This document shows, one piece after another, positions 1 through 64,000 of a stretch of 64,000 nucleotides of DNA. Position 1 is the first letter of the stretch; each line of letters begins with the position of its first letter. Source of the DNA: Bacteroidales bacterium (GTDB taxonomy: Bacteria > Bacteroidota > Bacteroidia > Bacteroidales > UBA932); assembly GCA_016287075.1 (NCBI GenBank), contig JAEEVC010000007.1, positions 58,734-122,733 of the forward strand. Direction: 5' to 3'. The notes under the pieces are model-generated. The model was given only the letters and a program-made list of their open reading frames with translations, made no database searches and was not told the DNA's origin. The position numbers were made by a program, and so were the translations under genes.

Positions 1-934
1 CCTGGGAGGACTGGATGGGCTTGTTTTCGTCCCCTTCGATGTCATCGTCGCCGTCGGACGGATTGCCGACGCGGGTGATGACCAGTTCCTTGACTTCGTA
101 GGATTTGTTCCGTTCCACCGTGCCGGCCACCAGCAGGGGATAGGTGTAGAACTGGCCCGCGATCTTTGCCTCGACAACGAGCAGCGTGTTCTTTTGCGCA
201 TTGCTGTTCGGATAGGTGTAGAAGGAGTAGGAGGTCGTGTGCGAGTTGTTGTATGAAACGCTTGCAGGGGAGTTTAATTTCCTGTAAATCAGGTCGTTCG
301 GAGCCGATGAATCGTTTAGTTTGCTGTCGGCGAACCAGCGGATGGACGAGGCCTGCGAGGCATCGTAGCAGATGTTTCCGACGACGTTGGTCAGGAAGAT
401 GCGGGTGATGATGAAGGACGAAGCCTGTGTGGGATTGGTGAGTTTGTTGGTGATCTTGTCGATCTTGAAACGGGCGGCCAGCCGCTCGACGTCCATGTCA
501 ACCGACGTCGTCGCCCCGAGGGTCTGGCTTTTCATTCCGGTCATGACGAAACGGCTCCGGGTGTTGTTCGCCAGAAGGGAAACTTTCTGCTGCAGGCCGG
601 ACAGGGAGGACACCGACGTGAGGCTTTCTTCCGTATTCACGACGGCATACAGGGTCCGGGGCCCCTGGGTTGCACTCAGCGTAAGGCTCGTTCCGTTGTT
701 CTGGCCATGCGCATCGAGTACATCACCCCGGAATGCACAGACGTCCAGCGTACTGACCGTCGCTTCCTGCGGCGTATCGGCTACCGTCGCACGGGTCTGA
801 GGGGCATCAATGCGTACATTGACGATGGCAGGTGACCCTGGTTCGCTGCATGCGGTCACAGCGGGTTCATTCTTGTTGCAGGCGACGAGTGCCAGCAGGG
901 CGGCAAATGCCGCGCAATAACGATGTTTGTTCAT
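1..934 (-). CDS. FimA/Mfa1-type fimbrillin lipoprotein (3' end cut by window)
   Basis: I translated this by hand because the ORF track omits it: it runs off the left edge. It starts MNKHRYCAAFAALLALVAC, a lipoprotein signal with lipobox LVAC. About 30 residues later comes QTRATVA, resembling the Arg-containing N-terminal strand of Bacteroidales fimbrillins. In P. gingivalis FimA/Mfa1 these proteins are exported as lipoproteins and cut after Arg so that the strand drives pilus assembly. The rest (~311 codons in the window) looks beta-rich and carries the fimbrillin-like phrase FYTYPLLVAGTVERNKSYEV. It lies 27 bp after the 325-aa fimbrillin-like gene on the same strand, so it is probably the last or a late gene of the fimbrial operon. 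The stop lies outside the window. Whether it is a shaft or tip subunit cannot be told. Confidence 0.8.
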   Translation of the reverse strand, partial: MNKHRYCAAFAALLALVACNKNEPAVTACSEPGSPAIVNVRIDAPQTRATVADTPQEATVSTLDVCAFRGDVLDAHGQNNGTSLTLSATQGPRTLYAVVNTEESLTSVSSLSGLQQKVSLLANNTRSRFVMTGMKSQTLGATTSVDMDVERLAARFKIDKITNKLTNPTQASSFIITRIFLTNVVGNICYDASQASSIRWFADSKLNDSSAPNDLIYRKLNSPASVSYNNSHTTSYSFYTYPNSNAQKNTLLVVEAKIAGQFYTYPLLVAGTVERNKSYEVKELVITRVGNPSDGDDDIEGDENKPIQSSQ

Positions 935-961
935 GATAAATAGAATGTTAAAGGGTTTGAA

Positions 962-1939
962 TTAAAGCTTTTCTTCATAGGATATCGGAGCGTTCCAGTC
1001 CTCCGGTACGACGGTGAAGCGGAAGGTACCGCTCTCGACCGGGATGTCCGGGTCGGCGGATCCGGGCCGCTGCAGGGTCAGGTCGACCCGGTACGATTTG
1101 TTCTCTTCCAGCCGATCCAGCGTAAGCGGGTAATAGCATCGGATGTCGCCCAGCATGCAACTGAATACGAGTCGTGTTTTTCTGGGCGTAAAGACAGACC
1201 CGCCCATATGGTCTGCCGTTATGGGATTGGGATAGGCATACAGGCGCGCGTCGCAGTTCCAGTCAGCGCCGGGGGCAATATTCCCTCCGGTCAACGGTGC
1301 CTGTGCGGCCAGGTCGCTTCCCCGGTCCAGCAGTTTGTTGCACCAGCGGGATGGCATGGAACCGGAACCGAGTGTCCGGTCCGCGGCGATGTTGGAGAGT
1401 TGCAGGGTGGGGGAGGCGATGGTCCGACCGGCGGGAAGTGCGTTGTGGATGCTGCCGACATGGACCCGTGCGACCAGGCGTTTGACCGCGATGAAGCAGG
1501 AGGTGGTTCCGGATTCCCGGACGAGGATATTCCCGGCGGAACCCGCCATGACAAGACCCCCGTCCGCACCGCTTACGAGCGCATTGTCGGTCAGAAGGAA
1601 CTTCTTGGTTGACAGTGTGTTGAAATCCGGGATACCCCGCAGGTCCTCCGTCAGGTTCGCGATGACCCAGATGTCGACCTGACCTGTCGGGACCGTCAGT
1701 TCCGTGCTGTAGGCCGCCGTCCCTTCCGGAAAAACGGTCTTGTGCCAGCAACACAGGGTTCCTCGTCTGTCAAAGAGGAGAAACTGGGCGTTCCAGATCC
1801 TTTTTTCGGCTTCCGTCGATGCCGCGGCACGGGTTTCGGGGGAGCCCAGGACGATGTTCAGCCGGCCTGTTTCCAGCGGCGGGCGCTCTGCCGAGCAGGC
1901 GGTAGCAAGCAGCAGGATGGGGAGCAGGAACCTGTTCAT
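962..1939 (-). CDS. Fimbrillin-like lipoprotein (FimB/Mfa2-like or minor subunit)
   Basis: The 325-aa product starts MNRFLLPILLLATACSAE, a lipoprotein signal with Cys15. The next segment contains GSPETRAAAS, the same TRA-type strand seen in the neighbouring fimbrillin. The C-terminal part has YYPLTLDRLEENKSYRVDL, a fold-ending phrase typical of FimB/Mfa2-like and fimbrillin domains, and ends near VVPEDWNAPI. Its start overlaps the stop of the 651-aa gene by 4 bp (ATGA), so translation is probably coupled. It probably acts as an anchor/terminator or accessory subunit of a surface pilus. The exact role is inferred from position and general family features, not from a diagnostic motif. Confidence 0.7.
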   Translation of the reverse strand: MNRFLLPILLLATACSAERPPLETGRLNIVLGSPETRAAASTEAEKRIWNAQFLLFDRRGTLCCWHKTVFPEGTAAYSTELTVPTGQVDIWVIANLTEDLRGIPDFNTLSTKKFLLTDNALVSGADGGLVMAGSAGNILVRESGTTSCFIAVKRLVARVHVGSIHNALPAGRTIASPTLQLSNIAADRTLGSGSMPSRWCNKLLDRGSDLAAQAPLTGGNIAPGADWNCDARLYAYPNPITADHMGGSVFTPRKTRLVFSCMLGDIRCYYPLTLDRLEENKSYRVDLTLQRPGSADPDIPVESGTFRFTVVPEDWNAPISYEEKL

Positions 1940-3891
1940 ATCTCTTCTTGTTTGGCGTGAAGGTTATAGCGCCGGATAAGGACGGATATCTCCGGATCCA
2001 GGTTGCCCCGGTGGACGAAACTCCGGTTCTGGGCACAGGAGCGGATGTAGCATTCCACAGCGCTGCGGTCGTCGCCCCTCCGGCTGTAGAGGATGGCCAG
2101 CATGTAGTTGACCCGGTCCGTCCGCTCCAGCCCCTCAAGGATTTGGAGGGCCGTTGCATTGTAATCCATGGCGCAGTAAGCCACGGCGCAGTTATAGTCT
2201 TTATACGGCCGGAGAAGGGAAACGGCGCGTTCATAATCCGCATCGCGGATCGCCTGGACGCCGGCCATGTAGGTGCTGTCGAGGACGGTGCTCCTGACCG
2301 TATCCTTCTGCATGCCTTTCCGGTGGAGATGGAAGTCGAAGCGGACGGTCCGCAGCCGTGGATAAAGGTGTTCACGCATATACCGGTATCCGCCGAGTTT
2401 CTGCAGGTCCTTCTCCCGCAGATCCGGGTCCTGGATGGCCTCCAGGGCCATATAGCGTTCCCTGTCCGCTCGGGAAAGCACCGTGTCGCGCTGCACCAGA
2501 GCATCCAGCATGGTCCAGTTCTCCGGGTCGCTTTCGGCTATGAAACGGACCGGTGTCGGGCCGGCTTCCGCGTCGACGTCGCCGACGGACAGCCGGAATC
2601 CGCAGCTGGCCGTGACGGAATCCGTCCAGTGCCGCATAAAGCGGTTGAAGTAGTCCGAAACGGCGTCGGAACGCCGGACGGACAGCTGGCGGTTCCGGGC
2701 GTAACTCCCTTCCGGTGAACAGGAAGCACGGACGACGACGGAATCCAGTTCGAATTCCCGGTTTTCCATGATGGAAACGAAATTGGACCGGATGCGCCGG
2801 ATCTCCTCGCCGTTGTTGCCCAGGCGCGGCAGGATCTCGGCACTGTTGACCTTGAAATCGATGTAACAGGCGGTCTGGAGTTCGACCTTCCTTTCGAGAA
2901 CATGGGTCAGATAGTGCTCCCGGTCATCGACAAGGCCTCCGATGGAACTGATATAGAAGGCGAGGGGCTCGCTCTCCGGGACTTCATAGATTCTCCGGTC
3001 CTCCGCGAAGATGCCGCCGGCAAGGGTGATTTCCGCTTTCCGGAGTTTCGGCCGGGTATGGATGGTCTGGACATAATCATAGATGAGGTCACCGCCGCCG
3101 GCATGGATGACGGTGTCGAGGCGCAATCCTTCCGTGACAATCGGAACGCGGACGTACCGACGGTACATCTCGTCTTTCCGCTCCCGGCGCAAACGGTTAA
3201 GGGACAGGCGGATCCGGTCCATGTAGTGGTCGATGGCCTGCTTTTCGGTCACGCCGAATGCGGAGGCGAACTGCTCTTCGGAAACATAGGAACTGTCCGT
3301 CCGGAAGCGGTACAGGGCGGGGATATTGCGCTTGAGGAAAGTCTCGAGCTGGAAACGGTCGATGAAGACGGTGGTATCGGAAACGATGGTGGCAAGGAAG
3401 CGCTCATACCGCTGGTATCCGCGCAGTTGGGCCTTCCGATAGGCGCTTCCCGTAATAAAGATCGGGTTCAGCGCCACCGTGTCCCCGAGCATGGAAAGCC
3501 GCGGGAAGAAGCGGAGCTGCCACTCGCTGTCCTGCATCGCCTGCGGCACCGTGATCCGGAAGCGTAGGTCCACCCGGCCGCTGCGCTCGGCGACGTTGCG
3601 GAAACGGGAAGTGACGACGGCTGCCTTGATCACGTCCGTTGCGACCATTTCCCCGTTTTCATCTTTGACCGCGCGCATGATGAGGACCTTGTTGCCTTCC
3701 GGGTCTTCGACGACCATCGTATCCGCCGGTGCCGGTATGCCGACGGACAGTTCGGGCAGTTCCTGCTCTTCCGTCAGGCTGATGCCGGGGGAGAGCGCAT
3801 GGCTCCGGATGCGGCTGATCTTGCGTTCCGAGGCGCAGGAAAGGACCAGGGCCGCTGCGACGAGCAGCGTATATTTCTTCAGAAGTTGCAT
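1936..3891 (-). CDS. OmpA-like lipoprotein of the fimbrial operon
   Basis: The 651-aa product has a lipoprotein signal (LLVAAALVLSCAS). The N-terminal half is unrecognised. Around residues 345-420 lies an OmpA-C-like region: a FKVNSAEILP segment, then VVVRASCSPEGSYARNRQLS and RRSDAVSDYF, matching the peptidoglycan-binding pattern of OmpA/MotB proteins. The last ~100 residues look like helical TPR-type repeats (DADYERAVSLLRPYKDYNCA). It overlaps the ssb stop region by 13 bp upstream and the fimbrillin gene by 4 bp downstream. OmpA-like proteins are common in Bacteroidales fimbrial operons, and an envelope anchoring or assembly role is a reasonable inference. The N-terminal domain's role is unknown. 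Confidence 0.65.
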   Translation of the reverse strand: MQLLKKYTLLVAAALVLSCASERKISRIRSHALSPGISLTEEQELPELSVGIPAPADTMVVEDPEGNKVLIMRAVKDENGEMVATDVIKAAVVTSRFRNVAERSGRVDLRFRITVPQAMQDSEWQLRFFPRLSMLGDTVALNPIFITGSAYRKAQLRGYQRYERFLATIVSDTTVFIDRFQLETFLKRNIPALYRFRTDSSYVSEEQFASAFGVTEKQAIDHYMDRIRLSLNRLRRERKDEMYRRYVRVPIVTEGLRLDTVIHAGGGDLIYDYVQTIHTRPKLRKAEITLAGGIFAEDRRIYEVPESEPLAFYISSIGGLVDDREHYLTHVLERKVELQTACYIDFKVNSAEILPRLGNNGEEIRRIRSNFVSIMENREFELDSVVVRASCSPEGSYARNRQLSVRRSDAVSDYFNRFMRHWTDSVTASCGFRLSVGDVDAEAGPTPVRFIAESDPENWTMLDALVQRDTVLSRADRERYMALEAIQDPDLREKDLQKLGGYRYMREHLYPRLRTVRFDFHLHRKGMQKDTVRSTVLDSTYMAGVQAIRDADYERAVSLLRPYKDYNCAVAYCAMDYNATALQILEGLERTDRVNYMLAILYSRRGDDRSAVECYIRSCAQNRSFVHRGNLDPEISVLIRRYNLHAKQEEI

Positions 3892-4226
3892 TGCGCCGTG
3901 ACCTGTTCTTCCAGGATTTCGATATCGGTGACATAGATTTCGGAAAGGGTCCGCTCGCTGCCGTCCGTCGATGTATATTTATACTGGCGGATGCGGCCGA
4001 CCAGATGGACGCAGCGGCCCCGCACCAGCTGGGTGAGGTCCGGGGTGTTCCGTCCCTCCCAGAGGACGGCGTTGTGCCAGGTCGTTTCGACGATGGGCGT
4101 TCCTTCCCGGTCTTTGTACACATAGTCCGTTGCGACGGAGAAGCGGGCGCACTGGGCTTCCCCGTACTTGTTCAGGGACGCATTCCCGATGCGTCCGATG
4201 ACTTCGATTCTGTTGAGCTGTTCCAT
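3879..4226 (-). CDS. ssb: Single-stranded DNA-binding protein, short form
   Basis: The 115-aa OB-fold protein starts MEQLNRIEVIGRIGNASLN and contains the SSB phrases ARFSVATDYVYKDREG and ETTWHNAVLWEG. I chose ATG 4226 over the longer track ORF because homology begins there. The protein ends LEEQVTAQCNF and lacks the acidic DDDIPF-like tail that housekeeping SSBs use to bind partner proteins. It is therefore probably the short SSB paralogue common in Bacteroidales. Its 3' end overlaps the start of the 651-aa fimbrial lipoprotein by 13 bp, so the two are likely co-transcribed, though a functional link is not evident. Confidence 0.85.
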   Translation of the reverse strand: MEQLNRIEVIGRIGNASLNKYGEAQCARFSVATDYVYKDREGTPIVETTWHNAVLWEGRNTPDLTQLVRGRCVHLVGRIRQYKYTSTDGSERTLSEIYVTDIEILEEQVTAQCNF

Positions 4227-4536
4227 AACGATGGGAATTGAAGGGTTGTACATCCGGGGCGGCCCCGGCTGGAGTCCGCCGCCGGTTGCAAAGTAAACGG
4301 GGCAGCGGGCATCCTGCTCCCGCCACCCCGGCAACCCATGTCGGATTTTTCCCTTTTCGATGCGAATTGCATGTTTCCGACGGTTTTTTCAGCCAAAAAA
4401 CGGCGGATGCGGAATTAATTCCGATGATTTCCGTTTCCCTATGATCCTGCTGAAACGGAAAAACTTTCGTTTCTTTTTCGTGAAACCATTGTTATTCTCT
4501 GCGGAATGCCCATCTTGGCCCCAAAGTGTGAAAGAC
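4227..4536. other. 310-bp divergent intergenic region
   Basis: I see no gene in this gap between ssb (minus) and the zinc-finger gene (plus). It contains a perfect GC-rich palindrome, CCGGGGC-G-GCCCCGG at 4254-4268, in the ssb leader. A near-consensus minus-strand -7 box (TTACTTTG, one mismatch to TAnnTTTG) lies at 4289-4296, giving ssb a leader of about 60 nt. A weak 7-bp A/T hairpin lies near 4383-4401. No clear plus-strand promoter box was found. Confidence 0.5.
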
Positions 4537-4932
4537 ATGAAGACGACGAACCGCCTCCGCCCCGTGGACCCGCAGTACTGCATCCAGTGCGGGAAGCCGC
4601 TCCCTCCCGGTCGTCCCGACCGGAAATTCTGTTCCGCGCAATGCAAGAACCGGTGGCACAACGCCCAGACGGGGCGCTACAACAACTACCGCCTCCGCGT
4701 GATCAGCGCCCTCGACAAAAACCACCGGATCCTCCTGCAGCTCCATGATGCCGGGATCCGTTCCGTCCCGAAGATCGAAGCCCTGTCCATGGGATTCCAG
4801 CCCGATTATTTTACCGGCTGCAACGGGGTCCGGAGCCATGTGGAATACATCTGTTTCGACATCCGGTATCATGTCTCGATGAACCGCATCTGGGGCATCG
4901 TCCGTTTCGAGCCCCTCCTGCTGGGACTATAA
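4537..4932 (+). CDS. Small CxxC...CxxxC zinc-finger protein, function unknown
   Basis: The 131-aa product starts MKTTNRLRPVDPQYCIQCG. I chose ATG 4537 because the track's 59-residue extension looks like random intergenic coding. A four-Cys knuckle, CIQCGKP...KFCSAQCKNRWHN (residues ~15-41), is a zinc-ribbon-like motif of the kind seen in small nucleic-acid-associated proteins. The remainder (RLRVISALDKNHRILLQLHD...) has no motif I recognise. It is a single-gene unit between ssb and the permease terminator. Bacteroidetes genomes often carry such short zinc-finger proteins; no function can be assigned. Confidence 0.7.
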   Translation: MKTTNRLRPVDPQYCIQCGKPLPPGRPDRKFCSAQCKNRWHNAQTGRYNNYRLRVISALDKNHRILLQLHDAGIRSVPKIEALSMGFQPDYFTGCNGVRSHVEYICFDIRYHVSMNRIWGIVRFEPLLLGL

Positions 4933-4938
4933 TGAAAA

Positions 4939-4960
4939 CCCCGGACGAGCCCGTCCGGGG
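4939..4960. terminator. Rho-independent-type terminator (bidirectional position)
   Basis: A 9-bp perfect stem CCCCGGACG/CGTCCGGGG with a 4-nt loop lies between the zinc-finger stop and the permease stop. On the minus strand the stem is followed by TTTT, so it best fits termination of the permease gene. It also lies just past the convergent plus-strand gene. Confidence 0.7.
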
Positions 4961-4987
4961 TAAGTGTATAACTGAATGTAAATCAGG

Positions 4988-6265
4988 TTATTGCTGCTGT
5001 ACCTTCTTCTGCGGGTCCTTGAACAGGATGGCGAAGAGGACGCCGACGACGCAGGCATAGCCGGCGAAAATGTACCAGGCGGTGGACCAGCTGGCGGGGT
5101 TCTCGAAGACGCCGACGGCATCGACGACCGCACCGGCGGCAAGGGTGCCGATGGTCGCGCCGAGCCCGTTGGTCATCAGCATGAAGACGCCCTGGGCGCT
5201 GGAACGGATGTCCTCGGAGGTGTTTTCATTCACATACAGCGAGCCGGAGATGTTGAAGAAATCGAAGGCGACGCCGTACACGATGCAGCTCAGGATGAAG
5301 AGGATGACGCCCGGCATGGCGGGATTGCCCGCGCCGAAGAAGCCGAAGCGGAAAACCCAGGCGAACATGGCGATGAGCATCACTTTCTTGATGCCGAACT
5401 TTTTCATGCAGACCGGGATAAGCAGGATGCAGAGGGTCTCGGAGAGCTGGCTGATGGCAATCAGGGCGTTGGAATTCTTGACGGCGAAAGTGTCCGCCAG
5501 GGCCGGATCGGCGCCGAAGGAGCCGAGGAAGGTGTTGGCATAGCCGTTGGTGATCTGAAGGGAGGCGCCGAGGAGCATCGAGAAGATGAAGAAGATGGCG
5601 AACTGGCCGTTCTTGAACAGGGCGAAGGCCTTGAGGCCGAAGGCGTCGGCGAGGCTCTTGGATTCGCCGCGGTTGGTCGGGCAGGCGGGCATCGTCAGGG
5701 CGTAGCCGCAGAGGATGAGGGAGATGATGCCCGAAGAGAACAGCTGCGTGTAGGTATCCTGCATGGCCACGCCGCCGATCTTCAGGAAATTGGTCAGGAG
5801 CATGCTGCAGATAAAGCCGACGGTCCCGAAGACGCGGATGGGCGGGAAGTCCTTGACGGGATCCATCCCGGCCTTGCCGAGGGCGTTGTAGGCCACGGAA
5901 TTGGAGATGGCGATGGTCGGCATGTAGAAGGCGACGCTGATGCTGTACAGGACGAACAGGGGCGCGAACTGGATCGCATCTCCCGCCTGCATGCAGTAGA
6001 GGCCCGCGCCGATCATGAAGATGCCGGCAAGGCCGTGGCAGAGGGAGAGGGTCTTCTGGGCCTGGATGTAGCGGTCCGCCACGATCCCCATCAGGGTCGG
6101 CATGAAGATGGATACGATGCCCTGCATGGCGAAGAACCACTTGATCTGCGGGCCGAGCCCGGCATTTCCGAGATACCGGCCGAGGGAAGTCAGGTAGGCG
6201 CCCCACGCGGCATACTGGAGGAAATTCATCAGGATGAGCCTGACGGTCAGTTGTTTATTTTTCAT
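4988..6265 (-). CDS. Nucleoside:H+ symporter family MFS permease
   Basis: The 425-aa product starts MKNKQLTVRLILMNFLQYAAWGAYL. The track's 667-aa ORF includes a 242-residue antisense extension over tgt, which I reject. There are about twelve hydrophobic segments. The N-terminal FLQYAAWGAYLTSLGRYL and loop GIVADRY fit the NupG/XapB nucleoside:proton symporter family, which imports nucleosides across the inner membrane. A terminator hairpin follows the stop and a minus -7 box (TACATTTG, 6308-6315) precedes the gene, so it is probably monocistronic. The substrate is inferred from the family only. Confidence 0.8.
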   Translation of the reverse strand: MKNKQLTVRLILMNFLQYAAWGAYLTSLGRYLGNAGLGPQIKWFFAMQGIVSIFMPTLMGIVADRYIQAQKTLSLCHGLAGIFMIGAGLYCMQAGDAIQFAPLFVLYSISVAFYMPTIAISNSVAYNALGKAGMDPVKDFPPIRVFGTVGFICSMLLTNFLKIGGVAMQDTYTQLFSSGIISLILCGYALTMPACPTNRGESKSLADAFGLKAFALFKNGQFAIFFIFSMLLGASLQITNGYANTFLGSFGADPALADTFAVKNSNALIAISQLSETLCILLIPVCMKKFGIKKVMLIAMFAWVFRFGFFGAGNPAMPGVILFILSCIVYGVAFDFFNISGSLYVNENTSEDIRSSAQGVFMLMTNGLGATIGTLAAGAVVDAVGVFENPASWSTAWYIFAGYACVVGVLFAILFKDPQKKVQQQ

Positions 6266-6307
6266 CTGCAAACGGTTTTGGTTCTGGTCGATACGTGTGT
6301 ATTCATG

Positions 6308-6315
6308 CAAATGTA
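6308..6315 (-). promoter_or_regulatory. -7 box of the nucleoside permease gene
   Basis: TACATTTG matches the Bacteroidota -7 consensus TAnnTTTG and lies 42 nt before the permease ATG, in the divergent gap with tgt. Confidence 0.6.
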
Positions 6316-6337
6316 CGAGAAAAATCCGAAAAATTGC

Positions 6338-6345
6338 TATCTTTG
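6338..6345 (+). promoter_or_regulatory. -7 box of the tgt-lptF/G-dut-murF operon
   Basis: TATCTTTG is a perfect TAnnTTTG match 19 nt before the tgt ATG. The four downstream genes are nearly gapless, so this box probably drives all of them. Confidence 0.65.
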
Positions 6346-6364
6346 AAGGATTAAACGAGAATAG

Positions 6365-7507
6365 ATGTTCAGTTTCCGCAAGACCGCCACCGATCCCGCC
6401 TCCTCCGCCCGCGCGGGGATCATCGAGACCGACCATGGCTCCATCCATACCCCCATCTTCATGCCCGTCGGGACCGTCGGCTCCGTCAAGGGCGTGTATC
6501 ACAGGGACTTGGAGGAGGATATCCGCGCGGAAATCATTCTCGGCAACACCTACCATCTCTATCTCCGTCCCGGACTGGACACCCTCCGGAAAGCCGGCGG
6601 CCTCCACCGCTTCGAGCACTGGGACCGCCCGATCCTGACGGACAGCGGCGGCTTCCAGGTCTTTTCGCTGGCCCCGATCCGGAAACTGACCCCGGACGGC
6701 TGCCGTTTCGCCTCGCACATCGACGGCTCCCGGCATACCTTCACGCCGGAGAACAACGTCGATACCCAGCGGATCATCGGCGCGGACATCATCATGGCCC
6801 TCGACGAGTGCTGCCCGGGCGATGCCGACGTGCGCTATGCGGAAAAGTCCCTGCGCCTCACCCAGGGCTGGCTGGAGCGTTTCGCCCGCCATTTCGACGA
6901 GACGGAACCGCTCTACGGCTATGGCCAGGTGATGTTCCCGATCATCCAGGGCTGCGTCTATCCGGACCTGCGTCGCCGGGCGGTCGAACATGCCCTCTCC
7001 CTCGACAATGCCAACCGCGGCGGCTATGCCGTCGGCGGCCTGGCGGTAGGGGAGCCGACGGAGAAAATGTACGAGATGCTAGAGGTGACATGCCCGCTCC
7101 TCCCGGCGGACAAGCCCCGCTACCTGATGGGTGTCGGCACCCCCGCGAACATCCTGGAGGGCATTGCCCGCGGCATCGACATGTTCGACTGCGTCATGCC
7201 GACGCGCAACGGGCGCAACGGGATGCTCTTCACCTGGAACGGGATCATGAACATGCGGAATGCCAAATGGACGGACGATTTCTCCGAACTCGACCCCGCC
7301 GGCGCTTCCTTTGTCGACCATTATTACACGAAAGCCTACCTCCACCACCTTTTCATCGCGAAGGAGATGTTCGCCGCGATGGTGGCGACGGAGCACAACC
7401 TCGCCTTCTATCTCGACCTGGCCCGGACGGCCCGGATGCACATCGAGGCGGGGGATTTCGCCGCCTGGAAAGAAGTGACGGTCAATAGGTTGCAGCAACG
7501 CCTCTGA
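6365..7507 (+). CDS. tgt: tRNA-guanine transglycosylase (queuosine pathway)
   Basis: The 380-aa product exchanges guanine-34 of GUN-anticodon tRNAs for a queuosine precursor. Family landmarks are TDSGGFQVFSL, MALDECCPG, GGLAVGEP and the nucleophile region IDMFDCVMPTRNGRNG. One point is odd. The E. coli zinc site LDPECDCYTC...HNL aligns here with LDPAGASFVD...HNL, so all three Cys ligands are replaced (G, S, D) while the His remains. The enzyme probably does without structural zinc. I believe Bacteroidetes relatives share this, but could not check. It is the first gene of an operon with lptF/G starting 1 nt after its stop. Confidence 0.93.
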   Translation: MFSFRKTATDPASSARAGIIETDHGSIHTPIFMPVGTVGSVKGVYHRDLEEDIRAEIILGNTYHLYLRPGLDTLRKAGGLHRFEHWDRPILTDSGGFQVFSLAPIRKLTPDGCRFASHIDGSRHTFTPENNVDTQRIIGADIIMALDECCPGDADVRYAEKSLRLTQGWLERFARHFDETEPLYGYGQVMFPIIQGCVYPDLRRRAVEHALSLDNANRGGYAVGGLAVGEPTEKMYEMLEVTCPLLPADKPRYLMGVGTPANILEGIARGIDMFDCVMPTRNGRNGMLFTWNGIMNMRNAKWTDDFSELDPAGASFVDHYYTKAYLHHLFIAKEMFAAMVATEHNLAFYLDLARTARMHIEAGDFAAWKEVTVNRLQQRL

Positions 7508-7508
7508 T

Positions 7509-8597
7509 ATGCTTGGACTGAAGAGAATCGACTGGTACATCATGAAGAAGTTCCTCATGACCTTCTTCCTCTCTCTGATCCTGATCATCGGGATCGTCAT
7601 CATCTTCGACATCAGCGAGAAGATCGACGATTTCGTCTCCAAGGAGGCGCCGCTCAAGGCGATCATCGTCGATTACTACGTGAACTGGGTCCCGTACTTC
7701 ATGAACATGTTCAGCCCGCTGTTCGTGTTCATTTCGGTCATCTTCTTCACCTCGATCATGGCCGCGAATTCCGAGGTCATCGCCATCCTCTCCTGCGGCA
7801 TCAGCTACCACCGGATGATGGTTCCATACCTGATAACCGCGACGCTGATCGCGCTCCTGTCCCTCGCCCTGAACCTGTGGGTCATCCCACGTGCCAATGC
7901 GCCGCGCGTGGCTTTCGAGCAGAAATATATCAAGCGGCACCGGGTCACGACGGGGCGCGATATCCACTATAAGCTGGAGGACGACCGTTACGTCTATATG
8001 GAATCCTTCAGCACCTGGAACAACACGGCGTACAATTTCACCCTCGAGGAACTCTCCGAAAACGGGCTGGTCAGCAAGATATCCGCCGAATCCGCGCGCT
8101 GGGACAGCACCACCGCCTCCTGGCGGCTCCGCAATTATTTCATCCGGGACTATGGCACCGGCCTGCAGGACCGCGTCCGTTCCGGCAAGCAGCTGGATAC
8201 GGTCCTCAGCCTGACGGTGGACGATTTCTACCGCAACAAATACACCATCATCCAGCTGGACCGCAACCAGCTCAACGAACTCATCCGGACGCAGCGGGCC
8301 CGCGGCGACAACAATGTCATGTTCGCCGAGATCGAGAAGAACAACCGGCTGTCCATGCCCTTCTCCGCCTTCATCCTGACCATCATCGGCGTCTCCCTTT
8401 CGACGCGGAAGCGCCGCGGCGGCATCGGCTGGAACATCGCCCTCGGCATCGCCCTGGGCTTCTCCTACATCCTGTTCATGAAATTCAGCGAGATGTTCGT
8501 ACACACCGGTACGCTGCCGGCCTCCATCGCCCTCTGGCTGCCGAATGTCCTGTACCTGATTATCGCCGCCTTCCTCTATCACAGAGCATCCCAGTAA
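7509..8597 (+). CDS. LptF/LptG-family permease (YjgP/YjgQ)
   Basis: The 362-aa inner-membrane protein starts [25 protein letters not shown], the usual YjgP/YjgQ opening (D-x-Y-I-x-K-x-F). Hydrophobic segments lie near residues 14-35, 58-82 and 102-125, with a further cluster at 275-360. The middle third is a soluble beta-rich (jellyroll) domain. In the Lpt system, LptF and LptG form the channel of the LptB2FG ATPase that extracts lipopolysaccharide. Which of the two this is cannot be decided. It starts 1 nt after tgt and its TAA overlaps the dut ATG by one base. Confidence 0.88.
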
Positions 8598-9031
8598 TGA
8601 AAGTCCAGATCATCAACCGCTCGGCCTGGCCCCTTCCGCAGTATGCGACCCCGCAATCCGCGGGGGTAGACCTGAAGGCCAACATCACGGAACCGATTGT
8701 CCTGAAGCCTCTTGCACGTACGTTTGTGCCGACGGGGCTGTTCATTTCCCTGCCGGCGGGATTCGAGGCGCAGGTGCGTCCGCGCAGCGGCCTCGCCGCG
8801 AAACACGGCATCACTGTCCTGAATTCGCCCGGAACCATCGACGCGGATTACCGCGGCGAAATCTGCGTCATCCTGGTGAATCTCTCCGACACGCCTTTCG
8901 AGATCGTCCCCGGCGAACGGATCGCCCAGATGGTCATCGCTCGGCACGAACAGGTGGAATGGGAACAGGTGGATGTGCTGGACGAAACGCAACGGGGTGC
9001 CGGCGGCTTTGGGAGCACTGGTGTCAAATGA
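8597..9031 (+). CDS. dut: dUTP diphosphatase
   Basis: The 144-aa trimeric dUTPase hydrolyses dUTP to dUMP and pyrophosphate, keeping uracil out of DNA and supplying dTMP synthesis. All five motifs are visible in order: [36 protein letters not shown] and the C-terminal GAGGFGSTG. Its ATG overlaps the TAA of the lptF/G-like gene. It lies within the tgt-to-murF operon. Confidence 0.95.
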
Positions 9032-9040
9032 TTGGATATT

Positions 9041-10333
9041 ATGCATTTATATGATATTTTCCGCGCCTCTGCCGGCGTCAATACCGATACGCGGACCCTT
9101 AAGGAAGGGCAGCTTTTCTTCGCGTTGAAAGGGGAGAACTTCGACGGCAATGCCTATGCGCTGCAGGCGCTGGAGGCCGGTGCCGCCTATGCGGTCGTCA
9201 ATGATACGCTGGAGGCGGACGACCCCCGTCTGATCAAGGTGCCTGACACCCTGAAGGCCCTGAAGGAACTGGCGGCATGGCACAGGAACCATGTTTGCGG
9301 CGACCGCCGCCTGCCGGTCATCGGACTCACCGGCACGAACGGCAAGACGACGACGAAAGAACTGATCCGTGCCGTCCTGGCTGCGAAATACAAGGTGGTC
9401 GCCACGGAGGGAAACCTGAACAATGACATCGGGGTCCCGCTCTCGGTCCTGAAGATTACGCCGGATACGGAGATCGCCGTCATTGAAATGGGCGCCAGCC
9501 ATCCGGACGACATCGCGGCGCTGACCCCGGTCTCCCAGCCGGACTTCGGCCTGATCACCAATGTCGGGAAGGCCCATCTGCTGGGCTTCGGCAGTTTCGA
9601 GGGCGTCAAGCGGGCGAAGGGGCAGCTTTACGACTATATCGAGGAACACGGCGAGTCCGTTTTTATCAATGCGGATGATCCCGTCCTTGCTGAAATGGCC
9701 GCGGAACGCTGCCTGATCACGATTCCGTACGGTATCCACCAGCAAGGCGCCGAGATCCTTCCGATTACGGCGGAGCATCCGCTGCTGCGGATCCGCCTGG
9801 CGGGAAAGGTGATCCGGACGCACCTGGCCGGCGTTTACAATGCCACGAACGTCCTTGCCGCCATCGCGGTCGGACGCCATTTCGGCGTATCCCTTGCCGA
9901 TGCAATCGCCGCCGTCGAGGCCTATGTCCCCGCCAACAACCGCTCCCAGATGACCCGGACGGAGCGTAACCTCCTGATAGAGGACGCTTACAATGCCAAT
10001 CCTTCGAGCATGGCCGCCGCGCTGGAGAGTTTTGCCGCCATCCGGGAGCCTTCCAAGGTCGTTCTTCTCGGCGATATGCGGGAACTCGGTGTCGATTCCC
10101 TCGCGGAGCACCGCGCCGTCGTCCGTCGCCTTGCCGCGATGGACCTGGAACAGGTCTGCCTGGTGGGGGAGGAGTTTACGAAAGCCGTTGCCGGGGAGCA
10201 GGCATCCTTTGCCTGTTATCCGACCTCCGATGCGCTGTACGAAGCGCTGCAGGCGCATCCGCTCAGCGGCTGCACCATCCTGGTCAAAGGTTCCCGGGGA
10301 ATCCGGATGGAGAAGGTTATTCCTGCGCTGTAG
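9041..10333 (+). CDS. murF: UDP-MurNAc-tripeptide--D-alanyl-D-alanine ligase
   Basis: The 430-aa Mur ligase adds D-Ala-D-Ala to the UDP-MurNAc tripeptide, the last cytoplasmic step of peptidoglycan precursor synthesis. The ATP-binding loop GLTGTNGKTTTKE is at residues 95-107. Other family phrases are EGNLNNDIGVPLS, EMGASHPDDI, DAYNANPSSM and GDMRELG. I chose ATG 9041 over the track's TTG 9032 because the usual N-terminal domain aligns from MHLYDIF. It is the last gene of the tgt operon. Its 3' end overlaps the convergent PAP2 gene by 17 bp. Confidence 0.93.
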   Translation: MHLYDIFRASAGVNTDTRTLKEGQLFFALKGENFDGNAYALQALEAGAAYAVVNDTLEADDPRLIKVPDTLKALKELAAWHRNHVCGDRRLPVIGLTGTNGKTTTKELIRAVLAAKYKVVATEGNLNNDIGVPLSVLKITPDTEIAVIEMGASHPDDIAALTPVSQPDFGLITNVGKAHLLGFGSFEGVKRAKGQLYDYIEEHGESVFINADDPVLAEMAAERCLITIPYGIHQQGAEILPITAEHPLLRIRLAGKVIRTHLAGVYNATNVLAAIAVGRHFGVSLADAIAAVEAYVPANNRSQMTRTERNLLIEDAYNANPSSMAAALESFAAIREPSKVVLLGDMRELGVDSLAEHRAVVRRLAAMDLEQVCLVGEEFTKAVAGEQASFACYPTSDALYEALQAHPLSGCTILVKGSRGIRMEKVIPAL

Positions 10334-10973
10334 CTGCCTCAGGGGCATATTGCGGGCCGAAAATGCCCGCCTTGGAAACCGGCCGCCGCTCGATCCATTT
10401 CTGGATGATGAAGCGGGTCAGGTAGCCGATCATCGCGCCCATCGCCAGGCCGAACACCGCGCCGACCAGGATGTCGCCGAAGAAGTGGCGGCCCATCATG
10501 ATCCGGCTGACGGACACGAGCGTCGCCCAGATATACCCCCAGGTGCAATAGGCATTGTAACGGTGGTTGCGGTCGTTCCGGAATCCGATCAGGCTGCAGG
10601 CGATGAAACTGAAGGAATTGCTTGCATGGCCGGAAAAGAAGCCGTAGAAACTCGTCTCACGGCCTTCAGGGTAGTGCAGTCCGCCCTCGAGCATCCAGGC
10701 GTCGAAGACGGGGCGCAGCCGCTGGATGCCGTTCTTGATGGCATACGAGATCTGGTCGCAGAGCACCACGGTGACAATCAGTGACAGGATGACCGCCAGG
10801 CCCCGTTTCCAGCCGAGCCGGTACACCAGCATCACGGCGATGAAAAGATAGGCCGGGAACCAGATGGTCTTCTCCGTGAAGAACATCCAGAACTGGTCCG
10901 TCAGCGGGGTGTTCAGGCTGTTGATGCCGAGCGTAATGGCCCGGTCGAGGTCGATCAGGCGTTCCAACATCAT
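10317..10973 (-). CDS. PAP2-family membrane phosphatase
   Basis: The 218-aa integral membrane protein carries the three PAP2 motifs in order: KNGIQRLRP (KX6RP), [10 protein letters not shown] (SGH) and [16 protein letters not shown] (SRX5HX3D). Five to six hydrophobic segments surround them. Such enzymes dephosphorylate lipid phosphates such as undecaprenyl diphosphate, lipid A or phosphatidate; the substrate is undetermined. I chose ATG 10973 because it overlaps the obgE stop as TGATG-type coupling; the track's longer form extends into obgE. It is downstream gene of a two-gene unit with obgE. Confidence 0.88.
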
Positions 10974-11962
10974 TTGTTCAGCGCCTTCCAAAGGATGTCC
11001 TTGAGCTCTTCCAGGCCTTTCTGTGCGACCGAGGAAATGAATACGTGGGGGATGTCGGCGGGGAGCTTCTTTTCGATCTTCGCCTGCTGCTTCCCATCCA
11101 CGAGGTCGCACTTCGTCACGGCGAGAACCCGGTCTTTCACAAGCAGTTCCGGGTTGTACATCTTGAGCTCGTTGAGCAGGATTTCATAGCCCCGGGTCAC
11201 ATCTTTCTCTTCGGCGGAGACCATGAACAGCAGGACGCTGTTCCTTTCGATGTGGCGGAGGAAGCGGATCCCGATCCCCTTGCCTTCATGGGCGCCTTCG
11301 ATGATGCCGGGGATGTCGGCCATGACGAAGGAGCGGTCGTCGCGGTAGCGGACGATGCCGAGATTGGGCTCCAGCGTCGTGAAGGCGTAATTTGCGATTT
11401 TCGGCTTGGCGGAGGTGATGGCGGCGAGCAGGGTGGACTTCCCCGCATTCGGGAAGCCGACGAGGCCGACATCCGCCAGCAGTTTCAATTCAAAGATGAA
11501 CCAGCCCTCGACGCCCTCCTCGCCCGGCTGGGCATAGCGCGGCGTCTGGTTGGTCGCCGACTTGAAGTTGTTGTTGCCCAGGCCGCCGCGTCCGCCGCGG
11601 CAGAGGATGTATTCCTGGCCGGGTTCAATGAGTTCAGTGATAATCTCTTCCGTCTCGGCATCCTTGACCGTCACGCCGACCGGCACATCCAGGTAGATGT
11701 CGGCGCCGTTCTTGCCCTTCCGCAGGGAAAAACTGCCGGCGCCGCCGTGCTCCGCCCGGACCACCTTCCGGAATTTCAGGTGGATCAGCGTCCAGAACTG
11801 CGGATTGGCGCGGAGGATGATGTGTCCGCCGCGGCCGCCGTCTCCGCCGTCCGGTCCGCCTTTCGGCACGTATTTCGCCCGGTGCAGGTGCGTCGATCCG
11901 GCGCCCCCGTGCCCGGATGCACAGAAGATTTTTACGTAGTCGATGAAATTGCTGTCTGCCAT
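10970..11962 (-). CDS. obgE: Obg-family GTPase
   Basis: The 330-aa ribosome-associated GTPase acts in 50S assembly and stress control. The glycine-rich Obg fold is at the N-terminus ([14 protein letters not shown], residues ~34-48). The G domain follows: G1 [10 protein letters not shown]2/G3 with [16 protein letters not shown], and G4 TKCD. I chose ATG 11962 ([11 protein letters not shown]) and dropped the 17-residue track extension. A minus -7 box (TACCTTTG) lies 17 nt upstream. The stop overlaps the PAP2 start. Confidence 0.95.
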
Positions 11963-11979
11963 AACGCTTTTTTCTTGCA

Positions 11980-11987
11980 CAAAGGTA
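11980..11987 (-). promoter_or_regulatory. -7 box of obgE
   Basis: TACCTTTG is a perfect TAnnTTTG match, 17 nt before the obgE ATG in the divergent gap with the SpoIIE-type gene. Confidence 0.65.
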
Positions 11988-12038
11988 GCGATTTTACGGT
12001 TTGTACCGCTCAAATTTAGAGATTTCGTTTGATTTATG

Positions 12039-12046
12039 TAACTTTA
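12039..12046 (+). promoter_or_regulatory. -7 box directly before the SpoIIE/HATPase gene (possible leaderless start)
   Basis: TAACTTTA differs from TAnnTTTG only at the last base. It is followed by exactly four bases (CTGC) and then ATG 12051. A TTTA lies about 20 nt upstream as a possible -33 element. If the box is used, transcription would start at or next to the ATG. Confidence 0.5.
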
Positions 12047-12050
12047 CTGC

Positions 12051-14156
12051 ATGAAAACCGTCCGCAGCAACTGGCTTTCCCGCCTGGGGATCGTTGTCAT
12101 CGCCGCCCTGCTGGTGGCGGCCATCTCCGTCGTGCAGTACCAGCGTCTCCGTTCCATCATGGATAAGGAGCGGGACATCCGTTCCCATATGGTGCTGCGC
12201 GCGCTGTCGAACCGGATCATCGGCGTCCTGGACCTTGCCGAGGCCACGATGGACGAGAATCTCCTGTACCTGAAACGGAGCCTGGACAACCCGGATTCCG
12301 TGTTCAAGGCCATGGAATACCTGATCGACGACAATCCGCACATCCTTGGCGGATGCATCGCCTTCATCCCGTATTACTATCCCTCCAAGGGACGCCTGTT
12401 CGAGCCCTATGCCGTCAAGGAGGGCGGCGCCATCCTGACCCGCCAGATCGGCGATGCGGAACACGATTATACCTCGAACCGGTTTTTCATCCGGGCCCTC
12501 GAGACCGGGAAGGCGGACTGGTCGGATCCCTATGTCTATGGTGCGGATTCCACCTGGAACCTGACCACCTATTCCTATCCCATTACGGATGACCGGGGGC
12601 GGATCATCGCGGTCTGCGGACTGGACATCGACCTGTCCTGGATGGGGGAGATGCTGAATGCCACCCAGCATTTCGCATCCTCTTTCGGCCTGATACTCAC
12701 GGAGGACGGGACACTGGTCGCCGGACCTCCGCCGAGCCGGGCATCGGCCGGATGTGTGGAAAAGGCGATGGCCCTCCTGCGGGAAGGCCAGGGGGATTCG
12801 TCCGACGGCGAACTGGCCGTCCGCTCGATCCGGATGGACCGGGATCCGAACTGGCAGATCGTCCAGGTCTACAAAACGGACGAGGTGTTTGCCGATATGC
12901 ACAGGATCCGCCGGCAGCAGCTGTTCCTGATCCTGCTCGCGCTGGCCATCCTGTTCTTCATGATCCAGCGATACGCCCGCAACGAGCGGAAACTGCGGGA
13001 GGCTACGGCCGAGCAGGCCCGCATCGGCGCGGAACTCTCCGTCGCCGGGAAGATCCAGCAGGAGATGCTGCCCAAGGCCTTCCCGGACCATCTGTACGGA
13101 ACGGTCGAGCCGGCCCGGGAAGTCGGCGGCGACCTGTTCGATTTCTACAGGCGGGACGGCAAGCTCTTCTTCTGCATCGGCGATGTGAGCGGCAAGGGGG
13201 TCCCGGCGGCCATGCTCATGTCCGTGATCCACTCGCTGTTCCGGATGGTCTCCATGCGGGAGGGGAGTCCTGCCCGTATCCTACGCGCGCTGAACGACCA
13301 GATCTGCACCGGCAACGACAGCAATATGTTCGTGACGTTCTTCACCGGTTGCCTGGACATGTATTCCGGCCGGCTCCGTTATGCCAATGCGGGGCATGAC
13401 AAGCCGTTTCTGCTGACAGATACCGCGACCCTGCTGCCTGCGAAGTCCAATATGCCGCTGGGCGCTTTCCCGGGGACGGAGTTTGAGGAACAAGTCTGCG
13501 ACCTCGCTCCGGGAGACGGCCTTTTCCTGTACACGGACGGCTTGACGGAGGCCAAGAATCCCGGCCATGAGAATTTCGGCCGGAAACGCGTGCAGGATGC
13601 GCTGGAGGCGTGCCTGGCGGCTCCCGGCATGACACCGGAGTCTTCCATCCGCGCCCTCAGCCAGGCGGCCCGCCGGTTCGCCGGCGTCGAGCCCCAGAGC
13701 GACGACCTCACGATGCTGCTGATCCGCTTCATCCCCGGGGATCTGGTCCGTGACCGGATTACGCTTGATTGTGACACGAAGGATGTATCCCGGCTGAGCG
13801 GGTTCGTGAAAACGTATCTCGATAAGCTGGAAATGGACCGCAAAACGGCGGGTGGCCTGCGCCTTGCGCTGGAGGAAACCGTCGTCAACGTGATGAACTA
13901 TGCCTATCCCGCCGGTGAGGCGGGTTCGGTCACCGTCTATGCCGACAGCAATCGGAAGGAGGTCCGGTTCACGGTCGTGGACAACGGCATTCCGTTCGAT
14001 CCCACCACCGTGCTCTCGGCCGATACTACGCTCGATGTCCAGAACAGGCCCATCGGCGGCCTCGGAATCCTCCTCACCCGCAAACTGATGGACGCTGTCT
14101 CCTATGCCAGGGAGCAGGACCGGAATGTATTAACTTTAACAAAATCAATCATATGA
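12051..14156 (+). CDS. Sensor SpoIIE/PP2C phosphatase fused to an RsbW-like HATPase domain
   Basis: The 701-aa product has these parts in order: TM segment ~11-29; extracytoplasmic Cache-type sensor ~40-280 (FFIRALETGKADWSDPYVYG, with YPITDDRGRIIAVCGLDI); second TM ~286-304; short coiled linker; SpoIIE/RsbU phosphatase ~325-555 (IQQEMLPKAFP, VGGDLFDFY, IGDVSGKGVPAAMLM, YANAGHDKP); C-terminal HATPase_c_2 (anti-sigma kinase-like) ~570-700 (ALEETVVNVMNYAY, DNGIPFDPT, GGLGILLTRKLMD). The next gene, a STAS antagonist, overlaps by 4 bp. Together they form a partner-switching module in which the phosphatase activates and the kinase-like domain may inactivate the STAS protein. The downstream target is unknown; no sigma factor is nearby. 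Confidence 0.9.
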   Translation: MKTVRSNWLSRLGIVVIAALLVAAISVVQYQRLRSIMDKERDIRSHMVLRALSNRIIGVLDLAEATMDENLLYLKRSLDNPDSVFKAMEYLIDDNPHILGGCIAFIPYYYPSKGRLFEPYAVKEGGAILTRQIGDAEHDYTSNRFFIRALETGKADWSDPYVYGADSTWNLTTYSYPITDDRGRIIAVCGLDIDLSWMGEMLNATQHFASSFGLILTEDGTLVAGPPPSRASAGCVEKAMALLREGQGDSSDGELAVRSIRMDRDPNWQIVQVYKTDEVFADMHRIRRQQLFLILLALAILFFMIQRYARNERKLREATAEQARIGAELSVAGKIQQEMLPKAFPDHLYGTVEPAREVGGDLFDFYRRDGKLFFCIGDVSGKGVPAAMLMSVIHSLFRMVSMREGSPARILRALNDQICTGNDSNMFVTFFTGCLDMYSGRLRYANAGHDKPFLLTDTATLLPAKSNMPLGAFPGTEFEEQVCDLAPGDGLFLYTDGLTEAKNPGHENFGRKRVQDALEACLAAPGMTPESSIRALSQAARRFAGVEPQSDDLTMLLIRFIPGDLVRDRITLDCDTKDVSRLSGFVKTYLDKLEMDRKTAGGLRLALEETVVNVMNYAYPAGEAGSVTVYADSNRKEVRFTVVDNGIPFDPTTVLSADTTLDVQNRPIGGLGILLTRKLMDAVSYAREQDRNVLTLTKSII

Positions 14157-14455
14157 CAACTTCTGTTCAGGAAATTGACGGGAAACTCGTCGCAAAGCTC
14201 TGCGGAGAACTGGATACTGCGGCTGCACCGGAAACGGAACAGGCGCTCCAACCCCTCCTGGAGAGCGGGGGAAAGGATATCATTATCGATTGCACGGAAC
14301 TGGACTACATCGCTTCCAGCGGCCTGCGTATTCTCCTGGGCATCCGGAAGAAGGCGACGGAACTGGGCTCGCGCGTCGTGCTGAAGAACGTGGGCGATGC
14401 CGTCCGTGACGTGCTGGACCTGACCGGATTCATCTCCATTTTCGAATTCGAATAG
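14153..14455 (+). CDS. STAS-domain anti-anti-sigma factor (RsbV/SpoIIAA-like)
   Basis: The 100-aa single STAS domain contains DCTELDYIASSGLRILLGIRKK, whose Ser in the ASSGLR stretch corresponds to the Ser phosphorylated in SpoIIAA/RsbV. Its ATG overlaps the TGA of the phosphatase/HATPase gene (ATGA), so it is almost certainly the substrate of both activities of that protein. In its unphosphorylated form such a protein binds a partner kinase or anti-sigma factor. The final target in this organism is not visible. Confidence 0.9.
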   Translation: MTTSVQEIDGKLVAKLCGELDTAAAPETEQALQPLLESGGKDIIIDCTELDYIASSGLRILLGIRKKATELGSRVVLKNVGDAVRDVLDLTGFISIFEFE

Positions 14456-14458
14456 GCC

Positions 14459-15727
14459 TTATTCCCTGTATAACAGATAGGGGCGGCGCTGCGCTTTGAA
14501 ATGCGCAACGTCGTCCGCCCATCGGGCTCGGATCTCCTCCGCGGAAGCGCCGGAGAGGATCATTTCGCGGGCATAGCTGACGCCGATCTGGAGTTCGAAG
14601 TGCTTGCGTCTCATGAAGAAAGCGCTGTCGGCGGGGTAGTGGGCCAAGGCGTCCAGAAGATAGTCGAGGTTGATCTGTCTGTCCCAGATTTCCTGCAGCG
14701 GCGTGTCACGGAGATCGACGCCGTAGCAGCGTTCGTCCTGATACCGGGGATGTTTGGCGCCCGGAATGCTCCGCGGCGTGAAGGAGAAGCCGCGGTCCTC
14801 CATGAGGGGATGGCCATAAACCTCGAAGGGGAACTGGGTCCCGCGGCCGGCGGTAACGTTTGTCCCCTCGAAGAAACAAGTGGAGGAATAAAGGTAGATG
14901 GACCGCATGTCCTTCAGATTCGGAGAAGGGGAAAGCACGAGGGTGCAACGGGTCCGGTGGGTATAATGGCGGCAGGGAATCACCGTCAGGTCGCACTGCA
15001 GGCCGTCCTTGAGCCATCCTTCGCCATTCATCATCCGCGCCAGTTCCCCGAGGGTCATCCCGTGGACCATGGCGACCGGCAGCGAGCCGATGCCCGATTG
15101 GTACTGCATGTCGAGGATGGGACCGTCCACATAGAACCCGTTCGGGTTGGGCCGGTCGAGGATGATGACCTTCTTCCCGTAAACGGCGCAGGCATCCATC
15201 AGGTGCTGCATCGTGACATAATAGGTATAATACCTCAGCCCGACATCCTGGATATCGACGACCAGGACATCGAATTTTCCCATATCCCCGGCGCTGGGCA
15301 TCGTGGAGCCCTTTTCATAGAGGGAAAGGATCGGAACGCCGGTCTTTTCATCCACGGCCGAGGCGACATGCTCCCCGGCATCAGCCGTCCCGCGGAAACC
15401 GTGCTCCGGCGAAAAGATGGCGGCGACATCCACCCCTTTTTCCAGCAGGACATCGAGCAGATGCGGCCCCCAGGTGACGGGCCGGGTCGTGTCCGCGGGC
15501 TGGCCGAACGGGACGCCGACGCTTTCCGGCGTCACCTCCTGGCCGCCCTGCAGGCACCAGTTCTCCACCTTGTCGCCGACAATGCCGCTCTGGTTGCTGA
15601 GAATGGCAACCCGCTGGCCCTGCAGCAGGGGGAGATACGCATCGAAGCGTTCATCGCCGAGGATGACACGGGTCTCACCGCAGGCAACGGCCAGCAGCAG
15701 GAAGGGAAGGAGGAGACAGCGTTTCAT
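14459..15727 (-). CDS. namZ: Exo-beta-N-acetylmuramidase NamZ-like lipoprotein (DUF1343)
   Basis: The 422-aa product has a lipoprotein signal (LLLPFLLLAVACGE). Family landmarks are AILSNQSGI, IFSPEHGFRGTADAGE, VVDIQDVGLRYYTYYVT, ILDRPNPNG, NGEGWL and EGTNVTAGRGT, all typical of the DUF1343/NamZ family. The B. subtilis and Tannerella members remove N-acetylmuramate from the non-reducing ends of peptidoglycan fragments, so the likely role is cell-wall recycling or scavenging at the outer membrane or in the periplasm. It is monocistronic, with a minus -7 box (TATTTTTG, 15744-15751) upstream. The assignment to the family is strong; the enzymatic activity is taken from the family. Confidence 0.88.
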   Translation of the reverse strand: MKRCLLLPFLLLAVACGETRVILGDERFDAYLPLLQGQRVAILSNQSGIVGDKVENWCLQGGQEVTPESVGVPFGQPADTTRPVTWGPHLLDVLLEKGVDVAAIFSPEHGFRGTADAGEHVASAVDEKTGVPILSLYEKGSTMPSAGDMGKFDVLVVDIQDVGLRYYTYYVTMQHLMDACAVYGKKVIILDRPNPNGFYVDGPILDMQYQSGIGSLPVAMVHGMTLGELARMMNGEGWLKDGLQCDLTVIPCRHYTHRTRCTLVLSPSPNLKDMRSIYLYSSTCFFEGTNVTAGRGTQFPFEVYGHPLMEDRGFSFTPRSIPGAKHPRYQDERCYGVDLRDTPLQEIWDRQINLDYLLDALAHYPADSAFFMRRKHFELQIGVSYAREMILSGASAEEIRARWADDVAHFKAQRRPYLLYRE

Positions 15728-15743
15728 GGGTACCGTGTTTTTA

Positions 15744-15751
15744 CAAAAATA
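15744..15751 (-). promoter_or_regulatory. -7 box of the NamZ gene
   Basis: TATTTTTG matches TAnnTTTG, 16 nt before the NamZ ATG. Confidence 0.55.
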
Positions 15752-15783
15752 AGAAAAATGTGGGAAATCATCCGGCGAAACAT

Positions 15784-15791
15784 TATATTTG
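15784..15791 (+). promoter_or_regulatory. -7 box of the lipoprotein/radical SAM operon
   Basis: TATATTTG is a perfect consensus match, 15 nt before the ATG of the small lipoprotein gene. The overlapping radical SAM gene has no promoter of its own, so both should be on this transcript. Confidence 0.7.
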
Positions 15792-15806
15792 CAAAAATCG
15801 ACGCCT

Positions 15807-16013
15807 ATGAAGTGGTTGCATCATCTCCTCCGCGGCGTGTCCCTGACCGCTGCCCTGTTCGTCTTCCAGGCCTGTTACGGTTCGCCGCAGATTCCGAAAC
15901 CGGATGAAATGGACCTGGACGCCGTTGAAGTCCGCTCGGATGCCGCTTCGGAAGAAGAGGTCGGTGCGGAAGTGGCTGAAACAGCCGCCGAAACGGTTGA
16001 AGACAACGGATGA
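15807..16013 (+). CDS. Small lipoprotein of an rSAM/lipoprotein pair
   Basis: The 68-aa product starts MKWLHHLLRGVSLTAALFVF, and the lipobox FQAC places the lipidated Cys at residue 23, followed by YGSPQIPKPDE. I chose ATG 15807 over the track's upstream TTG because the promoter box would otherwise touch the start. The mature part is only ~45 residues, very acidic (EEEVGAEVAETAAETVED), with no further Cys. Its stop overlaps the ATG of a SPASM radical SAM gene. This arrangement, with a CYG-P phrase after the lipid Cys, resembles the uncharacterised rSAM/lipoprotein system of Bacteroidales (TIGR04134 lipoprotein with TIGR04133 enzyme, from memory). Most lipoproteins of that kind that I recall are longer with an Ig-like domain, so this one is a short form. 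Confidence 0.75.
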   Translation: MKWLHHLLRGVSLTAALFVFQACYGSPQIPKPDEMDLDAVEVRSDAASEEEVGAEVAETAAETVEDNG

Positions 16014-17068
16014 ATCCTTTCCTCTTCCGTCTTTTCCGGGACAATGAGACGCGGGTCCACGAACTGAACTACCTGTTCTGGGAGTGCACGACCCGCTGTA
16101 ACCTGCACTGCCGCCATTGCGGCAGCGACTGTTCTGTCCAGAGCCGTGAACCGGACATGCCGCTGCAAGACTTCCTGCGTGCGCTGGATACCATTCCTCC
16201 CGGGCATCGTCCTCCCGGTTTCACGGTCGTCCTGACCGGGGGAGAGCCGCTGCTGCGGCCCGACCTTGAAGAGGCCGGCCGGGAAATCCGCCGCCGCGGG
16301 TTCGGCTGGGGCATGGTCTCGAACGGCTATTTCTACACGGAAGAGAAGCAGCGCCGGCTCCTGGAGGCCGGAATGGGCGCCTTGACCATCAGTCTCGACG
16401 GTCTGGAGGAAAGCCATAACTGGATGCGGGGCAATCCCAACGGATTCGCCCGCGCCGTCGAAGCGATCCGGCTGGCCGCTTCCAATCCCCGCCTCGCATT
16501 CGATGTCGTAACCTGCGTCAACCGGCGGAATCTGAAGGAACTGTCTGAAATCCACCGCCTTCTGGAAGGTCTCGGCGTCGCGCAGTGGCGTCTTTTCACC
16601 ATCATTCCCATCGGCCGCGCCGCCGGTGAAAAAGAGATGCACCTGACGGATGCGGAGTTTGTTTCCCTGATGGAATTCATCCGGGAGAAGCGGCGTTCCG
16701 GCGGTTCGATGAAAACCACGTTCAGTTGCGAAGGTTTCCTCGGTCGCTACGAGGAGCAGGTCCGGGACGTCCGCTACTTCTGCCATGCCGGCATCAACAT
16801 CGCCTCCATCCTCATCGACGGACGGATCTGCGGCTGCCCCAACATCGACCGCGACGCCTTTTCCCAGGGCAATATCTATTCGGACAATTTCTATACGGTC
16901 TGGGAACGGCGCTTCCAGCCTTTCCGCGACCGCCGCTGGGCAAAAAAAGGCAGCTGCGCTTCCTGCGGGGAATGGCGCAACTGCCTCGGGAACGGTATGC
17001 ACAACTGGCACGGGACCTGCGAGGAAGTCCTTCAGTGCCACTATCTTAAAACGCGTCCATCAAAGTAA
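16010..17068 (+). CDS. SPASM-domain radical SAM enzyme, rSAM/lipoprotein system
   Basis: The 352-aa product carries the radical SAM cluster motif CTTRCNLHC (CX3CX2C, residues ~24-32), the GGEPLLRPDL motif and SLDGLEESHN. The C-terminal SPASM-type region binds extra Fe-S clusters: CHAGINIASILIDGRICGC, then GSCASCGEWRNCLGNGMHNW and a final CEEVLQCHY. SPASM enzymes usually modify a ribosomally made peptide or protein encoded next door. Here the only candidate is the short lipoprotein whose stop overlaps this ATG by 4 bp. I therefore infer a lipoprotein maturation or modification role; the reaction is unknown. Its 3' end overlaps adk (convergent) by 23 bp. Confidence 0.85.
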   Translation: MNPFLFRLFRDNETRVHELNYLFWECTTRCNLHCRHCGSDCSVQSREPDMPLQDFLRALDTIPPGHRPPGFTVVLTGGEPLLRPDLEEAGREIRRRGFGWGMVSNGYFYTEEKQRRLLEAGMGALTISLDGLEESHNWMRGNPNGFARAVEAIRLAASNPRLAFDVVTCVNRRNLKELSEIHRLLEGLGVAQWRLFTIIPIGRAAGEKEMHLTDAEFVSLMEFIREKRRSGGSMKTTFSCEGFLGRYEEQVRDVRYFCHAGINIASILIDGRICGCPNIDRDAFSQGNIYSDNFYTVWERRFQPFRDRRWAKKGSCASCGEWRNCLGNGMHNWHGTCEEVLQCHYLKTRPSK

Positions 17069-17618
17069 AGATCCGCTCGCGGACCTCGTCGATCGTGCCG
17101 ACGCCGTCCACCTCGTGGTAACGGTCTGTCTGCCGGTAGAAAGCGATGAGCGGCTCCGTCTTTTCGTGGTAGGTCCGGATCCGGTTGGCGACGACTTCCT
17201 CACGGGCATCGTCGGCGCGTCCTTCAATCGTCGCGCGGTGCTTGATGCGTTCCATGATCATCTCATCCGGAATCATGATGGAGACGACACCGGTGACGGC
17301 CTCGCTGCGGCGTTTCAGCATCGCATCGAGGGCTTCCGCCTGTGCGATGGTCCGCGGAAAGCCGTCCAGGAGGAATCCGTCCACGTCCTTCACGCTGTCG
17401 AACTTCGCCTCGATCATCCCTTCGACGACCTCGTCGGGGACAAGGCAGCCGGCCTCGATCAGGGCTTTCGCCTGCTGCCCGAGTTCCGTCCCCGCCGCGA
17501 TTTCGCTGCGGAGCAGTTCCCCCGTGGAGATGTGGCAGAGCCTGTATTTTTCAACCATTGCGCTGGCCTGGGTGCCCTTTCCGGCGCCCGGAGGACCGAA
17601 TAAAATGAAGTATTTCAT
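17046..17618 (-). CDS. adk: Adenylate kinase
   Basis: The 190-aa enzyme interconverts ATP + AMP and 2 ADP. The P-loop FGPPGAGKGTQ is at residues 7-17. AMP-site phrases are ISTGELLRSEI and GFLLDGFPRT. The LID is short, without the Cys4 zinc site, hence the small size compared with the ~215-aa long form. The next gene upstream on the strand is hpt (11-bp gap), so the two nucleotide-salvage genes are probably one transcript. The 3' end overlaps the radical SAM gene. Confidence 0.95.
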   Translation of the reverse strand: MKYFILFGPPGAGKGTQASAMVEKYRLCHISTGELLRSEIAAGTELGQQAKALIEAGCLVPDEVVEGMIEAKFDSVKDVDGFLLDGFPRTIAQAEALDAMLKRRSEAVTGVVSIMIPDEMIMERIKHRATIEGRADDAREEVVANRIRTYHEKTEPLIAFYRQTDRYHEVDGVGTIDEVRERIFTLMDAF

Positions 17619-17629
17619 CTCAGAAGTAA

Positions 17630-18172
17630 TTATGCGTCAAGTACGTAGATGTCCTTGTAGTTGCGGCCGAGTTCGTCGTAGTCCAGACCGAAACCCACAA
17701 TGAAATCGTCCGGGATGTTCTTCGCCACGAAATCGATCGGAATCTCCTTGACATAGCACCCGGGCTTGAGGAGCATCGTGCAGATCCGGATATCGGCTGC
17801 TCCCGCGTCCTTCATCATGTTGTACAGGACCTCGATGGTTCGGCCGGAATCGATGATGTCCTCGACAATCAGGAGGTGTTTGCCGCGGACATCGCCGGAA
17901 ATGGTCATGGTTTCCCTGACTTCGCCGGTCGATGCGGTGCCCGCATACGAGGAAAGCTTCATGGTGATCAGTTCGGTGTCGAAATCGAGCCGCTTCATCA
18001 GTTCGGAGGTGAACATGATCGCCCCGTTGAGCACACAGAGGATGGCCTTGGTCCCTTCGACGCCGCGATAGGCGTCATTGATCTTCCGGGCCACGGCGTC
18101 GATGGCCGATTCGATTTCCCCATAGGGGATGCTCAGCCGGAAAGTTTTGTCGTGCAGTTTGATCTTTTCCAT
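17630..18172 (-). CDS. hpt: Hypoxanthine phosphoribosyltransferase
   Basis: The 180-aa purine-salvage enzyme converts hypoxanthine (and often guanine) with PRPP to IMP/GMP. The PRPP-binding motif LLIVEDIIDSGRT is near residues 99-111. The N-terminal VLNGAIMF and C-terminal VGFGLDYDELGRNY phrases fit the Hpt family. I chose ATG 18172 (MEKIKLHDKTF), dropping the 28-residue extension in the track. A weak -7-like box (TATCTTTT) lies 34 nt upstream. It is followed 11 bp later by adk. Confidence 0.95.
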   Translation of the reverse strand: MEKIKLHDKTFRLSIPYGEIESAIDAVARKINDAYRGVEGTKAILCVLNGAIMFTSELMKRLDFDTELITMKLSSYAGTASTGEVRETMTISGDVRGKHLLIVEDIIDSGRTIEVLYNMMKDAGAADIRICTMLLKPGCYVKEIPIDFVAKNIPDDFIVGFGLDYDELGRNYKDIYVLDA

Positions 18173-18291
18173 GCATTGCAGGTTTTGGATGGACAAATTT
18201 CGGCAAAAAAGATAAATTATCATAGTGAAACCGGAAAAAAACGCGCCTGAAACCAAGGTTCTTCCGGGCGTCCTTCCTACCTTGCGCCGCT

Positions 18292-20013
18292 ATGATGCTG
18301 AAGACGCTGTTCATCGGGTTCCTGCTCGCGGCCCTCGTCCCGGACGAGGGGGTGCTCCGTGCCGTCCTTTTCCTGACGGGCGCAGCGGACGTTGAACAGC
18401 TTGACGAGACGACCCTGGAACGATTTGAGGCGATCGCCGCCCGGCCGATCCGCCTGAACGGCGCTTCCCGGCGGGTGCTCGCTGAAATCCTGACACCGTA
18501 CCAGATTGCTGCCCTGGATGATTACCGCCACCGCTATGGCGATGTGCTTTCCGTGGCTGAACTGGCCCTGGTGGACGGCTTCGGAAAAGAAATGGCGGAA
18601 GCGCTTTCCCCGTTTGTCTCCTTCGCTTCATCGAGGGCGGCCGGACTCCCGGCCGACAGTCTCCGCCTTACCCATTCCGCCGTCCTGCGTGGCGGATTGT
18701 CCGCCGGCCGGACGGCCTGGGGAGGCAAATACCGCCTGTCGGCGGACGACCGCTGCGAGCTTGCCTTTGCCGCCCGAAAGTCCTTTACGGAAAGCCCTGC
18801 AGGAACTGCCTACCTGCATACGCAGTGGCATGAATGGGACTTCGTCCTGGGCGATTTCAATGCCCGGTTCGGGCAGGGAATTGCTCTCTGGAGCGGTTTT
18901 TACCTGTCGCAGGCCGGAGACCTTTCCGCCTTCTGCCGGCGCCCGGGCGGTATCGTGCCGACCTGGTCCTATGCCGGCACCGGCAGCCACCGCGGCTTTG
19001 CCGCGACCTGGCAGCGGGGCCGGGTCCAGCTCTCCGGCTTCGCATCCGCCCCGGGCTTGAAAGAGCGCTGGGAAAAGCGGAAGGGGAGTGTGACGGCGGA
19101 TTTTGCCGCAAATGCCCAGATGTACGGTCTAAAGGGACAGGGGTCCCTGACCTGCTACCATTGCGTGGAAGGACCGTCCCGCCTTTCCATCGACTTCCGG
19201 CACATGCTGGGTCCGGCTGACTTGTTCGGTGAAGCGGCGCTGAACCTTCGAGACGGTACACCGGCGGCGGTCGCCGGAACGCTCTGCCCTTTGGGCGAGT
19301 CCTTTCGGCTGGGCGGCAGGGTGAGCGCGCTTCCGAGCGCCTTCACGGGCAGGAAAAACGGGGAATATGCCATGCTGCTCGGAATGGAATATCTTGATGG
19401 GCAATATGTTGTATTGAAAGGGAAAGAAGGATTTGGCTCGTCCGTCCGGAAGAATGCCCTTTTCTTCTCGGTCGAGGGATCCCTGCTTCCGGTACCCGGC
19501 GTCGAACGCCGACGGCAGTTCCGCGGCCTGCTCCGCTGGCAGCGGCAGCTTTCCCCGGCGTGGGGACTGGATTTCCGCCTGTCCCAGCGCAACCGGAATT
19601 ACGACATGCCGAACCGGACGGACATCCGGCTGGACGCCGCCTGGTCGGATGCCCTGTGGACGGCGAAGGGTCGCCTGAATGCGGTTCTGGGGCGCGGTTT
19701 CGCTTCGCTGGCCTATCTGGAAGCCGGACGTACCGGCCCGCAAGCCTTTTTCTGGCTGCGTGGTACGCTCTTCCGGATTGACGACTGGGACGACCGGATC
19801 TATTGTTATGAACGGGACGCGCCCGGCGCCTTTTCGATACCGGCCTACTATGGCCGCGGCCTTGCGATGTCCCTGTACGGCGGATGGAAAATCCGCTGGC
19901 TGGGCGGAAAATGGAAACTGTATGCCCGTGCATCTGCGCTTGCCTATCCCCTCATGAAAGAAAAAAAGCCCGGCAAAGCCGAGCTGAAACTGCAGGTGGC
20001 AGCGGATTTCTAG
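18292..20013 (+). CDS. Helix-hairpin-helix protein with predicted outer-membrane beta-barrel
   Basis: The 573-aa product has a short signal-like N-terminus (LKTLFIGFLLAALV). Residues ~30-105 form a ComEA-like helix-hairpin-helix region (ARPIRLNGASRRVLAEI, then VLSVAELALVDGFGKEM), a fold that normally binds DNA without sequence preference. From ~120 onward the sequence alternates hydrophobic and polar residues with many aromatic ends (FVLGDFNARFGQGIALWSG), as expected for an outer-membrane barrel. Bacteroidetes carry related HhH-barrel proteins whose function I do not know; DNA uptake is possible but not shown. The stop overlaps the convergent transglycosylase gene by 4 bp. Confidence 0.6.
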   Translation: MMLKTLFIGFLLAALVPDEGVLRAVLFLTGAADVEQLDETTLERFEAIAARPIRLNGASRRVLAEILTPYQIAALDDYRHRYGDVLSVAELALVDGFGKEMAEALSPFVSFASSRAAGLPADSLRLTHSAVLRGGLSAGRTAWGGKYRLSADDRCELAFAARKSFTESPAGTAYLHTQWHEWDFVLGDFNARFGQGIALWSGFYLSQAGDLSAFCRRPGGIVPTWSYAGTGSHRGFAATWQRGRVQLSGFASAPGLKERWEKRKGSVTADFAANAQMYGLKGQGSLTCYHCVEGPSRLSIDFRHMLGPADLFGEAALNLRDGTPAAVAGTLCPLGESFRLGGRVSALPSAFTGRKNGEYAMLLGMEYLDGQYVVLKGKEGFGSSVRKNALFFSVEGSLLPVPGVERRRQFRGLLRWQRQLSPAWGLDFRLSQRNRNYDMPNRTDIRLDAAWSDALWTAKGRLNAVLGRGFASLAYLEAGRTGPQAFFWLRGTLFRIDDWDDRIYCYERDAPGAFSIPAYYGRGLAMSLYGGWKIRWLGGKWKLYARASALAYPLMKEKKPGKAELKLQVAADF

Positions 20014-21662
20014 GCCTTGGGGATCTTCAGTTTCATCCCGGGCCGGATTTCCTCGCCGATGGAGTTGAGTTTCATGATCTGGTTCGTGCTGACCCCGTAT
20101 TTCTTGGCGATCTTGTAGAGGGTATCACCGCTCCGGACCGTATAGACCGTGTAGGAACCCGACGAAGCCGCGGACGCGCTGGAGTTGCCCTTGCTTCCGG
20201 ACGAAGCCGTGCTCACGGTCTTCTGCTTGACCTTCAGGCGCTGACCGGCGCGGATGGTCGTCCCGCGGAGTTTGTTCCAACTCTGCAACTGCTTGACCGT
20301 AACATGGTTCCTGGAAGCGATCTTGCCGAGACTGTCCCCGCTGCGGACGGTATAATACACCCATTCCGTCTTCGTGCCGCCCGAGGAGGATGCGGCGCGG
20401 AATCCGGCCGCCCCGGACTGCTCGACGTCCACCTGCTTGAAGACCTCGTCCGCTTTGTACGCGTAGATCCTGTCCTGCTGGTCGAGGAAATCGCCGCTGT
20501 AGTGGAAGGGGAGGCGGAGGATGTAGTCGCCCTGGTTGCCGGGGATGATGTCCTTGTAATACTGGGGGTTCAGGTCGCGCAGGTCGTCGATCGGGATGCC
20601 GATCACTTCGCTCACCTGGCGGAAATGCAGGTTGCGGTTGACATGGAAGGTGTCGATCCGGCTCGGCAGGAGCGCCGGCGTAGGCTCGATGCCGTATTCC
20701 TTGGCATAGTTGATGGCATACATCGCGCCGACCATGAGCGGGACATAGCCGCGCGTCTCTTTCGGCAGGTACGGATAGATGGACCAGAAATCGCGGCGGC
20801 CGCCGGCCCGCTTGATGGCCTTGTTGACATTGCCGGAGCCGCAGTTGTAGGAGGAGATGGCGAGGCTCCAGTCCCCGAAGATGTTGTAGGCATCGCGGAA
20901 ATACCGCGCCGCGGCGTCAACGGAACGGAACGGGTCGAGGCGCTCATCCACATAGGAGTTGATTTCCAGGCCGTAACTCCGTGCCGTGGCATACATGAAC
21001 TGCCACATCCCCGTTGCCTTGGCCCGGGAGACGGCCCGCGGATTCAGGGCGGATTCGATGATCGCGACGTATTTGAGTTCCAGCGGAAGATTGTAGGCGC
21101 GGAAAGTCTCCTCGAACACGGGCATATAGTAGGCGCACAGGCCCAGGATATCACTCATTTTCCGCGGCATCCGCTCGGAATAGCGGACCATGCAGTTCTT
21201 CACCGTTTCGTTGTAGGGAAGGGTGATGAAGGAGTTCATGCGGCGGAGACGCCCGATGAGGACGCTGTCCGGCACGTCGGTCCGGTAATGGACGCTGTCC
21301 ATATTGAATCCCTCATCTTCATGATTGTCAATGACTTCCCGGTGGAGATACCAGATGCTGAGGAGGCTGTCCGTCACATTGGCGTCGTATTCCTCCGGAT
21401 GGAGGCCGGTGGCCAGGCGGGACTCATCCTCTTCATAAAGGGCTTCCAGCCGGTTCTCCAGGCTGTCCTTGGCGATGCTGTCGAGTTTGGTCAGGAGGAG
21501 TTCCTCCTCCAGGTCCTTGACCCGCTGGCGGAGCAGTTCGTTTTCCCGCTCCAGCCGCTTGCGGTCCTTGATCTTGTGGACGGGCCCCTGGGCGTTTCCT
21601 TCCATGCACAGGGGCAGAAGCAGGGCACACAGTGCCGCGATATGCTTGAAATTCAATCTCAT
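20010..21662 (-). CDS. MltD-like lytic transglycosylase with two LysM domains
   Basis: The 550-aa secreted protein has a signal peptide (MRLNFKHIAALCALLLPLCMEGNAQ) and a charged coiled-coil stretch at ~28-60. An SLT domain at ~185-330 has the catalytic Glu in YVAIIESALNP, plus ATGMWQFMYATARSYGL and ISSYNCGSGNVNKAI. Two C-terminal LysM domains start at YTVRSGDSLGKIA and YTVRSGDTLYKIA and bind peptidoglycan. The enzyme cleaves the glycan strand, producing 1,6-anhydro ends, in wall remodelling. It is downstream of DUF5683, parB and parA on the same strand, with a 6-bp gap, so the four genes may form one operon. Confidence 0.92.
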   Translation of the reverse strand: MRLNFKHIAALCALLLPLCMEGNAQGPVHKIKDRKRLERENELLRQRVKDLEEELLLTKLDSIAKDSLENRLEALYEEDESRLATGLHPEEYDANVTDSLLSIWYLHREVIDNHEDEGFNMDSVHYRTDVPDSVLIGRLRRMNSFITLPYNETVKNCMVRYSERMPRKMSDILGLCAYYMPVFEETFRAYNLPLELKYVAIIESALNPRAVSRAKATGMWQFMYATARSYGLEINSYVDERLDPFRSVDAAARYFRDAYNIFGDWSLAISSYNCGSGNVNKAIKRAGGRRDFWSIYPYLPKETRGYVPLMVGAMYAINYAKEYGIEPTPALLPSRIDTFHVNRNLHFRQVSEVIGIPIDDLRDLNPQYYKDIIPGNQGDYILRLPFHYSGDFLDQQDRIYAYKADEVFKQVDVEQSGAAGFRAASSSGGTKTEWVYYTVRSGDSLGKIASRNHVTVKQLQSWNKLRGTTIRAGQRLKVKQKTVSTASSGSKGNSSASAASSGSYTVYTVRSGDTLYKIAKKYGVSTNQIMKLNSIGEEIRPGMKLKIPKA

Positions 21663-21668
21663 TCCTTT

Positions 21669-22625
21669 CTAAAAACTGAAGCCCATGCGGAGTCCGAGCG
21701 CGGGCGGGCCCGCCGTCCAGGCATACTGCCCGTCCGGCGGCAGGACGGCCGGTTCGACCCGCATCGACAGGTCGTCGGTCACCTGGAAATCCATCATGTA
21801 GGCAAAGACGTTCGCATCGATCACATTCAGCAGGTAGGAGCCCAGCATGGCGACCACCGACCAGTCGCGGTACCGCCGGAACAGATCCCGGTAGTAGAGC
21901 GCGGTCTCGCCGGAGACGGGCCCGGAATAGGAGATCTCCGGATCGGTCGCTTCGTTGTGGATGCGTTTGTATCGTTGGTAGTTGGTGCTGTTCAGCGAAT
22001 AGAAATAGGCCGATGCGGCCATGGCGCCCCAGTAGATGGGGATTTTCCAGTATTCCTTGTTGTAGATCTGGCCCAGGCCGGGCAGGAGGAGGGAATAGAT
22101 GGTGGCGCGGCCGGGATGCTGGGAGGGCTCTCCGCGTTTGTAGTTGATGTTGCCGTCCATCAGCATGCTCCAGTAGGTGAGGCCGGCGCCCACGAAGCCG
22201 ATCGTGCTGTAGGTCTTCAGCCGCGAGTCCACCGTGACGGTCGTGTTCGGGTCGGCTGCAAAGGCCTCCTCGTATGCCGCAAGCGACTTCTTGTACCGGA
22301 TGTTGAAATAGACCCCCGTTCCGACGCCTGCGGCGATCCCGCCGTAAAAGATGGGAAGCTTCCAGTACTGGCGGTTGTGGATCTGCTGCGACCCGATGAA
22401 GACGGTGGAACCGGCGAACAGGGTCCCGATGCGGACGTTCCGCTTGTGGGCCACGCCGCCGAAGAACTCCTCGAAGGAGAACAGCCGGTCGGTGGTGTCC
22501 CGCTGGGTGGTGTCGCTCGGATTCTGGTAATTCTGGGAGAACGCCTCCTCCCGGAACTGTGCCCGGACGGGGAGCGTGACAGCCAGCAGCAGGCAAACCA
22601 GGATGATTCGGAAGCCTCTACGCAT
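21669..22625 (-). CDS. DUF5683 domain-containing protein
   Basis: The 318-aa product has a signal peptide (MRRGFRIILVCLLLAVTLPVRAQ). I chose ATG 22625, one base after the parB stop; the longer track ORF runs into parB. The C-terminal half contains ATIYSLLLPGLGQIYNKEYWKIPIYWG and DANVFAYMMDF, phrases of the Bacteroidetes DUF5683 family, with several hydrophobic segments. It conspicuously sits between parAB and a lytic transglycosylase, as I recall for many Bacteroidetes. No biochemical function is known to me. Confidence 0.82.
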   Translation of the reverse strand: MRRGFRIILVCLLLAVTLPVRAQFREEAFSQNYQNPSDTTQRDTTDRLFSFEEFFGGVAHKRNVRIGTLFAGSTVFIGSQQIHNRQYWKLPIFYGGIAAGVGTGVYFNIRYKKSLAAYEEAFAADPNTTVTVDSRLKTYSTIGFVGAGLTYWSMLMDGNINYKRGEPSQHPGRATIYSLLLPGLGQIYNKEYWKIPIYWGAMAASAYFYSLNSTNYQRYKRIHNEATDPEISYSGPVSGETALYYRDLFRRYRDWSVVAMLGSYLLNVIDANVFAYMMDFQVTDDLSMRVEPAVLPPDGQYAWTAGPPALGLRMGFSF

Positions 22626-22626
22626 G

Positions 22627-23547
22627 CTATCTCCCTTTCTCGTCGAGGGCCTGGAGGAATCCGGCCATCTCGCCGTCGGAATTGAAATGGATGGTGATGG
22701 TGCCCTTGCCGTTCTTGCTCCGGCGGAGGGAGATATTGTCTCCGAAATAGCGACCGATGTGCTCCAGGACGCGGTAATAGACCTCGGGAAGTTCCTGTTC
22801 CTCCGTATGGTGCGGCGTTTCAGAAAGTTTGCGCACCCGGTCTTCCAGCTGGCGGACGGACAGGCCGTGCTTGACGATGGCGTCGCAGAGGGCTTCCTGC
22901 ACGGCCGGGTCCTCAATGCCGAGAAGGACCTTGGCATGGCCGACGCTGACCAGCCCGACTTTCAGGTCGTGCTGGACCTTGGCCGGGAGCCGCAGCAGGC
23001 GGAGCGTATTGGCGACGGACGCGCGTTTCTTCCCGACGCGGTCCGCGAGCTGCTCCTGGGTCAGGTCGCATTCCTCCAGCAGGCGGCGGTAGCTCATCGC
23101 CACTTCGATCGGATCGAGGTTCTCCCGCTGGATGTTTTCGACGATCGCCATCTCCAGCATGCCCTGGTCGTTGGCGTCGCGGATATAGGCGGGGATCATG
23201 TCCATGCCGGCCATCCTGGCGGCACGGTAGCGGCGCTCTCCGCTGATAATCTGGTATTTCCCGTCAGCCTTCCGGCGGACGGTAATGGGCTGCACGAGGC
23301 CGAAACTCCGGATGGAGTCCGCCAGTTCCGCGAGGGCGTCCGGGTCGAATGACATGCGGGGCTGGAACGGGTTGGGTTCGATCCGCTCCACGGGGACGCG
23401 GAGGATGTCGGACGTGTCCTGGCGGACCGCGTCGTTGACGATTTCCTTGTTGATATAGCCGACGGGTTTCCGAAGGTCCCTGATATCGCTGGTGTCGCCG
23501 AGCAGGGCGCCCAGGCCCCGGCCGAGTCCGTGCTGCATCTTTGCCAT
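22627..23547 (-). CDS. parB: Chromosome-partitioning protein ParB
   Basis: The 306-aa CTPase/DNA-binding protein loads at parS sites and recruits ParA and SMC. Landmarks are HGLGRGLGALLG at the N-terminus, VERIEPNPFQPRMSFD, the CTP/arginine motif YQIISGERRYRAARMAG, and the HTH region LTQEQLADRVGKKRASVANTLRLLRLP. It starts 1 nt after the parA stop. I looked for an obvious parS palindrome (GTTNCACGTGNAAC-like) around the locus and saw none. Confidence 0.95.
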   Translation of the reverse strand: MAKMQHGLGRGLGALLGDTSDIRDLRKPVGYINKEIVNDAVRQDTSDILRVPVERIEPNPFQPRMSFDPDALAELADSIRSFGLVQPITVRRKADGKYQIISGERRYRAARMAGMDMIPAYIRDANDQGMLEMAIVENIQRENLDPIEVAMSYRRLLEECDLTQEQLADRVGKKRASVANTLRLLRLPAKVQHDLKVGLVSVGHAKVLLGIEDPAVQEALCDAIVKHGLSVRQLEDRVRKLSETPHHTEEQELPEVYYRVLEHIGRYFGDNISLRRSKNGKGTITIHFNSDGEMAGFLQALDEKGR

Positions 23548-23548
23548 T

Positions 23549-24319
23549 CTAACCGTTGTTTTTGTCGATCACTTCCTTGGCGAGGTTCATGTAGTTGGAG
23601 GTGCCGTTGTTCATCACGTCGTACAGGATGATCGGCTTGCCGTGGGACGGCGCCTCGCTCAGGCGGATGCTCCGCTGGATGATCGTGTTGAAGACCATGT
23701 CCTTGAAATGCTCCCTCAGGTCGGTTGCGACCTGCGAATGGATGCGCGTGCGTCCGTCGAACATCGTGATGACGAAGCCTTCGATGTCCAGGGAGGGGTT
23801 CAGGCCACCCTGGACGATGCGGATCGTCTGGAGCAGCTTGCCCAGGCCCTCGAGCGCGAAGAATTCCGGCTGGACCGGGATCATGACGGAATCCGCGGCC
23901 GTCAGGCTGTTGACCGTGATCAGGCCGAGGGTGGGGGAGCAGTCGATGATGATGTAGTCGTAGTCTTTCCGGATGACGGAGAGGGCCTTGCGGAGCACAG
24001 ATTCCCGCTCGGGAGAATCGAGCAGCTCGATCTCCGCGCCGACGAGGTTGATATGGGAAGGGATCAGGTGCAGGCCCTGGAGCTCCGTCTGGATCAGGGT
24101 GTCCCGGATGTCGATCTTGCCGATCATCACCTCATAGAGGGTCCGCTTCTCGTCGTTGTCCGGAGAGAAATTCAGCCCGGAAGTCGTGTTCGCCTGCGGG
24201 TCCGCATCGATGATGAGGACCTTTTTTTCAAGGACGGCCAGCGAGGCCGCGAGGTTGATGGCCGTCGTGGTCTTGCCCACGCCGCCTTTCTGGTTTGCGA
24301 TTGCTATGACTTTGCCCAT
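23549..24319 (-). CDS. parA: Chromosome-partitioning ATPase ParA/Soj
   Basis: The 256-aa ATPase has the deviant Walker A KGGVGKTTTAINLA at residues 10-23, Walker A' VLIIDADPQANTT, and Walker B DYIIIDCSPTLGL. I chose ATG 24319 (MGKVIAIANQKGG); the track's 101-residue extension covers the divergent Nudix gene. With ParB it segregates the chromosome origin region. A minus -7 box (TATTTTTG) lies 37 nt upstream. Confidence 0.95.
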   Translation of the reverse strand: MGKVIAIANQKGGVGKTTTAINLAASLAVLEKKVLIIDADPQANTTSGLNFSPDNDEKRTLYEVMIGKIDIRDTLIQTELQGLHLIPSHINLVGAEIELLDSPERESVLRKALSVIRKDYDYIIIDCSPTLGLITVNSLTAADSVMIPVQPEFFALEGLGKLLQTIRIVQGGLNPSLDIEGFVITMFDGRTRIHSQVATDLREHFKDMVFNTIIQRSIRLSEAPSHGKPIILYDVMNNGTSNYMNLAKEVIDKNNG

Positions 24320-24356
24320 ACGTCTGTTGCTTGGGTGCGGACTGATTCTTAATCCA

Positions 24357-24364
24357 CAAAAATA
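24357..24364 (-). promoter_or_regulatory. -7 box of parA
   Basis: TATTTTTG is a TAnnTTTG match 37 nt before the parA ATG. It probably drives parA, parB, DUF5683 and the transglycosylase. Confidence 0.55.
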
Positions 24365-24409
24365 GTAAAAAAAATGCAATGCGGCAACTTCCGTGCCGGG
24401 AATTATCCT

Positions 24410-24417
24410 TACATTTG
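24410..24417 (+). promoter_or_regulatory. -7 box of the Nudix-HD gene
   Basis: TACATTTG is a perfect TAnnTTTG match, 23 nt before ATG 24441. Confidence 0.6.
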
Positions 24418-24440
24418 TTGCGGCCAATCGAGAAAGCACC

Positions 24441-25454
24441 ATGGGAAAGAGCATAGAAGTCGTTGCCGCCGTCATCCGCCGGGAGGACAGGATCTTTGCA
24501 ACCGAGCGCGGATATGGCGAATGGAAGGACTGGTGGGAGTTTCCGGGCGGGAAAATGGAGCCCGGGGAAACACCCGAAGCGGCGCTCCGGCGGGAGATCC
24601 GCGAAGAACTCGACGCGGACATCCGGATCGGGCGCCTGCTGCGGACGGTCGAATGGGACTATCCGGCTTTCCACCTGGTCCTCCATTGCTTCCTGTGCAC
24701 CCTCGCCGGCGACAGCCTTGTCCTGAAGGAGCATGAATCCGCCCGCTGGCTGGGCCCCGCCGACCTGTGGAGCGTCAAGTGGCTTCCTGCCGATGAAGGG
24801 CTCCTGCCCCTGCTTTCCGCCGAACTTCTCGGGGTCGAACCAACGCTCGCGGAATATTTAGAGAATCAAGTGATTCCGCAGTATTCCGCCTTTGACAAGG
24901 CGCATCGGGAAGACCACGCGCATGCCGTGATTGTCCGCGCCCTTGCGCTGGCGGCGCATTACCCCGTGGACCGGAACATGGTCTATGCGGCGGCGGCCTG
25001 TCACGATATCGGGCTTTCCGGCGGACGGGAGCGCCATCATCTGGTCTCCGGCGAATGGATCCGGGCGAATCAAGACCTCCGGCGCTGGTTCAGCGAAGAG
25101 CAGATCGCCGTCATCGCCGAAGCGGCGGAGGACCACCGCGCCTCTTCCGGTCATGAACCCCGCTCCCTGTACGGCCGGATCGTCGCGGAAGCCGACCGGC
25201 TCATCGAGCCCGAAGCGATCATCCGCCGGACCATCCAGTACGGCCTTGCCCATTACCCGGAACTGCCGGTGGAAGGCCATTGGCAGCGGACGCTGGACCA
25301 CCTCCATGAGAAGTATGCGGAAGGCGGGTATCTGAAACTCTGGATTCCCGAATCGCCGAATGCCGCGAAATTACGCGAACTCCGCCGCATCATTTCCGAT
25401 ACGGCGGAGCTCAGGCGCTGTTTCGACAGGATCTTCCCCGAAGAGACTAAGTGA
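24441..25454 (+). CDS. Nudix hydrolase fused to an HD phosphohydrolase domain
   Basis: The 337-aa two-domain protein has a MutT-like Nudix domain at ~1-130, with Nudix box GGKMEPGETPEAALRREIREELDADI (G-x5-E-x7-REUxEExGU pattern) and the MutT-like opening VVAAVIRREDRIFATERG. An HD domain lies at ~145-335, with HAHAVIVRALALAAHY, AAACHDIGLSGG, a following RHH, and EAAEDHRASSG. Nudix enzymes hydrolyse nucleoside diphosphates linked to another moiety, for example 8-oxo-dGTP. HD domains are metal phosphohydrolases. The pairing suggests successive steps on a nucleotide or small metabolite, but the substrate is unknown. I chose ATG 24441 by homology. The TGA stop lies inside the hairpin repeat element that follows. 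Confidence 0.85.
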   Translation: MGKSIEVVAAVIRREDRIFATERGYGEWKDWWEFPGGKMEPGETPEAALRREIREELDADIRIGRLLRTVEWDYPAFHLVLHCFLCTLAGDSLVLKEHESARWLGPADLWSVKWLPADEGLLPLLSAELLGVEPTLAEYLENQVIPQYSAFDKAHREDHAHAVIVRALALAAHYPVDRNMVYAAAACHDIGLSGGRERHHLVSGEWIRANQDLRRWFSEEQIAVIAEAAEDHRASSGHEPRSLYGRIVAEADRLIEPEAIIRRTIQYGLAHYPELPVEGHWQRTLDHLHEKYAEGGYLKLWIPESPNAAKLRELRRIISDTAELRRCFDRIFPEETK

Positions 25455-25550
25455 AACAGAAAGAATTAGCTGCATCACCGGTGTCTGCTGCTTCGCAGCC
25501 CTGTCCGGGTAAATGCCACCGGTGATGCAGCTAATTCTTTCACAATTCCT
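25447..25550. repeat. Hairpin element, copy 1 (25-bp perfect inverted arms, 33-bp loop)
   Basis: Perfect 25-bp arms GAAAGAATTAGCTGCATC+ACCGGTG (25459-25483) and its reverse complement (25517-25541) enclose a 33-bp loop starting TCTGCTGCTTCGCAGC. Flanks CTAAGTGAAACAG (left) and ACAATTCCT (right) are shared with copy 2 at 37017. The element fills the convergent gap between the Nudix-HD gene and the cysteate-synthase-like gene and supplies both stop codons. Inside the loop GCTGC-TTC-GCAGC can form a smaller hairpin. It could act as a bidirectional terminator or be a dispersed REP/MITE-like element. Confidence 0.9.
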
Positions 25551-26832
25551 AAAACAGGGAATTGACCTGGCGGACAATTTCTTCCGCGGGCAGGTCGGGC
25601 GAAAGCACCAGGTCCGGCTCCTTGAAGACAAAGCCCCGGGAGAAGGCGGCCAGCGTGCCGCCGCCGGTGCAGTTCAGCATGATGTATTCGTCTTTCTTCA
25701 CTGTCCCGTCGGCCACGGCCTTTGCGAGCGCGGTGACCGCGACACAGGCGGCGGGCAGGAGATCGTAGCCTTCCAGGTTCCGGAACTGGAGCAGCCAGTA
25801 CATGATGTCGTTGTTCGAGGCGAGGTAGAAATCACCCCCGCTCGCTTTCAGCGTATCATAGAGTCCGCCGGCAAGGCTGTACGGCGGTTTCCGGTTGGAC
25901 AGGACCTTGGCCAGGATGATTTCCGCCTGCCGGCGGCCCTCAGCCGGATCGAGGTCCGGGAGGGTCCGGGAGCCGGCCTTCCAGGCATCGTACATGAGCG
26001 TAAACGGCTCGTTCTGGGCTACATACACGCGCATTTTGTTCTCGCCGAAACGGCCGTCAGCCGCCAGCCGGCAGGCATTTTCCCAGGCGGCGATGGCACC
26101 GGTTCCGGAGCCGACGGCCTGGAAATAGGCATCCGGGATGCGGCCCATCTGCTCGACGCAGCTGAGCACCGTCGTGCCCATGCCGTCGCGCCGGGCGACG
26201 TTCTTGGCCCCGCCTTCGAGGACGAAGCGCGGATCGGTCGCGAGTTTTTCGCCGAGGGTGATCGCATCATAATAGTCGCATCCGTGCGGCGCGCACACAA
26301 GCTTCACGCAGCGGTGAAGCGGCCGGCGGAACCACAGGTCGTGGAGGTTGTCCGCGGGAACGCAGATGACGACGGGGATGCGGTTGTCCGAGCAGACCTG
26401 GGCGAACGCCCGCGCGGTATTGCCGGCGGACTGGACGACCAGCGTCCGCTTGTCCGACGCGTCCATCCGGGCCAGCACGGAGTAGGCCTCGGTCTCCTTG
26501 AAGGAGCAGGTGCGCATCTTGGCGCCGATCTTCGGATTCCAGCCGGAGAAGGTGATGTACAGGTTCTCCAGGCCGAGATGCCTCGCCAGGCCCTTTGACT
26601 TGTAAGTGACTGGGGCGCATGACTTTCTGAGGGTCCTTTTGATCGGCATCCAGTCGGCATAGCGGTAGATGCCGTCCTCCGTGTCGCGCGGGGTGAACTG
26701 CTTGTTCTCATACACCGCGCGGATCAGGGAGGGGGTGCGCGCCTCGGGGTCACCGAGCGTCCATCCCTTGTCTTCGAATTCGTGCCCGTCGGCCACATTG
26801 ACCAGGCGGTAGCGGGTTTCCTTGAATCTCAT
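25549..26832 (-). CDS. Cysteate synthase-like PLP enzyme (threonine synthase fold)
   Basis: The 427-aa fold-type II PLP enzyme has its likely Schiff-base Lys in KMRTCSFKETEAYSV. The PLP phosphate loop region is VVQSAGNTARAFAQVCSDN, and a later segment is AVGSGTGAIAAWENA. The N-terminal phrases GWTLGDPEARTPSLIRAVYENKQF and GIYRYADWMPI fit cysteate synthases (phosphoserine + sulfite to cysteate), known from coenzyme M synthesis in Methanosarcina and present in Bacteroidetes, where cysteate feeds sulfonolipids. A diverged threonine synthase is the alternative. Its ATG overlaps the stop of the HdrD-like gene (4 bp), making it the last gene of the Hdr-like operon. Its TAG lies in the hairpin repeat. 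Confidence 0.68.
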   Translation of the reverse strand: MRFKETRYRLVNVADGHEFEDKGWTLGDPEARTPSLIRAVYENKQFTPRDTEDGIYRYADWMPIKRTLRKSCAPVTYKSKGLARHLGLENLYITFSGWNPKIGAKMRTCSFKETEAYSVLARMDASDKRTLVVQSAGNTARAFAQVCSDNRIPVVICVPADNLHDLWFRRPLHRCVKLVCAPHGCDYYDAITLGEKLATDPRFVLEGGAKNVARRDGMGTTVLSCVEQMGRIPDAYFQAVGSGTGAIAAWENACRLAADGRFGENKMRVYVAQNEPFTLMYDAWKAGSRTLPDLDPAEGRRQAEIILAKVLSNRKPPYSLAGGLYDTLKASGGDFYLASNNDIMYWLLQFRNLEGYDLLPAACVAVTALAKAVADGTVKKDEYIMLNCTGGGTLAAFSRGFVFKEPDLVLSPDLPAEEIVRQVNSLF

Positions 26833-28661
26833 ATCGCTTGTTTGTTTTGTTTGTTGGCTTTGGCATGCAGGTCCACGATCTCGGCGATGTCCCGGACGGG
26901 CCGGTCGGCATACCGGGAGAAGGTGGCCTGGCAGAGCGGGCAGGCTGTCGCGATGGCGTCCGCCTTGCTGTGGTAGAGGTTTTCCAGGGCGGCGCGGGTC
27001 ATGTTCTCCCGCTGGGCGAAGCTCAGGCTGAGGGAACCGAGGGACCCGCCGCAGCAGACGCTTTCCGCGCGGTTCTTCTCCGCTTCCGAGAGCCGGACGA
27101 CCTGCGAAAGGAGCTGCCGGGGCTCCTCGTACAGCTGGCAGCCGCGGCCGAGTTCACAGGGATCATGGTAGGCATAGCAGATGTCGTCGTGCTCAACCTG
27201 TAACTTCCCTTCTGCGATAAGCGCCTGGATATAAGGTACATAATGGACGACTTCGATGTCCGGCAGGTGATAGGATTCCCGGAACATGCGGTAGCAGATC
27301 GGGCAGCTGACCACGAGGGTAACGGCACCTGTCGCCCGGATAAGTTCCTCATTCTTCCGGACGATTTCCTCCGCTTCCTTCAGCCGGCCGGCCGTCCACA
27401 TCGGCCGTCCGCAGCAGATGCCGCCGTCCCGGTCGATCCAGCGGTAATCGATGCCGGCTTTCTCCAGGAGCGAGGTCACGCTGCGCCCGATCGAAGGGAC
27501 GAGCTGTGTCATGCAGCCGCCGTAATAGGCGACGCGGCCGCCGGCGGAAGCGCGGCCGATCGCGGTTCCGTCGATGGAGGAATAGTCCGGCTTGAGTGCA
27601 TAGTTCCGTTCTGCGCGGTTCAGGATGCGGATGCCGGGCCCGTCGACGCCAACCTGGCAGACGGCCTGGCATTTCCCGCAGAGGAGGCACTTGTCGCTGA
27701 TTTCCGTGATCCGTCGCTCATTGCCGCGCCGCAGCTGGCGCGTCAGATAGACCGTGCAGTCCTTGATGTTGGCTTTGTTGACGCTCATCGGGCAGGCGTC
27801 GATGCAGACGCCGCAGTTGGGGCAGGAATAGACCTGCACGCGGGCGAATCCCTTCCGGGCATTGCGGATCTTCAGCCCGGCGTTCCGCATCGGAATGAGC
27901 ATCATTTCGGCCGGGATGTGCATGTAGCGGGAGAAGGGGAGGACGACCATGAAAACGCCGAGGACGATGGAATAGGCCCACCAGGTCGGCAGCATGTTCA
28001 GGTCGTTGCCGAGGAACTGCCGGAAGACCCAGTTGGCCGGAACCGTCAGGAAGGAGCCGCCGCTGATGTGGGCGGTAAAGCTCTCTGCCAGCAGCCGGAG
28101 CGGGAAAATGGCCCAGAGGCAATACAGCCCGATCTGGTTGGTCAGCGAGGGACGGGCCGTCCGGCGCATCCCGAAAAGACGGGAGCGGACGCGTTTGACC
28201 ATGGCCAGGACGATGCCGCTCAGGACGACCAGGAGGAAGAAGTCCATCAGGAAGAAGAGCAGTGATCCCTGGATGGTGGAGTCGGTCTCTGCGACGAAGT
28301 AATTGAAGAAGATCGGGTAGTAGAACAGGCGGATCCGGTGGGGAAGGAAGAGGATGACTTCCACATGCCCCAGCACGATCAGCATGAACCAGCCGAAGGC
28401 GATGCTGGAGTGCATGTAGCCGAGGAGCCGGTTCCGCTTCCACAGTTTTACATGGAAGAGGCAGTCACAGAAGATGTCCCGGATGTTCTTGAGGACCGTT
28501 TTCGGCGTGACCAGCGAAAGGTAGAACCGCCGGCGGTCTTCTCCGGGCAGCTGGACGAGGATCTTGATGATGCCGTACACGCAGTAGGACAGCACGAAGA
28601 TCATCCCCGCCAGGAAGGGGAGGACGAAAGGATGGAAGCCGGAGGGAATGCGGTCAATCAT
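26829..28661 (-). CDS. HdrD/DsrK-like membrane Fe-S oxidoreductase subunit
   Basis: The 610-aa product has an N-terminal membrane part with five to six hydrophobic segments (~10-245), similar to NarI/HdrE-type cytochrome b subunits. Next come two [4Fe-4S] ferredoxin motifs: CPNCGVCIDACPM near 300 and CLLCGKCQAVCQ near 340. Two C-terminal CCG-type cysteine-rich modules follow (GGICCGRPMW and YHDPCELGR...ESVCCGGSLG), the non-cubane cluster ligands of heterodisulfide reductases. A membrane anchor fused to HdrD suggests electron exchange with the quinone pool. It overlaps its upstream neighbour by 8 bp and its downstream neighbour by 4 bp. The physiological disulfide or other substrate is unknown. 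Confidence 0.85.
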   Translation of the reverse strand: MIDRIPSGFHPFVLPFLAGMIFVLSYCVYGIIKILVQLPGEDRRRFYLSLVTPKTVLKNIRDIFCDCLFHVKLWKRNRLLGYMHSSIAFGWFMLIVLGHVEVILFLPHRIRLFYYPIFFNYFVAETDSTIQGSLLFFLMDFFLLVVLSGIVLAMVKRVRSRLFGMRRTARPSLTNQIGLYCLWAIFPLRLLAESFTAHISGGSFLTVPANWVFRQFLGNDLNMLPTWWAYSIVLGVFMVVLPFSRYMHIPAEMMLIPMRNAGLKIRNARKGFARVQVYSCPNCGVCIDACPMSVNKANIKDCTVYLTRQLRRGNERRITEISDKCLLCGKCQAVCQVGVDGPGIRILNRAERNYALKPDYSSIDGTAIGRASAGGRVAYYGGCMTQLVPSIGRSVTSLLEKAGIDYRWIDRDGGICCGRPMWTAGRLKEAEEIVRKNEELIRATGAVTLVVSCPICYRMFRESYHLPDIEVVHYVPYIQALIAEGKLQVEHDDICYAYHDPCELGRGCQLYEEPRQLLSQVVRLSEAEKNRAESVCCGGSLGSLSLSFAQRENMTRAALENLYHSKADAIATACPLCQATFSRYADRPVRDIAEIVDLHAKANKQNKQAI

Positions 28662-28971
28662 AGCTCTTCGACAGATTGAGGATCAGCCGGCGGGTGTTGA
28701 TGCCGCGCGGGCAGACCAGGGTGCATTTTCCGCAGAGCATGCAGGCAGACAGCAGCGGACGGACATCCTGGCCCCGCTGGAGGCCGAGGATGACCTTCCG
28801 GACGCTCATGCCGCTGAAGGAGGCCGCAGTGCAGGTGGCGCTGCAGGAGCCGCAGGCCATGCAGGTCCGGGCATCCGGCGAGAGGGCGCACAGTTTTTCG
28901 TACCGCTCCGTACCGGCGCGGTCCAGGTCGATCGTTGCGCTTTTGCTGAGCTTGAACCCGAAATCCATCAT
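28654..28971 (-). CDS. HdrC-like [4Fe-4S] ferredoxin subunit (short)
   Basis: The 105-aa product carries two cluster motifs, CMACGSCSATCTA and CMLCGKCTLVCPRG, in the spacing of HdrC/QmoC-type electron-transfer subunits. It overlaps the HdrA-like gene by 4 bp and the HdrD-like gene by 8 bp. It most likely passes electrons between the flavoprotein and the membrane HdrD-like subunit. Confidence 0.85.
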   Translation of the reverse strand: MMDFGFKLSKSATIDLDRAGTERYEKLCALSPDARTCMACGSCSATCTAASFSGMSVRKVILGLQRGQDVRPLLSACMLCGKCTLVCPRGINTRRLILNLSKSYD

Positions 28972-29981
28972 TTCCCAAGGAGATAGCGGTGGATATCAAG
29001 GGCGGCGGCACGGGCCTCTGCGAGGGTTTCCGGGACCGTTTTGGTGCCTGTGCAGGCTCCCGCATAGAAGAAGCCCGGCTGGTTGGACCTGTTGATGCCT
29101 CCGACATTGTCGAGGCTCTTGAGGAATCCGTCGCTGTCGACGTCGAGCCGGATCGTGCGCGCAAACTCGGCGACTTCGGGATTGCAGACCATTCCGGACA
29201 TCAGGACAAGGAGATCCAATTGGACTTTCAACGGCTTACCGGACAAGGTGTCTTCCGCTTTTACCTGAAGTCTTTCTTCAGCCGTCTCGCCGACTTCCGA
29301 CACCCGGCCGCGGATGAACTGGATGCCGTACTCCTGCTGGGCGTTGATGTAGAAATCCTCGTATTTCTTGCCGAAGAGGCGCAGGTCCATGTAGAAACAG
29401 TAGATGCGCGCGTCCGGGAAGCGTTCCTTCAACTCGATGGCCTGCTTGACCGCCGTCATGCAGCATACTTTGGAGCACTGGCTGTTGCCTGCTTTCAGGT
29501 CCCGGGAACCGACGCAGTGGACAAAGCCGACCGCCTTCGGGTCCGCCACAATCCGCGGGTCTTCCGCACCATTGAACCAGGCCTCCAGGTCGGAGTTCGT
29601 AATAACATGATTATAAACGCCGTACCCGTATTCTTCCTTTTTCGATGCGTCAAACAGCCGGAACCCGGAAGCACCCAGCACCGCGCGGCACGGGATGCTG
29701 ACGCCGTTTGAAAGCATCACGACGTAGCCGTTGCTGAGGCGGTTGATCGAAGTGATCCGGGTTTCCAGGAAGATATTGGCCTCCGAGATGGCTTCGGAAA
29801 GACGGCGCACCAGGTCGCCGGCAGGGGCCATGTCGGGAAAGAGCTTGTGCCAACGGGCGACGTGCCCGCCCAGGTGGTCTTTCTTCTCCACGATAATCGG
29901 CGTATAGCCCAGCAGAAGCAGCTGCCTGGCCGCTTCCATCCCGGCGATGCCGCCGCCGATGATCACAACGTTCTCCTTCAT
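28968..29981 (-). CDS. HdrA/QmoA-like FAD subunit
   Basis: The 337-aa flavoprotein has the FAD dinucleotide-binding motif VVIIGGGIAGMEAARQL at residues 5-21. The HdrA signature region VHCVGSRDL...NSQCSKVCCMTAVKQA (Cys cluster) lies mid-protein, with a C-terminal FAD phrase FFYAGACTGTKTVPETLAEA. It is about half the length of methanogen HdrA and has no ferredoxin inserts, closer to QmoA of sulfate reducers. I chose ATG 29981 (MKENVVIIGGG), 2 nt after the HdrB-like stop, rather than the track start, which overlaps that gene. It is probably the electron-bifurcating or hub flavin of the complex; bifurcation itself is unproven. Confidence 0.85.
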   Translation of the reverse strand: MKENVVIIGGGIAGMEAARQLLLLGYTPIIVEKKDHLGGHVARWHKLFPDMAPAGDLVRRLSEAISEANIFLETRITSINRLSNGYVVMLSNGVSIPCRAVLGASGFRLFDASKKEEYGYGVYNHVITNSDLEAWFNGAEDPRIVADPKAVGFVHCVGSRDLKAGNSQCSKVCCMTAVKQAIELKERFPDARIYCFYMDLRLFGKKYEDFYINAQQEYGIQFIRGRVSEVGETAEERLQVKAEDTLSGKPLKVQLDLLVLMSGMVCNPEVAEFARTIRLDVDSDGFLKSLDNVGGINRSNQPGFFYAGACTGTKTVPETLAEARAAALDIHRYLLGK

Positions 29982-29983
29982 TC

Positions 29984-31054
29984 TCAGAAGCATTTAAGGG
30001 TTTGTGGAAGAGAAGGCCGCAGGAGGTCTTCCTTGTTGACACCCAGGTACTTGGCCTTCGGGTCATAGGGGATGCCGATCCGGTCGAGAAGCGGCTCGAC
30101 GGCAACCTGGTGGAGCTGCAGGCCGAGATCCCACGGGTCATAGCCGAGCACGAGGCCGGCCAGTTCCTCGTAGGTGAGCACCGGGATGCCGAAGCCGTCT
30201 TTCCCGTAGGTCTTGCCGGTCTGCTCGGCGATGAAATACTGCCAGCGGTCCATGAAATAAGGGCAGCCGGGGCAGTTGGTGACGATCGCCTGGATGCCGT
30301 ACGGCTCCATGGACTCGAATTTCTTGTGGGTATTGGACACGCAGTAGCCCCGGTTGGCCTTCACGTGATACTGGCGGAAGCCGTAACCGCAGCAGTGGCG
30401 CCGTTCCGGATAATCGATGATCTGGCCGCCCCAGCTCTCGACCATGCCCGTAAGGACATAGGGATACTCGGCACCGCCGACGCCCTTGCTCGGGAACATC
30501 TTGGCATAATGGCAGCCGATATGCTCGGCAATCCGCAGGGGCTCGCCCGTGTCCTTGTCCACCAGGCGGAATTTCGCCTTTTCGGCGATCTGGTTGCGCC
30601 AGTGGTAGATCAGGTCGCTGGTATGGGCGAGGTATTTCGGCTTCTTGAATTCCCGCCGGGTCGCCTTCCAGAGTTGCTCGCGGATGCGCGCCTCCAGTTC
30701 GGGGAACTCGTGCCAGGTCTCCAGGACCTCGGCATAGTTGCCGAACGAGGTGATGCAGCTGGCGGCGTAATTCTCATAGCCCGCTTCGGTCATCAGGGCG
30801 AACTGGCGCGCGACGATGGTCATGGCCGTTTCCTGCGGAAGCGTGTCGCAGTGATAGGCGATGCCACCGCAGGTGGTATGGTAGGGCGTCTCATAGACAT
30901 CTTTTCCCAGGACGTTCCGGGTGATTTCCGTGAACATCCGTTCGCTGGCGGGGAAGAAATTCTGCCGGATGCAGCTGCGGACGAAGTACCAGTGGTCGTC
31001 CGGAATCTCCTTCTGGTAATCTTTCCAGATTTTCTGCTTCCCTTCGTAGATCAT
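29984..31054 (-). CDS. HdrB-like CCG-domain subunit
   Basis: The 356-aa product has a complete CCG module in its second half: HIGCHYAKMFP, RRHCCGYGFRQYH and TNCPGCPYFMDRW. This is the CX(n)CCX(n)CXXC pattern that holds the non-cubane [4Fe-4S] clusters of HdrB. The first half has a more degenerate module (TTCGGIAYHC...ASCITSFGNY), so possibly only one catalytic cluster is built in the usual way. It overlaps the HdrC-like gene by 4 bp. It should be the site of disulfide (or analogous) reduction or formation in the complex. Confidence 0.85.
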   Translation of the reverse strand: MIYEGKQKIWKDYQKEIPDDHWYFVRSCIRQNFFPASERMFTEITRNVLGKDVYETPYHTTCGGIAYHCDTLPQETAMTIVARQFALMTEAGYENYAASCITSFGNYAEVLETWHEFPELEARIREQLWKATRREFKKPKYLAHTSDLIYHWRNQIAEKAKFRLVDKDTGEPLRIAEHIGCHYAKMFPSKGVGGAEYPYVLTGMVESWGGQIIDYPERRHCCGYGFRQYHVKANRGYCVSNTHKKFESMEPYGIQAIVTNCPGCPYFMDRWQYFIAEQTGKTYGKDGFGIPVLTYEELAGLVLGYDPWDLGLQLHQVAVEPLLDRIGIPYDPKAKYLGVNKEDLLRPSLPQTLKCF

Positions 31055-31746
31055 TCGTTGAAATGTTTGTCCGAGCTGTATTCAAATGCCTGTCTCTCAT
31101 ATTCTTCCATGCTCATCCCCATCTCCCTGGCCTTGGCGGCGGAGTATTCCTCCACGAGTCGGATGCGCTCGGTCGCACCGGTGACGTCGAAGATGGCCTT
31201 GAGTTCGTCCAGCGACGCCTGCGGGATTTTCCGCAGGACGCCCGGTCCCTCGCCCTTGTAATTGGCCCCCTGGCGGGCCAGGCTCTGCTCCAGATGCTCC
31301 GTGTGCCATTTCCAGACGGGGCCGGATTCCATGTGGTCCTCCCAGCGGAAGGTCTCCGGATGGACGCAGTAGCCGTAGTTCAGGATGTTGCGGGCGAAGG
31401 TATGGGTGAGCGGGAGGATCTGGCGTCCCTTTTCCGATTCGGTGAAATACCCGAGGCGGATGCTCAGGTCGCGAAGCGCCATGATCACGAGCCCGGGGCC
31501 GTTCCTGCGGGGACAGCGGGTCACGCAGCTCATGCACTCGCCGCAGTACCAGATGGTATCGGAACGGAGGAGCGCCTCGATTTCGGCATCGTCGCGGGTC
31601 TGGACGATGGCGACGATCTTGCGCGGGTCGTAGCGGTAGAATTCCGCCGCGGGGCAGACGGCCGTGCAGGTCCCGCAGTTGATGCAGGTGTGGTAGCCTT
31701 CGCGGAAGCGGTAGTCTTTTTCCAGTTCTTCGAAAAGGTGGTCCAT
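31051..31746 (-). CDS. HdrC-like [4Fe-4S] subunit (long)
   Basis: The 231-aa product has two cluster motifs in its first half, CINCGTCTAVCPAAEF and CGECMSCVTRCPRR, followed by a ~130-residue helical tail with no motif I recognise. It pairs with the overlapping HdrB-like gene (4 bp), as HdrC and HdrB do in methanogens and sulfate reducers. It is the second Fe-S transfer subunit of this operon, beside the 105-aa one. It starts 3 nt after the SDR gene. Confidence 0.85.
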   Translation of the reverse strand: MDHLFEELEKDYRFREGYHTCINCGTCTAVCPAAEFYRYDPRKIVAIVQTRDDAEIEALLRSDTIWYCGECMSCVTRCPRRNGPGLVIMALRDLSIRLGYFTESEKGRQILPLTHTFARNILNYGYCVHPETFRWEDHMESGPVWKWHTEHLEQSLARQGANYKGEGPGVLRKIPQASLDELKAIFDVTGATERIRLVEEYSAAKAREMGMSMEEYERQAFEYSSDKHFNE

Positions 31747-31749
31747 GTG

Positions 31750-32535
31750 TTATTCGGGTTTGATCCTGCGCGCCAGCCGGGCACAGAGTCCCGGGAAGAA
31801 GCGCTTGATATAGACCATGATCAGTTCCTTGCGGCCGACCAGGACTTCGCGGCGGCCCTTCCGGATGGCACGGACGACAATCTCCGCTGCCTTCTCGGCG
31901 GACAGTCCGCCGTCCTGTCCGGGGTCCATCCTGCCATGGGGTTTCCCGCCCTTGTCGAGGGCATAGAGGGAGATGTTCGTCCGGACGCGGCCCGGGCACA
32001 CGAGGGTGACGCGGATGCCGCGGTCGTAATATTCTGCCTGAAGCGTCTCGAAGAAGCCGTAGAGGGCGAATTTGGAGGAACTGTATCCGCTCCGGAGCGG
32101 GAAACCGAAACGGCCGGCGATGGAGGTCGTGACGGCCAGCTGCCCTCCGCCCTTTTCCAGCATGGGGCCCAGCAGCCCGCGGGCGATGGCGACGGGGGAG
32201 AAGTAATTGATTTCCATGATTTCCCGTATCATCTCCATGGACGTATCCTCTACCGTCGTCCGCTGGCTGATCCCAGCGTTCAGGAAGGCGATGTCCAATC
32301 CGCCGAAGGCATCCCAGGCCTGCTGGACAAGCGCGGGAATCCCATCGGGGAGACGCAGGTCGTACGGCAGGATGGCTACATCCGCCGCGCCTGCGGTCCG
32401 GCAGCGTTCTGCCACCGGCTCGAGCCGGGCGGCGGAGGAGGATGTCAGGACAAGTTGCGCGCCTTCGGCGGCCCAGCGCAAGGCGCAGGCGGCTCCGATG
32501 CCCGAGGAAGCACCTGTGATCCAGATCCTTTGCAT
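31750..32535 (-). CDS. Short-chain dehydrogenase/reductase
   Basis: The 261-aa classical SDR has the cofactor motif WITGASSGIGAACAL at residues 5-19, LNAGIS (NAG motif), the catalytic Ser region TTSIAGRFGFP, and YSSSK with catalytic Tyr/Lys. The segment GIRVTLVCPGRVRTNIS resembles the DHRS7/ketosphinganine-reductase-like branch. In this operon, with a cysteate-synthase-like enzyme at the far end, a ketone reduction in sulfonolipid or related synthesis is possible but speculative. It is tightly packed: 3-nt gaps to VOC upstream and the HdrC-like gene downstream. Confidence 0.85.
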   Translation of the reverse strand: MQRIWITGASSGIGAACALRWAAEGAQLVLTSSSAARLEPVAERCRTAGAADVAILPYDLRLPDGIPALVQQAWDAFGGLDIAFLNAGISQRTTVEDTSMEMIREIMEINYFSPVAIARGLLGPMLEKGGGQLAVTTSIAGRFGFPLRSGYSSSKFALYGFFETLQAEYYDRGIRVTLVCPGRVRTNISLYALDKGGKPHGRMDPGQDGGLSAEKAAEIVVRAIRKGRREVLVGRKELIMVYIKRFFPGLCARLARRIKPE

Positions 32536-32538
32536 CGT

Positions 32539-33612
32539 TTATCTCACCTTTTCGCGCGAGACGAGGCCCATCATCCGGAAGAGGAATTTCGGGAGGCCTT
32601 TCCGCGGGTCGCGCTTTTTCATGTCGATGAACCAGCCGAGTTTCTTGACCACGGGCACCTTGTAGGTCTCGACGAATTCGATGAGGGTGCCGTCCGGGTC
32701 CTCGATGTAGGTGAAATGGCCGGAAGCGTCGCCCATGTCGAAGACTTCGCCGTCCGGGCAGGAATCCACGGTGAAAGGGTGTCCCTTTTCGGCGCAGAAC
32801 GCCTTCAGGGCCTGCATGCCGGTAATGTCGAAGCAGATCTGGATGAAGCCCGGATCGCCCCAGAACCGGCCTTCATAGACCTTCTTCGGGCTGCGCTCCA
32901 GCACCTGGACGAGTTCCAGGGTGCTTTCGCCCATCAGGGGGGAGAAAGCGCCGGTAAAAGGTTCCGTGCGGGCAAGGATGACCCTGCGGCAGCGGAGGAC
33001 GCCGCCCGGGAGGAAACCGTCGGCCTCGAAGGGGCCTTCCGAATCGCTGACAACCTTGTCGTAGCCCAGGACCTCCCCGTAGAAACGGACGGAGGCTTCC
33101 ATGTCGCCGACACCGATGACGGCACCGGCGATGCCGCCCGTCAGTTTGTGCTCTTCAATATAGACATCCTTCCGCTCGATGAGCTGGAACCAATTGCCAT
33201 AGAGGTCCTTGACATAGAAGCAAGGGGTGCCGTCCGGGAGTTCCCCGACGGGACTGACTTCTTTCCATTTCGCGGAAATCTGCCGGTGGAAGGCGGGAAT
33301 GTCGCGGCATTTCACCTTTGCGGCGAGGACGCCGAGGTCGCCGACCGCGATCTCGAAGCCGCACGGCTGGGGCCTGCGCTCCGAGAACTGCCAAACTTCG
33401 TATCCGCCGCCGCCCTGCAGGTTGACGGTGATGCAGGCGTGGCGTTTCTGGGGCCGGCCGCCGGTATAGGGGAGCATGCGCTCCGCGACGGTATCGTCTT
33501 CTAGGATGCGGACATCCGCGCCGAACATATCGATGATCCAGTTCCAGGACTTGCGGAAATCTTCCGTTCCGAGACCGATCTGCTGGATGCCGGAGATGAG
33601 GTGTTTTTCCAT
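32539..33612 (-). CDS. VOC-family protein with two glyoxalase-like domains
   Basis: The 357-aa product contains two vicinal-oxygen-chelate modules: residues ~8-148 (GIQQIGLGTEDFRKSWNW ... CFYVKDLYGNWFQLIE) and ~160-315 (GGIAGAVIGVGDMEASVRFY ... FTYIEDPDGTLIEFVE). Such folds bind a divalent metal and act as lyases, dioxygenases or epimerases; this member is not one I can name. It is the first gene of the eight-gene Hdr-like operon, 24 nt downstream of a TACCTTTG box. Confidence 0.82.
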   Translation of the reverse strand: MEKHLISGIQQIGLGTEDFRKSWNWIIDMFGADVRILEDDTVAERMLPYTGGRPQKRHACITVNLQGGGGYEVWQFSERRPQPCGFEIAVGDLGVLAAKVKCRDIPAFHRQISAKWKEVSPVGELPDGTPCFYVKDLYGNWFQLIERKDVYIEEHKLTGGIAGAVIGVGDMEASVRFYGEVLGYDKVVSDSEGPFEADGFLPGGVLRCRRVILARTEPFTGAFSPLMGESTLELVQVLERSPKKVYEGRFWGDPGFIQICFDITGMQALKAFCAEKGHPFTVDSCPDGEVFDMGDASGHFTYIEDPDGTLIEFVETYKVPVVKKLGWFIDMKKRDPRKGLPKFLFRMMGLVSREKVR

Positions 33613-33636
33613 TCTGTATGCGGTAATTTACTTGGA

Positions 33637-33644
33637 CAAAGGTA
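33637..33644 (-). promoter_or_regulatory. -7 box of the Hdr-like operon
   Basis: TACCTTTG is a perfect TAnnTTTG match, 24 nt before the VOC ATG and just after the FmdE stop. It is the only clear box ahead of the eight overlapping or nearly gapless genes down to 25549. Confidence 0.65.
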
Positions 33645-33647
33645 CGA

Positions 33648-34202
33648 TTATTTTTCCGACCGGACCTCGAAAATCCCGTTCCGGTCCCAGGAACTCCAGT
33701 ACCGGAGGGCGAGCGAGCGGACGTAGGCCCAGTATTCCGGACTGTGTCCATACCGCTCGACGCCGGTACGGATGTCCGTTTCGATTTGGGTCCGGTATTG
33801 CTCTTTCAGGCTGAGCGTCAAGGTCTTGCCTTCGCAGGTGAAAGTGGCCTCCGGACAGGGGGTATCGATTTCGGCGACCCGGATGAGGCCGTGCCCGAGG
33901 GTGGCGCCGGTGCTGATCTGGAGTCCGTCGTTCAGGCAGCTGACGGGCGGCCGGAGTCCGGCGTGCGATACGACGGAGACAGGATGGTCATGGCCCGGAC
34001 CGCCGAAGAGTTCACGGGCGCGCAGGCCCATTTTCGCCCCGAGGGTGGAGTAGATGCCGAGGTGACCGTGGATCTCGTTCGTCAGGAGGACGAGTTTCCA
34101 CTCCTCGGGACCGAAACGCCGGATAGCAGTGCCGACGATGCGCTGCACATCGTCGGCATATTGGGTGAGGGGAAAATCGAAGGAACGGAGGACGCCTACC
34201 AT
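33648..34202 (-). CDS. FmdE-like protein
   Basis: The 184-aa product resembles FmdE-family proteins, named after a subunit encoded with methanogen formylmethanofuran dehydrogenase. The N-terminal part has EIHGHLGIYSTLGAKMG, matching the family's HGH-type metal-binding opening. Further on, PPVSCLNDGLQISTGATLGHGLIRV matches the D-x-L-Q-x-x-T-G-x-T-x-G-x-G motif with a conserved Cys. Bacteroidetes do not make methanofuran, so the name is structural only. Its start overlaps the ECF S-component gene by 7 bp, linking it to uptake of an unidentified micronutrient. Confidence 0.72.
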   Translation of the reverse strand: MVGVLRSFDFPLTQYADDVQRIVGTAIRRFGPEEWKLVLLTNEIHGHLGIYSTLGAKMGLRARELFGGPGHDHPVSVVSHAGLRPPVSCLNDGLQISTGATLGHGLIRVAEIDTPCPEATFTCEGKTLTLSLKEQYRTQIETDIRTGVERYGHSPEYWAYVRSLALRYWSSWDRNGIFEVRSEK

Positions 34203-34705
34203 TTCTCAATGGCCTTGAGCAGGAGCCAGCCGCCGAAGACCTGGATCAGGATGCCCGGCCAGCCGATGCGGACGTCCTGCAGTGCATGGAGGAAATTGAA
34301 GTCCATGAGGTATTCGAAGGTCATCCCGACGACCTGGCAGATGAGGACCGCGAGGGCGACGGAAAGGAGGGAGAAGCGCATCTTCTTCCCGATCAGCCCG
34401 GCGGCGACCGCCAGCGTGATGCTCTTGACGAGAATGGCCGGCAGGGAGGCCACGGGCGGCATTCCGAAGAACAGGCAGTTGACCAGCGGGGAGAGCACGG
34501 CCGTCAGCAGACCCACTTTCCAGCCGCACTTGAACGCGCCGATGAGCGTGAAGAAATAGATGGGCAGGAAGATGAGGCCGCCTTTCGGAATCAGGTGGCA
34601 GAGCTGGGGGACGACGATGTTGCCGCAGATGAAAAGGGCGGCGGCAAGATAGGTACGCAGTTCCCTGAAATCGTACTGTTCTCTTTGGATGGTCAGCGTA
34701 TTCAT
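34196..34705 (-). CDS. Predicted ECF transporter S-component
   Basis: The 169-aa membrane protein has five to six hydrophobic segments: FRELRTYLAAALFICGNIVVPQL, then FLPIYFFTLIGAFKCGWKVGLLTAVLSPLVN, then a C-terminal pair. Length and layout, with the small-residue LLTAVLSPLVN-type helix, fit the substrate-binding (S) subunits of energy-coupling-factor vitamin and metal transporters. These work with EcfA/EcfT proteins encoded elsewhere. The substrate cannot be read from the sequence. It is co-transcribed with the overlapping FmdE-like gene. A -7 box (TATCTTTG, 34729-34736) lies 23 nt upstream. Confidence 0.7.
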   Translation of the reverse strand: MNTLTIQREQYDFRELRTYLAAALFICGNIVVPQLCHLIPKGGLIFLPIYFFTLIGAFKCGWKVGLLTAVLSPLVNCLFFGMPPVASLPAILVKSITLAVAAGLIGKKMRFSLLSVALAVLICQVVGMTFEYLMDFNFLHALQDVRIGWPGILIQVFGGWLLLKAIEKW

Positions 34706-34728
34706 TGGTTTCGGTATTTCAACAGGGA

Positions 34729-34736
34729 CAAAGATA
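34729..34736 (-). promoter_or_regulatory. -7 box of the ECF-S/FmdE pair
   Basis: TATCTTTG is a perfect consensus match, 23 nt before the S-component ATG. Confidence 0.6.
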
Positions 34737-34794
34737 ATAAAAAAGATGGAATTCAGAAAAGTCTTCTTTCTTCCCGCTATTCCGGAAAAAAGTG

Positions 34795-34802
34795 TATTTT
34801 TG
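34795..34802 (+). promoter_or_regulatory. -7 box of the type III glutamine synthetase gene
   Basis: TATTTTTG matches TAnnTTTG, 13 nt before ATG 34816. Confidence 0.6.
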
Positions 34803-34815
34803 CAATAATTTAAGA

Positions 34816-37020
34816 ATGGACCGTAAACTATACTCCTGCAGCGATATGGACAGATTCGATTTGGTCAAGGAATCCTTCACCCGGAAGGAGGTGCCCGCCG
34901 AGATTCCGGCGGGAAAGACGTCAGACTGGTACGGCGAACTGGTGTTCGACCGGGCCAAGATGTGCAAGTATCTGGATGCCAATATTCTACAGGATCTGCT
35001 TGCCTGTATTGAAGGTGGCAAGGCGCTGGACCGCAAGACGGCGGACGGGGTTGCCAGGGGCATGAAGGTATGGGCGATGGAACATGGCGTGACCCATGTG
35101 ACCCACTGGTTCCAGCCGCTGACCGAAGGGACGGCCGAGAAACACGACGCCCTGATCGACTATGACGGGAAAGGCGGCGTGATCGAGACCTTTGACGGAT
35201 CGATGCTCGCCCAGCAGGAGCCGGATGCCTCTTCCTTCCCGAGCGGCGGGATCCGGGCCACTTTCGAGGCGCGCGGATATACGGCATGGGACCCGACGTC
35301 CCCGGTCTTCATCCTGGACGATACGCTCTGTATCCCGACCGTGTTCGTCTCCTATACGGGGGAGGCCCTGGATTACAAGACGCCGCTGAAGAAGGCTTTG
35401 AAAGCCGTCGGAGACGCCGCCGTCCCCATCTGCCGCCTCTTCGATCCGGCCGTGTCGAAAGTCTATTCCTACCTGGGCTGGGAGCAGGAGTATTTCCTGG
35501 TGGATGAGGCCCTGTATGCCGCCCGCACGGACCTGATGATCACCGGACGCACCCTTTTCGGCCACAATTCATCCAAGAACCAGCAGCTGGACGACCATTA
35601 TTTCGCGGCCATTCCCGCCCGCGTCGCCGCTTTCATGCGCGACCTCGAGGTGGCCGGGCACCGGCTGGGGATTCCGCTGAAGACCCGTCATAATGAAGTG
35701 GCGCCCAATCAGTTCGAGCTCGCGCCCATCTACGGCGAGACCAACCTCGCCAACGACCAGAACCAGATCGTCATGAACCTGATGGGGCATTTCGCCCGGA
35801 AGCACGGTTTCGTGGTGCTCCTGCACGAGAAGCCGTTCGACGGGGTGAACGGGTCCGGCAAGCACAACAACTGGTCCCTCGGTACGGATACCGGCGTCGC
35901 GTTGCTGGCGCCGGGCAAGGATGCGAAGGGCAATCTCCAGTTCATCACCTTCTTCGTGAATGTCCTTGCGGCCGTGCAGAAGCACAATGCGCTGCTGAAG
36001 GCCTCCATCGCCAGCGCGACCAATGCGCACCGCCTGGGTGCGAACGAAGCGCCGCCGGCCATTGTTTCCGCCTTCCTGGGCCGCACGATGACGGAAGTGC
36101 TGCACAAACTGCTCGAGGTACCTTCCGATACGCCGATCGAAATCGCCGGCAAGAAGGGCAAGACGCTGGGCCTCGTCGAAATCCCGGAGCTTTTCGTGGA
36201 CAATACCGACCGGAACCGGACCTCGCCTTTCGCCTTCACCGGCAACCGTTTCGAGTTCCGCGCCGTCGGTTCCAGCGCCAACTGCGCCGGGGCCATGACG
36301 ACGCTGAACGCGGCCGTTGCCGAACAGCTGCTGGATTTCAAAGTGGCTGTGGACAAGGAAATTGCGGCAGGGAAGCCGACCAACGTGGCCATCATGGATG
36401 TCCTCAAGCCCATCATCCGCTCGGTCCTCGATGTCGTCTGCTTCGACGGCAACGGATACACGGAAGAATGGCGGCAGGAGGCGATCCGCCGCGGGCTCGA
36501 CGTCGAGACCAACGTGCCCAAGATGTTCTGCGAGTTCACCAAGCCGGCGGCCGTGGAAATGTTCACGAAGACCGGCGTCTATTCCGAGAAGGAACTGATC
36601 GCCAGGAATGAGGTGAAGTGGGAGACCTATATCAAGAAGGTCCAGATTGAATCGCGCGTCATGGTCCGCATGGCGCTGAACCACATCGTCCCGGCCGCAC
36701 TGGAATACAAGGCCAGGCTGCTGAAGGAAGTTACGCTTGCGAAGGAACTGTACGGCAACCTGGACAACTGCACGGCGGAAATGACCATTCTCGACGAGAT
36801 CAACCGCTATGTCGAGCAGGTGCGCGTCCGGGCGATTGCGATGAATGATGCGCGCCGGGCTGCCAACATGACGGAAGACATTTACCAGCGTGCCCTGGCC
36901 TATCACGAAATTGCGGAGAGTTTCCCGGGCCTCCGCAGGCCCATCGACAAACTCGAAGAGGTGGTGGACAACCGGATATGGCCGCTGCCGAAGTATCGCG
37001 AGATGCTTTTCATCAGCTAA
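34816..37020 (+). CDS. glnN: Glutamine synthetase, type III
   Basis: The 734-aa cytoplasmic enzyme joins ammonia to glutamate using ATP. The length (~730) and the phrases VNGSGKHNNWSLGTDTGV, NEVAPNQFELAPIY, NRTSPFAFTGNRFEFRAVGSSANCA and FVSYTGEALDYKTPL identify the GSIII class common in Bacteroidetes and cyanobacteria, rather than the ~470-aa GlnA. I chose ATG 34816 (MDRKLYS) because the promoter box lies inside the track's longer form. It is monocistronic, and its TAA lies in the left flank of hairpin-element copy 2. Confidence 0.95.
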   Translation: MDRKLYSCSDMDRFDLVKESFTRKEVPAEIPAGKTSDWYGELVFDRAKMCKYLDANILQDLLACIEGGKALDRKTADGVARGMKVWAMEHGVTHVTHWFQPLTEGTAEKHDALIDYDGKGGVIETFDGSMLAQQEPDASSFPSGGIRATFEARGYTAWDPTSPVFILDDTLCIPTVFVSYTGEALDYKTPLKKALKAVGDAAVPICRLFDPAVSKVYSYLGWEQEYFLVDEALYAARTDLMITGRTLFGHNSSKNQQLDDHYFAAIPARVAAFMRDLEVAGHRLGIPLKTRHNEVAPNQFELAPIYGETNLANDQNQIVMNLMGHFARKHGFVVLLHEKPFDGVNGSGKHNNWSLGTDTGVALLAPGKDAKGNLQFITFFVNVLAAVQKHNALLKASIASATNAHRLGANEAPPAIVSAFLGRTMTEVLHKLLEVPSDTPIEIAGKKGKTLGLVEIPELFVDNTDRNRTSPFAFTGNRFEFRAVGSSANCAGAMTTLNAAVAEQLLDFKVAVDKEIAAGKPTNVAIMDVLKPIIRSVLDVVCFDGNGYTEEWRQEAIRRGLDVETNVPKMFCEFTKPAAVEMFTKTGVYSEKELIARNEVKWETYIKKVQIESRVMVRMALNHIVPAALEYKARLLKEVTLAKELYGNLDNCTAEMTILDEINRYVEQVRVRAIAMNDARRAANMTEDIYQRALAYHEIAESFPGLRRPIDKLEEVVDNRIWPLPKYREMLFIS

Positions 37021-37148
37021 GTAAAACAGAAAGAATAACCTGGATCACCGGTGACATTTACCCGGACAGGGCTGCGAAGCAGCAGGCACCGGTGATGCAG
37101 GTTATTCTTTCTATTACCGGTGACGCAGGTTATTCTTTCACAATTCCT
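37017..37148. repeat. Hairpin element, copy 2 (loop inverted, right arm duplicated)
   Basis: Left arm GAAAGAATAACCTGGATC+ACCGGTG (37029-37053) pairs with 37087-37111, with one mismatch, around a 33-bp loop. The loop (ACATTTACCCGGACAGGGCT...) is the reverse complement of copy 1's loop at 31 of 33 positions, while the outer flanks (CTAAGTAAAACAG, ACAATTCCT) keep the same orientation. A second right arm (37116-37139) follows after TATT. It sits in the convergent gap between glnN and the OhrR-like gene. Confidence 0.9.
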
Positions 37149-37171
37149 TAAGCGGCCGTTTCGGCGGCTGT

Positions 37172-37633
37172 TTACCGGACCTCCGGTTCTTTCGGCAGGC
37201 TCAGCCTGGCAATGATGTCGTCAAGCATGCGGAAGAGTTCCGGCGCCGTTTCGGGATTGACGCTGTCGCAGGTGACGGCGCTGCCGACTGTTTGCGGGAC
37301 CTCCGCCAGTTTTTTCTGAAGGTTTTTTCCCTTCCGGGTCAGGGTGACAATCGTCTGCCGGGCATCTTCCTTGCCCTTCGTGCGCTTCAGGATCCCTTCT
37401 TTCTCCATCCGCTGCAGCAGCGGCGTAATGGTGTTCGTTTCCAGGAAGAGACGCTTGGCGATGTCATTGACCGGCTGGGCGTCCTTCTCCCACAGGACCA
37501 GCAGGACCAGATACTGCGGATAGGTCAGGCCATCCCCGCATAGCAGGGGATGGTAGGCCTGTGAGAGAAGGCGTGACGCCGTATAGAGCCGGAAACAAAG
37601 CTGGTTGTCCAGTTTGAATTCCTCGGGGATCAT
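37172..37633 (-). CDS. MarR-family regulator, OhrR-like
   Basis: The 153-aa winged-helix repressor starts MIPEEFKLDNQLCFRLYTASRLLSQAY. The LDNQLCF phrase is the OhrR/SarZ N-terminus, whose Cys is oxidised by organic hydroperoxides, releasing DNA. Its winged-helix region reads LTYPQYLVLLVLWEKDAQPVNDIAKRLFLETNTITPLLQRMEKEGIL. It overlaps the glutathione peroxidase gene by 4 bp as the last gene of a three-gene peroxide-defence operon, and probably controls it through the palindromes at 38731-38782. A partly mismatched hairpin after the stop (~37150-37168) may end the transcript. Confidence 0.88.
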   Translation of the reverse strand: MIPEEFKLDNQLCFRLYTASRLLSQAYHPLLCGDGLTYPQYLVLLVLWEKDAQPVNDIAKRLFLETNTITPLLQRMEKEGILKRTKGKEDARQTIVTLTRKGKNLQKKLAEVPQTVGSAVTCDSVNPETAPELFRMLDDIIARLSLPKEPEVR

Positions 37634-38247
37634 AACATTCCCTGGATGTCCTTCTCCATTTCTTCCGGCGTGGTGGTCGGCGCGAAGCGCTTGATGACGG
37701 AACCGTCCCGGTTGATGAGGAACTTGGTGAAATTCCAGCGGATATCGCTGTCCTTCTCCATGCTCTTGCTGAGGGCCTTCAGCATTTTGGCCGTGGCTTT
37801 TGCCTTGAAGCCGCTGTACTGCTCCGCAGGTGCCTGGGATTTCAGGTACTCGAATACGGGCTCTGCGTTGGGGCCGTTCACGTCGGTCTTCGCCATCAGC
37901 GGGAAGGTAACGCCGTGATTGAGGCGGCAGAATTCGGCGATCTCGTCATTGGAACCGGGCTCCTGGCCGGCGAACTGGTCGCAGGGGAAGCCGAGGATGA
38001 CGAATCCCTGGTCCTTGTATTTCTGGTAGAGGGCCTCCAGGCCGTCATACTGCGGGGTGAAACCGCATTTGGATGCGGTATTGACGATCATCAGGACTTT
38101 CCCTTCGTACTGGGCGAGGTCCACTTCGGCACCCTTGTTGCCCGTGGTTTTGAAGTCGTAAATCTTTGCCATGTCTTGCTTGTTTTGGGCACAGGCCGGC
38201 GACGCAAGGAGCGCCGCCAGCAAGGCGAAATTGAGGATTCCTTTCAT
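37630..38247 (-). CDS. Glutathione peroxidase-like thiol peroxidase, exported
   Basis: The 205-aa peroxidase has a signal sequence (MKGILNFALLAALLASPACAQ). It could be cut by signal peptidase I, or lipidated at the Cys of SPAC. Family motifs are VNTASKCGFTPQYDGLEALY with peroxidatic Cys (not selenocysteine), ILGFPCDQFAGQEPG and the WNFTKFLI motif. Bacterial homologues usually use thioredoxin to reduce peroxides. It sits between the ferritin-like gene (1-nt gap upstream) and the OhrR-like regulator (4-bp overlap), supporting peroxide defence. Confidence 0.92.
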   Translation of the reverse strand: MKGILNFALLAALLASPACAQNKQDMAKIYDFKTTGNKGAEVDLAQYEGKVLMIVNTASKCGFTPQYDGLEALYQKYKDQGFVILGFPCDQFAGQEPGSNDEIAEFCRLNHGVTFPLMAKTDVNGPNAEPVFEYLKSQAPAEQYSGFKAKATAKMLKALSKSMEKDSDIRWNFTKFLINRDGSVIKRFAPTTTPEEMEKDIQGML

Positions 38248-38248
38248 T

Positions 38249-38704
38249 TTAGAGCTGCTTTACCAGCCAGTTCTGCAGGCCGATCTTCCCGATGAGGTCG
38301 AGCTGGGTTTCGCTCCAGAGCATGTCTTCTTCCTCATCCAGGGCATAGGCCTTCATGATATCGTAGGTCTTGAAATCGTCCTGGAGGGAGAGGACGAGCT
38401 GCTGGAGGATCGGGACCTGTTCGTGGGAAACGGCGAGGTCGGCCTTGATGTATTCCACCGGGTCGGTGGTGACGGCCATCGCCGGAGCGGCTTCCACCTG
38501 GGGCGTACCGCCGAGGTCCAGGATGCGCTCGATGAACTGGTCGACCCATCCCATTTCTTCCGCCGCGTGCGCGGCATACTTCTCACCCAGTTTGGTGAAA
38601 CCCTGGTCCGCGAAGATCTTACCTTCGATCTTGTGCTGGAGAGACTGTGCGGCGAGGCCGGTTGCATAGGCCTGAAGGGCCGCGATGGATTGCTTTTTGT
38701 TCAT
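38249..38704 (-). CDS. Ferritin-like (bacterioferritin-type) protein
   Basis: The 151-aa four-helix protein reads KYAAHAAEEMGWVDQFIERI (a helix with E-x-x-x-x-H/D-type iron ligands), LQQLVLSLQDDFKTYDIMKAYALDEEEDMLWSETQLDLI (third and fourth helices, Glu-rich), and a LQNWLVKQL end. This fits bacterioferritin/Dps-like iron storage or detoxification proteins; heme binding is uncertain. It is the first gene of the operon with glutathione peroxidase and OhrR, so iron sequestration and peroxide removal would be induced together. Confidence 0.75.
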   Translation of the reverse strand: MNKKQSIAALQAYATGLAAQSLQHKIEGKIFADQGFTKLGEKYAAHAAEEMGWVDQFIERILDLGGTPQVEAAPAMAVTTDPVEYIKADLAVSHEQVPILQQLVLSLQDDFKTYDIMKAYALDEEEDMLWSETQLDLIGKIGLQNWLVKQL

Positions 38705-38730
38705 GATTTCTGTGTTTTTATCGTTTATTT

Positions 38731-38744
38731 ATATCGTTCACGAT
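38731..38744. promoter_or_regulatory. Palindromic operator candidate 1 (downstream of -7 box)
   Basis: ATCGT-TC-ACGAT (38733-38744, preceded by AT) lies in the leader of the ferritin-GPx-ohrR operon. It shares ATCG/CGAT half-sites with the second palindrome 36 bp upstream. It is a likely binding site for the operon's own MarR protein. Confidence 0.5.
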
Positions 38745-38745
38745 G

Positions 38746-38753
38746 CAAATATA
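38746..38753 (-). promoter_or_regulatory. -7 box of the ferritin-GPx-ohrR operon
   Basis: TATATTTG is a perfect consensus match, 41 nt before the ferritin-like ATG, flanked on both sides by ATCG...CGAT palindromes. Confidence 0.7.
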
Positions 38754-38766
38754 CGACAATTATTTT

Positions 38767-38782
38767 ATATCGCAAGCGATAT
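38767..38782. promoter_or_regulatory. Palindromic operator candidate 2 (upstream of -7 box)
   Basis: ATATCGC-AA-GCGATAT is a perfect 7-bp inverted repeat in the -20 to -35 zone of the ferritin-GPx-ohrR promoter, where MarR-family repressors typically block polymerase. Confidence 0.55.
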
Positions 38783-38808
38783 TTCGAAAAAATGAACAAA
38801 AATTAGCA

Positions 38809-40257
38809 TTATTTCCGCGAAAGCGACTGCAGGAGGTACAGGACTGGGAAGATTTCCAGACGGCCGATCAGCATTTCGACCATGCCGGCGGCCTTCAGGA
38901 CAGGGGGGAATGCGGCATAGTTCGACATGGAGCCGACTTCGCCGAAACCGGGACCGACATTCCCGATGCAGGCGACGGATGCTGTGACCCCCGTTGTGAA
39001 ATCCAGTCCGAGCGCGATGTTGAAGGCGGCGAAGATGACGACAATCAGCAGGTAACAGAAGATATAGCCGTAGGCATCGCTGACCTGTTCGTCGGATTTG
39101 GGCCGTCCGTCCACGCGGATGAGCTGGATGGACCGCGGATTGACCGTCAGTTTGACTTTCCGGTGAATCCCTTTGGCTGCAAGGATGGCCCTGTCGATCT
39201 TGATTCCGCCGGATGTGGAGCCGGAACATCCGCAGATGAGCGAACAGATGATCAGGACCGCCATGCTGAGCGGCGGCCACTGGGTCGTGTCCCGGGTGGC
39301 GAAGCCCGTGGTCGTCGAGATGGAACTGACCTGGAACGTGGCATCCCGCAGTGCCTCCCAGAAGGATGCGCAGGTCCCATGGACCATCAGGTCCACCGTG
39401 ACGGCGACGATGGCGATGCCGACCAGGGAGAGGAATACCTTGATGGTCTCGGACTTCCATATATATTTAGGACGTCCCTTGAGGAAGGCCAGGAACAGGA
39501 TGCCGAAATGGACGCCGGCAGCGAGCATGGCGACGCTCAGGACCAGCTCGGCGGCCGGGTTGGCGTAATAGGCGATGCTCAAATTGCGGGTGCAGAAACC
39601 GCAGGTGCTGCAGGCGGACATCGCGTTGGTCGCCGCGTCGAACCAGCCCATCCCCGTGAGTTTCAGGGAGAAGAAAGTCAGGACCGTCAGGGCGATATAG
39701 GTGAGCAGCATCCGGTTGGCAAAACTGCCGCTGTTCTCGCCCATGAGCGCATCCCGCGCGACATTGGAGATTTCCGCCTTGGACAGCGCGGACTTGTCGG
39801 CGCCGGCCGTCAGCATGGAGAACATGGTGACGATCCCGATGCCGCCGACCCAGGCCGTGGAGATCCGCCAGAACTGCAGGCCGCGCGGGAGCGCCTCGAT
39901 GTCGTTCAGGATGGAGGCCCCGGTGGTGGTGAAGCCGGAGACGCTCTCGAACAGGGCATTGATGAAGGTGAATTCATGCCCGTAGAAGAGAAAGGGGAGC
40001 ATCCCGAAAAGACAGGCGAGGAGCCATGCCCCGACAACGATGCAGTTCCCTTCCTTGAAGGTCAGCGCATGATGGTTCCGCTTGACGAAGATGAGCGGAT
40101 ATGCGCCTACGGTCCCGGTCAGGAAGGCAGGGAACAGAAGGGAAAGCCGGCTTTCATCGCCGGGTGTCCACAAGGCAATGATGCCGGAAACGGTCATAAG
40201 GGCCGTTACAAGCAGCAGGGAAATGCCGATATACCAGGTTATTATCCTCCAATTCAT
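38809..40257 (-). CDS. trkH: TrkH-family potassium uptake channel subunit
   Basis: The 482-aa membrane protein is built of four M1-P-M2 repeats. Selectivity-filter-like segments are SGFTTTGASIL, SACSTCGFCTRNLS, STTTGFATRDTTQWP and GNVGPGFGEVGSM, each with the conserved filter Gly. I chose ATG 40257 (MNWRIITWYIG), dropping a 33-residue extension across the promoter. It forms the K+ pathway and needs a TrkA/KtrA-type ring encoded elsewhere. It is monocistronic and divergent from the OxyR-like gene. Confidence 0.92.
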   Translation of the reverse strand: MNWRIITWYIGISLLLVTALMTVSGIIALWTPGDESRLSLLFPAFLTGTVGAYPLIFVKRNHHALTFKEGNCIVVGAWLLACLFGMLPFLFYGHEFTFINALFESVSGFTTTGASILNDIEALPRGLQFWRISTAWVGGIGIVTMFSMLTAGADKSALSKAEISNVARDALMGENSGSFANRMLLTYIALTVLTFFSLKLTGMGWFDAATNAMSACSTCGFCTRNLSIAYYANPAAELVLSVAMLAAGVHFGILFLAFLKGRPKYIWKSETIKVFLSLVGIAIVAVTVDLMVHGTCASFWEALRDATFQVSSISTTTGFATRDTTQWPPLSMAVLIICSLICGCSGSTSGGIKIDRAILAAKGIHRKVKLTVNPRSIQLIRVDGRPKSDEQVSDAYGYIFCYLLIVVIFAAFNIALGLDFTTGVTASVACIGNVGPGFGEVGSMSNYAAFPPVLKAAGMVEMLIGRLEIFPVLYLLQSLSRK

Positions 40258-40277
40258 GGCTGCTTCGATTGACGGGA

Positions 40278-40285
40278 CAAAGTTA
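40278..40285 (-). promoter_or_regulatory. -7 box of trkH
   Basis: TAACTTTG is a perfect consensus match, 20 nt before the trkH ATG. Confidence 0.6.
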
Positions 40286-40320
40286 TCGGCCCGGATTGCA
40301 TTTATCAATACAATATTTTT

Positions 40321-40328
40321 TATATTTG
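40321..40328 (+). promoter_or_regulatory. -7 box of the OxyR-like gene
   Basis: TATATTTG is a perfect consensus match, 26 nt before ATG 40355 and immediately upstream of the TTGATA palindrome. Confidence 0.65.
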
Positions 40329-40330
40329 CA

Positions 40331-40343
40331 TTGATAATATCAA
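40331..40343. promoter_or_regulatory. LysR-type palindrome (T-N11-A)
   Basis: TTGATA-A-TATCAA is a perfect 6-bp inverted repeat with T-N11-A architecture, just downstream of the regulator's own -7 box. A related TATCAAT half-site lies near 40304. It probably mediates autoregulation of the OxyR-like gene. Confidence 0.5.
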
Positions 40344-40354
40344 TCGAGTAGCCC

Positions 40355-41281
40355 ATGATTACGCTTCAGCAACTGCGCTATATCGTCGCCATCGACGAAT
40401 ACAGGCATTTCGGGAAGGCGGCCGAGGCCTGCGGGCTGACCCAGCCCACCCTCAGCCTGATGGTCAAGAAGATCGAGGAGGAACTGGATGTCCGTCTCTT
40501 TGACCGCAATGCCCATCCCGTGCATCCGACGGAGATCGGCCGGAAGGTGATCGACCAGGCGAAGGTGGTCCTGTATCATGCGGGACAGATCGCCGAGATG
40601 ACCCGTTCCGAGAAGGAGATCCTCTCCGGTTCCCTGAAAATCGCCCTGATTTCAACGGTGGCGCCCGTGCTGGTCCCCGGGTTGTTCCGCTTCCTCGGCG
40701 AGAAGGCGCCGGCGCTTTCCCTGCAGACGGAAGAGATGCTCACCCATACCATCCTGGACAGGCTCAGGAAGGCCGAAGTGGATATGGGCATTTTGGCAGG
40801 ACCGGTGCAAGATCCTGATTTCCTGGAGATTCCCCTCTATCACGAGACTTTCCTCGCCTATGTTTCACCGGACAATCCGCTTGCGGAGCAGGATTGCATC
40901 ACCCGGGAAACGCTCCTGGGACAGGCTGTCTGGATCATCCGCGACGGTCTGCGACGCCTGGACCCTGCGGACCGGGAAGGAGGAGCCATTACGTATGAAC
41001 GGTTCTTCGAAGGCGGCCGCGTCGGCACGCTGATCCAGGTCGTCAATGAAAACGGGGGCGTGACCGTCGTCCCGGAAACGCATACGGACCTGATCCTCTT
41101 CAGCCAGCAGAAATGTCTCCGTCCCATCGTCGATCCGGTGCCGAGCCGGACCATCTCCCTGGTCATCCGCAGCGATTATATCCACGAGGCGAAATTGAAC
41201 GCGGTGGTGGATGCCGTGCGGCGCATCATTCCGGCGAACCTGCACGAGGGCCCTGTCCGGAAGGGGACGCTCCGATTATAG
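40355..41281 (+). CDS. LysR-family regulator, OxyR-like
   Basis: The 308-aa product has an N-terminal winged HTH (LQQLRYIVAIDEYRHFGKAAEACGLTQPTLSLMVKKIEEEL), close in wording to Bacteroides OxyR, and an effector domain from ~90. In E. coli OxyR the peroxide-sensing Cys lies in a GHCxR loop; the corresponding stretch here (VWIIRDGLRRLDPADREG) has no Cys. Remaining Cys residues (DCIT, QKCLRPI) are elsewhere. It may therefore sense another signal, or peroxide differently. It is divergent from trkH, with a T-N11-A palindrome over its own promoter. Confidence 0.75.
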   Translation: MITLQQLRYIVAIDEYRHFGKAAEACGLTQPTLSLMVKKIEEELDVRLFDRNAHPVHPTEIGRKVIDQAKVVLYHAGQIAEMTRSEKEILSGSLKIALISTVAPVLVPGLFRFLGEKAPALSLQTEEMLTHTILDRLRKAEVDMGILAGPVQDPDFLEIPLYHETFLAYVSPDNPLAEQDCITRETLLGQAVWIIRDGLRRLDPADREGGAITYERFFEGGRVGTLIQVVNENGGVTVVPETHTDLILFSQQKCLRPIVDPVPSRTISLVIRSDYIHEAKLNAVVDAVRRIIPANLHEGPVRKGTLRL

Positions 41282-41307
41282 GCGGAGGGAAGCTCCGGGG
41301 CAACCCG

Positions 41308-42201
41308 TTATTTCCCAAGGAATTCCGAGGGGGTCATGCCCGTTGTTTTCTTGAAGAGGCGGGTGAAATGGTGCGGAAACTCGAAGCCCAGCAGGTGCGC
41401 GGTTTCGCCGACGTTGTGTCCGTTCATCAGCAGGTTCTTTCCCTGATCGATGACAAAGGAATGGATGTAGCCGATGGCCGTGCCGCCCGTGGCCTTGTGG
41501 ATGACGTCGCCCAGATAATGGGACGAATAGGCCAGCTTGTCCGCACAGTACCGGACGGTCGGGATGCCCAAGTCCAGTTGCCGGCCGTTCAGGTAATACG
41601 CGCGGAGCAGGTGGTGGAAGCGTTTGAGCAGGTCCGAGGAGCTCTGTTCTTCTTTGGACAGCTGGCGCAGATAGATCCGGTTGCAGTATTCCAGGATGAG
41701 CCGGATATAGGCGAGGATGACGGTCCGGAGGGCACCGGAATCGGCATTTTCCTGCAGCTCGTGCCGAAGCTGGGTGAGCAGCTGGGTGATCCGGCTCCAC
41801 TCTGCGGGCTCCATCCGCAAGGTTTCCATGGCAAAATAGGAGAAGAAGGAATAATCCTTCATGCGGGCTTCCAGGTCCGTTCCGTGCAGGAGTTCCGGCG
41901 AGAACAGCAGGACCCAGCCGCTGATGTGGATGCCCTCCCCGTCGTCTTCCTTCCCGCCGATCTGGCCGGGCTCGACGGCGATGATGGAGCCGTCGGCCGC
42001 ATCGAACATTTTCATCCCGTACGTGAGGTTCTTCGGGAAGTTGCGCTGGATGAAGAGGCCATAGACCCCGTAGCGGTTCAGGCTGGAGCGGATGGGCGAC
42101 ACCTCGTCATAGTGGATGACGCTGACCAGCGGATGCAGGACGGGTGCGCCCAGATAGCGGGCGTAGTCGTTGGGGGAGGAGACGTGCAGGATGTCTTTCA
42201 T
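41308..42201 (-). CDS. AraC-family transcriptional regulator
   Basis: The 297-aa product has an N-terminal cupin-like sensing domain (~1-170, e.g. GSIIAVEPGQIGGKEDDGEG) and two HTH motifs at the C-terminus. The second is the standard AraC signature NVGETAHLLGFEFPHHFTRLFKKTTGMTPSEFL. It is divergent from, and likely controls, the hydrolase/flavodoxin pair at 42323-44469, an arrangement frequent in Bacteroides. A near-consensus -7 box (TACCTTTA, 42210-42217) lies 8 nt before its ATG. Confidence 0.9.
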   Translation of the reverse strand: MKDILHVSSPNDYARYLGAPVLHPLVSVIHYDEVSPIRSSLNRYGVYGLFIQRNFPKNLTYGMKMFDAADGSIIAVEPGQIGGKEDDGEGIHISGWVLLFSPELLHGTDLEARMKDYSFFSYFAMETLRMEPAEWSRITQLLTQLRHELQENADSGALRTVILAYIRLILEYCNRIYLRQLSKEEQSSSDLLKRFHHLLRAYYLNGRQLDLGIPTVRYCADKLAYSSHYLGDVIHKATGGTAIGYIHSFVIDQGKNLLMNGHNVGETAHLLGFEFPHHFTRLFKKTTGMTPSEFLGK

Positions 42202-42301
42202 ATCGGATATAAAGGTAGAAATATTTCCGTTTATTTACAAATATCAGCATTATTGGTATGTATTCAACCCAAATCGGTTCATTTCTTCCGGACGGGATGC
42301 C

Positions 42302-42309
42302 TACCTTTG
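42302..42309 (+). promoter_or_regulatory. -7 box of the hydrolase/flavodoxin operon
   Basis: TACCTTTG is a perfect consensus match, 13 nt before ATG 42323. Confidence 0.6.
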
Positions 42310-42322
42310 CAAAAAATAACGG

Positions 42323-43366
42323 ATGAAAAAGATCTATCCCGCCCTCCTGGCATCCCTGGTGCTGATGGGCTGCCAGACAAAAACAATGCATATGGATACG
42401 CTTTCCCTTACCCGGGAATGGGACAAAACCTTCCCGCAATCCGAGCTGGTCAACCACAGCAAGGTCACCTTCCACAACCGCTACGGCATCGTCCTGGCGG
42501 CGGATATGTATGTTCCGAAAGATGCAGAAGGCAAGCTCCCTGCCATTGCTGTCAGCGGGCCCTTCGGCGCGGTAAAGGAGCAGTGCTCCGGACTTTACGC
42601 GCAGCACATGGCCGAGCGGGGGTTCCTGACCATCGCTTTCGACCCTTCCTTCACCGGTGAAAGCGGGGGAGAACCGCGCAGGATGGCTTCTCCGGACATC
42701 AATACGGAAGATTTCCTGGCCGCGGTTGACTTCCTTTCCACCTGCGACCTCGTGGATCCCGAACGCATCGGCATCATCGGCATCTGCGGCTTCGGCGGCA
42801 TGGCCGTCAATGCCGCGGCGCTGGATCCGCGCATCAAGGCGACGGTCGCGTCCACCATGTATGACATGAGCAAGGTGAACGTGGAAGGCTACTTCGCGAG
42901 CGAGGATACGCCGGCCCAACGGATGGAGAAGCGCAAAGCCCTGGCCGCTCAACGCACAAAGGACTATGCTGCAGGGACCTACGAGCGTGCCGGCGGCGTC
43001 ATCGACCCGCTGCCGGAGGATGCGCCCTGGTTCGTGAAGGAATACCATTCCTATTATAAGACCCCGCGCGGGTACCATCCGCGCAGCGGCAACTCCACCG
43101 ACGGCTGGAACGTCATCGGGTGCCAGAGCTTCATGAACCAGCCCCTGCTCGCGTGGGCCGGGGAAATCGAGAATCCCGTGCTCCTGATCCACGGCGAGAA
43201 AGCCCACAGCCGCTATTTCAGCGAATATGCCTTCAGCCTGATGACGGGCTCCAACAAGGAACTGATGATTATCCCCGGCGCCACCCATATGGATCTGTAT
43301 GACGATGCAGCCGGAGTGATTCCCTATGATACGATGGAAAACTTCTTTCAAACGAATCTGCGATGA
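42323..43366 (+). CDS. Alpha/beta-hydrolase lipoprotein with Cys at the nucleophile elbow
   Basis: The 347-aa product has a lipoprotein signal (LLASLVLMGCQ). The hydrolase core has LPAIAVSGPFGAVKEQCSG, FLTIAFDPSFTGESGG, the elbow IGIIGICGFGGMAVNAAA, a Glu/Asp-bearing strand NPVLLIHGEKAHS and a His in IIPGATHMDLYD. The elbow lacks the usual Ser and has Cys, as in dienelactone hydrolases; YcjY-like relatives carry GICASAG there. The substrate is unknown. Its stop overlaps the start of the flavodoxin-like gene by 4 bp, and the divergent AraC gene is the probable regulator. Confidence 0.8.
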   Translation: MKKIYPALLASLVLMGCQTKTMHMDTLSLTREWDKTFPQSELVNHSKVTFHNRYGIVLAADMYVPKDAEGKLPAIAVSGPFGAVKEQCSGLYAQHMAERGFLTIAFDPSFTGESGGEPRRMASPDINTEDFLAAVDFLSTCDLVDPERIGIIGICGFGGMAVNAAALDPRIKATVASTMYDMSKVNVEGYFASEDTPAQRMEKRKALAAQRTKDYAAGTYERAGGVIDPLPEDAPWFVKEYHSYYKTPRGYHPRSGNSTDGWNVIGCQSFMNQPLLAWAGEIENPVLLIHGEKAHSRYFSEYAFSLMTGSNKELMIIPGATHMDLYDDAAGVIPYDTMENFFQTNLR

Positions 43367-44469
43367 AACTGCCGACGCTCCTCGTTGCAGCATGGGCTGT
43401 CCTGGCCGCTTTGACGTCCGCCTGTACGCCCCAGCCGCTGCCCGCCGACCCGCAGGCGGAAACGCCCGGTCAGCAAGATGATCCTGCCCCGCAGGATACA
43501 CCGGATCCGGTGGATCCGCCGAAACCGGAAGACCCTTCCGGACCGGCGGACGATCCCGGGCAGGATCCCGGGGATGTTCCGTCCACCCCGGAAACCGGCG
43601 GCAACAAGACCCTCGTCGTCTGGTACAGTTTCACGGGCAATTCCACGGCGATCGCCAGGGGGCTGCTGTCGCATATCAGCGCAGACGCCCTGGAGATCCG
43701 GCCGGCGGAGGAAGGATTGGATTATGCCGCAAACAATTATGCCATCGGCAGTTCCCTGATTGCCGCCATCCGTGCGAATCCTTCGTCAGCTGCGTCCTAT
43801 CCGGCCACCAAGGCGGTCGATGTCGCCTTCGGGGACTATGAGACCATCCTTATCGTCACCCCGCTGTGGTGGAGCCAGATGGCGGCGCCCATGCAGGGTT
43901 TCCTCTTCCAGAACGGGACGAAGATGGCAGGGAAGAACATCGGCCTCATCGTTACCAGCGCCAGCAGCGGCATTTCCGGCGTGGAACAGGATGCACGGCG
44001 GCTGGTTCCGGAAGGCAACTTCCTCTCCGAAAGTCTTTGGATTCGCTCTTCGCAGGTGGGCCGCGCGCCGGAACTCACGGCCGCCTGGTATGACAAAATG
44101 TTCCCGGTCACTCATGAAGAAACAGCTATGAACGCGCGCATTACCGCCGGCGGGCGGTCCTTTACCGCCGAAATCGAAGACTCTGCGACGGGACGGGCCT
44201 TTTGGGGCAAACTGCCGTTGACGCTGGATATGTCGGAACTGAATGGCAATGAGAAGTACTGCTATGGCGTCTCCCTGCCTGAAAACGACCGGTATTACGA
44301 CCGCATCGAGGCCGGTGACCTGATGCTCTACAGCGGCAGTTGCGTCGTGCTGTTCTACGGCTCCGCCGGAGGGTACAGCTATACCCGCATCGGGAAGGTT
44401 ACAGACAGTGCCGGACTGGCGCAGGCTCTCGGAAGCGCCGGCGTATCCGTTACTTTTGAAAAGCTGTAA
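43363..44469 (+). CDS. Lipoprotein with flavodoxin and cyclophilin-like domains
   Basis: The 368-aa product has a lipoprotein signal (LAALTSAC), then a Pro/Asp-rich linker (~22-82). A flavodoxin-like domain follows (~84-250): LVVWYSFTGNSTAIARGL as FMN phosphate loop, then ILIVTPLWWSQMAAPMQGFL and LIVTSASSGISG. A cyclophilin-like fold domain (~260-368) has FWGKLPLTLDMSELNGNEKYCYGVSLP and GDLMLYSGSCVVLFYG. Such cyclophilin-like proteins are usually separate genes beside flavodoxins. Here they are one extracytoplasmic polypeptide coupled to a hydrolase. A redox role at the envelope is likely; the partner is unknown. Confidence 0.82.
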   Translation: MKLPTLLVAAWAVLAALTSACTPQPLPADPQAETPGQQDDPAPQDTPDPVDPPKPEDPSGPADDPGQDPGDVPSTPETGGNKTLVVWYSFTGNSTAIARGLLSHISADALEIRPAEEGLDYAANNYAIGSSLIAAIRANPSSAASYPATKAVDVAFGDYETILIVTPLWWSQMAAPMQGFLFQNGTKMAGKNIGLIVTSASSGISGVEQDARRLVPEGNFLSESLWIRSSQVGRAPELTAAWYDKMFPVTHEETAMNARITAGGRSFTAEIEDSATGRAFWGKLPLTLDMSELNGNEKYCYGVSLPENDRYYDRIEAGDLMLYSGSCVVLFYGSAGGYSYTRIGKVTDSAGLAQALGSAGVSVTFEKL

Positions 44470-44492
44470 GAACGTTCGGCGGGACAGCGGGA

Positions 44493-44846
44493 TCAACCGA
44501 ATTCCCCGATCAGGTAGAAAACCAGCAGGATGATGAGGAGGATGAATATCCAGCCCCAGCATCCGATTTTACGGGACTTCTTTTCGGGAGTCCCTTTTTT
44601 CGCAGGCGTTTTCGCGGCCGGCTTTTTCGGCTTCTTCTCCGGGGGATCGGCTTCCCAGGTGGAAAGCGTCATAACCCCTGGTTCACTCGTTGCGCGGAGA
44701 GCGCCGGCAGCATTTGCGGCGCGTGGCGCGCCTGGAGCATCTGCCGGACGGAACGCGTTCGGCGCAACTTCCACTTTCGTCCCGCAACGGGTACAGAACC
44801 GGGCGCCTGGAAGGATCTCTGCGCCGCAATGGGAACAATGTGCCAT
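44493..44846 (-). CDS. Zinc-ribbon protein with C-terminal membrane anchor
   Basis: The 117-aa product has an N-terminal zinc ribbon CSHCGAEILPGARFCTRCG (residues 4-22). A low-complexity Ala/Pro/Lys linker follows (KKPKKPAAKTPAKKGTPEKK), then one C-terminal TM segment (CWGWIFILLIILLVFYLIGEF). The zinc ribbon should face the cytoplasm. It lies 12 bp downstream of the 1212-aa gene on the same strand, the third member of an unrecognised locus. No function can be assigned. Confidence 0.75.
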   Translation of the reverse strand: MAHCSHCGAEILPGARFCTRCGTKVEVAPNAFRPADAPGAPRAANAAGALRATSEPGVMTLSTWEADPPEKKPKKPAAKTPAKKGTPEKKSRKIGCWGWIFILLIILLVFYLIGEFG

Positions 44847-44858
44847 GGTCTTATCCTC

Positions 44859-47800
44859 CTATCCAATGCTATACAGGGTCTCTCCCAACTCTTCCACGAA
44901 GGTGTCGGGCGTGAATCCCAATCTGTCGAGGGCGTCCTCGACATCGGCGAGATCGACTTTCGTTCCGGGCTTGAAGAGCTTCCTGCAGGTTTCGACGGCC
45001 GTGGCCAGCCGGGCCTGGATCCGGCTCGCATCGGCGCCGTTGCGCGCGACGTCGCGCGGCCGGATGTAGTTGTCGAACTGCTTGACGCCCTGGCGCAGGC
45101 CTTCCATATATTTGGAAACCGCATCGGCCTGCAGCGCCAGCCGTTCGTTGATATCTTTCACAAGGGAGGCTTTTTTGAGCAGTTCGTCGCCCTGCCGGAA
45201 CCATTCCTTGCCCTTGTAGGTCACGGCATCCGCCACTTTCCGGGGATTGGTCAGGTCCACTTTCATCTTGTCCGGATCCAGCAGGATATCGATGTCCTTC
45301 CCATAGCTTTCCGGATGGTTCAGGACGTCTTCGATGTTCGTCTGGTCGATGGACTTGGCGAACTTGTTCGACAGTTCGGCCGTCCGGCTGCGGAACCCGG
45401 TGCCGGCATCCGTGATCTGGTGGTTGTAGATCTGCGTCGTCATGTTCTGGTCGAAGTAGACCTTCTCATTCTTCGCATTGAGGTAGTAATAGGTGACATC
45501 CCGGTCAATGGTGACTTTCTTCCCCTTCACCATCAGCAAGGCATCCTGGTTCTTGCTGGCATTGAATACCAGGATCTTGTCGGCAGGGATGCCCGTGATC
45601 TCGCTGAGGGTCTTTTTCGTGTTCCGGTCCGCGATCCGGTAGAAGTCCCCCAGCGTCTCGTTGAACTCCTTGCGCGTGAAATCGAGCGATTCGTCGGCAT
45701 AGTTCTGCAGCAGGTACATCGCCTGCTTGTTCTTCTGGCACTGGACGACCATCTTGTTCTTCAACTTCAGGTTGTCCGGATCGAGCGGGTTCATGTGGTA
45801 GAGTTCGACAGCCGCACGAAGGTCCTCGATATCCTGCATGGCCTTTTTCCGGCCGTAGTCCAGGGCGTCGTCCATCGGCCCCGACGTTTTCTGGGACTTG
45901 ACCAGGTCCACGAGCTGGTTCGCGCGGTGACCGGCCGTCTCCATGGCCTCCTTGGACGAGTTGATGGCGTTCTTCGTCACCTTGCCCTTGAGGGAGGTGA
46001 GGAATTCGCCCGCTTCGGACTTCATCTCCTGGAAGGCATCCGACATGGCCTCCTTCGTGAGTCCGGCCTTCTTGGCCGCTTCTCCCACCTTCTTCATGCC
46101 GAAGTCCATGACCTTCTCGCTGAGGTACTCGCGCGTGACGATCATTGCGCCCACGCAGAATCCGCCCCAGACGCTGTCGCCGCCCTTGTCCACATACTCC
46201 TTCATGCTCCGCATGACTTCGAGGCTGGTGAAAACCACGTCGGCGCAGCCCAGCGTGGCGGCGCCGAGGGCGAGGCGGCTGAAGAAGCCCATGGAATCCT
46301 CGACCTCTTTCGCTTTGTCGAAGAAGCAGGAAATGAACAGTTTAACCTCATCGGCGAGGGTCAGCGGGCGCACGTCGGCATTGGCCCCGTACCGCTCGCC
46401 GCTCAACACGCCGTTGAAGATCTCCATCACCGTATCGATCGAATGCCTGTCATAGCCATAGGCGGCATCGTATCCGTCGATGAGCGTATCGATGTATTTG
46501 TCGAGCGGGAAAAGCTGGTTGTAGAGGCCCAGGTACATAATCTGGCTCTGGATGTGGAGCAGCTGTTCGCCGATGTGCTTGTCCTCGTTCAGCGCATGCA
46601 GGCTCTCGGACGCATTCAGTTCCCGGCGCGGCTGCGAGCACAGCAGGACATCCGCATAGCCGTAATACGTGCGGCCGGCATGTTCGGTCTTCAGCATCAC
46701 CTGGGCCTTGATGCGGGAAGGCGCATCCAGCACCTTGCTGCAGCAGCGGAAGCGGCATGCGCGCGCCCTTTCCTCGATCGTGCCGGAATAGACATCGCAC
46801 TGGATAGCCAGCGAGTCCACCAGGTCCTGTTTGGTGTCATCGAGGGCGATGACCCGGTAATCGGTCGGAACCGGGGCGATTTCCAGGAGCTTATGGTTCT
46901 CCTCATCATAATCATACAGGGCGATCCGTGCCTTGGTTTCCGCCGGCACATAGGTCTTGCCATCACCACCGGTCGCGGCGAATTTCTTCGTATCGTGGCG
47001 GCCCGGGTCGTATTCTTCGATGAAACACTTGATTTCATAGACGCCCATGAGGGCAAGGCCCATCTGGAAGCGCCGTATTTCGAGGAACCCTTCGAGGGGA
47101 GAGCCCGTGCCGGCTTGTGCCACTACTTTCAGGCTATAGGTCTGGTATTCACCCGGCATCAGGTCGCCGGGCCGTTTCTCGCCGGGCTTGCGCGGGGAGA
47201 TCTTTTCCGTGATGACGGCCTCGTGCAGCCGCAATTCCGGATTCCATTCCACCGTCACCTCATAAGGCCCGTTGGGAATGGAGGCCGTGATGTGGGCATC
47301 CGCCTCCATGCCGGTGGCCAGGAACGGCAGACGGACGGGCTTGTAGTATTCCGCGGGAATGGTCAGGTTATCCTGTCCGAAGACGATTTCTCCGGCGCGG
47401 ATCTGGAAATGGACATGGTTGGTATAAGAACCTTTCGCGCCGGCGAGCGCGAAGGTGACGATGCCTTCCTGGGGGATCGTTCCCGTTTCCGGGGCAAAGA
47501 CATCGGCCGCTTTCCAGCCCGCCTTCAGGGCCGCGGAAGGGGAGACCCTGAGGTAGTTGTCGCCCGAGACGGACAGTTTTGCCGTCAGGGCCGGATCGGG
47601 CTGCTCTTCGCCGCCGGCCCCGATCCGCACGATCTGGGCATAGACCTGCCGGGGTGCGTCGCCGGGGAACAGGGTGTCGCCGAAGTCCTTGTACATGCGC
47701 ATGGCATAGCGGCAGGCAGGCTGCTGCTCTTCTTCGTCCTCTTCCGGTTCTTCATCCCCGGAGTCGTCGTCGCCGGATGATTTCGGATGGCGTCTTTTCC

Positions 47801-48497
47801 GGATGCCGGCGATGATGCCGGTAATACCGGCGATCGCTGCGGCAGGAATGGCATAGTCCATCCACCCGTCCCAGTTGACAGCGTCGGAATCCACCTCGAC
47901 ATCGCTCCCGCCTTCCTCGTCGCTGCCATGCCGGTCCTTTCCCTTTCCAAAGGAAGAGGATTTCTCCTTGGAGGGTACCGGCGCGGCATCCTGCTCCACG
48001 TCATAATCGATGAAAATGCTCAACGCGCTTGACATCGGGGCCCAGTCGATGCCGCCGGTACTCGAGAAAGACATGCATATGCTCACTTTCTCAGCCCCTT
48101 CCGGTACCGTATAACTGGTCGATAAAGAAGCGTATTTCCCCCGTTCGGTATCCGCATTCCTGGAGGCGGGGGTATCTTCCAGATACCGGCTTCCTTTCAT
48201 GACCACGGAAACAGAGATAGATGTGCTGTTTGCGCCGATCCCTTCATCCGGACCATAGCCTTCCAGGCTCGTCAAGCCGAGCTGGATGGTCTCGCCGGGC
48301 CGGATGGTACCCACATAGGTCCTGAAATGAGCGTCATAGTAATCTCTTTCCTCTTTCATGGTGACCTTGCCGCCCGAAAAGGAAAAAGAGGCCTTCGCCC
48401 TGTCGAATTTCAGCGTGAAACTGTCAGCGTTCAGGGCCGGCGTGCAGAGCAGTCCTGCCGCCATGGATGCAAGGACTGCAAGAAGCTTATTTCGCAT
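44859..48497 (-). CDS. Large membrane-anchored protein of unknown function (1212 aa)
   Basis: I chose ATG 48497 (MRNKLLAVLASMAAGLLCTPALNA, a signal peptide) and dropped 19 track residues. The layout is: beta-rich exported N-terminus ~25-200; one TM at ~213-232 (MDYAIPAAAIAGITGIIAGI) followed by positive RKRRH; a very acidic linker (DDDSGDEEPEEDEEE); beta-sandwich-like modules ~260-560; then a long helical region ~640-960 with Lys/Glu-rich stretches; and a C-terminal region with VKGKKVTIDRDVTYYYLNAKNEKVYF. By the positive-inside rule the ~980-residue C-terminal part would be cytoplasmic, unless the signal peptide is retained. I recognise no catalytic domain. Zinc-ribbon membrane proteins flank it (11-bp overlap, 12-bp gap), so the three probably act together. 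Confidence 0.75.
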   Translation of the reverse strand: MRNKLLAVLASMAAGLLCTPALNADSFTLKFDRAKASFSFSGGKVTMKEERDYYDAHFRTYVGTIRPGETIQLGLTSLEGYGPDEGIGANSTSISVSVVMKGSRYLEDTPASRNADTERGKYASLSTSYTVPEGAEKVSICMSFSSTGGIDWAPMSSALSIFIDYDVEQDAAPVPSKEKSSSFGKGKDRHGSDEEGGSDVEVDSDAVNWDGWMDYAIPAAAIAGITGIIAGIRKRRHPKSSGDDDSGDEEPEEDEEEQQPACRYAMRMYKDFGDTLFPGDAPRQVYAQIVRIGAGGEEQPDPALTAKLSVSGDNYLRVSPSAALKAGWKAADVFAPETGTIPQEGIVTFALAGAKGSYTNHVHFQIRAGEIVFGQDNLTIPAEYYKPVRLPFLATGMEADAHITASIPNGPYEVTVEWNPELRLHEAVITEKISPRKPGEKRPGDLMPGEYQTYSLKVVAQAGTGSPLEGFLEIRRFQMGLALMGVYEIKCFIEEYDPGRHDTKKFAATGGDGKTYVPAETKARIALYDYDEENHKLLEIAPVPTDYRVIALDDTKQDLVDSLAIQCDVYSGTIEERARACRFRCCSKVLDAPSRIKAQVMLKTEHAGRTYYGYADVLLCSQPRRELNASESLHALNEDKHIGEQLLHIQSQIMYLGLYNQLFPLDKYIDTLIDGYDAAYGYDRHSIDTVMEIFNGVLSGERYGANADVRPLTLADEVKLFISCFFDKAKEVEDSMGFFSRLALGAATLGCADVVFTSLEVMRSMKEYVDKGGDSVWGGFCVGAMIVTREYLSEKVMDFGMKKVGEAAKKAGLTKEAMSDAFQEMKSEAGEFLTSLKGKVTKNAINSSKEAMETAGHRANQLVDLVKSQKTSGPMDDALDYGRKKAMQDIEDLRAAVELYHMNPLDPDNLKLKNKMVVQCQKNKQAMYLLQNYADESLDFTRKEFNETLGDFYRIADRNTKKTLSEITGIPADKILVFNASKNQDALLMVKGKKVTIDRDVTYYYLNAKNEKVYFDQNMTTQIYNHQITDAGTGFRSRTAELSNKFAKSIDQTNIEDVLNHPESYGKDIDILLDPDKMKVDLTNPRKVADAVTYKGKEWFRQGDELLKKASLVKDINERLALQADAVSKYMEGLRQGVKQFDNYIRPRDVARNGADASRIQARLATAVETCRKLFKPGTKVDLADVEDALDRLGFTPDTFVEELGETLYSIG

Positions 48498-49200
48498 TTG
48501 TGCAGCGGGATTTGATGAAGTCAAAGACGAAGTCGAAGTCCTCCGGGGAGACATAGACCTGATTCTTGTTCAGGAGCTGGTTGACCTTGATCAGATGGAG
48601 TCTGGGACGCGGGATGACGCGGCGGACGTTCGCGAAGACGGACGTGCTGGAGGTCTTGCCTGCCGACAGCAGGCCGGCGCCTGCGACCGTCGGCTTTCCG
48701 GCCGCCAGGCCCACCAGCGTGGTGATGAAGGCGACCGCCTGCGCTTTCTCGACCTGCCGCGGCAACTGGATGTGCTTGATTTCCTTTTCGTCCATCTCGA
48801 ACAGGACGACGTATTTCCCGCCGTAGATGGCGGCCAGCAGCAGGACGCCCAGTTCGGTCAGGACCGCCATGCCGGCCAGTGCGATGAGCAGCCCCTTCCC
48901 CATGTCCAGGAATCCGGCGAAATCCCCGTGGATGACGTAGATGAAAAAGCCGAACACGAGCCATCCGATGAGGATGATAAAGAAGAAGATCTTGTAAACG
49001 GTCAGGAAAACCGTCGGATTGGTGACCATGTTCATTTCATAGACCCAGCGGTACTTCCCGTCCGAGCACAACTGGACATCTTTTCCCTGGTAGGAAGTGG
49101 ATGCAAGGGGCTTGGTTTCGGGCGTGGCCGATTGTCCGCAATGGGGACAGAACTGGGCTTCTCCGGGAATCTCCTTTCCGCAGTGGGGGCAGTAACTCAT
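48487..49200 (-). CDS. Zinc-ribbon membrane protein
   Basis: The 237-aa product starts with a zinc ribbon MSYCPHCGKEIPGEAQFCPHCG. Two strong TM segments lie at ~62-90 (TVYKIFFFIILIGWLVFGFFIYVI) and ~97-122 (GLLIALAGMAVLTELGVLLLAAI). A cytoplasmic C-terminal domain (KYVVLFEMDEKEIKHIQLPRQVEKAQA ... VRRVIPRPRLHLIKVNQLLNKNQVYV) resembles small PH-like membrane-associated modules. That last point is an impression, not a match. It is the first gene of the 44493-49200 locus, its stop overlapping the 1212-aa gene by 11 bp. A TAGCTTTG box lies 31 nt upstream. Confidence 0.75.
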   Translation of the reverse strand: MSYCPHCGKEIPGEAQFCPHCGQSATPETKPLASTSYQGKDVQLCSDGKYRWVYEMNMVTNPTVFLTVYKIFFFIILIGWLVFGFFIYVIHGDFAGFLDMGKGLLIALAGMAVLTELGVLLLAAIYGGKYVVLFEMDEKEIKHIQLPRQVEKAQAVAFITTLVGLAAGKPTVAGAGLLSAGKTSSTSVFANVRRVIPRPRLHLIKVNQLLNKNQVYVSPEDFDFVFDFIKSRCTNAK

Positions 49201-49231
49201 GGGATAAATGGTATTTCGGTTGTTTGACTTA

Positions 49232-49239
49232 CAAAGCTA
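49232..49239 (-). promoter_or_regulatory. -7 box of the zinc-ribbon/1212-aa locus
   Basis: TAGCTTTG matches TAnnTTTG, 31 nt before ATG 49200; no other box is evident within the three-gene unit. Confidence 0.55.
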
Positions 49240-49297
49240 AACAATCGGAAGGATAAATACAAGAAAAGATGTCCGCCCCGTCACGGGTGCGGCATTC

Positions 49298-50179
49298 CTA
49301 TTTCATAATATGGCGTCTGAACGCTTCCAGAAGGTGCTGCCTGGCCGCCTTGCTTTCCTCCCTCCGCGGGAACAGCATGTCGAAGGCGTGGGTGTTTCCG
49401 GGGAAGACATCGACATCCGCATCCACTCCGGCGGCGCGAAGATGCTCCACATAGGTGAGCGTCTCCGCATAAAAAGGCTCGCCGGCTGCGACGAATGTAT
49501 AGCAGGGGGGAAGCCGGGTATAATCCGTTTCCAGGGCAGGGGAGGCATATTTGCTGACGGAGTCCGTGCCGTACCTGTCCCCGAGATAGTGCCGCCAGCC
49601 CCAGTGGTTGCGCCGGGTATTCCAGACACGGCCATGGTTGTCAGCCGAGGATTCGGTATCCCTGCAGTCGAGCATGGGATAGAGGGGCAGCTGGAGCGCA
49701 ACGGGAATCTCGCCTTTGTCCCTCGCATAGAGGCAGAGGGCCGCCGTGAGTCCTCCGCCGGCGCTTTCACCGCCGATGACGATGCGCTCCCTGTCAATAC
49801 CGAGTTCGCCGGCATGGTCATACATCCACGCCAGCGCCGCGTAACAGTCCTCCAGCGCGGCGGGGAAGGGCGCCTTGCCGGCGAGGCGATAGTCCGGACA
49901 GACGACGACGGCGCCGCACTGCTCGGCGAGCAGCTTCCCGCAGGACATGTCCAGCATGTATGGTCCTCCCAGCATGTACCCGCCGCCGTGGATCCAGAGG
50001 ACTCCGGGAGCGGGGCCGTCCGACTCCTTCGGCGCCAGGACCCTGGCCTTCATCTTGCCGGCCTGCGTCCCGATCCTGACGGTACGGGACGGAACGGTCC
50101 TGCCACTGGACAGGAATGACAGGATCAGGAGGAGGAGGGTCAACAACATTTTCACGGTCACTTTCAGTGATGCTTGCAT
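49298..50179 (-). CDS. Alpha/beta-hydrolase of the HSL/esterase type, exported
   Basis: The 293-aa product has an N-terminal hydrophobic signal (MLLTLLLLILSFLSSG; ATG 50149 would give a shorter signal). Hormone-sensitive-lipase family motifs are the oxyanion hole VLWIHGGGYMLGG, the nucleophile GGESAGGGL, catalytic Asp region DVDVFPGNT and His in THAFDML. Such enzymes cleave short-chain esters or remove acetyl groups. No co-transcribed partner is visible: the neighbour on the left is ~100 bp away and the right neighbour is divergent. Confidence 0.88.
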   Translation of the reverse strand: MQASLKVTVKMLLTLLLLILSFLSSGRTVPSRTVRIGTQAGKMKARVLAPKESDGPAPGVLWIHGGGYMLGGPYMLDMSCGKLLAEQCGAVVVCPDYRLAGKAPFPAALEDCYAALAWMYDHAGELGIDRERIVIGGESAGGGLTAALCLYARDKGEIPVALQLPLYPMLDCRDTESSADNHGRVWNTRRNHWGWRHYLGDRYGTDSVSKYASPALETDYTRLPPCYTFVAAGEPFYAETLTYVEHLRAAGVDADVDVFPGNTHAFDMLFPRREESKAARQHLLEAFRRHIMK

Positions 50180-50305
50180 TCACAAAAATAATGCCTGAAT
50201 GCGGCCCGATGGCCGGACAGGCGCCGACCGGGGGCTCCTTTCGGGAAAATGCAGAAAAAATGCCAAAGAATTCCGTCCGGACTTTCCTGTCATTGATTTA
50301 TTTGC

Positions 50306-50313
50306 TACATTTG
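50306..50313 (+). promoter_or_regulatory. -7 box directly before the sodium/solute symporter gene (possible leaderless start)
   Basis: TACATTTG is a perfect TAnnTTTG match, followed by exactly GGGC and then ATG 50318. If used, the transcript would begin at or beside the start codon. Confidence 0.5.
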
Positions 50314-50317
50314 GGGC

Positions 50318-51907
50318 ATGTTAGTAAAGTGTATTCTCCTCGTCCTGTTCTTTGCCGTGATGATCGGTGTCGGCTTTTATTGCCGCCGGACCGCATCTGA
50401 CGTGCAGGGCTTCGTCCTGGGAGGCCGCAATGTCGGCTCCTGGCTCACGGCATTCGCATTCGGCACCTCTTATTTTTCGGCGGTCATCTTTGTCGGATAC
50501 GCCGGCCAGTTCGGCTGGAAGTATGGCCTGGCCGCCACCTGGATCGGGATCGGCAACGCCCTCATCGGCTCGCTGCTTGCCTGGCGGATCCTGGGACGGC
50601 GGACCCGCCTCATGACGCAGCATCTGCAGAGCGCCACGATGCCCGACTTCTTCGGGAAGCGCTTCTTCAGCAATCCGCTCAAGGTCGCCGCGTCCGTCAT
50701 CGTGTTCATTTTCCTCATTCCCTATACCGCATCGCTCTATAACGGCCTGTCGCGGCTGTTCAGCATGGCATTCAATGTGGATTACGTCTGGTGCGTGCTG
50801 GGGATGGCCCTCCTCACCGGTATCTATGTGCTGGTAGGCGGCTATATGGCGACCGCCGTGAACGATTTCATCCAGGGGCTGATCATGCTGGCGGGCATCT
50901 GCGCCGTCATCGCGTCCGTCCTCAGCGGCAACGGGGGATTCACCGCGGCCGTGGAGCGCCTTTCGCAGATCCCGTCCGAATCCGCCCCCGGCCTGAACGG
51001 AGCGTTCGTCTCCTTCCTGGGCCCGCAGCCCGTCTATCTGCTGGGTGTCGTCCTGCTGACGTCCCTGGGGACCTGGGGACTGCCGCAGATGGTGGGCAAG
51101 TTCTACGCCATCCGCAACGAGGCGGCCATCCGCAAGGGGACGATCATTTCCACGCTGTTCGCCATCATCGTGGCCGGCGGCTGCTATTTCCTGGGCGGCT
51201 TCGGGCGTCTTTACAGCCAGAACATCGAGTACACGCCGTCCGGGACCCCGGTTTACGACAGCATCGTCCCGTCCATGCTGGCCACCCTGCCGGACCTGAT
51301 GATCGGCGTCGTGATCATCCTGGTGCTCTCCGCGTCCATGTCGACCTTGTCCTCGCTGGTGCTGACCTCCGGGTCCACGCTGACGCTGGATATTATCGAC
51401 CCGGCACTGGCCAGGGCCCGCAAAGGCGCGCACATGAATGACCGCAGTCAGTTGCTCTGCATCCGTCTGCTCGTGCTGTTCTTCATCGTCGTGTCGTCCG
51501 TCCTCGCCATCGTCCAGGCCAAGAGTTCCGTGACCTTCATCGCCCAGCTCATGGGCATCTCCTGGGGCGCGCTGGCCGGTGCTTTCCTGGCGCCGTTCCT
51601 GTATGGATTGTATTGGAAGAGAACGACTTCCGCTTCGGTTTGGGCCTCCTTCCTTACGGGTGTGGGCGTCATGTGCGGCTGCATGTACTGCACTTTTACG
51701 GGCAAGACCTTCCTCAGCCCCTATTTCACCTCGCCGATCAACGCCGGCATGCTTGCGATGCTGTTGGGACTGGTGGTCGTGCCCGTGGTGAGCGTTTTCA
51801 CCAGGGTGAACCGGAAAGAAGCGGTGGACGGGATGTTCGAATGCTATGACAGCACCGTTACGGTCCGTGCTGCGGAGGTCCTCTCCGAGGAAGCGGAGGA
51901 GGGCTAG
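50318..51907 (+). CDS. Sodium:solute symporter family transporter
   Basis: The 529-aa membrane protein has ~13 hydrophobic segments of the SSS (PutP/SGLT) family. Landmarks are FVLGGRNVGSWLTAFAFGTSYFSAVIFVGYAGQFGWKYG (first repeat), the sodium-site-like GGYMATAVNDFIQGLIM, and LTSLGTWGLPQMVGKFYAI. It imports a small solute with Na+. Substrates in this family range from proline to sialic acid and sugars, and cannot be told here. Its 3' end overlaps the convergent DUF2490 gene by 4 bp. Confidence 0.9.
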   Translation: MLVKCILLVLFFAVMIGVGFYCRRTASDVQGFVLGGRNVGSWLTAFAFGTSYFSAVIFVGYAGQFGWKYGLAATWIGIGNALIGSLLAWRILGRRTRLMTQHLQSATMPDFFGKRFFSNPLKVAASVIVFIFLIPYTASLYNGLSRLFSMAFNVDYVWCVLGMALLTGIYVLVGGYMATAVNDFIQGLIMLAGICAVIASVLSGNGGFTAAVERLSQIPSESAPGLNGAFVSFLGPQPVYLLGVVLLTSLGTWGLPQMVGKFYAIRNEAAIRKGTIISTLFAIIVAGGCYFLGGFGRLYSQNIEYTPSGTPVYDSIVPSMLATLPDLMIGVVIILVLSASMSTLSSLVLTSGSTLTLDIIDPALARARKGAHMNDRSQLLCIRLLVLFFIVVSSVLAIVQAKSSVTFIAQLMGISWGALAGAFLAPFLYGLYWKRTTSASVWASFLTGVGVMCGCMYCTFTGKTFLSPYFTSPINAGMLAMLLGLVVVPVVSVFTRVNRKEAVDGMFECYDSTVTVRAAEVLSEEAEEG

Positions 51908-52548
51908 AAGACGAGCGTGTAACCGATACCCAACGTGTGACAGGCGGCCGTAAGGTCGCCTTTTTCAAACAGGTGGAACATGTAGAAGAAATCCAGCGAA
52001 TGGCCCTTCCCGAGACTGATTTCCGTACCGGCATAATGCAGGGAACGCACCCATTTGCCGGTGTCGAAACTGTTGAAGAACTCGTACATCAGATAGGGCG
52101 TGAAGATGCTTTCCGGGGCCTTGTATTGCCCGCGGAGCCGCGTCCGGAGGGTATTGCTGAATGATTTCGCACCCGGGTTATAGGCCAGTTCGTACTTCTC
52201 CCGGAGCGCGAGGGCGAGGCCGTCGCGCCGGAGGGTTTCGGTCAGGCACAGGACCGCCTTGTGCTGGACCAGGTCGCCCGCCGAAGGGATGCGCCAGTAT
52301 TCATAGCTCAGGTCGCCCTTGAGCCAGCTGCTGAAATTGTATCCGCCGCCGGCCATGGCGAACCAGCATTCGGTATTGCGGACATGGTCAAAGGAGCGGT
52401 GCTCCAGGCGGGCCATGGCGTACGGGGCGCCGAAGGATTTGACGAGCTGGATGCTGCTCCAGGTTCCGAGGTCGGTGACGGCCTGGGCGGATGCCCGCGT
52501 GGCGGACAACGCGAGGACGGACAGGATGAGGACGAATAATTTTTTCAT
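51904..52548 (-). CDS. DUF2490 outer-membrane beta-barrel protein
   Basis: The 214-aa product has a signal peptide (MKKLFVLILSVLALSATRASAQ). The mature part alternates short amphipathic strands rich in Tyr/Trp (GGGYNFSSWLKGDLSYEYWRI, LRTRLRGQYKAPESIFTPYLMYEFF) and ends with the aromatic terminus HTLGIGYTLVF, typical of outer-membrane barrels. This is the DUF2490 pattern in Bacteroidetes; the role is unknown. A TATCTTTG box lies 24 nt upstream. Confidence 0.82.
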   Translation of the reverse strand: MKKLFVLILSVLALSATRASAQAVTDLGTWSSIQLVKSFGAPYAMARLEHRSFDHVRNTECWFAMAGGGYNFSSWLKGDLSYEYWRIPSAGDLVQHKAVLCLTETLRRDGLALALREKYELAYNPGAKSFSNTLRTRLRGQYKAPESIFTPYLMYEFFNSFDTGKWVRSLHYAGTEISLGKGHSLDFFYMFHLFEKGDLTAACHTLGIGYTLVF

Positions 52549-52572
52549 ACACTACTGCGGAAACAACTGAAG

Positions 52573-52580
52573 CAAAGATA
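52573..52580 (-). promoter_or_regulatory. -7 box of the DUF2490 gene
   Basis: TATCTTTG is a perfect consensus match, 24 nt before ATG 52548. Confidence 0.55.
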
Positions 52581-52593
52581 CAAAGAAAATATG

Positions 52594-52601
52594 TATATTT
52601 G
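52594..52601 (+). promoter_or_regulatory. -7 box of the zinc-ribbon/GNAT pair
   Basis: TATATTTG is a perfect consensus match, 19 nt before ATG 52621, in the divergent gap with DUF2490. Confidence 0.6.
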
Positions 52602-52620
52602 TTCCCGCAAACCAAGATAT

Positions 52621-52896
52621 ATGGAACAGAAATTTTGCCAGAGCTGCGGAATGCCGCTCACGGAAGGGCTCTTCGGCACAAATGCCGACGGCAGCCGGAA
52701 CGAAGATTACTGCGTGTATTGCTACAAGGACGGGAAGTTCCTGCAGGACTGCACGATGGACGAGATGATCGAACATTGTTCCCAGTTCGTCGATGAGGTC
52801 AACAAGCATCTGCCCCAGCCGATTACACGGGAACAATACAAGGAGCAGATGCGGAAGTATTTCCCGTATCTCAAGCGCTGGAGCAGGCAAGGCTGA
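52621..52896 (+). CDS. Putative zinc-ribbon domain protein
   Basis: The 91-aa product starts MEQKFCQSCGMPLTEGLFGTN, followed by EDYCVYCYKDGKF: two CxxC knuckles of the putative zinc-ribbon family common as small stand-alone proteins. The tail is MIEHCSQFVDEVNKHLPQPITREQYKEQMRKYFPYLKRW. I chose ATG 52621, so the promoter box is upstream of it. The GNAT gene follows after 43 bp. No molecular role is known to me. Confidence 0.8.
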   Translation: MEQKFCQSCGMPLTEGLFGTNADGSRNEDYCVYCYKDGKFLQDCTMDEMIEHCSQFVDEVNKHLPQPITREQYKEQMRKYFPYLKRWSRQG

Positions 52897-52939
52897 GCGC
52901 TTTGACGGTACCGGAACGCATCATTTTGCAGGAAAACCC

Positions 52940-54109
52940 ATGAATACCATGAAGATCCGACTTGAAACGCCGGCCGACTACCGCGCCGTGGAAGAACTCA
53001 CCCGGGAGGCCTTCTGGAATGTCTATCGCCCCGGATGCACGGAGCATTATGTATTGAACCGCTATCGCGGCAACCCCGACTTCATCCCGGAACTGGATTT
53101 CGTGATGGAAGAGGACGGGCGCCTGATCGGCCATGTGATGTTTTCCAAGGCCGGACTGGTCCTGCCGGACGGTACGCGCAAGGCATCATGGACCTTCGGC
53201 CCCATCAGCATCCATCCGGACTACAAGCGGAAGGGCTACGGACTTCTGCTCCTGCTGTATGCGATGGACAGGGCCCGGGAAATGGGTGTCGGTTTCCTAT
53301 GCATGGAGGGGAATATCGACTTCTACAGGCATGCCGGCTTTTCCCTGGCAAGCGGGTTCGGCATCCATTATCACGACTTTCCCAAAGACGATGCCGTCCC
53401 CTTCTTCCTCGCCCAGGAACTCATTCCCGGCTGGCTCAAGGCAAACGGCATAGAAGAAGCGACCTATTGCCCGCCCAAGGGTTATTTTGTCGCCGACGCG
53501 TATCCTGAGGCCTTTGAACGGTATGAGGCCACCTTTCCTCCGAAAGAAAAGATGCGTCTCCCGGGACAGCTGTTTTATGACGGGGTCATGGAAACGGGCC
53601 GCATCATCCTCCGGCCCTGGCGGGACAGCGACGCGCCCGCATTGTTCAAATGGGCGTCGGATCCCGATGTGGGGCCCCGGGCCGGCTGGGCGCCGCACCG
53701 CTCGGTCGAAGAGAGCCTGGAGGTAATCAGGACGGTCTTCAAGGATGTCACCAATACCTGGGCCATTGAACTCAAAGAAACGGGTGAAGCCATCGGGGCG
53801 ATGGGGTATGGGCCTTCGTGCGACTGCAACCTGCCGGCACGCCCGGGCGAGCCCATCATCGGCTACTGGATCGCAAAACCTTATTGGAACAGAGGCATTT
53901 GCACGGAAGCATTGCAACTGATGCTTCAGCATATCCGCTGCATGACTGACACCCGGTCCCTTATTTCCGGCCATTTCATCGATAATCCGGCCAGCGGCCG
54001 TGTGATGGAGAAATGCGGCTTCATCCCCACCGGAGAAACCGTCATTGATGAAACCCAGTATCAGGGCGCCGGCCGGCCGATCCGCGTGTTGAGGCTTGCC
54101 ATCGCATAG
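52940..54109 (+). CDS. Tandem GNAT acetyltransferase
   Basis: The 389-aa product has two acetyltransferase domains. The first (~1-165) has IRLETPADYRAVEELTREAFW, GPISIHPDYKRKGYGLLLL (acetyl-CoA loop) and FYRHAGF. The second (~220-388) has a RimJ/RimL pattern: IILRPWRDSDAPALFKWASDPDV, GYWIAKPYWNRGICTEALQLML and NPASGRVMEKCGF. The first resembles general YhbS-like GNATs and the second amine/N-terminal acetyltransferases. I chose ATG 52940, preceded by GGAAAA, rather than the longer track form that overlaps the zinc-ribbon gene. Substrates are unknown. Confidence 0.85.
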   Translation: MNTMKIRLETPADYRAVEELTREAFWNVYRPGCTEHYVLNRYRGNPDFIPELDFVMEEDGRLIGHVMFSKAGLVLPDGTRKASWTFGPISIHPDYKRKGYGLLLLLYAMDRAREMGVGFLCMEGNIDFYRHAGFSLASGFGIHYHDFPKDDAVPFFLAQELIPGWLKANGIEEATYCPPKGYFVADAYPEAFERYEATFPPKEKMRLPGQLFYDGVMETGRIILRPWRDSDAPALFKWASDPDVGPRAGWAPHRSVEESLEVIRTVFKDVTNTWAIELKETGEAIGAMGYGPSCDCNLPARPGEPIIGYWIAKPYWNRGICTEALQLMLQHIRCMTDTRSLISGHFIDNPASGRVMEKCGFIPTGETVIDETQYQGAGRPIRVLRLAIA

Positions 54110-54285
54110 GGTATGCAGGCGGGATAATCAGTCCTATCATCCGTATCTTTTCTGGAAAGAGCAGCCTCTGACGCCCTCTTCTATCTGAGAGAAGATGCAA
54201 GGATAATCCTAATCCATTCCTTTCCGGGCCTAAAATATTCCGTTTGGAATGCCGATCTTTGCCTGTGAAATTAGTTGAGTAGTGT

Positions 54286-54612
54286 ATGAATTTCAACGGA
54301 ATCATCATTGGCGCGGCCGTGTTCCTGAGCATCGGCATCTGCCATCCGCTCGTCATCAAGATGGAATACCTGTGGGGCCGGCGCAGCTGGTGGGTCTGGC
54401 TGGTGGCCGGGCTGGCATTCAGCGGACTCTCATTATTCGTCAAGAACACAATCCTTTCGATTATCATCGGCGGCTTCGCATTCTGCTGTTTCTGGGGCAT
54501 CCACGAAATGTTCCTGCAGGAGAAGCGGGTGCTCCGCGGCTGGTTCCCGGAGAATCCCAGGCGCCACGATTATTATGTCTCCCGTCGTAAAGAAATGGAA
54601 GGCAAGCGCTAA
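54286..54612 (+). CDS. DUF4491 family membrane protein
   Basis: The 108-aa product has three hydrophobic segments (NFNGIIIGAAVFLSIGICHPLVI, WWVWLVAGLAFSGLSLFV, ILSIIIGGFAFCCFWGIHEMF) and a basic tail ENPRRHDYYVSRRKEMEGKR. This matches the Bacteroidetes DUF4491 family of small membrane proteins. No function is known to me. It converges on the CcsBA gene with a 6-bp gap. Confidence 0.85.
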   Translation: MNFNGIIIGAAVFLSIGICHPLVIKMEYLWGRRSWWVWLVAGLAFSGLSLFVKNTILSIIIGGFAFCCFWGIHEMFLQEKRVLRGWFPENPRRHDYYVSRRKEMEGKR

Positions 54613-54618
54613 GCAGGC

Positions 54619-56703
54619 TTATCCCGCCTGTGCGTAAGCATGCATGCCTCCAAGGAAGAGGTTGACCCCGAAATAGGTAATCAGGACGCAGAAGAAGGCC
54701 AGCAGGCAGAAGGCATGGAAGAAACGCGGCTTCCTGAAAGGCTTTAAAAGGGTCCCGTGCAGGGCGAATGAATAGACAAGGAATGTGATCAGTGCCCAGG
54801 TTTCCTTGGGGTCCCAGTTCCAGTAATTTCCCCAGGAGATATTGGCCCAAACGGCGCCGAGAAACGTCCCGCAGACGAGCAGGAAGACGGCCGGATACAG
54901 CACGACCAGACTGATGTCCTTCAGTCGGGATGAAACGTCCAACGGCACGGCAAGCCCCAGGATGCCGTTCAGTGCGACCAGCCCCAGCATTGTATAGGAA
55001 AGCATCATCGTGAGTACGTGGATGGAGAGCAGGGGAGACTGGAGAACCGGCATCAGGTGGGTGATTTGCGGATTTGCTCCGGCGAGGGAGGCCATGAGCA
55101 TGGTGAATCCGGACAGGATGAATCCCATCGGAAACACCAGCGGAACCTTCTTCCACAGGATATTCATGGCAAGTGCGGAAAGCCATGCCATCAGCATCAT
55201 GACGCAGTAACTTCCCGCAAAGGGCGGATGCCCGGAGACGTACCATCGGAGAGCGAGGGTAACGGTCAGATACAGAAGCAGAAGGCTCCCCAGACCGGCA
55301 GAGGCATGCTTGATGGCGGAGGGGAGCCTCCTGCCCCGGGAAAGGCAGATACCCATCAGGACAAACAGGATCAGTCCCCAGGTTATGGAAACCATGAACG
55401 GGACCATCGGACGCGACAGCCGGTTGTAGGCCTTCTCGGCATGGATCCTCCCCGGGGATGGCAGCACCGGCCCGGCGACCTTCTCCTGATAGTCACGGAT
55501 CTTTCCTACAATACGGCTGACTTCCTCCCAATCCTCTTCGCGGACGGAACGCTCCACCACGTCCATCACTTTCCGGATGAACACCCAGCGGTCATAGTCG
55601 TCGATTACCTCCAGCGGCAGCCTTTCGTTACAGTCATACCAGCGCACGAAGCCGGACGAGTCTGCGACAGGATACAGTTTCCAGGCATCACCGGCCGCAA
55701 CGCTCCTGAGAATGAACTCCTTCTCGGCCTCTTTCGCCGTGCCCCGGTCCTTTTCTTTCAACTTGAAGGGGACGTCGCGCCACCAGTCATAATAGAACAG
55801 CCAGCCGGTAACGACCTGGCAGGCATCGTATTCTCCCCAGCGGGATTTGCCGTAGGCCTTCAGCGTATAATCCCTGGCCATGGTTTCGAAGGGACAGATG
55901 CGGTCGTTGTAATAGACATACAGGTCTCCGAAACGGTCCGCCACATCCGGCGGCAATGCCTTGGGATGTGTCTGCGCCCGGGCCTCCGCCGGTGAGACGA
56001 GCAGCGGGAGCAACAGGAAAACGGACGACTGGACAACCCTTCTCAGCGTTTTCCGGAACACCGTGCCGCGCTGGAAGAAGAACCCCAGGAGGGAAAGGAG
56101 CAGAAGCGCATACCCTGTATAACTGACCCCGATTCCCAGAGGGTCGTGGTTGATGCGCAGCACGGAAGAGCGGCCGTCGAAACCGGACTGGAAAAAGCGG
56201 TAGCCGCCGATCCGCGCGATATGGTTCATGGAGATTTCGAAGTATTCCTCCCCGGCCCGGATCCGGCTCCGGTAATCCGAAGCCGCCTGCGATCCGGAAT
56301 AATGGAGGACCTCAAAACTTTCCAGGGTGACAGGACAGGGGAGCGGCCGCTCCTGCCCGTCCTCCCGAATCCAGGTTGTAACGGTTTCTCCTTCAGGAAG
56401 ATACACCTTGCCTTGTTCTCCTCTCAGGTGCGTCAGCAGGGCGCCCCCCAGGATCACGACAAAGGATAGATGCAGAAGGATAACCCAGAAACGCCTTGCC
56501 GTCCCCCTGGAGACAAGAAGACAGATTCCGGCCAGCGCCAGCACCCCCCAGAGCACAGATACGGCCGGGTTGTGATACACCCACCGGAAAGCGGCGGATG
56601 ACCCGCATGCCTTTTCAAGGATCGTGGCAGCCATCATCGCGAGGATGAGGGCTGCCAGGGTCCCGAAGCCGGTGATGGCCAGGAAACGGTCTTTCTTGCG
56701 CAT
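54619..56703 (-). CDS. ccsBA: Fused cytochrome c biogenesis protein CcsBA (ResB-ResC)
   Basis: The 694-aa product attaches heme to apocytochromes c in system II. The N-terminal ResB/CcsB-like half has several TM segments (~10-100, then near 205-250) around a periplasmic domain. The C-terminal CcsA half has the heme-handling tryptophan motif WGNYWNWDPKETWALI near residue 610 and conserved His in TMs. I chose ATG 56703, which overlaps the dihaem gene stop by one base (TGATG). Being the last gene of the porin-imelysin-dihaem operon, it probably supplies the two heme c groups of that oxidoreductase. Confidence 0.92.
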   Translation of the reverse strand: MRKKDRFLAITGFGTLAALILAMMAATILEKACGSSAAFRWVYHNPAVSVLWGVLALAGICLLVSRGTARRFWVILLHLSFVVILGGALLTHLRGEQGKVYLPEGETVTTWIREDGQERPLPCPVTLESFEVLHYSGSQAASDYRSRIRAGEEYFEISMNHIARIGGYRFFQSGFDGRSSVLRINHDPLGIGVSYTGYALLLLSLLGFFFQRGTVFRKTLRRVVQSSVFLLLPLLVSPAEARAQTHPKALPPDVADRFGDLYVYYNDRICPFETMARDYTLKAYGKSRWGEYDACQVVTGWLFYYDWWRDVPFKLKEKDRGTAKEAEKEFILRSVAAGDAWKLYPVADSSGFVRWYDCNERLPLEVIDDYDRWVFIRKVMDVVERSVREEDWEEVSRIVGKIRDYQEKVAGPVLPSPGRIHAEKAYNRLSRPMVPFMVSITWGLILFVLMGICLSRGRRLPSAIKHASAGLGSLLLLYLTVTLALRWYVSGHPPFAGSYCVMMLMAWLSALAMNILWKKVPLVFPMGFILSGFTMLMASLAGANPQITHLMPVLQSPLLSIHVLTMMLSYTMLGLVALNGILGLAVPLDVSSRLKDISLVVLYPAVFLLVCGTFLGAVWANISWGNYWNWDPKETWALITFLVYSFALHGTLLKPFRKPRFFHAFCLLAFFCVLITYFGVNLFLGGMHAYAQAG

Positions 56704-58478
56704 CAGATGGAATCGATGAATTTCACGACGGCGTCGCGCTCCTCCTTGCTCAGTTTGTAGAACTTCTCGGCACTGCCGTAAGCATCGCTTTTCCTGGAAT
56801 AGGCGTGCCACATGATCGCCTCGACCACGTTGCGTGCGCGGTTGTCATGCAGGCGGTCGCCCCGTCCAGTATTGAGCGTGGAAAGTCCGCGCCCCCAGAG
56901 CGGGGTGGTGCGGCACCAGGTCCCATGGATGTCGTTCTTCATCCACAGCCGGTGCTGGATGAAGTCGGAATAGGGCCAGATGGTCTGGTGCGCGTAGCGG
57001 GGGAGCGGCTTTTTCCCATTCATGGCGGGAGACCAGTAGTTGTCGTCGCCGGTGGTCCAGGAAGGCCTGTGGCAGGTGGCGCAGCCCATATCGGTGAACA
57101 GCTGCTTTCCCTTCTGCACGTCAGGATCGTTCAGGTTGCGGGCGCGGGGAATGGCCAGGCCGCGGTGCCATACCATGAAATCATAGTACTCGTCCGCCGT
57201 CATTTCCGGCTCGAAATTGTGATAGGCGTTGTCGAACTGGTTGGTCTTGGGGCTCAGCAGGGCGAGGACCGCTTCGGCAATCTCCGCATCCGTGACCGTG
57301 CCGTTCTTGTCCACGTCGACATAATAGGGGGATGCCTTTCCTGCGGCGCGGATGGCTGCGATGACATCCTTGTTCTGCGACATGGCGGTCGCCCATGCCA
57401 CGGTGGTGTAAAGGAACGGACGGTCCGGGCGGGAGACGTTGGTGATGTTCCAGATGGCGTTGGCACCGGCCCCGTCCTGCAGGGTTCCGCGGGTCATGGC
57501 ATAGGTGAACTTCTTGAGCAGTTTCCCGCCCATATAGGCGTCGCGCTCATAATAGTTGCCCTCGGCGTCGTATCCGGCACCATTCACGCCCGCCTGCCAG
57601 TTATGGTAGTAGGCAGTCGGTGCGAAATCGCCGGCATCCTTGTCCCAGAAAGCCGGATTGAGTTCCACATACTGTGCCTCCTGGGCATACTGGGCCTTGA
57701 TGGCCTCCTGCGGGATGGCGTCGATCAGGCCGGTCCCGGGGATGCCGATGGTGCTCTCGAGGCGGAAGCCGACCTGTTTGCCCTGGGCTCGGGCGGTCTC
57801 ATGGGGCGTCGGGGATGTGTTGAACGCACTTTCCGGGATCGTGAGTTCCGGGTATATGAGGGCGTATTTCTCCCCGTCCGGGAAGTTCATCGGCAGTCCG
57901 CTCTCCATGGCCGTGACGGGGATCCAGTCGATCCGGATCTGCTCTTCGTCGATCGGAGGGAGGAAAGGGGCCTCGGCCATGGTCTGCGGCATTCCGGTCA
58001 CTTCGGCCACGTAGGGCCCGTCATTGGGGTTGTCCGCATTCTGGTGGTAAATGACCAGCAGATAGCCGTTTCCAAAGGCATCGGAGCCATTGGCCTTGTA
58101 GGCGTTCTTCCACTGGCCGTGCCCATAGCCGGGATGGCAGTCCAGGCAGGACTTGCGGACCGCGGCGGGGCCCCGGCCCTTGAAAGGAGCCTGGTTGACC
58201 GTGACATTCCTCTCGAAGAAGGCCTCGCCGTGGTTGAAGGCCGCTTCCAGTCCCATGCGCTCGACAGCGGGAGTGGGGTCTTCATAAGAACCCGGCGCGA
58301 CATTGTCCGTCGTGCCCAGTTCTCCGCCGGGATACCATTCGGCAGCAGTGAAATTGCCGACCGCCTGTCCCACGTACTTCGCGTCGGATTCCTTCGCGGC
58401 GGGCGCGGGATCGGCGTTCCGTTCACAGGAAAAGAAGGCGATTGTCAGCAGACAGATAAGAAGAGGATATCTTTTCAT
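56703..58478 (-). CDS. Di-heme oxidoreductase family lipoprotein (IrpB/DUF1111-like)
   Basis: The 591-aa product has a lipoprotein signal (LLICLLTIAFFSCE). Two c-type heme motifs are visible, CLDCH near 112 and CATCH near 460. The C-terminal part has LWGRGLSTLNTGRGDRLHDNRARNVVEAIMWH, a phrase of the di-heme (formerly thiol) oxidoreductase family. The family partners imelysin proteins in cyanobacteria (IrpA/IrpB) and elsewhere and is linked to iron uptake, perhaps by oxidising iron or a ligand. It is third in the operon after porin and imelysin, 6 bp apart from imelysin, followed by CcsBA for heme attachment. Confidence 0.88.
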   Translation of the reverse strand: MKRYPLLICLLTIAFFSCERNADPAPAAKESDAKYVGQAVGNFTAAEWYPGGELGTTDNVAPGSYEDPTPAVERMGLEAAFNHGEAFFERNVTVNQAPFKGRGPAAVRKSCLDCHPGYGHGQWKNAYKANGSDAFGNGYLLVIYHQNADNPNDGPYVAEVTGMPQTMAEAPFLPPIDEEQIRIDWIPVTAMESGLPMNFPDGEKYALIYPELTIPESAFNTSPTPHETARAQGKQVGFRLESTIGIPGTGLIDAIPQEAIKAQYAQEAQYVELNPAFWDKDAGDFAPTAYYHNWQAGVNGAGYDAEGNYYERDAYMGGKLLKKFTYAMTRGTLQDGAGANAIWNITNVSRPDRPFLYTTVAWATAMSQNKDVIAAIRAAGKASPYYVDVDKNGTVTDAEIAEAVLALLSPKTNQFDNAYHNFEPEMTADEYYDFMVWHRGLAIPRARNLNDPDVQKGKQLFTDMGCATCHRPSWTTGDDNYWSPAMNGKKPLPRYAHQTIWPYSDFIQHRLWMKNDIHGTWCRTTPLWGRGLSTLNTGRGDRLHDNRARNVVEAIMWHAYSRKSDAYGSAEKFYKLSKEERDAVVKFIDSI

Positions 58479-58484
58479 GGTATG

Positions 58485-59699
58485 CTATTGTTTTACGATC
58501 CAACTGGCGGCTTTGTTCAACTGCTCGTCAAGGGCGGAGACGGCATCCATGGCGGATTGGACGGAACTGTCTGCATAGATCTTCACGAAGGCGCCCTTGG
58601 CCTGGCAGTCTTTCAGGGCCTTGATGGCGGCGTCCATCCGCGACTGGATGGCAGAAGCATCCGCATAGCCCAGGTCCTTCAGGAGCGTCAGGATCGAATT
58701 CGCGGCAGGGGAGGACACGTCACGGCCGCCGTACAGGGTGTACTGGATGGACAGGATGTTGTCGATGAAATCCTGGAAAGACTTCTCGCTGTAGGGCGAC
58801 TCGATGTAATTGACATCCTCGCCGGAGTGGGCGTTGCCCATCTTGACATCGGCCACCTCCGCGCAGATGTTGGAGCAGCCTCCGGTCAGGATGGTCGAAA
58901 GGACTTCCTCCCAGGTCTCGAAGGAACTGCCCAGTTTGGCTGCGCCGAGCATGTTGGCGCCATAGATCTTTCCGTTGATCTGCGTTTCTGCCTCGATTTC
59001 CTCCATCCGGTCCGTGTATTTCTTCCCGGCATCCGGGTTCCAGGAAGCGTAAAGCCGGTAGCAGTTGTCCCGGAGGTCCCCGGCGACGGCCGTGGCATAG
59101 ACCAGTTCCTGTTCGCCGGTGACATTGTATTTGGTGAAGGCCTTATCGCTTTCCTTTCCCTGCAGGGCGGCTACGGTGCGGTTCTTCCCTTCGCGGAAAA
59201 GGATGAACTCGATGCCGTGGAAACCCAGGAGTTCCTGACCGAGTTTGGCACCGGCATAGGCGATGCCGTCTTCGCCCTTCAGCATGGCCATCTGGTCGGA
59301 GTTGCTGAGCGCCGTGGCGAGGGCCTCGACATCCAGCGGCCAGGTGTCGATGTGCGGGTCGATGCCGAAGGTGGTCGCAGGGCCGTAGAGGAAAGCCTCG
59401 GACTGCTCCCAATATTTGCGGGCGTTGAGGAAGGTGGTGCAGATGGCATCCAGGTCGCCCTGCGTCAGGGACTTGACACCCTTCTGTGACGCCGCATCCA
59501 ACGCCTGGTAGAGTTTATCGCTTTCATCGGCAAGCGCCTTGTAGGTGGCGTACACGACGTTGGGGACATAGTTTTCCACGACGGCGGCCATCTTCTTCTG
59601 CGTTTCGGTAAGGCCGTTCCCCGCGGGGGTGGGTTTTTCACAAGCGACAAGCAGGGCGCCGGTCGCCACTGCTGTCAGTGTTTTGATCAAGTACTTCAT
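58485..59699 (-). CDS. Imelysin-family lipoprotein (IrpA-like)
   Basis: The 404-aa product has a lipoprotein signal (LTAVATGALLVACEK). The family metal-site motif GxHxxE appears as LLGFHGIEFILF near residue 165, in a helical fold with the phrases GPATTFGIDPHIDTWPLD and YATAVAGDLRDNCYRLY. Imelysins bind or sense iron at the surface and are iron-regulated in several bacteria; peptidase activity is doubtful. It lies between the porin (21-bp gap) and the dihaem oxidoreductase (6-bp gap). Confidence 0.92.
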   Translation of the reverse strand: MKYLIKTLTAVATGALLVACEKPTPAGNGLTETQKKMAAVVENYVPNVVYATYKALADESDKLYQALDAASQKGVKSLTQGDLDAICTTFLNARKYWEQSEAFLYGPATTFGIDPHIDTWPLDVEALATALSNSDQMAMLKGEDGIAYAGAKLGQELLGFHGIEFILFREGKNRTVAALQGKESDKAFTKYNVTGEQELVYATAVAGDLRDNCYRLYASWNPDAGKKYTDRMEEIEAETQINGKIYGANMLGAAKLGSSFETWEEVLSTILTGGCSNICAEVADVKMGNAHSGEDVNYIESPYSEKSFQDFIDNILSIQYTLYGGRDVSSPAANSILTLLKDLGYADASAIQSRMDAAIKALKDCQAKGAFVKIYADSSVQSAMDAVSALDEQLNKAASWIVKQ

Positions 59700-59720
59700 G
59701 GTGATTATTATATTAATGGT

Positions 59721-60968
59721 TTATCGCTTGAAAAATGCCATGTAGGTGACGCCGAGGCTGATGGAAGGCTCCGGGTTGTAGGGCGCTTTCAGGAACCGGC
59801 GGGAGTACTCTCCCTTGATGGCGATTTCCGGGATCGGGAACCAGTTGAATCCGGCGGCAATCCGGTGCCTGTCTGTATAGGGATAGTCCTGCTGGTCTGC
59901 GGAAGGGATGTAACTGTCATAGTACTCGTATCTGCCAAAGAGTAAGAGGCGGCTGCCGGATACACCGAACCAGGGGAGGATGTCATACCCGGCCTCCATT
60001 CCGGCCGCAAGGGCCTGCTGCCCGACGGGCGTCTTCCTGTAGGGCGCGTTATTGGACGACAGGTTGCGCTTGATGGTGGAGATCGTCGCAGCGTCTCCTA
60101 CCCGGCCATAATCCGCATTCCCCCTGACAATGAGGCGCTTCCCATGATAGGCGAAGTCAAGGGCCGTGATGAAAGTATGTCCCTTCACATTGGCATAGCG
60201 GGTGTTGTGGAGGTCGTTGGGATAGGAGTTGTGCATGGCTTGGCCGTAGAAGGCACTGAGGCCGATGCGAAGCCCTTTCACGCTGTAGTTGTCCACACGG
60301 GCGGCATAACCCAGCCGGTTGGCGACCCTGTACTCATACGGAGACTTGGCACCGTAGTGGACGAAATGGTCGCGGTCGAACATGAAACCGTCCAGCCCGG
60401 CCGTGACAAGCAGCTCATAACGCCAATGTTGCGTCTTTCCCCAGAGGCTGATCCCCGTATCATGCCATGTGGACGGCAGGATGGTATACTCTCCTTCAGG
60501 GCGGTAGACGGTAAAATAGTTCAGGGGTTCATGGGCATTGTTCAGTCCGCCTACGGGAACGACGACGTGACCGGCCCGGACGTTGAACTCCGGACGGAAG
60601 GATTTCTGGATCCAGAACTGTTCCAACTCCAGTTCCCCGCCTTTTTCGATTTCCGACTCCCATTCGCCGGCTTCCGTGAATTCCTTCTCCACGGCGCTGC
60701 CCGTGCCGGTATGCTCGAATTCGACTTCCGTCTGCATGCTCCATCCCTTGCCGAAGTCATACCCCAGGTAGATGACCGCATGCGGGATGTCGAAGCGCCC
60801 GTGGGAGGGGTCGCCCGCATACTCTTCGGGACGGGAATAGCGGTAGACATTGTCGCTGAAATAGTTCCGCGAGTAGGCGGCCTCACCGTACCCGCCGATG
60901 GTAAGCTGCTGGGCGGAGAGGGTGCAGGAAGCGGCAACCAGAATGATCAGGGCACAAATACGTCTCAT
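59721..60968 (-). CDS. Outer-membrane porin-like beta-barrel
   Basis: The 415-aa product has a signal peptide (MRRICALIILVAASCTLSAQ). I chose ATG 60968 over the track's MGSP extension. The barrel strands include LTIGGYGEAAYSRNYF, HAVIYLGYDFGKGWSMQTEVEFEHTG and EFNVRAGHVVVPVGGLNN, and the protein ends SISLGVTYMAFFKR, as in Bacteroidetes Porin_O_P-like proteins. It is the first gene of the imelysin/dihaem operon, so it may admit or position the iron source. A TAACTTTG box lies 23 nt upstream. Confidence 0.82.
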   Translation of the reverse strand: MRRICALIILVAASCTLSAQQLTIGGYGEAAYSRNYFSDNVYRYSRPEEYAGDPSHGRFDIPHAVIYLGYDFGKGWSMQTEVEFEHTGTGSAVEKEFTEAGEWESEIEKGGELELEQFWIQKSFRPEFNVRAGHVVVPVGGLNNAHEPLNYFTVYRPEGEYTILPSTWHDTGISLWGKTQHWRYELLVTAGLDGFMFDRDHFVHYGAKSPYEYRVANRLGYAARVDNYSVKGLRIGLSAFYGQAMHNSYPNDLHNTRYANVKGHTFITALDFAYHGKRLIVRGNADYGRVGDAATISTIKRNLSSNNAPYRKTPVGQQALAAGMEAGYDILPWFGVSGSRLLLFGRYEYYDSYIPSADQQDYPYTDRHRIAAGFNWFPIPEIAIKGEYSRRFLKAPYNPEPSISLGVTYMAFFKR

Positions 60969-60991
60969 TGGAGATCCCATTTTTAATCATG

Positions 60992-60999
60992 CAAAGTTA
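60992..60999 (-). promoter_or_regulatory. -7 box of the porin-imelysin-dihaem-ccsBA operon
   Basis: TAACTTTG is a perfect consensus match, 23 nt before ATG 60968. A CCTTCC-G-GGAAGG palindrome at 61047-61059 in the same divergent gap is a possible operator. Confidence 0.6.
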
Positions 61000-61127
61000 C
61001 CCGGCAAACGGCTTCCGGGCAATCCCAAGATATGCTGATTTCCCAGCCTTCCGGGAAGGGGCCATCAGGGCTTTTCCGCCTGTTGCAATCACTATTTTTG
61101 GGGATTTGAAATGAATCCGGTTCGCCG

Positions 61128-61135
61128 TACCTTTG
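61128..61135 (+). promoter_or_regulatory. -7 box directly before the hemerythrin-LuxR gene (possible leaderless start)
   Basis: TACCTTTG is a perfect match, followed by exactly CATC and then ATG 61140. A TTTG 19 nt upstream fits the -33 element. An alternative box TATTTTTG lies at 61093-61100. Confidence 0.55.
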
Positions 61136-61139
61136 CATC

Positions 61140-62003
61140 ATGTCAGCAGCGTTCAGTACGACCATGAAAATGGCGGAACTCCTGGAGAAGGACCCGTCCC
61201 TCATCGGCGTTTTTTCGCGGATGGGGTTTCCTTTCGGTTATGGCGATTCCTCGGTAGCCGAAGTCTGTGCGGAAGCCGGAACGGATCCGGATACATTCCT
61301 TCTGATATGCCGGGTCTATTCCCAGGAAGGCTACCGGCCTGCGCGGGAAGAACTGGAGAAGGCAGACCGTTCCGTCATCGTCAAATACCTCAGCATGTCC
61401 CACAGCCACTACATGAATGTAGCCATGAAGGACCTGGCCGCCGGCCTCGGACGGATGATCGTCCCCTGCGGGGATGAGACGCAACGTGTCATCTGGAGCT
61501 TTTTCACGGACTTCAAGGAAGAGCTGCAGAAGCATTTCGCCTTTGAGGAAGAGTGTGTCTTCCCCAACATGGACAGTCCGGATGCCGACATCCCGGAAGA
61601 GGACCATTCGGCCGTGGAAGAGACACTGGAAGATCTCAAAAGCCTGGTAATGAAGCATCTCCCCGCAGATGCTGACCAGCAGGAAGCGTTCAAGGTGCTC
61701 TCGGCCATCAGTTCCCTCCAGGACGACATCCGGAAGCATATCCTTCTGGAAGAGACCGCCCTCTCATGGCATGCCGACGAAAACCAGGATGACAATGCCT
61801 TATCCCAGCGGGAGAAGGAAATCCTCTCCTGCGTGGCCAAGGGAATGCTCAACAAGGAAATCGCCGACCATCTCAACATTTCCATCCACACCGTGATTTC
61901 CCACCGCAAGAACATTACCCGGAAGACGGGCATCAAGACGGTCTCCGGCCTGACGGTGTATGCCCTCCTGAATGATCTGGTGGATATCCATTCTATTGAA
62001 TGA
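61140..62003 (+). CDS. Hemerythrin-like sensor fused to a LuxR-type HTH
   Basis: The 287-aa product has three parts. An N-terminal ~60 residues (MAELLEKDPSLIGVFSRMGFPFGYGDSSVAEVC) resembles the ScdA/YtfE N-terminal module. A hemerythrin-like four-helix domain (~75-215) places diiron ligand candidates in SHSHYMN, HFAFEEECVFP, EEDHSAVEE and DIRKHILLEETAL. A C-terminal LuxR HTH (~222-285) reads LSQREKEILSCVAKGMLNKEIADHLNISIHTVISHRKNI. It lacks a receiver domain. The combination suggests a transcription factor that reads O2, NO or iron through a diiron site. It is divergent from the porin-imelysin-dihaem operon, its most likely target. Confidence 0.87.
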   Translation: MSAAFSTTMKMAELLEKDPSLIGVFSRMGFPFGYGDSSVAEVCAEAGTDPDTFLLICRVYSQEGYRPAREELEKADRSVIVKYLSMSHSHYMNVAMKDLAAGLGRMIVPCGDETQRVIWSFFTDFKEELQKHFAFEEECVFPNMDSPDADIPEEDHSAVEETLEDLKSLVMKHLPADADQQEAFKVLSAISSLQDDIRKHILLEETALSWHADENQDDNALSQREKEILSCVAKGMLNKEIADHLNISIHTVISHRKNITRKTGIKTVSGLTVYALLNDLVDIHSIE

Positions 62004-62077
62004 CAGGTCCTTCTAGGCCCCGCACTTGGGTAAGGGGAGTCATGCGCCCTGCCGCTCTGAATCTGTCGGACGGATGC

Positions 62078-62572
62078 TCAGAGAATTTTCATGGCAATAT
62101 GGGCACAGGCCTCGGCATCGGCGAGGGCGTGGTGGTGGTTCCTGAGGTCGTAGCCGCAGGCGGCGGCGACTGTCTGCAGCCGGTGGTTCGGGAGCCTCTT
62201 TCCATAGTATCGTCTCGATGCCCACAGCGTGTCGTGGAATTCATAGTCCGGATAGTCCATCCGGTACACCCGGAACACCTGCTTGAGACAGCCTTCATCG
62301 AAGGGGCTGTTGTGGGCGACCAGGGGCAATCCCTCAATCAGGGGCTCCACCTTCTCCCAGACACGGGGGAACACGGGCGCGTCATCCGTATCCTCGGGGC
62401 CCAGACCGTGGACCTGGCGACAGAACCATTGGTAGTACTCCGGCTCCGGGTGGATCAGGCTATAGAACCGGTCCACGATCACCCCGCCACGCACGACAAC
62501 GACTCCCACGCTGCAAACGCTGCTGGGACACTCGTTGGCGGTCTCGAAATCAATCGCTGCAAAATCCCTCAT
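62078..62572 (-). CDS. DnaQ-like 3'-5' exonuclease
   Basis: The 164-aa DEDDh-family exonuclease has ExoI AAIDFETAN (D, E), ExoII LVAHNSPFDEGCL (D) and ExoIII HHHALADAEACAHIA (H, D), the residues that bind two metal ions. The size and isolated setting fit stand-alone DnaQ-like nucleases rather than the polymerase III proofreading subunit itself. It is followed upstream on the strand by the TIGR04076 and greA genes (36- and ~44-bp gaps), so the three may be loosely co-transcribed. Confidence 0.9.
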   Translation of the reverse strand: MRDFAAIDFETANECPSSVCSVGVVVVRGGVIVDRFYSLIHPEPEYYQWFCRQVHGLGPEDTDDAPVFPRVWEKVEPLIEGLPLVAHNSPFDEGCLKQVFRVYRMDYPDYEFHDTLWASRRYYGKRLPNHRLQTVAAACGYDLRNHHHALADAEACAHIAMKIL

Positions 62573-62608
62573 GGCTTGTAGGATTCATCCATGTGCGCCT
62601 GAACGGGC

Positions 62609-62917
62609 TTAATCTTCCAATACTTCCAGATAGAAACTCACCGGTCGGAAACCGTCGTTACAGGAGATCATCGCGCTCATGGGGTTCTTCATCCACCCGT
62701 CGAAGAAATTGCCTTCCCCCCGGGCCAGTGCTTCCACGAATTCCCGCATCGATCCCCAGGCCGACTCGCACATGCCATTGGGCCGCTTCCCGTCCTCCGA
62801 GATCCAGCTCTGCCCGATCAGGACATCGCAGGCATGGAGGATCGGGTTCTCATACCGGGCCATCAGGTCCGGGTACTCCGTCTTCCTGACGGCCGTAATC
62901 TTCACTCTGTTCATCAT
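62609..62917 (-). CDS. TIGR04076-like small protein
   Basis: The ~102-aa product reads MNRVKITAVRKTEYPDLMARYENP and later GMCESAWGSMREFVEALARGEG, a layout I associate with the TIGR04076 family of small proteins with conserved Cys; the function is unknown. The start could be ATG 62932, 62917 or 62914; the last aligns best with the paralogue at 63950. It lies downstream of greA on the same strand. Confidence 0.7.
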   Translation of the reverse strand: MMNRVKITAVRKTEYPDLMARYENPILHACDVLIGQSWISEDGKRPNGMCESAWGSMREFVEALARGEGNFFDGWMKNPMSAMISCNDGFRPVSFYLEVLED

Positions 62918-62960
62918 TTCACTGGATTGCATAGGGGAGTATGGCATTGCCCCGGACCCT

Positions 62961-63428
62961 TCAGCCGAGCGTGATGCTTTCGATTCTCAGGCGCAGCGTT
63001 CCGGAGGGGACCTGTGCTTCGGCGATTTCGCCGACCTTCTTGCCCATCAGGGCGGCGCCGATCGGGGAATTGAGCGAGATCTTGCCAGCCTCGAGGTCCA
63101 TCTCGTGCGGGCTGACGATCTCGAATTTCATGCGGGCATTCGTCGAGAGGTTCGTGAATTCGACCCGGCTCAGCAGGCTGACCCTGTCTTTGGGGAGGGC
63201 GTCGGGGTCGATCACGCGGGAATGCTCCAGGACTTTCTGCAGGAAACGGATGCGGCTGATGGTCTTCGCCTGGTTCCGCCTGGCTTCGCGGTATCCCGCA
63301 TTATCGCTTCGGTCTCCCTGGGCGCTGGCCTCCGTAAGGTCGTCCTTGATCTGGGGGTACACCTCGTTGATAAGATGCTTCAGCTCGGCAGAGATCTCGT
63401 CGTATCGTTGCTTGGATAAGTATTCCAT
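62961..63428 (-). CDS. greA: Transcription elongation factor GreA/GreB
   Basis: The 155-aa product rescues stalled RNA polymerase by stimulating transcript cleavage. The N-terminal coiled coil carries the acidic tip in ASAQGDRSDNAGYREARRNQ, where D-x-x-x-x-A-x-Y-R-E-A is the family pattern. The C-terminal FKBP-like domain has INSPIGAALMGKKVGE-type wording (LNSPIGAALMGKKVGEIAEAQVPSG). A -7 box (TAAATTTG, 63433-63440) lies 4 nt before the ATG, so the mRNA may be leaderless. Confidence 0.93.
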   Translation of the reverse strand: MEYLSKQRYDEISAELKHLINEVYPQIKDDLTEASAQGDRSDNAGYREARRNQAKTISRIRFLQKVLEHSRVIDPDALPKDRVSLLSRVEFTNLSTNARMKFEIVSPHEMDLEAGKISLNSPIGAALMGKKVGEIAEAQVPSGTLRLRIESITLG

Positions 63429-63432
63429 GGCT

Positions 63433-63440
63433 CAAATTTA
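63433..63440 (-). promoter_or_regulatory. -7 box directly before greA (possible leaderless start)
   Basis: TAAATTTG is a perfect TAnnTTTG match, followed by exactly AGCC and then the greA ATG. No convincing -33 element was found. Confidence 0.45.
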
Positions 63441-63558
63441 CGCTTTTTTCGGCGAAACACATCAGAGGCCGGTAAAACTGGATTAATTGTACGAATCCTT
63501 CTTTTCCCAAAATAGATTCACGGCTGCCGTGACAGGGTCAAGCGGCAGGTTTTATTTC

Positions 63559-63566
63559 TATATTTG
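63559..63566 (+). promoter_or_regulatory. -7 box of the 116-aa lipoprotein gene
   Basis: TATATTTG is a perfect consensus match, 31 nt before ATG 63598. Confidence 0.6.
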
Positions 63567-63597
63567 CATTCGAAAAAACGGGTTTTCATTGTATTCT

Positions 63598-63948
63598 ATG
63601 AAACATACAGCATTTTTACTGGCACTTGTAGCGGCGTTGATGTGCTGCTCGTGCCGCAACAACGCAGCAAAGAGCGGGATAACCCCGGAACAGGCCTTCG
63701 AAGGCGTCAGCAACTATTGCCACGGCGAGTATGACTGGAGCGCGGCAGAAGACAATGGCTCAACGATGACCCTCGAGATGGGAGAGGGGACTGAAACAGA
63801 ATACCAGGTAGTCTTCCGCAGCTATACCGGAGCATACGTGTATTTCTACGTCGACAAGAAAAGCGGCACCACCCGGATGGTGGAGCACGTACCCACCCTT
63901 GGCATCACTGAAGAATCCGGCACCATAGAACTGAAGGATTACTTGTAA
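63598..63948 (+). CDS. Small lipoprotein of unknown function
   Basis: The 116-aa product has a lipoprotein signal (MKHTAFLLALVAALMCCSC). I chose ATG 63598 over the track's upstream start because the promoter box lies inside the longer form. The mature part (PEQAFEGVSNYCHGEYDWSAA ... YQVVFRSYTGAYVYFYVDKKSGTTRMVEHVPTLGI) looks like a small alpha/beta or cystatin-like fold. I recognise no family. A partial TIGR04076 gene starts 1 nt after its stop, so they are probably one operon. Confidence 0.75.
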   Translation: MKHTAFLLALVAALMCCSCRNNAAKSGITPEQAFEGVSNYCHGEYDWSAAEDNGSTMTLEMGEGTETEYQVVFRSYTGAYVYFYVDKKSGTTRMVEHVPTLGITEESGTIELKDYL

Positions 63949-63949
63949 A

Positions 63950-64000
63950 ATGAAAATCAGAATCACTGCCGTCAGGAAGGCTTCATACCCGGATTTGATG
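63950..64000 (+). CDS. TIGR04076-like protein, N-terminal fragment at window edge
   Basis: The last 51 bases encode MKIRITAVRKASYPDLM in an open frame that leaves the window. This matches the start of the 62609-62917 protein (NRVKITAVRKTEYPDLM), so it is a second member of the same family, 1 nt after the lipoprotein stop. It is too short for the ORF track. Confidence 0.7.
   Translation, partial: MKIRITAVRKASYPDLM

Follow-up and report, generated by a model that had tools for sequence, protein, structure and literature searches.

Structures of the FmdE domain (Pfam PF02663) have been available since 2010, and we know of no role that has been assigned to them. Most PF02663 genes adjoin metal-ion transporters (Axelrod et al., PMC2954224); hence, the metal link of FmdE is not new, and what is added here is a proposed assignment of one FmdE clade to nickel, its fusion to a nucleoside-hydrolase-like domain and its partnership with an S component of ECF transporters. 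Among the S components, the vitamin-type RibU, ThiT and FolT offer one point of comparison and the NikMN(QO) and CbiMNQO systems another, an N-terminal Met-His motif (MHI) being seen in the NikM/CbiM-like protein of one locus of the order (L117). On the side of nickel itself, FrpB4 and FecA3 of H. pylori are NikR-regulated TonB nickel receptors, and in the LarA superfamily LarC is needed for making the nickel-pincer cofactor.

The window, i.e. the whole stretch of 64,000 nucleotides from a Bacteroidales genome that was analysed here, carries an S gene and an FmdE gene with the following features:

34196-34705, minus strand: gene of the predicted ECF S component, a membrane protein of 169 aa from an undescribed Bacteroidales family
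33648-34202, minus strand: gene of the FmdE-core metal-binding protein, 184 aa, soluble
34196-34202, minus strand: 7-bp overlap of the two genes, ATGGTAG, in which ATG is the FmdE start and TAG the S stop
34062-34070, minus strand: HGH metal-ligand motif, His45-Gly-His47 of FmdE, invariant in 50 homologues
33936-33938, minus strand: Cys89 of FmdE, predicted third metal ligand, invariant in 50 homologues
34729-34736, minus strand: predicted -7 element TATCTTTG of the Bacteroidetes type (TAnnTTTG), recognized by its sequence, 24-31 nt ahead of the start of S

The S-FmdE gene pair

Open reading frames and sequence place both genes and their 7-bp overlap exactly where the preliminary description had them. 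There is no gap between the two genes and a single TAnnTTTG element upstream of S: judging from the sequence, the element at 34729-34736 is the probable promoter of a two-gene operon, and it is plausible that S and FmdE have this promoter in common. The stretch TATATTTG is likewise found upstream of S in two congeneric species (L015 and L016). A type III glutamine synthetase gene (34792-37020, plus strand) is divergent from the S gene; therefore, two promoters must fit in the short intergenic region.

The overlap, with S preceding FmdE, recurs in three further species of the genus, where it measures 4 bp (L014) or 7 bp (L015 and L016); across these species the identity to the window is 68-75% for S and 56-59% for FmdE. 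The genes flanking the pair vary among the three species and the window, which has glutamine synthetase III, glyoxalase-like, SDR and HdrBC-like genes at this place. As the overlap thus recurs with different flanks, the pairing is not due to chance, and together with the single promoter-type element this recurrence makes S-FmdE look like a translationally coupled two-gene operon. FmdE has been kept beside S within the genus, as the pairing proposed in the preliminary description requires. In a fifth species (L013) FmdE is present with no adjoining S, and beyond the genus S as a rule lacks an adjoining FmdE. Among the genomes sampled from the order, only three, counting that of the window, have strong matches to both proteins; the separation of S and FmdE into different genomes outside the genus does not amount to a significant avoidance.

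Certain minor features of these loci may be recorded. One of the congeneric FmdE copies (L016, 9323-9784) is devoid of the first ~28 residues, retaining all the metal ligands and the 7-bp overlap with S. A few genes downstream of the window's pair are HdrB-/HdrC-like Fe-S genes of the heterodisulfide reductase type (29984-31746, minus strand), with the glyoxalase-like and SDR genes sitting in between. A methanofuran role for FmdE was considered and rejected, as the locus is devoid of fmd/fwd genes: formylmethanofuran dehydrogenase subunit E proper would be encoded beside the catalytic fmd/fwd subunits, and no such subunit is found at this locus.

Folds of the two proteins and the FmdE metal site

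The window's S protein scores 29.8 bits against PF12822, just below the cut-off of 30.7. Since a search of the PDB sequences with the S profile recovered no solved S component, we used fold comparison instead. The AlphaFold model (pLDDT 86.5) was matched by Foldseek to ThiT, RibU and FolT with a probability of 1.00; against 4tkr, 5kbw and 5jsz the probability is again 1.00, with TM scores of 0.59-0.69, i.e. the model has the membrane fold of S components. By this modelled fold, the product of 34196-34705 is an ECF S component. It shares the membrane fold of RibU, ThiT and FolT, but only 14-19% identity, and differs from them in its gene neighbours and in being devoid of a vitamin family or a riboswitch. 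In this regard, none of 21 S members exceeded the cut-off of an NCBIfam vitamin S family (RibU, BioY, ThiT and others), the best score being 17.1 bits versus a cut-off of 180, and an Rfam search gave no riboswitch, either in the window or in the scanned related loci, where tRNA/tmRNA were the sole matches. Hence, the possibility raised by the preliminary description, that S might fall inside a known vitamin clade with FmdE not conserved beside it, finds no named vitamin family to point to. The protein has the ECF logic in common with NikMN(QO) and CbiMNQO; however, it matches none of the CbiM models, and the MHI N-terminus is absent both from it (its N-terminus reads MNTLTIQREQ) and from every other of the 21 S rows.

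For FmdE, the match to PF02663 is clear (52.4 bits, E 7e-14, gathering score 22.9). Its AlphaFold model (pLDDT 93), built from a 50-row alignment, has the fold of the FmdE structures 2gvi, 2glz and 3d00 (E 6.5e-9 and TM 0.65 for 2gvi). The HGH motif and the conserved Cys that had been attributed to the protein are both present: His45, His47 and Cys89, along with Asp92 and Glu34, are invariant in the alignment of 50 sequences. Cys89 aligns to the solved 2gvi, and the trio His45/His47/Cys89 corresponds to His15/His17/Cys55 of 2glz, whose metal site held a Zn/Ni mixture (PMC2954224); the fourth ligand of 2glz, Cys19, is replaced by Gly49 in the window's protein. Thus, the latter keeps the alpha+beta core, the His-x-His and the distant Cys of PF02663. 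Unlike the rest of the family, it is encoded by a gene that overlaps an ECF S gene, and it has relatives with a secreted nucleoside-hydrolase-like domain as their fusion partner. It is a core-only protein with no apparent signal peptide and no Cys-rich C-terminus, i.e. the C-terminal zinc finger found in a subset of PF02663 is absent. The FmdE tree does not settle the point at which the window's clade joins.

Genomic neighbourhoods of the FmdE and S families

FmdE homologues at 38-59% identity are present in ~52 of 344 genomes sampled from the order. Most of these copies form the C-terminal half of a ~490-aa protein (PF01156 + PF02663), the N-terminal part of which comprises a signal-like sequence and a nucleoside-hydrolase-like half; of 18 fusions checked for the DxDxxxDD signature, 12 match it. 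Such secreted fusions of an inosine-uridine nucleoside hydrolase-like domain to FmdE are exemplified by L020 (7254-8738) and L021 (9109-10551) and seen at ~35 more loci, often adjoining a TonB receptor gene. In the literature we found no paper that names FmdE together with a nucleoside hydrolase.

A count over 49 FmdE loci, extending up to 6 kb, recovered one TonB-receptor subfamily at 19 of them, NikR at eight (~0.07 expected, P ~1e-14) and His-rich UreH-like permeases at eight. A NikM/CbiM-like gene is found at a single locus (L117), directly beside a TonB receptor-hydrolase-FmdE array, and Hyp plus [NiFe]-hydrogenase genes at two. At these two (L109 and L118), a stand-alone FmdE adjoins HypF/HypC/HypD/HypE and the genes of both [NiFe]-hydrogenase subunits; both genomes carry the S cluster too, which in one of them (G415) lies on the same contig ~9 kb off. 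Further, a palindrome GTGTYAY-N13-RTRACAC occurs just upstream of nikR at three loci (L099, L103 and L117) and just upstream of the TonB receptor-FmdE genes at another (L110), with a chance expectation of 0.00-0.01 per locus, as computed for two of the loci; it resembles the NikR type of palindrome in other lineages. At the level of whole genomes, NikR is present in 24 of 45 FmdE-bearing members of the order versus 1-2 of 14 others (P 0.002-0.013), and [NiFe] hydrogenase in ~21 of 45 versus 2 of 14 (P 0.06). From the latter count we discounted PF00374 matches of ~400 aa that cover only the first ~70 positions, which are presumably NuoD-like proteins of respiratory complex I.

Relatives of the window's FmdE are thus found beside NikR, a nickel permease or [NiFe] genes, i.e. 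in the company expected of a nickel system, and this context gives FmdE, hitherto linked to 'some metal', a nickel hypothesis that can be tested. The arrangement is reminiscent of H. pylori FrpB4/FecA3 in that a nikR gene and a palindrome of the NikR type occur at Bacteroidales TonB receptor-FmdE operons; however, the Bacteroidales receptor is a separate subfamily and is not found in the window's genome. Elsewhere in the order nikR lies ~1-3 kb from larC in three genomes (G043:C56, G401:C16 and G038:C26), and by this proximity NikR is linked to nickel-pincer cofactor synthesis.

S homologues were detected in 42 of the 344 genomes sampled from the order and in 18 of 250 from the family. A count over 57 S loci, extending up to 6.5 kb, found at least one member of a recurring neighbour set at 54 of them: polyferredoxin (38 loci), DUF362 (27), the same TonB-receptor subfamily as at the FmdE loci (26), DUF1893 of the TM1506 family (23), a Tat-type aldo/keto reductase (21) and a phosphoribosyltransferase (20). 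NikR was found within 6.5 kb of S at none of the 57. Within the window's family but outside its genus, the receptor is present in 8 of 10 S-bearing genomes versus 1 of 20 others (P 6e-5). The two families hence associate separately with one receptor subfamily, pointing to a convergence by separate routes. What emerges is a widespread, unnamed Bacteroidales family of ECF S components tied to a single TonB-receptor subfamily and to a LarA-clan protein. For the most part, the genomes that bear it showed none of the nickel genes that were sought. Among the less common arrangements, the gene that separates S from the TonB receptor codes for a SAM methyltransferase at two loci (L181, 777-1361; L184, 8522-9103), in the place of the phosphoribosyltransferase or DUF1893, and a His-rich cation-efflux (CDF-like) gene adjoins an S-type TonB receptor and an aldo/keto reductase at a third (L210, 302-1270).

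In the window's own genome, the assembly of which is 97.7% complete, a search that covered NikR, [NiFe] hydrogenase, LarA and LarC found none of these markers; hence, no nickel user is known in it. This absence is not fatal to a nickel-based reading, since organisms with nickel transporters yet no known nickel enzyme have been described (Zhang et al. 2009, PMC2667541). EcfA/EcfT did not turn up in the 595 kb covered (21% of the 2.87-Mb genome), where a motif search gave no candidate for EcfT; this decides nothing.

Candidate cargoes of the pair

The neighbourhoods of the two families direct attention to nickel, or a compound of it, for both halves of the pair, and suggest that both belong to a previously undescribed nickel uptake and handling system. 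In the reading that we prefer, and which we regard as close to an even call, S imports a nickel complex and a cytosolic FmdE accepts the metal. Should the window's version act as those of its relatives do, S would bind, in the periplasm, a nickel complex or a small molecule that bears nickel, and would carry it inwards with EcfA/EcfT, assuming a shared ECF module. FmdE, translated from the S message by translational coupling, would then take the metal or the complex in the cytosol via His45, His47 and Cys89 and either pass it on or strip it of its ligand. Among related Bacteroidales, a dedicated TonB receptor would take the cargo across the outer membrane and the secreted nucleoside-hydrolase-like/FmdE fusion would handle it in the periplasm, with the inner-membrane step left to a UreH-like permease, a NikM-like transporter or the S family. 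The preliminary description had proposed that the pair takes up and handles a metal or a metal-containing cofactor. This fits the comparative evidence and is narrowed towards nickel by the NikR, NikM-like, UreH-like and Hyp/[NiFe] genes that adjoin the FmdE clade; its limits lie in the rarity of S beside FmdE outside the genus and in the missing marker nickel genes of the window's genome.

An unlikely but by no means fanciful alternative is that the cargo imported by S is a vitamin or nucleobase-like cofactor free of metal (pterin-, deazapurine- or nicotinate-like), FmdE being a metal-dependent processing enzyme rather than a metal chaperone. FmdE, the phosphoribosyltransferase and DUF1893 would then be alternative cytosolic enzymes that process the cargo, consistent with one or the other of them standing beside S depending on the species (the phosphoribosyltransferase at 20 and DUF1893 at 23 of the 57 loci). 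The phosphoribosyltransferase and DUF1893 contexts fit an organic, nucleobase-like cargo, as does the fusion of FmdE elsewhere to a nucleoside-hydrolase-like domain, and the S fold itself resembles that of vitamin-type S components. However, such a cargo leaves the NikR, UreH-like permease, NikM and hydrogenase genes beside FmdE unexplained, and the S loci scanned have neither a riboswitch nor a named vitamin S family. A variant in the form of a queuosine route, with a QueT-like transporter and a nucleoside hydrolase, was tried and set aside, there being no direct support for it.

We deem it improbable that the window's family handles another transition metal, such as cobalt or zinc, with the nickel role confined to the NikR-bearing relatives. 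The solved FmdE proteins bound mostly Zn (PMC2954224), the window's genome has none of the nickel markers sought, and the CDF-like gene of L210 is another hint in this direction; against this, the clearly assigned neighbours of the FmdE clade are nickel genes, and no B12- or zinc-specific gene was noticed beside the pair in the loci that were read.

A more elaborate proposal, to which we give a slim chance, is the salvage of a nickel-pincer-type nucleotide cofactor or its base: the receptor would take it in, the hydrolase remove the ribose, S import the product, the phosphoribosyltransferase rebuild it, FmdE handle the nickel and DUF362 use it. By the same token, there is but a small likelihood that Bacteroidales unable to make a pincer-type cofactor salvage it from their surroundings and that the pair in the window represents a reduced version of such a pathway. 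We know of no free pincer cofactor in the environment. The proposal draws on DUF362, which belongs to the LarA clan (Pfam CL0471; PMC11770544). The members beside S display a His, a Lys ten residues on and a His 13-16 further, which line up with the LarA nickel-pincer motif. One of them scores E 1.6e-4 against Lar_N, just under the cut-off, and in the PDB a LarA-like pincer enzyme (E 0.96) was the sole match with E up to 10. The case is built on clan membership in Pfam, the motif spacing and this sub-cut-off Lar_N score; the hhalign comparison of the DUF362 and LarA profiles is weak (E 0.016), being too shallow to convince, and a pincer cofactor in DUF362 is a prediction. Thus, DUF362 near the S relatives keeps the pincer-motif spacing, yet it is not LarA. 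LarC was looked for in 53 S-bearing genomes and found in none, so that the DUF362 proteins there either have no such cofactor or are supplied with it from outside. Moreover, DUF362 does not adjoin the window's pair. Lipoprotein-like DUF362 proteins with a LarA-type HxMxGFGGAxK...H are encoded close to a TonB receptor and an S gene at three loci (L153, 7039-8037; L160, 7152-8135; L178, 5176-6165).

Finally, that S and FmdE are unrelated neighbours overlapping by accident is barely credible: they do lie mostly apart outside the genus and L013 has an FmdE with no adjoining S, but the overlap is kept in four species with different flanks and each of the two families associates on its own with one TonB-receptor subfamily.

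Follow-up and report, generated by a model that had tools for sequence, protein, structure and literature searches.

The question raised by this locus is what purpose is served by a 1212-residue membrane protein encoded between two small zinc-ribbon membrane proteins. The window, meaning the whole stretch of 64,000 nucleotides that was analysed, carries the three genes on its minus strand. They are F1 (48487-49200; 237 amino acids, aa), with an N-terminal zinc ribbon, two transmembrane (TM) helices and a conserved cytoplasmic C-terminal domain, F0, the giant (44859-48497; 1212 aa), and F2 (44493-44846; 117 aa), with an N-terminal zinc ribbon and a C-terminal TM segment. An earlier reading of the letters alone, here called the sequence-only reading, had described just these protein types on one strand with minimal spacing, and gene calls, Pfam matches and predicted topology confirm the description. 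The F1 gene shares 11 bp with F0, and a gap of 12 bp separates F0 from F2.

Genuine coding of F0 and F1 is supported by their third-position GC of 0.78-0.81, and a long antisense ORF shows the displaced third-position pattern of a shadow frame. The F0 reading frame opens in a longer version at 48554; its start was set at the ATG at 48497 because a signal peptide results from this choice and because it agrees with a close relative (locus L017). About 30 bp upstream of the F1 start codon lies the Bacteroidota-type -7 promoter element TAGCTTTGT (49231-49239, minus strand), the sole copy of the motif TANNTTTGY within 44.4-49.3 kb, on the correct strand and directly upstream of the three genes. A search for a sigma-70 site of the E. 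coli type found none. The motif is five-fold enriched in the window, with 21 copies seen against 4.2 +/- 2.0 expected, and an operon of F1, F0 and F2 behind one Bacteroidota-type promoter is supported at the level of sequence. Many of the copies in the window are found just 5' of long ORFs. Adjoining the locus in convergent orientation (43363-44469, plus strand) is a gene for a secreted-looking fusion of Flavodoxin_4 (6e-10) and Cyclophil_like2 (7e-26) domains.

The giant had been credited with a signal peptide, a single TM segment and an acidic linker, and all three were recovered, the TM being weak. On the minus strand its parts run as follows. The signal peptide occupies residues 1-24 (48426..48497; MRNKLLAVLASMAAGLLCTPALNA, followed by D) and is present in most homologues, being replaced by a zinc ribbon and a TM in two loci (L067, L068). 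A variable ectodomain, predicted to be periplasmic, spans residues 25-205 (47883..48425) and is followed by the TM segment at approximately residues 211-232 (47802..47867; predicted weak here and weak in several homologues) and the acidic linker. Beyond these come a cytoplasmic region, residues 261-640 (46578..47717; 27-32% mean pairwise identity), which is apparently beta-rich and, at a guess, Ig-like; a hydrophobic helical segment, residues 731-800 (46098..46307), with the motif RLxLGxxTxG; and a conserved C-terminal domain, residues 876-1212 (44862..45872). The residues before the TM are mostly acidic, and those after it are K/R-rich in 30 of 30 homologues, stop-transfer charges from which the C-terminal part of the giant is predicted to lie inside. 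Natural fusions at L067 and L068, with the order zinc ribbon, TM, ectodomain, TM, C-terminal domain, place the zinc ribbon and the C-terminal domain on the same side of the membrane independently of the charge rule. They thereby support the earlier suggestion of a membrane-associated assembly with both the zinc ribbons and the C-terminal part of the giant in the cytoplasm.

Conservation follows this predicted topology. Averaged over all pairs of 18 representatives, identity is 13% in residues 1-205, 23% in the TM and linker, 32% in residues 261-470, 27% in residues 471-640, 33% in the hydrophobic segment 731-800, 21% in the linker 801-875, and 32-38% in residues 876-1212. Within the hydrophobic segment R741, T748 and G750 are invariant, and a similar motif is visible in a giant from the Clostridia. 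When 21 diverse C-terminal domains were compared, the clostridial one included, Q921, R942, D998, D1000, K1095, R1135, Q1136 and K1139 were kept in 21 of 21, and E1132 in 20 of 21.

What the C-terminal domain might be is a harder matter. A clear match of the giant to a characterised family, which the sequence-only reading had named as a finding that would count against it, did not emerge: none was found in Pfam, NCBIfam, PADLOC or PHROGs, a sequence search of the PDB gave nothing credible, and ten relatives of F0 scanned singly against Pfam gave nothing convincing. Apart from their zinc ribbons, F1 and F2 likewise have no match in these collections. An AlphaFold2 model of the C-terminal ~345 residues, built from 4 sequences and of moderate confidence (pLDDT 66, pTM 0.45), is mostly helical with three short strands only, so that of the earlier description of this part as helical and then strand-rich only the first half was borne out. 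Compared with PDB structures by Foldseek, the model had no significant match, and no enzyme class can be named on this basis. Chains of the MntA-HepT complex reached a probability of up to 0.82, but with an E value of 1.5 and a TM-score of 0.50 to the target, which is not significant; a GS..DxD-like stretch that recalls nucleotidyltransferases is a superficial likeness and was not confirmed. The same applies to a HAD phosphatase. D998-R-D1000-V-T1002, in a short strand, fits HAD motif I, DxDx[T/V], a short motif that is weak alone; the model, at a pLDDT of only 66, has three short strands among long helices, which speaks, though not decisively, against the Rossmann-like core of that superfamily, and the likeness was not confirmed.

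The zinc ribbons are on firmer ground. Both F1 (9e-9, 35.3 bits) and F2 (6e-10, 39.0 bits) match Pfam Zn_Ribbon_1 (PF13240) above its curated cut-off of 25 bits and carry its CxxC...CxxC pattern, which in F1 lies at residues 3-24 (CPHC...CPHC; 49129..49194, minus strand); they are the only PF13240 matches in the whole 2.87-Mb genome. The F1 family alignment has 30 invariant columns. A bacterial PH-like identity for the F1 C-terminal domain found no Pfam or PDB sequence match, and in the F1 model (AlphaFold2, 2 sequences; pLDDT 54) this domain is mostly below 50. Most loci have a homologue of F2, which frequently carries a further ectodomain beyond its TM segment. The position of the ribbon varies: F1 carries it at the window locus and at L060, a separate TM protein carries it beside an F1 devoid of a ribbon at L017 and L062-L066, and the giant bears it on its own N-terminus at L067 and L068, where at L068 the F2 ectodomain is a separate lipoprotein-like protein free of a zinc ribbon. 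Such shuffling of one domain among F1, the F2-type TM protein and the giant is a domain-fusion sign of one complex. F1-like proteins with a zinc ribbon and two TM helices are probably common in Lachnospiraceae.

Genome comparisons tie F1 to the giant as well. Counted at 80 bits or more, which leaves out bare zinc ribbons, F1 is present in 23 of 23 genomes with F0 and in 15 of 376 others (399 genomes of the family; Fisher p 1.1e-27). A survey of neighbourhoods, which the sequence-only reading had proposed, showed that, at each of the 20 same-family loci whose flanks are intact, the giant adjoins F1 and one or more zinc ribbons. In Prevotellaceae F1 adjoins the giant at most loci, before or after it, and some of these also have zinc-ribbon TM proteins. 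Homologues lacking both zinc-ribbon partners, which that reading had held to be telling against it, do exist locally, as the giants at L018 and L019 stand alone, but not genome-wide, since F1 copies occur elsewhere in those genomes. The L123 giant, of the same type, also lies away from F1; in G1212 other giants adjoin F1 or a zinc-ribbon TM protein. In six of the 15 genomes with F1 only, F1 has a different neighbour that probably carries the C-terminal domain, although one of the six neighbours runs off its contig and was assessed by its start alone; in several genomes F1 occurs with no recognisable protein of this kind. The identity matrices of F0 and F1 correlate (r 0.62, Mantel p 2e-4), which fits co-inheritance.

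Next to F1 in some genomes are secreted-looking proteins of 1155-1190 aa, termed F0b, with a signal peptide and one weak central hydrophobic segment (L017 3930-7394, L082 10219-13791, L083 3182-6667, L087 6153-9686, L093 10603-14076). They are probable relatives of the C-terminal domain, a grading that reflects remote homology: the F0b C-terminus aligns with that of the giant at pairwise hhalign E values of 1.3e-4 and 2.6e-4, a profile from F0 alone does not detect F0b, and strong scores arose from a profile that already held one F0b. Two divergent giants of a genome related to Prevotellaceae (L125 4359-8351 and 9218-12772; 1331 and 1185 aa) lie beside zinc-ribbon proteins with four TM helices, possibly a further variant of the module.

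The combination is found outside the Bacteroidota in the one clostridial genome that was covered, that of Acetoanaerobium noterae (NZ_CP154629.1), which encodes a protein 38% identical to F1 over its length (E 2e-51). Behind the F1-like gene come, in this order, genes for a small membrane protein, for a 366-aa protein that ends in a zinc ribbon, and for a 1576-aa giant. The final ~390 residues of this giant can be aligned with the C-terminal domain of F0 (hhalign E 3e-27; BLASTP 4e-8). The F1 homologue, the shared C-terminal domain and a zinc-ribbon protein in between are thus common to both; the clostridial giant differs in its ectodomain and in its N-terminal part, where four TM helices are predicted, and the zinc ribbon is the sole likeness of the third protein to F2. 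Recurrence of the same set in this species indicates that F1, a zinc ribbon and a C-terminal-domain giant are no accident of the Bacteroidales. The record NZ_CP154629.1, a 2.63-Mb circle filed in PLSDB as plasmid pTPELB2, looks chromosomal.

The module as now known thus belongs to gut Bacteroidales and one species of Clostridia, and it is patchy and accessory. Within the family, 23 of 399 genomes have F0; a sample of 393 genomes from the order yielded it once, in its own genome, and among 396 from the phylum it was again confined to its own. The C-terminal domain occurs in nine of 298 genomes sampled around a Prevotellaceae genome. These are draft assemblies, many of them metagenome-assembled and often with cut flanks. 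The nearest relative of F0 (L017, which seems to be identical with contig G500) is 68% identical with the same gene order and comes from a sheep-omasum Bacteroidales of another genus, whereas the same-genus giants compared are 19-29% identical, and the module therefore departs from the species tree. Giants often stand in tandem (G008, L057, L061, L102), three or four at some loci. In IMG/VR, searches for F0, F1 and the clostridial C-terminal domain among viral contigs returned zinc-ribbon fragments only and no relative of F0; phage records held no relatives of the module, and among plasmid records only that of Acetoanaerobium matched.

A variable outside, one TM segment and a conserved polar inside make up the anatomy of a receptor, and for this reason we favour, at roughly an even chance of being right, the view that the products of the three genes form a single inner-membrane complex of receptor type, which combines a variable sensor in the periplasm with a conserved output in the cytoplasm. 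The association, the predicted topology and the contrast between outside and inside are supported by the comparisons above; the physical complex, the direction of the signal, the ligand and the type of output are what we infer from them. The giant would be the receptor-like core, with its periplasmic variable domain, one TM helix and ~980 cytoplasmic residues. Its ectodomain would detect something in the envelope or outside, and a change would pass via the TM to the C-terminal domain (876-1212) as the output. F1 would be the regular membrane partner, and F1 and the zinc ribbon might hold or gate the output in the manner of adaptors on the cytoplasmic face, the ribbon acting as a detachable docking or cofactor module. 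The C-terminal domain may possibly be an enzyme or a nucleotide- or anion-binding domain. More tentative, and on balance doubtful, is the wider proposal that such a domain is new and that it belongs to a new class of bacterial transmembrane receptor, with a swappable sensor outside, a common output domain inside and a zinc-ribbon/2-TM adaptor that is retained across phyla. Several observations sit uneasily with the receptor-type complex: gene adjacency can mean co-regulation alone, three or four tandem giants at some loci go unexplained by a one-receptor picture, several genomes have F1 but no recognisable C-terminal-domain protein, the L018, L019 and L123 giants lie away from F1, and the TM is weak in several homologues.

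The giants could instead form a static envelope assembly that anchors a surface structure or a membrane domain. F1 would then be an assembly factor, there would be no signalling, and the conserved polar residues would belong to a structural core or an oligomer interface. Their very large size, the similar lengths of their tandem paralogues (G008, L057, L102) and a mostly helical C-terminal domain with no enzyme match would all suit such a scaffold. We nevertheless consider it unlikely, if the most serious competitor, as nine charged or polar residues kept from Bacteroidota to Clostridia suggest an active site or a ligand site rather than packing, and an ectodomain with 13% identity suits recognition better than it would a shared scaffold. 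Somewhat less probable still is an accessory conflict or defence system, in which phage or an attack on the envelope is sensed by the ectodomain or by the cytoplasmic part, and F1 and the zinc ribbon restrain a toxic effector made up of the hydrophobic helices and the C-terminal domain. The patchy distribution within the family, a closest relative in another genus, the tandem paralogues and the conserved segment 731-800 are what one would expect of it; however, the three proteins have no match in PADLOC, which covers described systems, no phage or mobile-plasmid copies were found, and the neighbours read in the window include no recognised defence genes.

The sequence-only reading had also hinted, from a phrase at F0 residues 991-1015, at a polymorphic or delivered protein. 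Polymorphic toxin systems (PMC3482391) share with the giant a very large multi-domain protein and a C-terminal domain set off by a linker, and the hydrophobic helical segment before that domain could be read in the same sense. In a toxin the C-terminus should vary and the N-terminus be conserved, but the check gave the reverse, 13% identity in the N-terminal ectodomain against 32-38% in the C-terminal domain, which contradicts a polymorphic toxin. In addition, the C-terminal part is predicted to be cytoplasmic from its stop-transfer charges, the membrane partners are conserved, and no toxin, pre-toxin or delivery domain was found in Pfam, NCBIfam or PHROGs. A toxin locus is accordingly the least probable of the readings, and very improbable in itself.

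The nearest described analogue that was found for the module is the ydjFGH(I/L)-type envelope-stress operon of Bacillus subtilis, in which PspA is encoded with zinc-ribbon membrane proteins (PMC11237479). Both have membrane-associated zinc-ribbon proteins encoded beside a membrane-associated partner. The Bacillus operon has PspA; PspA_IM30 was not found in the genome of the window by a search that finds it in nine of 14 control genomes. For the module described here no band-7 or TPM domain was found, its giant and F1 have no Pfam match beyond the zinc ribbon, and no part in common with the Bacillus operon came to light. No paper naming the module was found in the open-licence literature, nor any described system with these parts, and it appears to be undescribed. 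What were three hypothetical genes can now be treated as a definite module whose core is open to testing: two proteins accompany each other in two phyla, a zinc ribbon has been re-fused among the partners, the outside varies while the inside is conserved, and nine residues are named as targets for mutation. Should it prove to be a receptor system, it would be large, with about 1200-1600 aa per receptor and up to four receptors in tandem, and wholly missed by current domain libraries.

Other genes accompany the giants at some loci. Tandem giants are separated or flanked by signal-peptide proteins of ~350-390 aa (L020 3479-4522, 8496-9671 and 9677-10831; L024 6309-7355; L058 10404-11549), which may represent additional subunits of such arrays; the three that were scanned gave no credible Pfam family. 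In three genomes from the genus to which the window belongs, the giant is followed by a lipoprotein with a transglutaminase-like core (L062 1540-4074, L063 11419-13935, L064 11386-14007), matched by Pfam at 2e-23 in L063.
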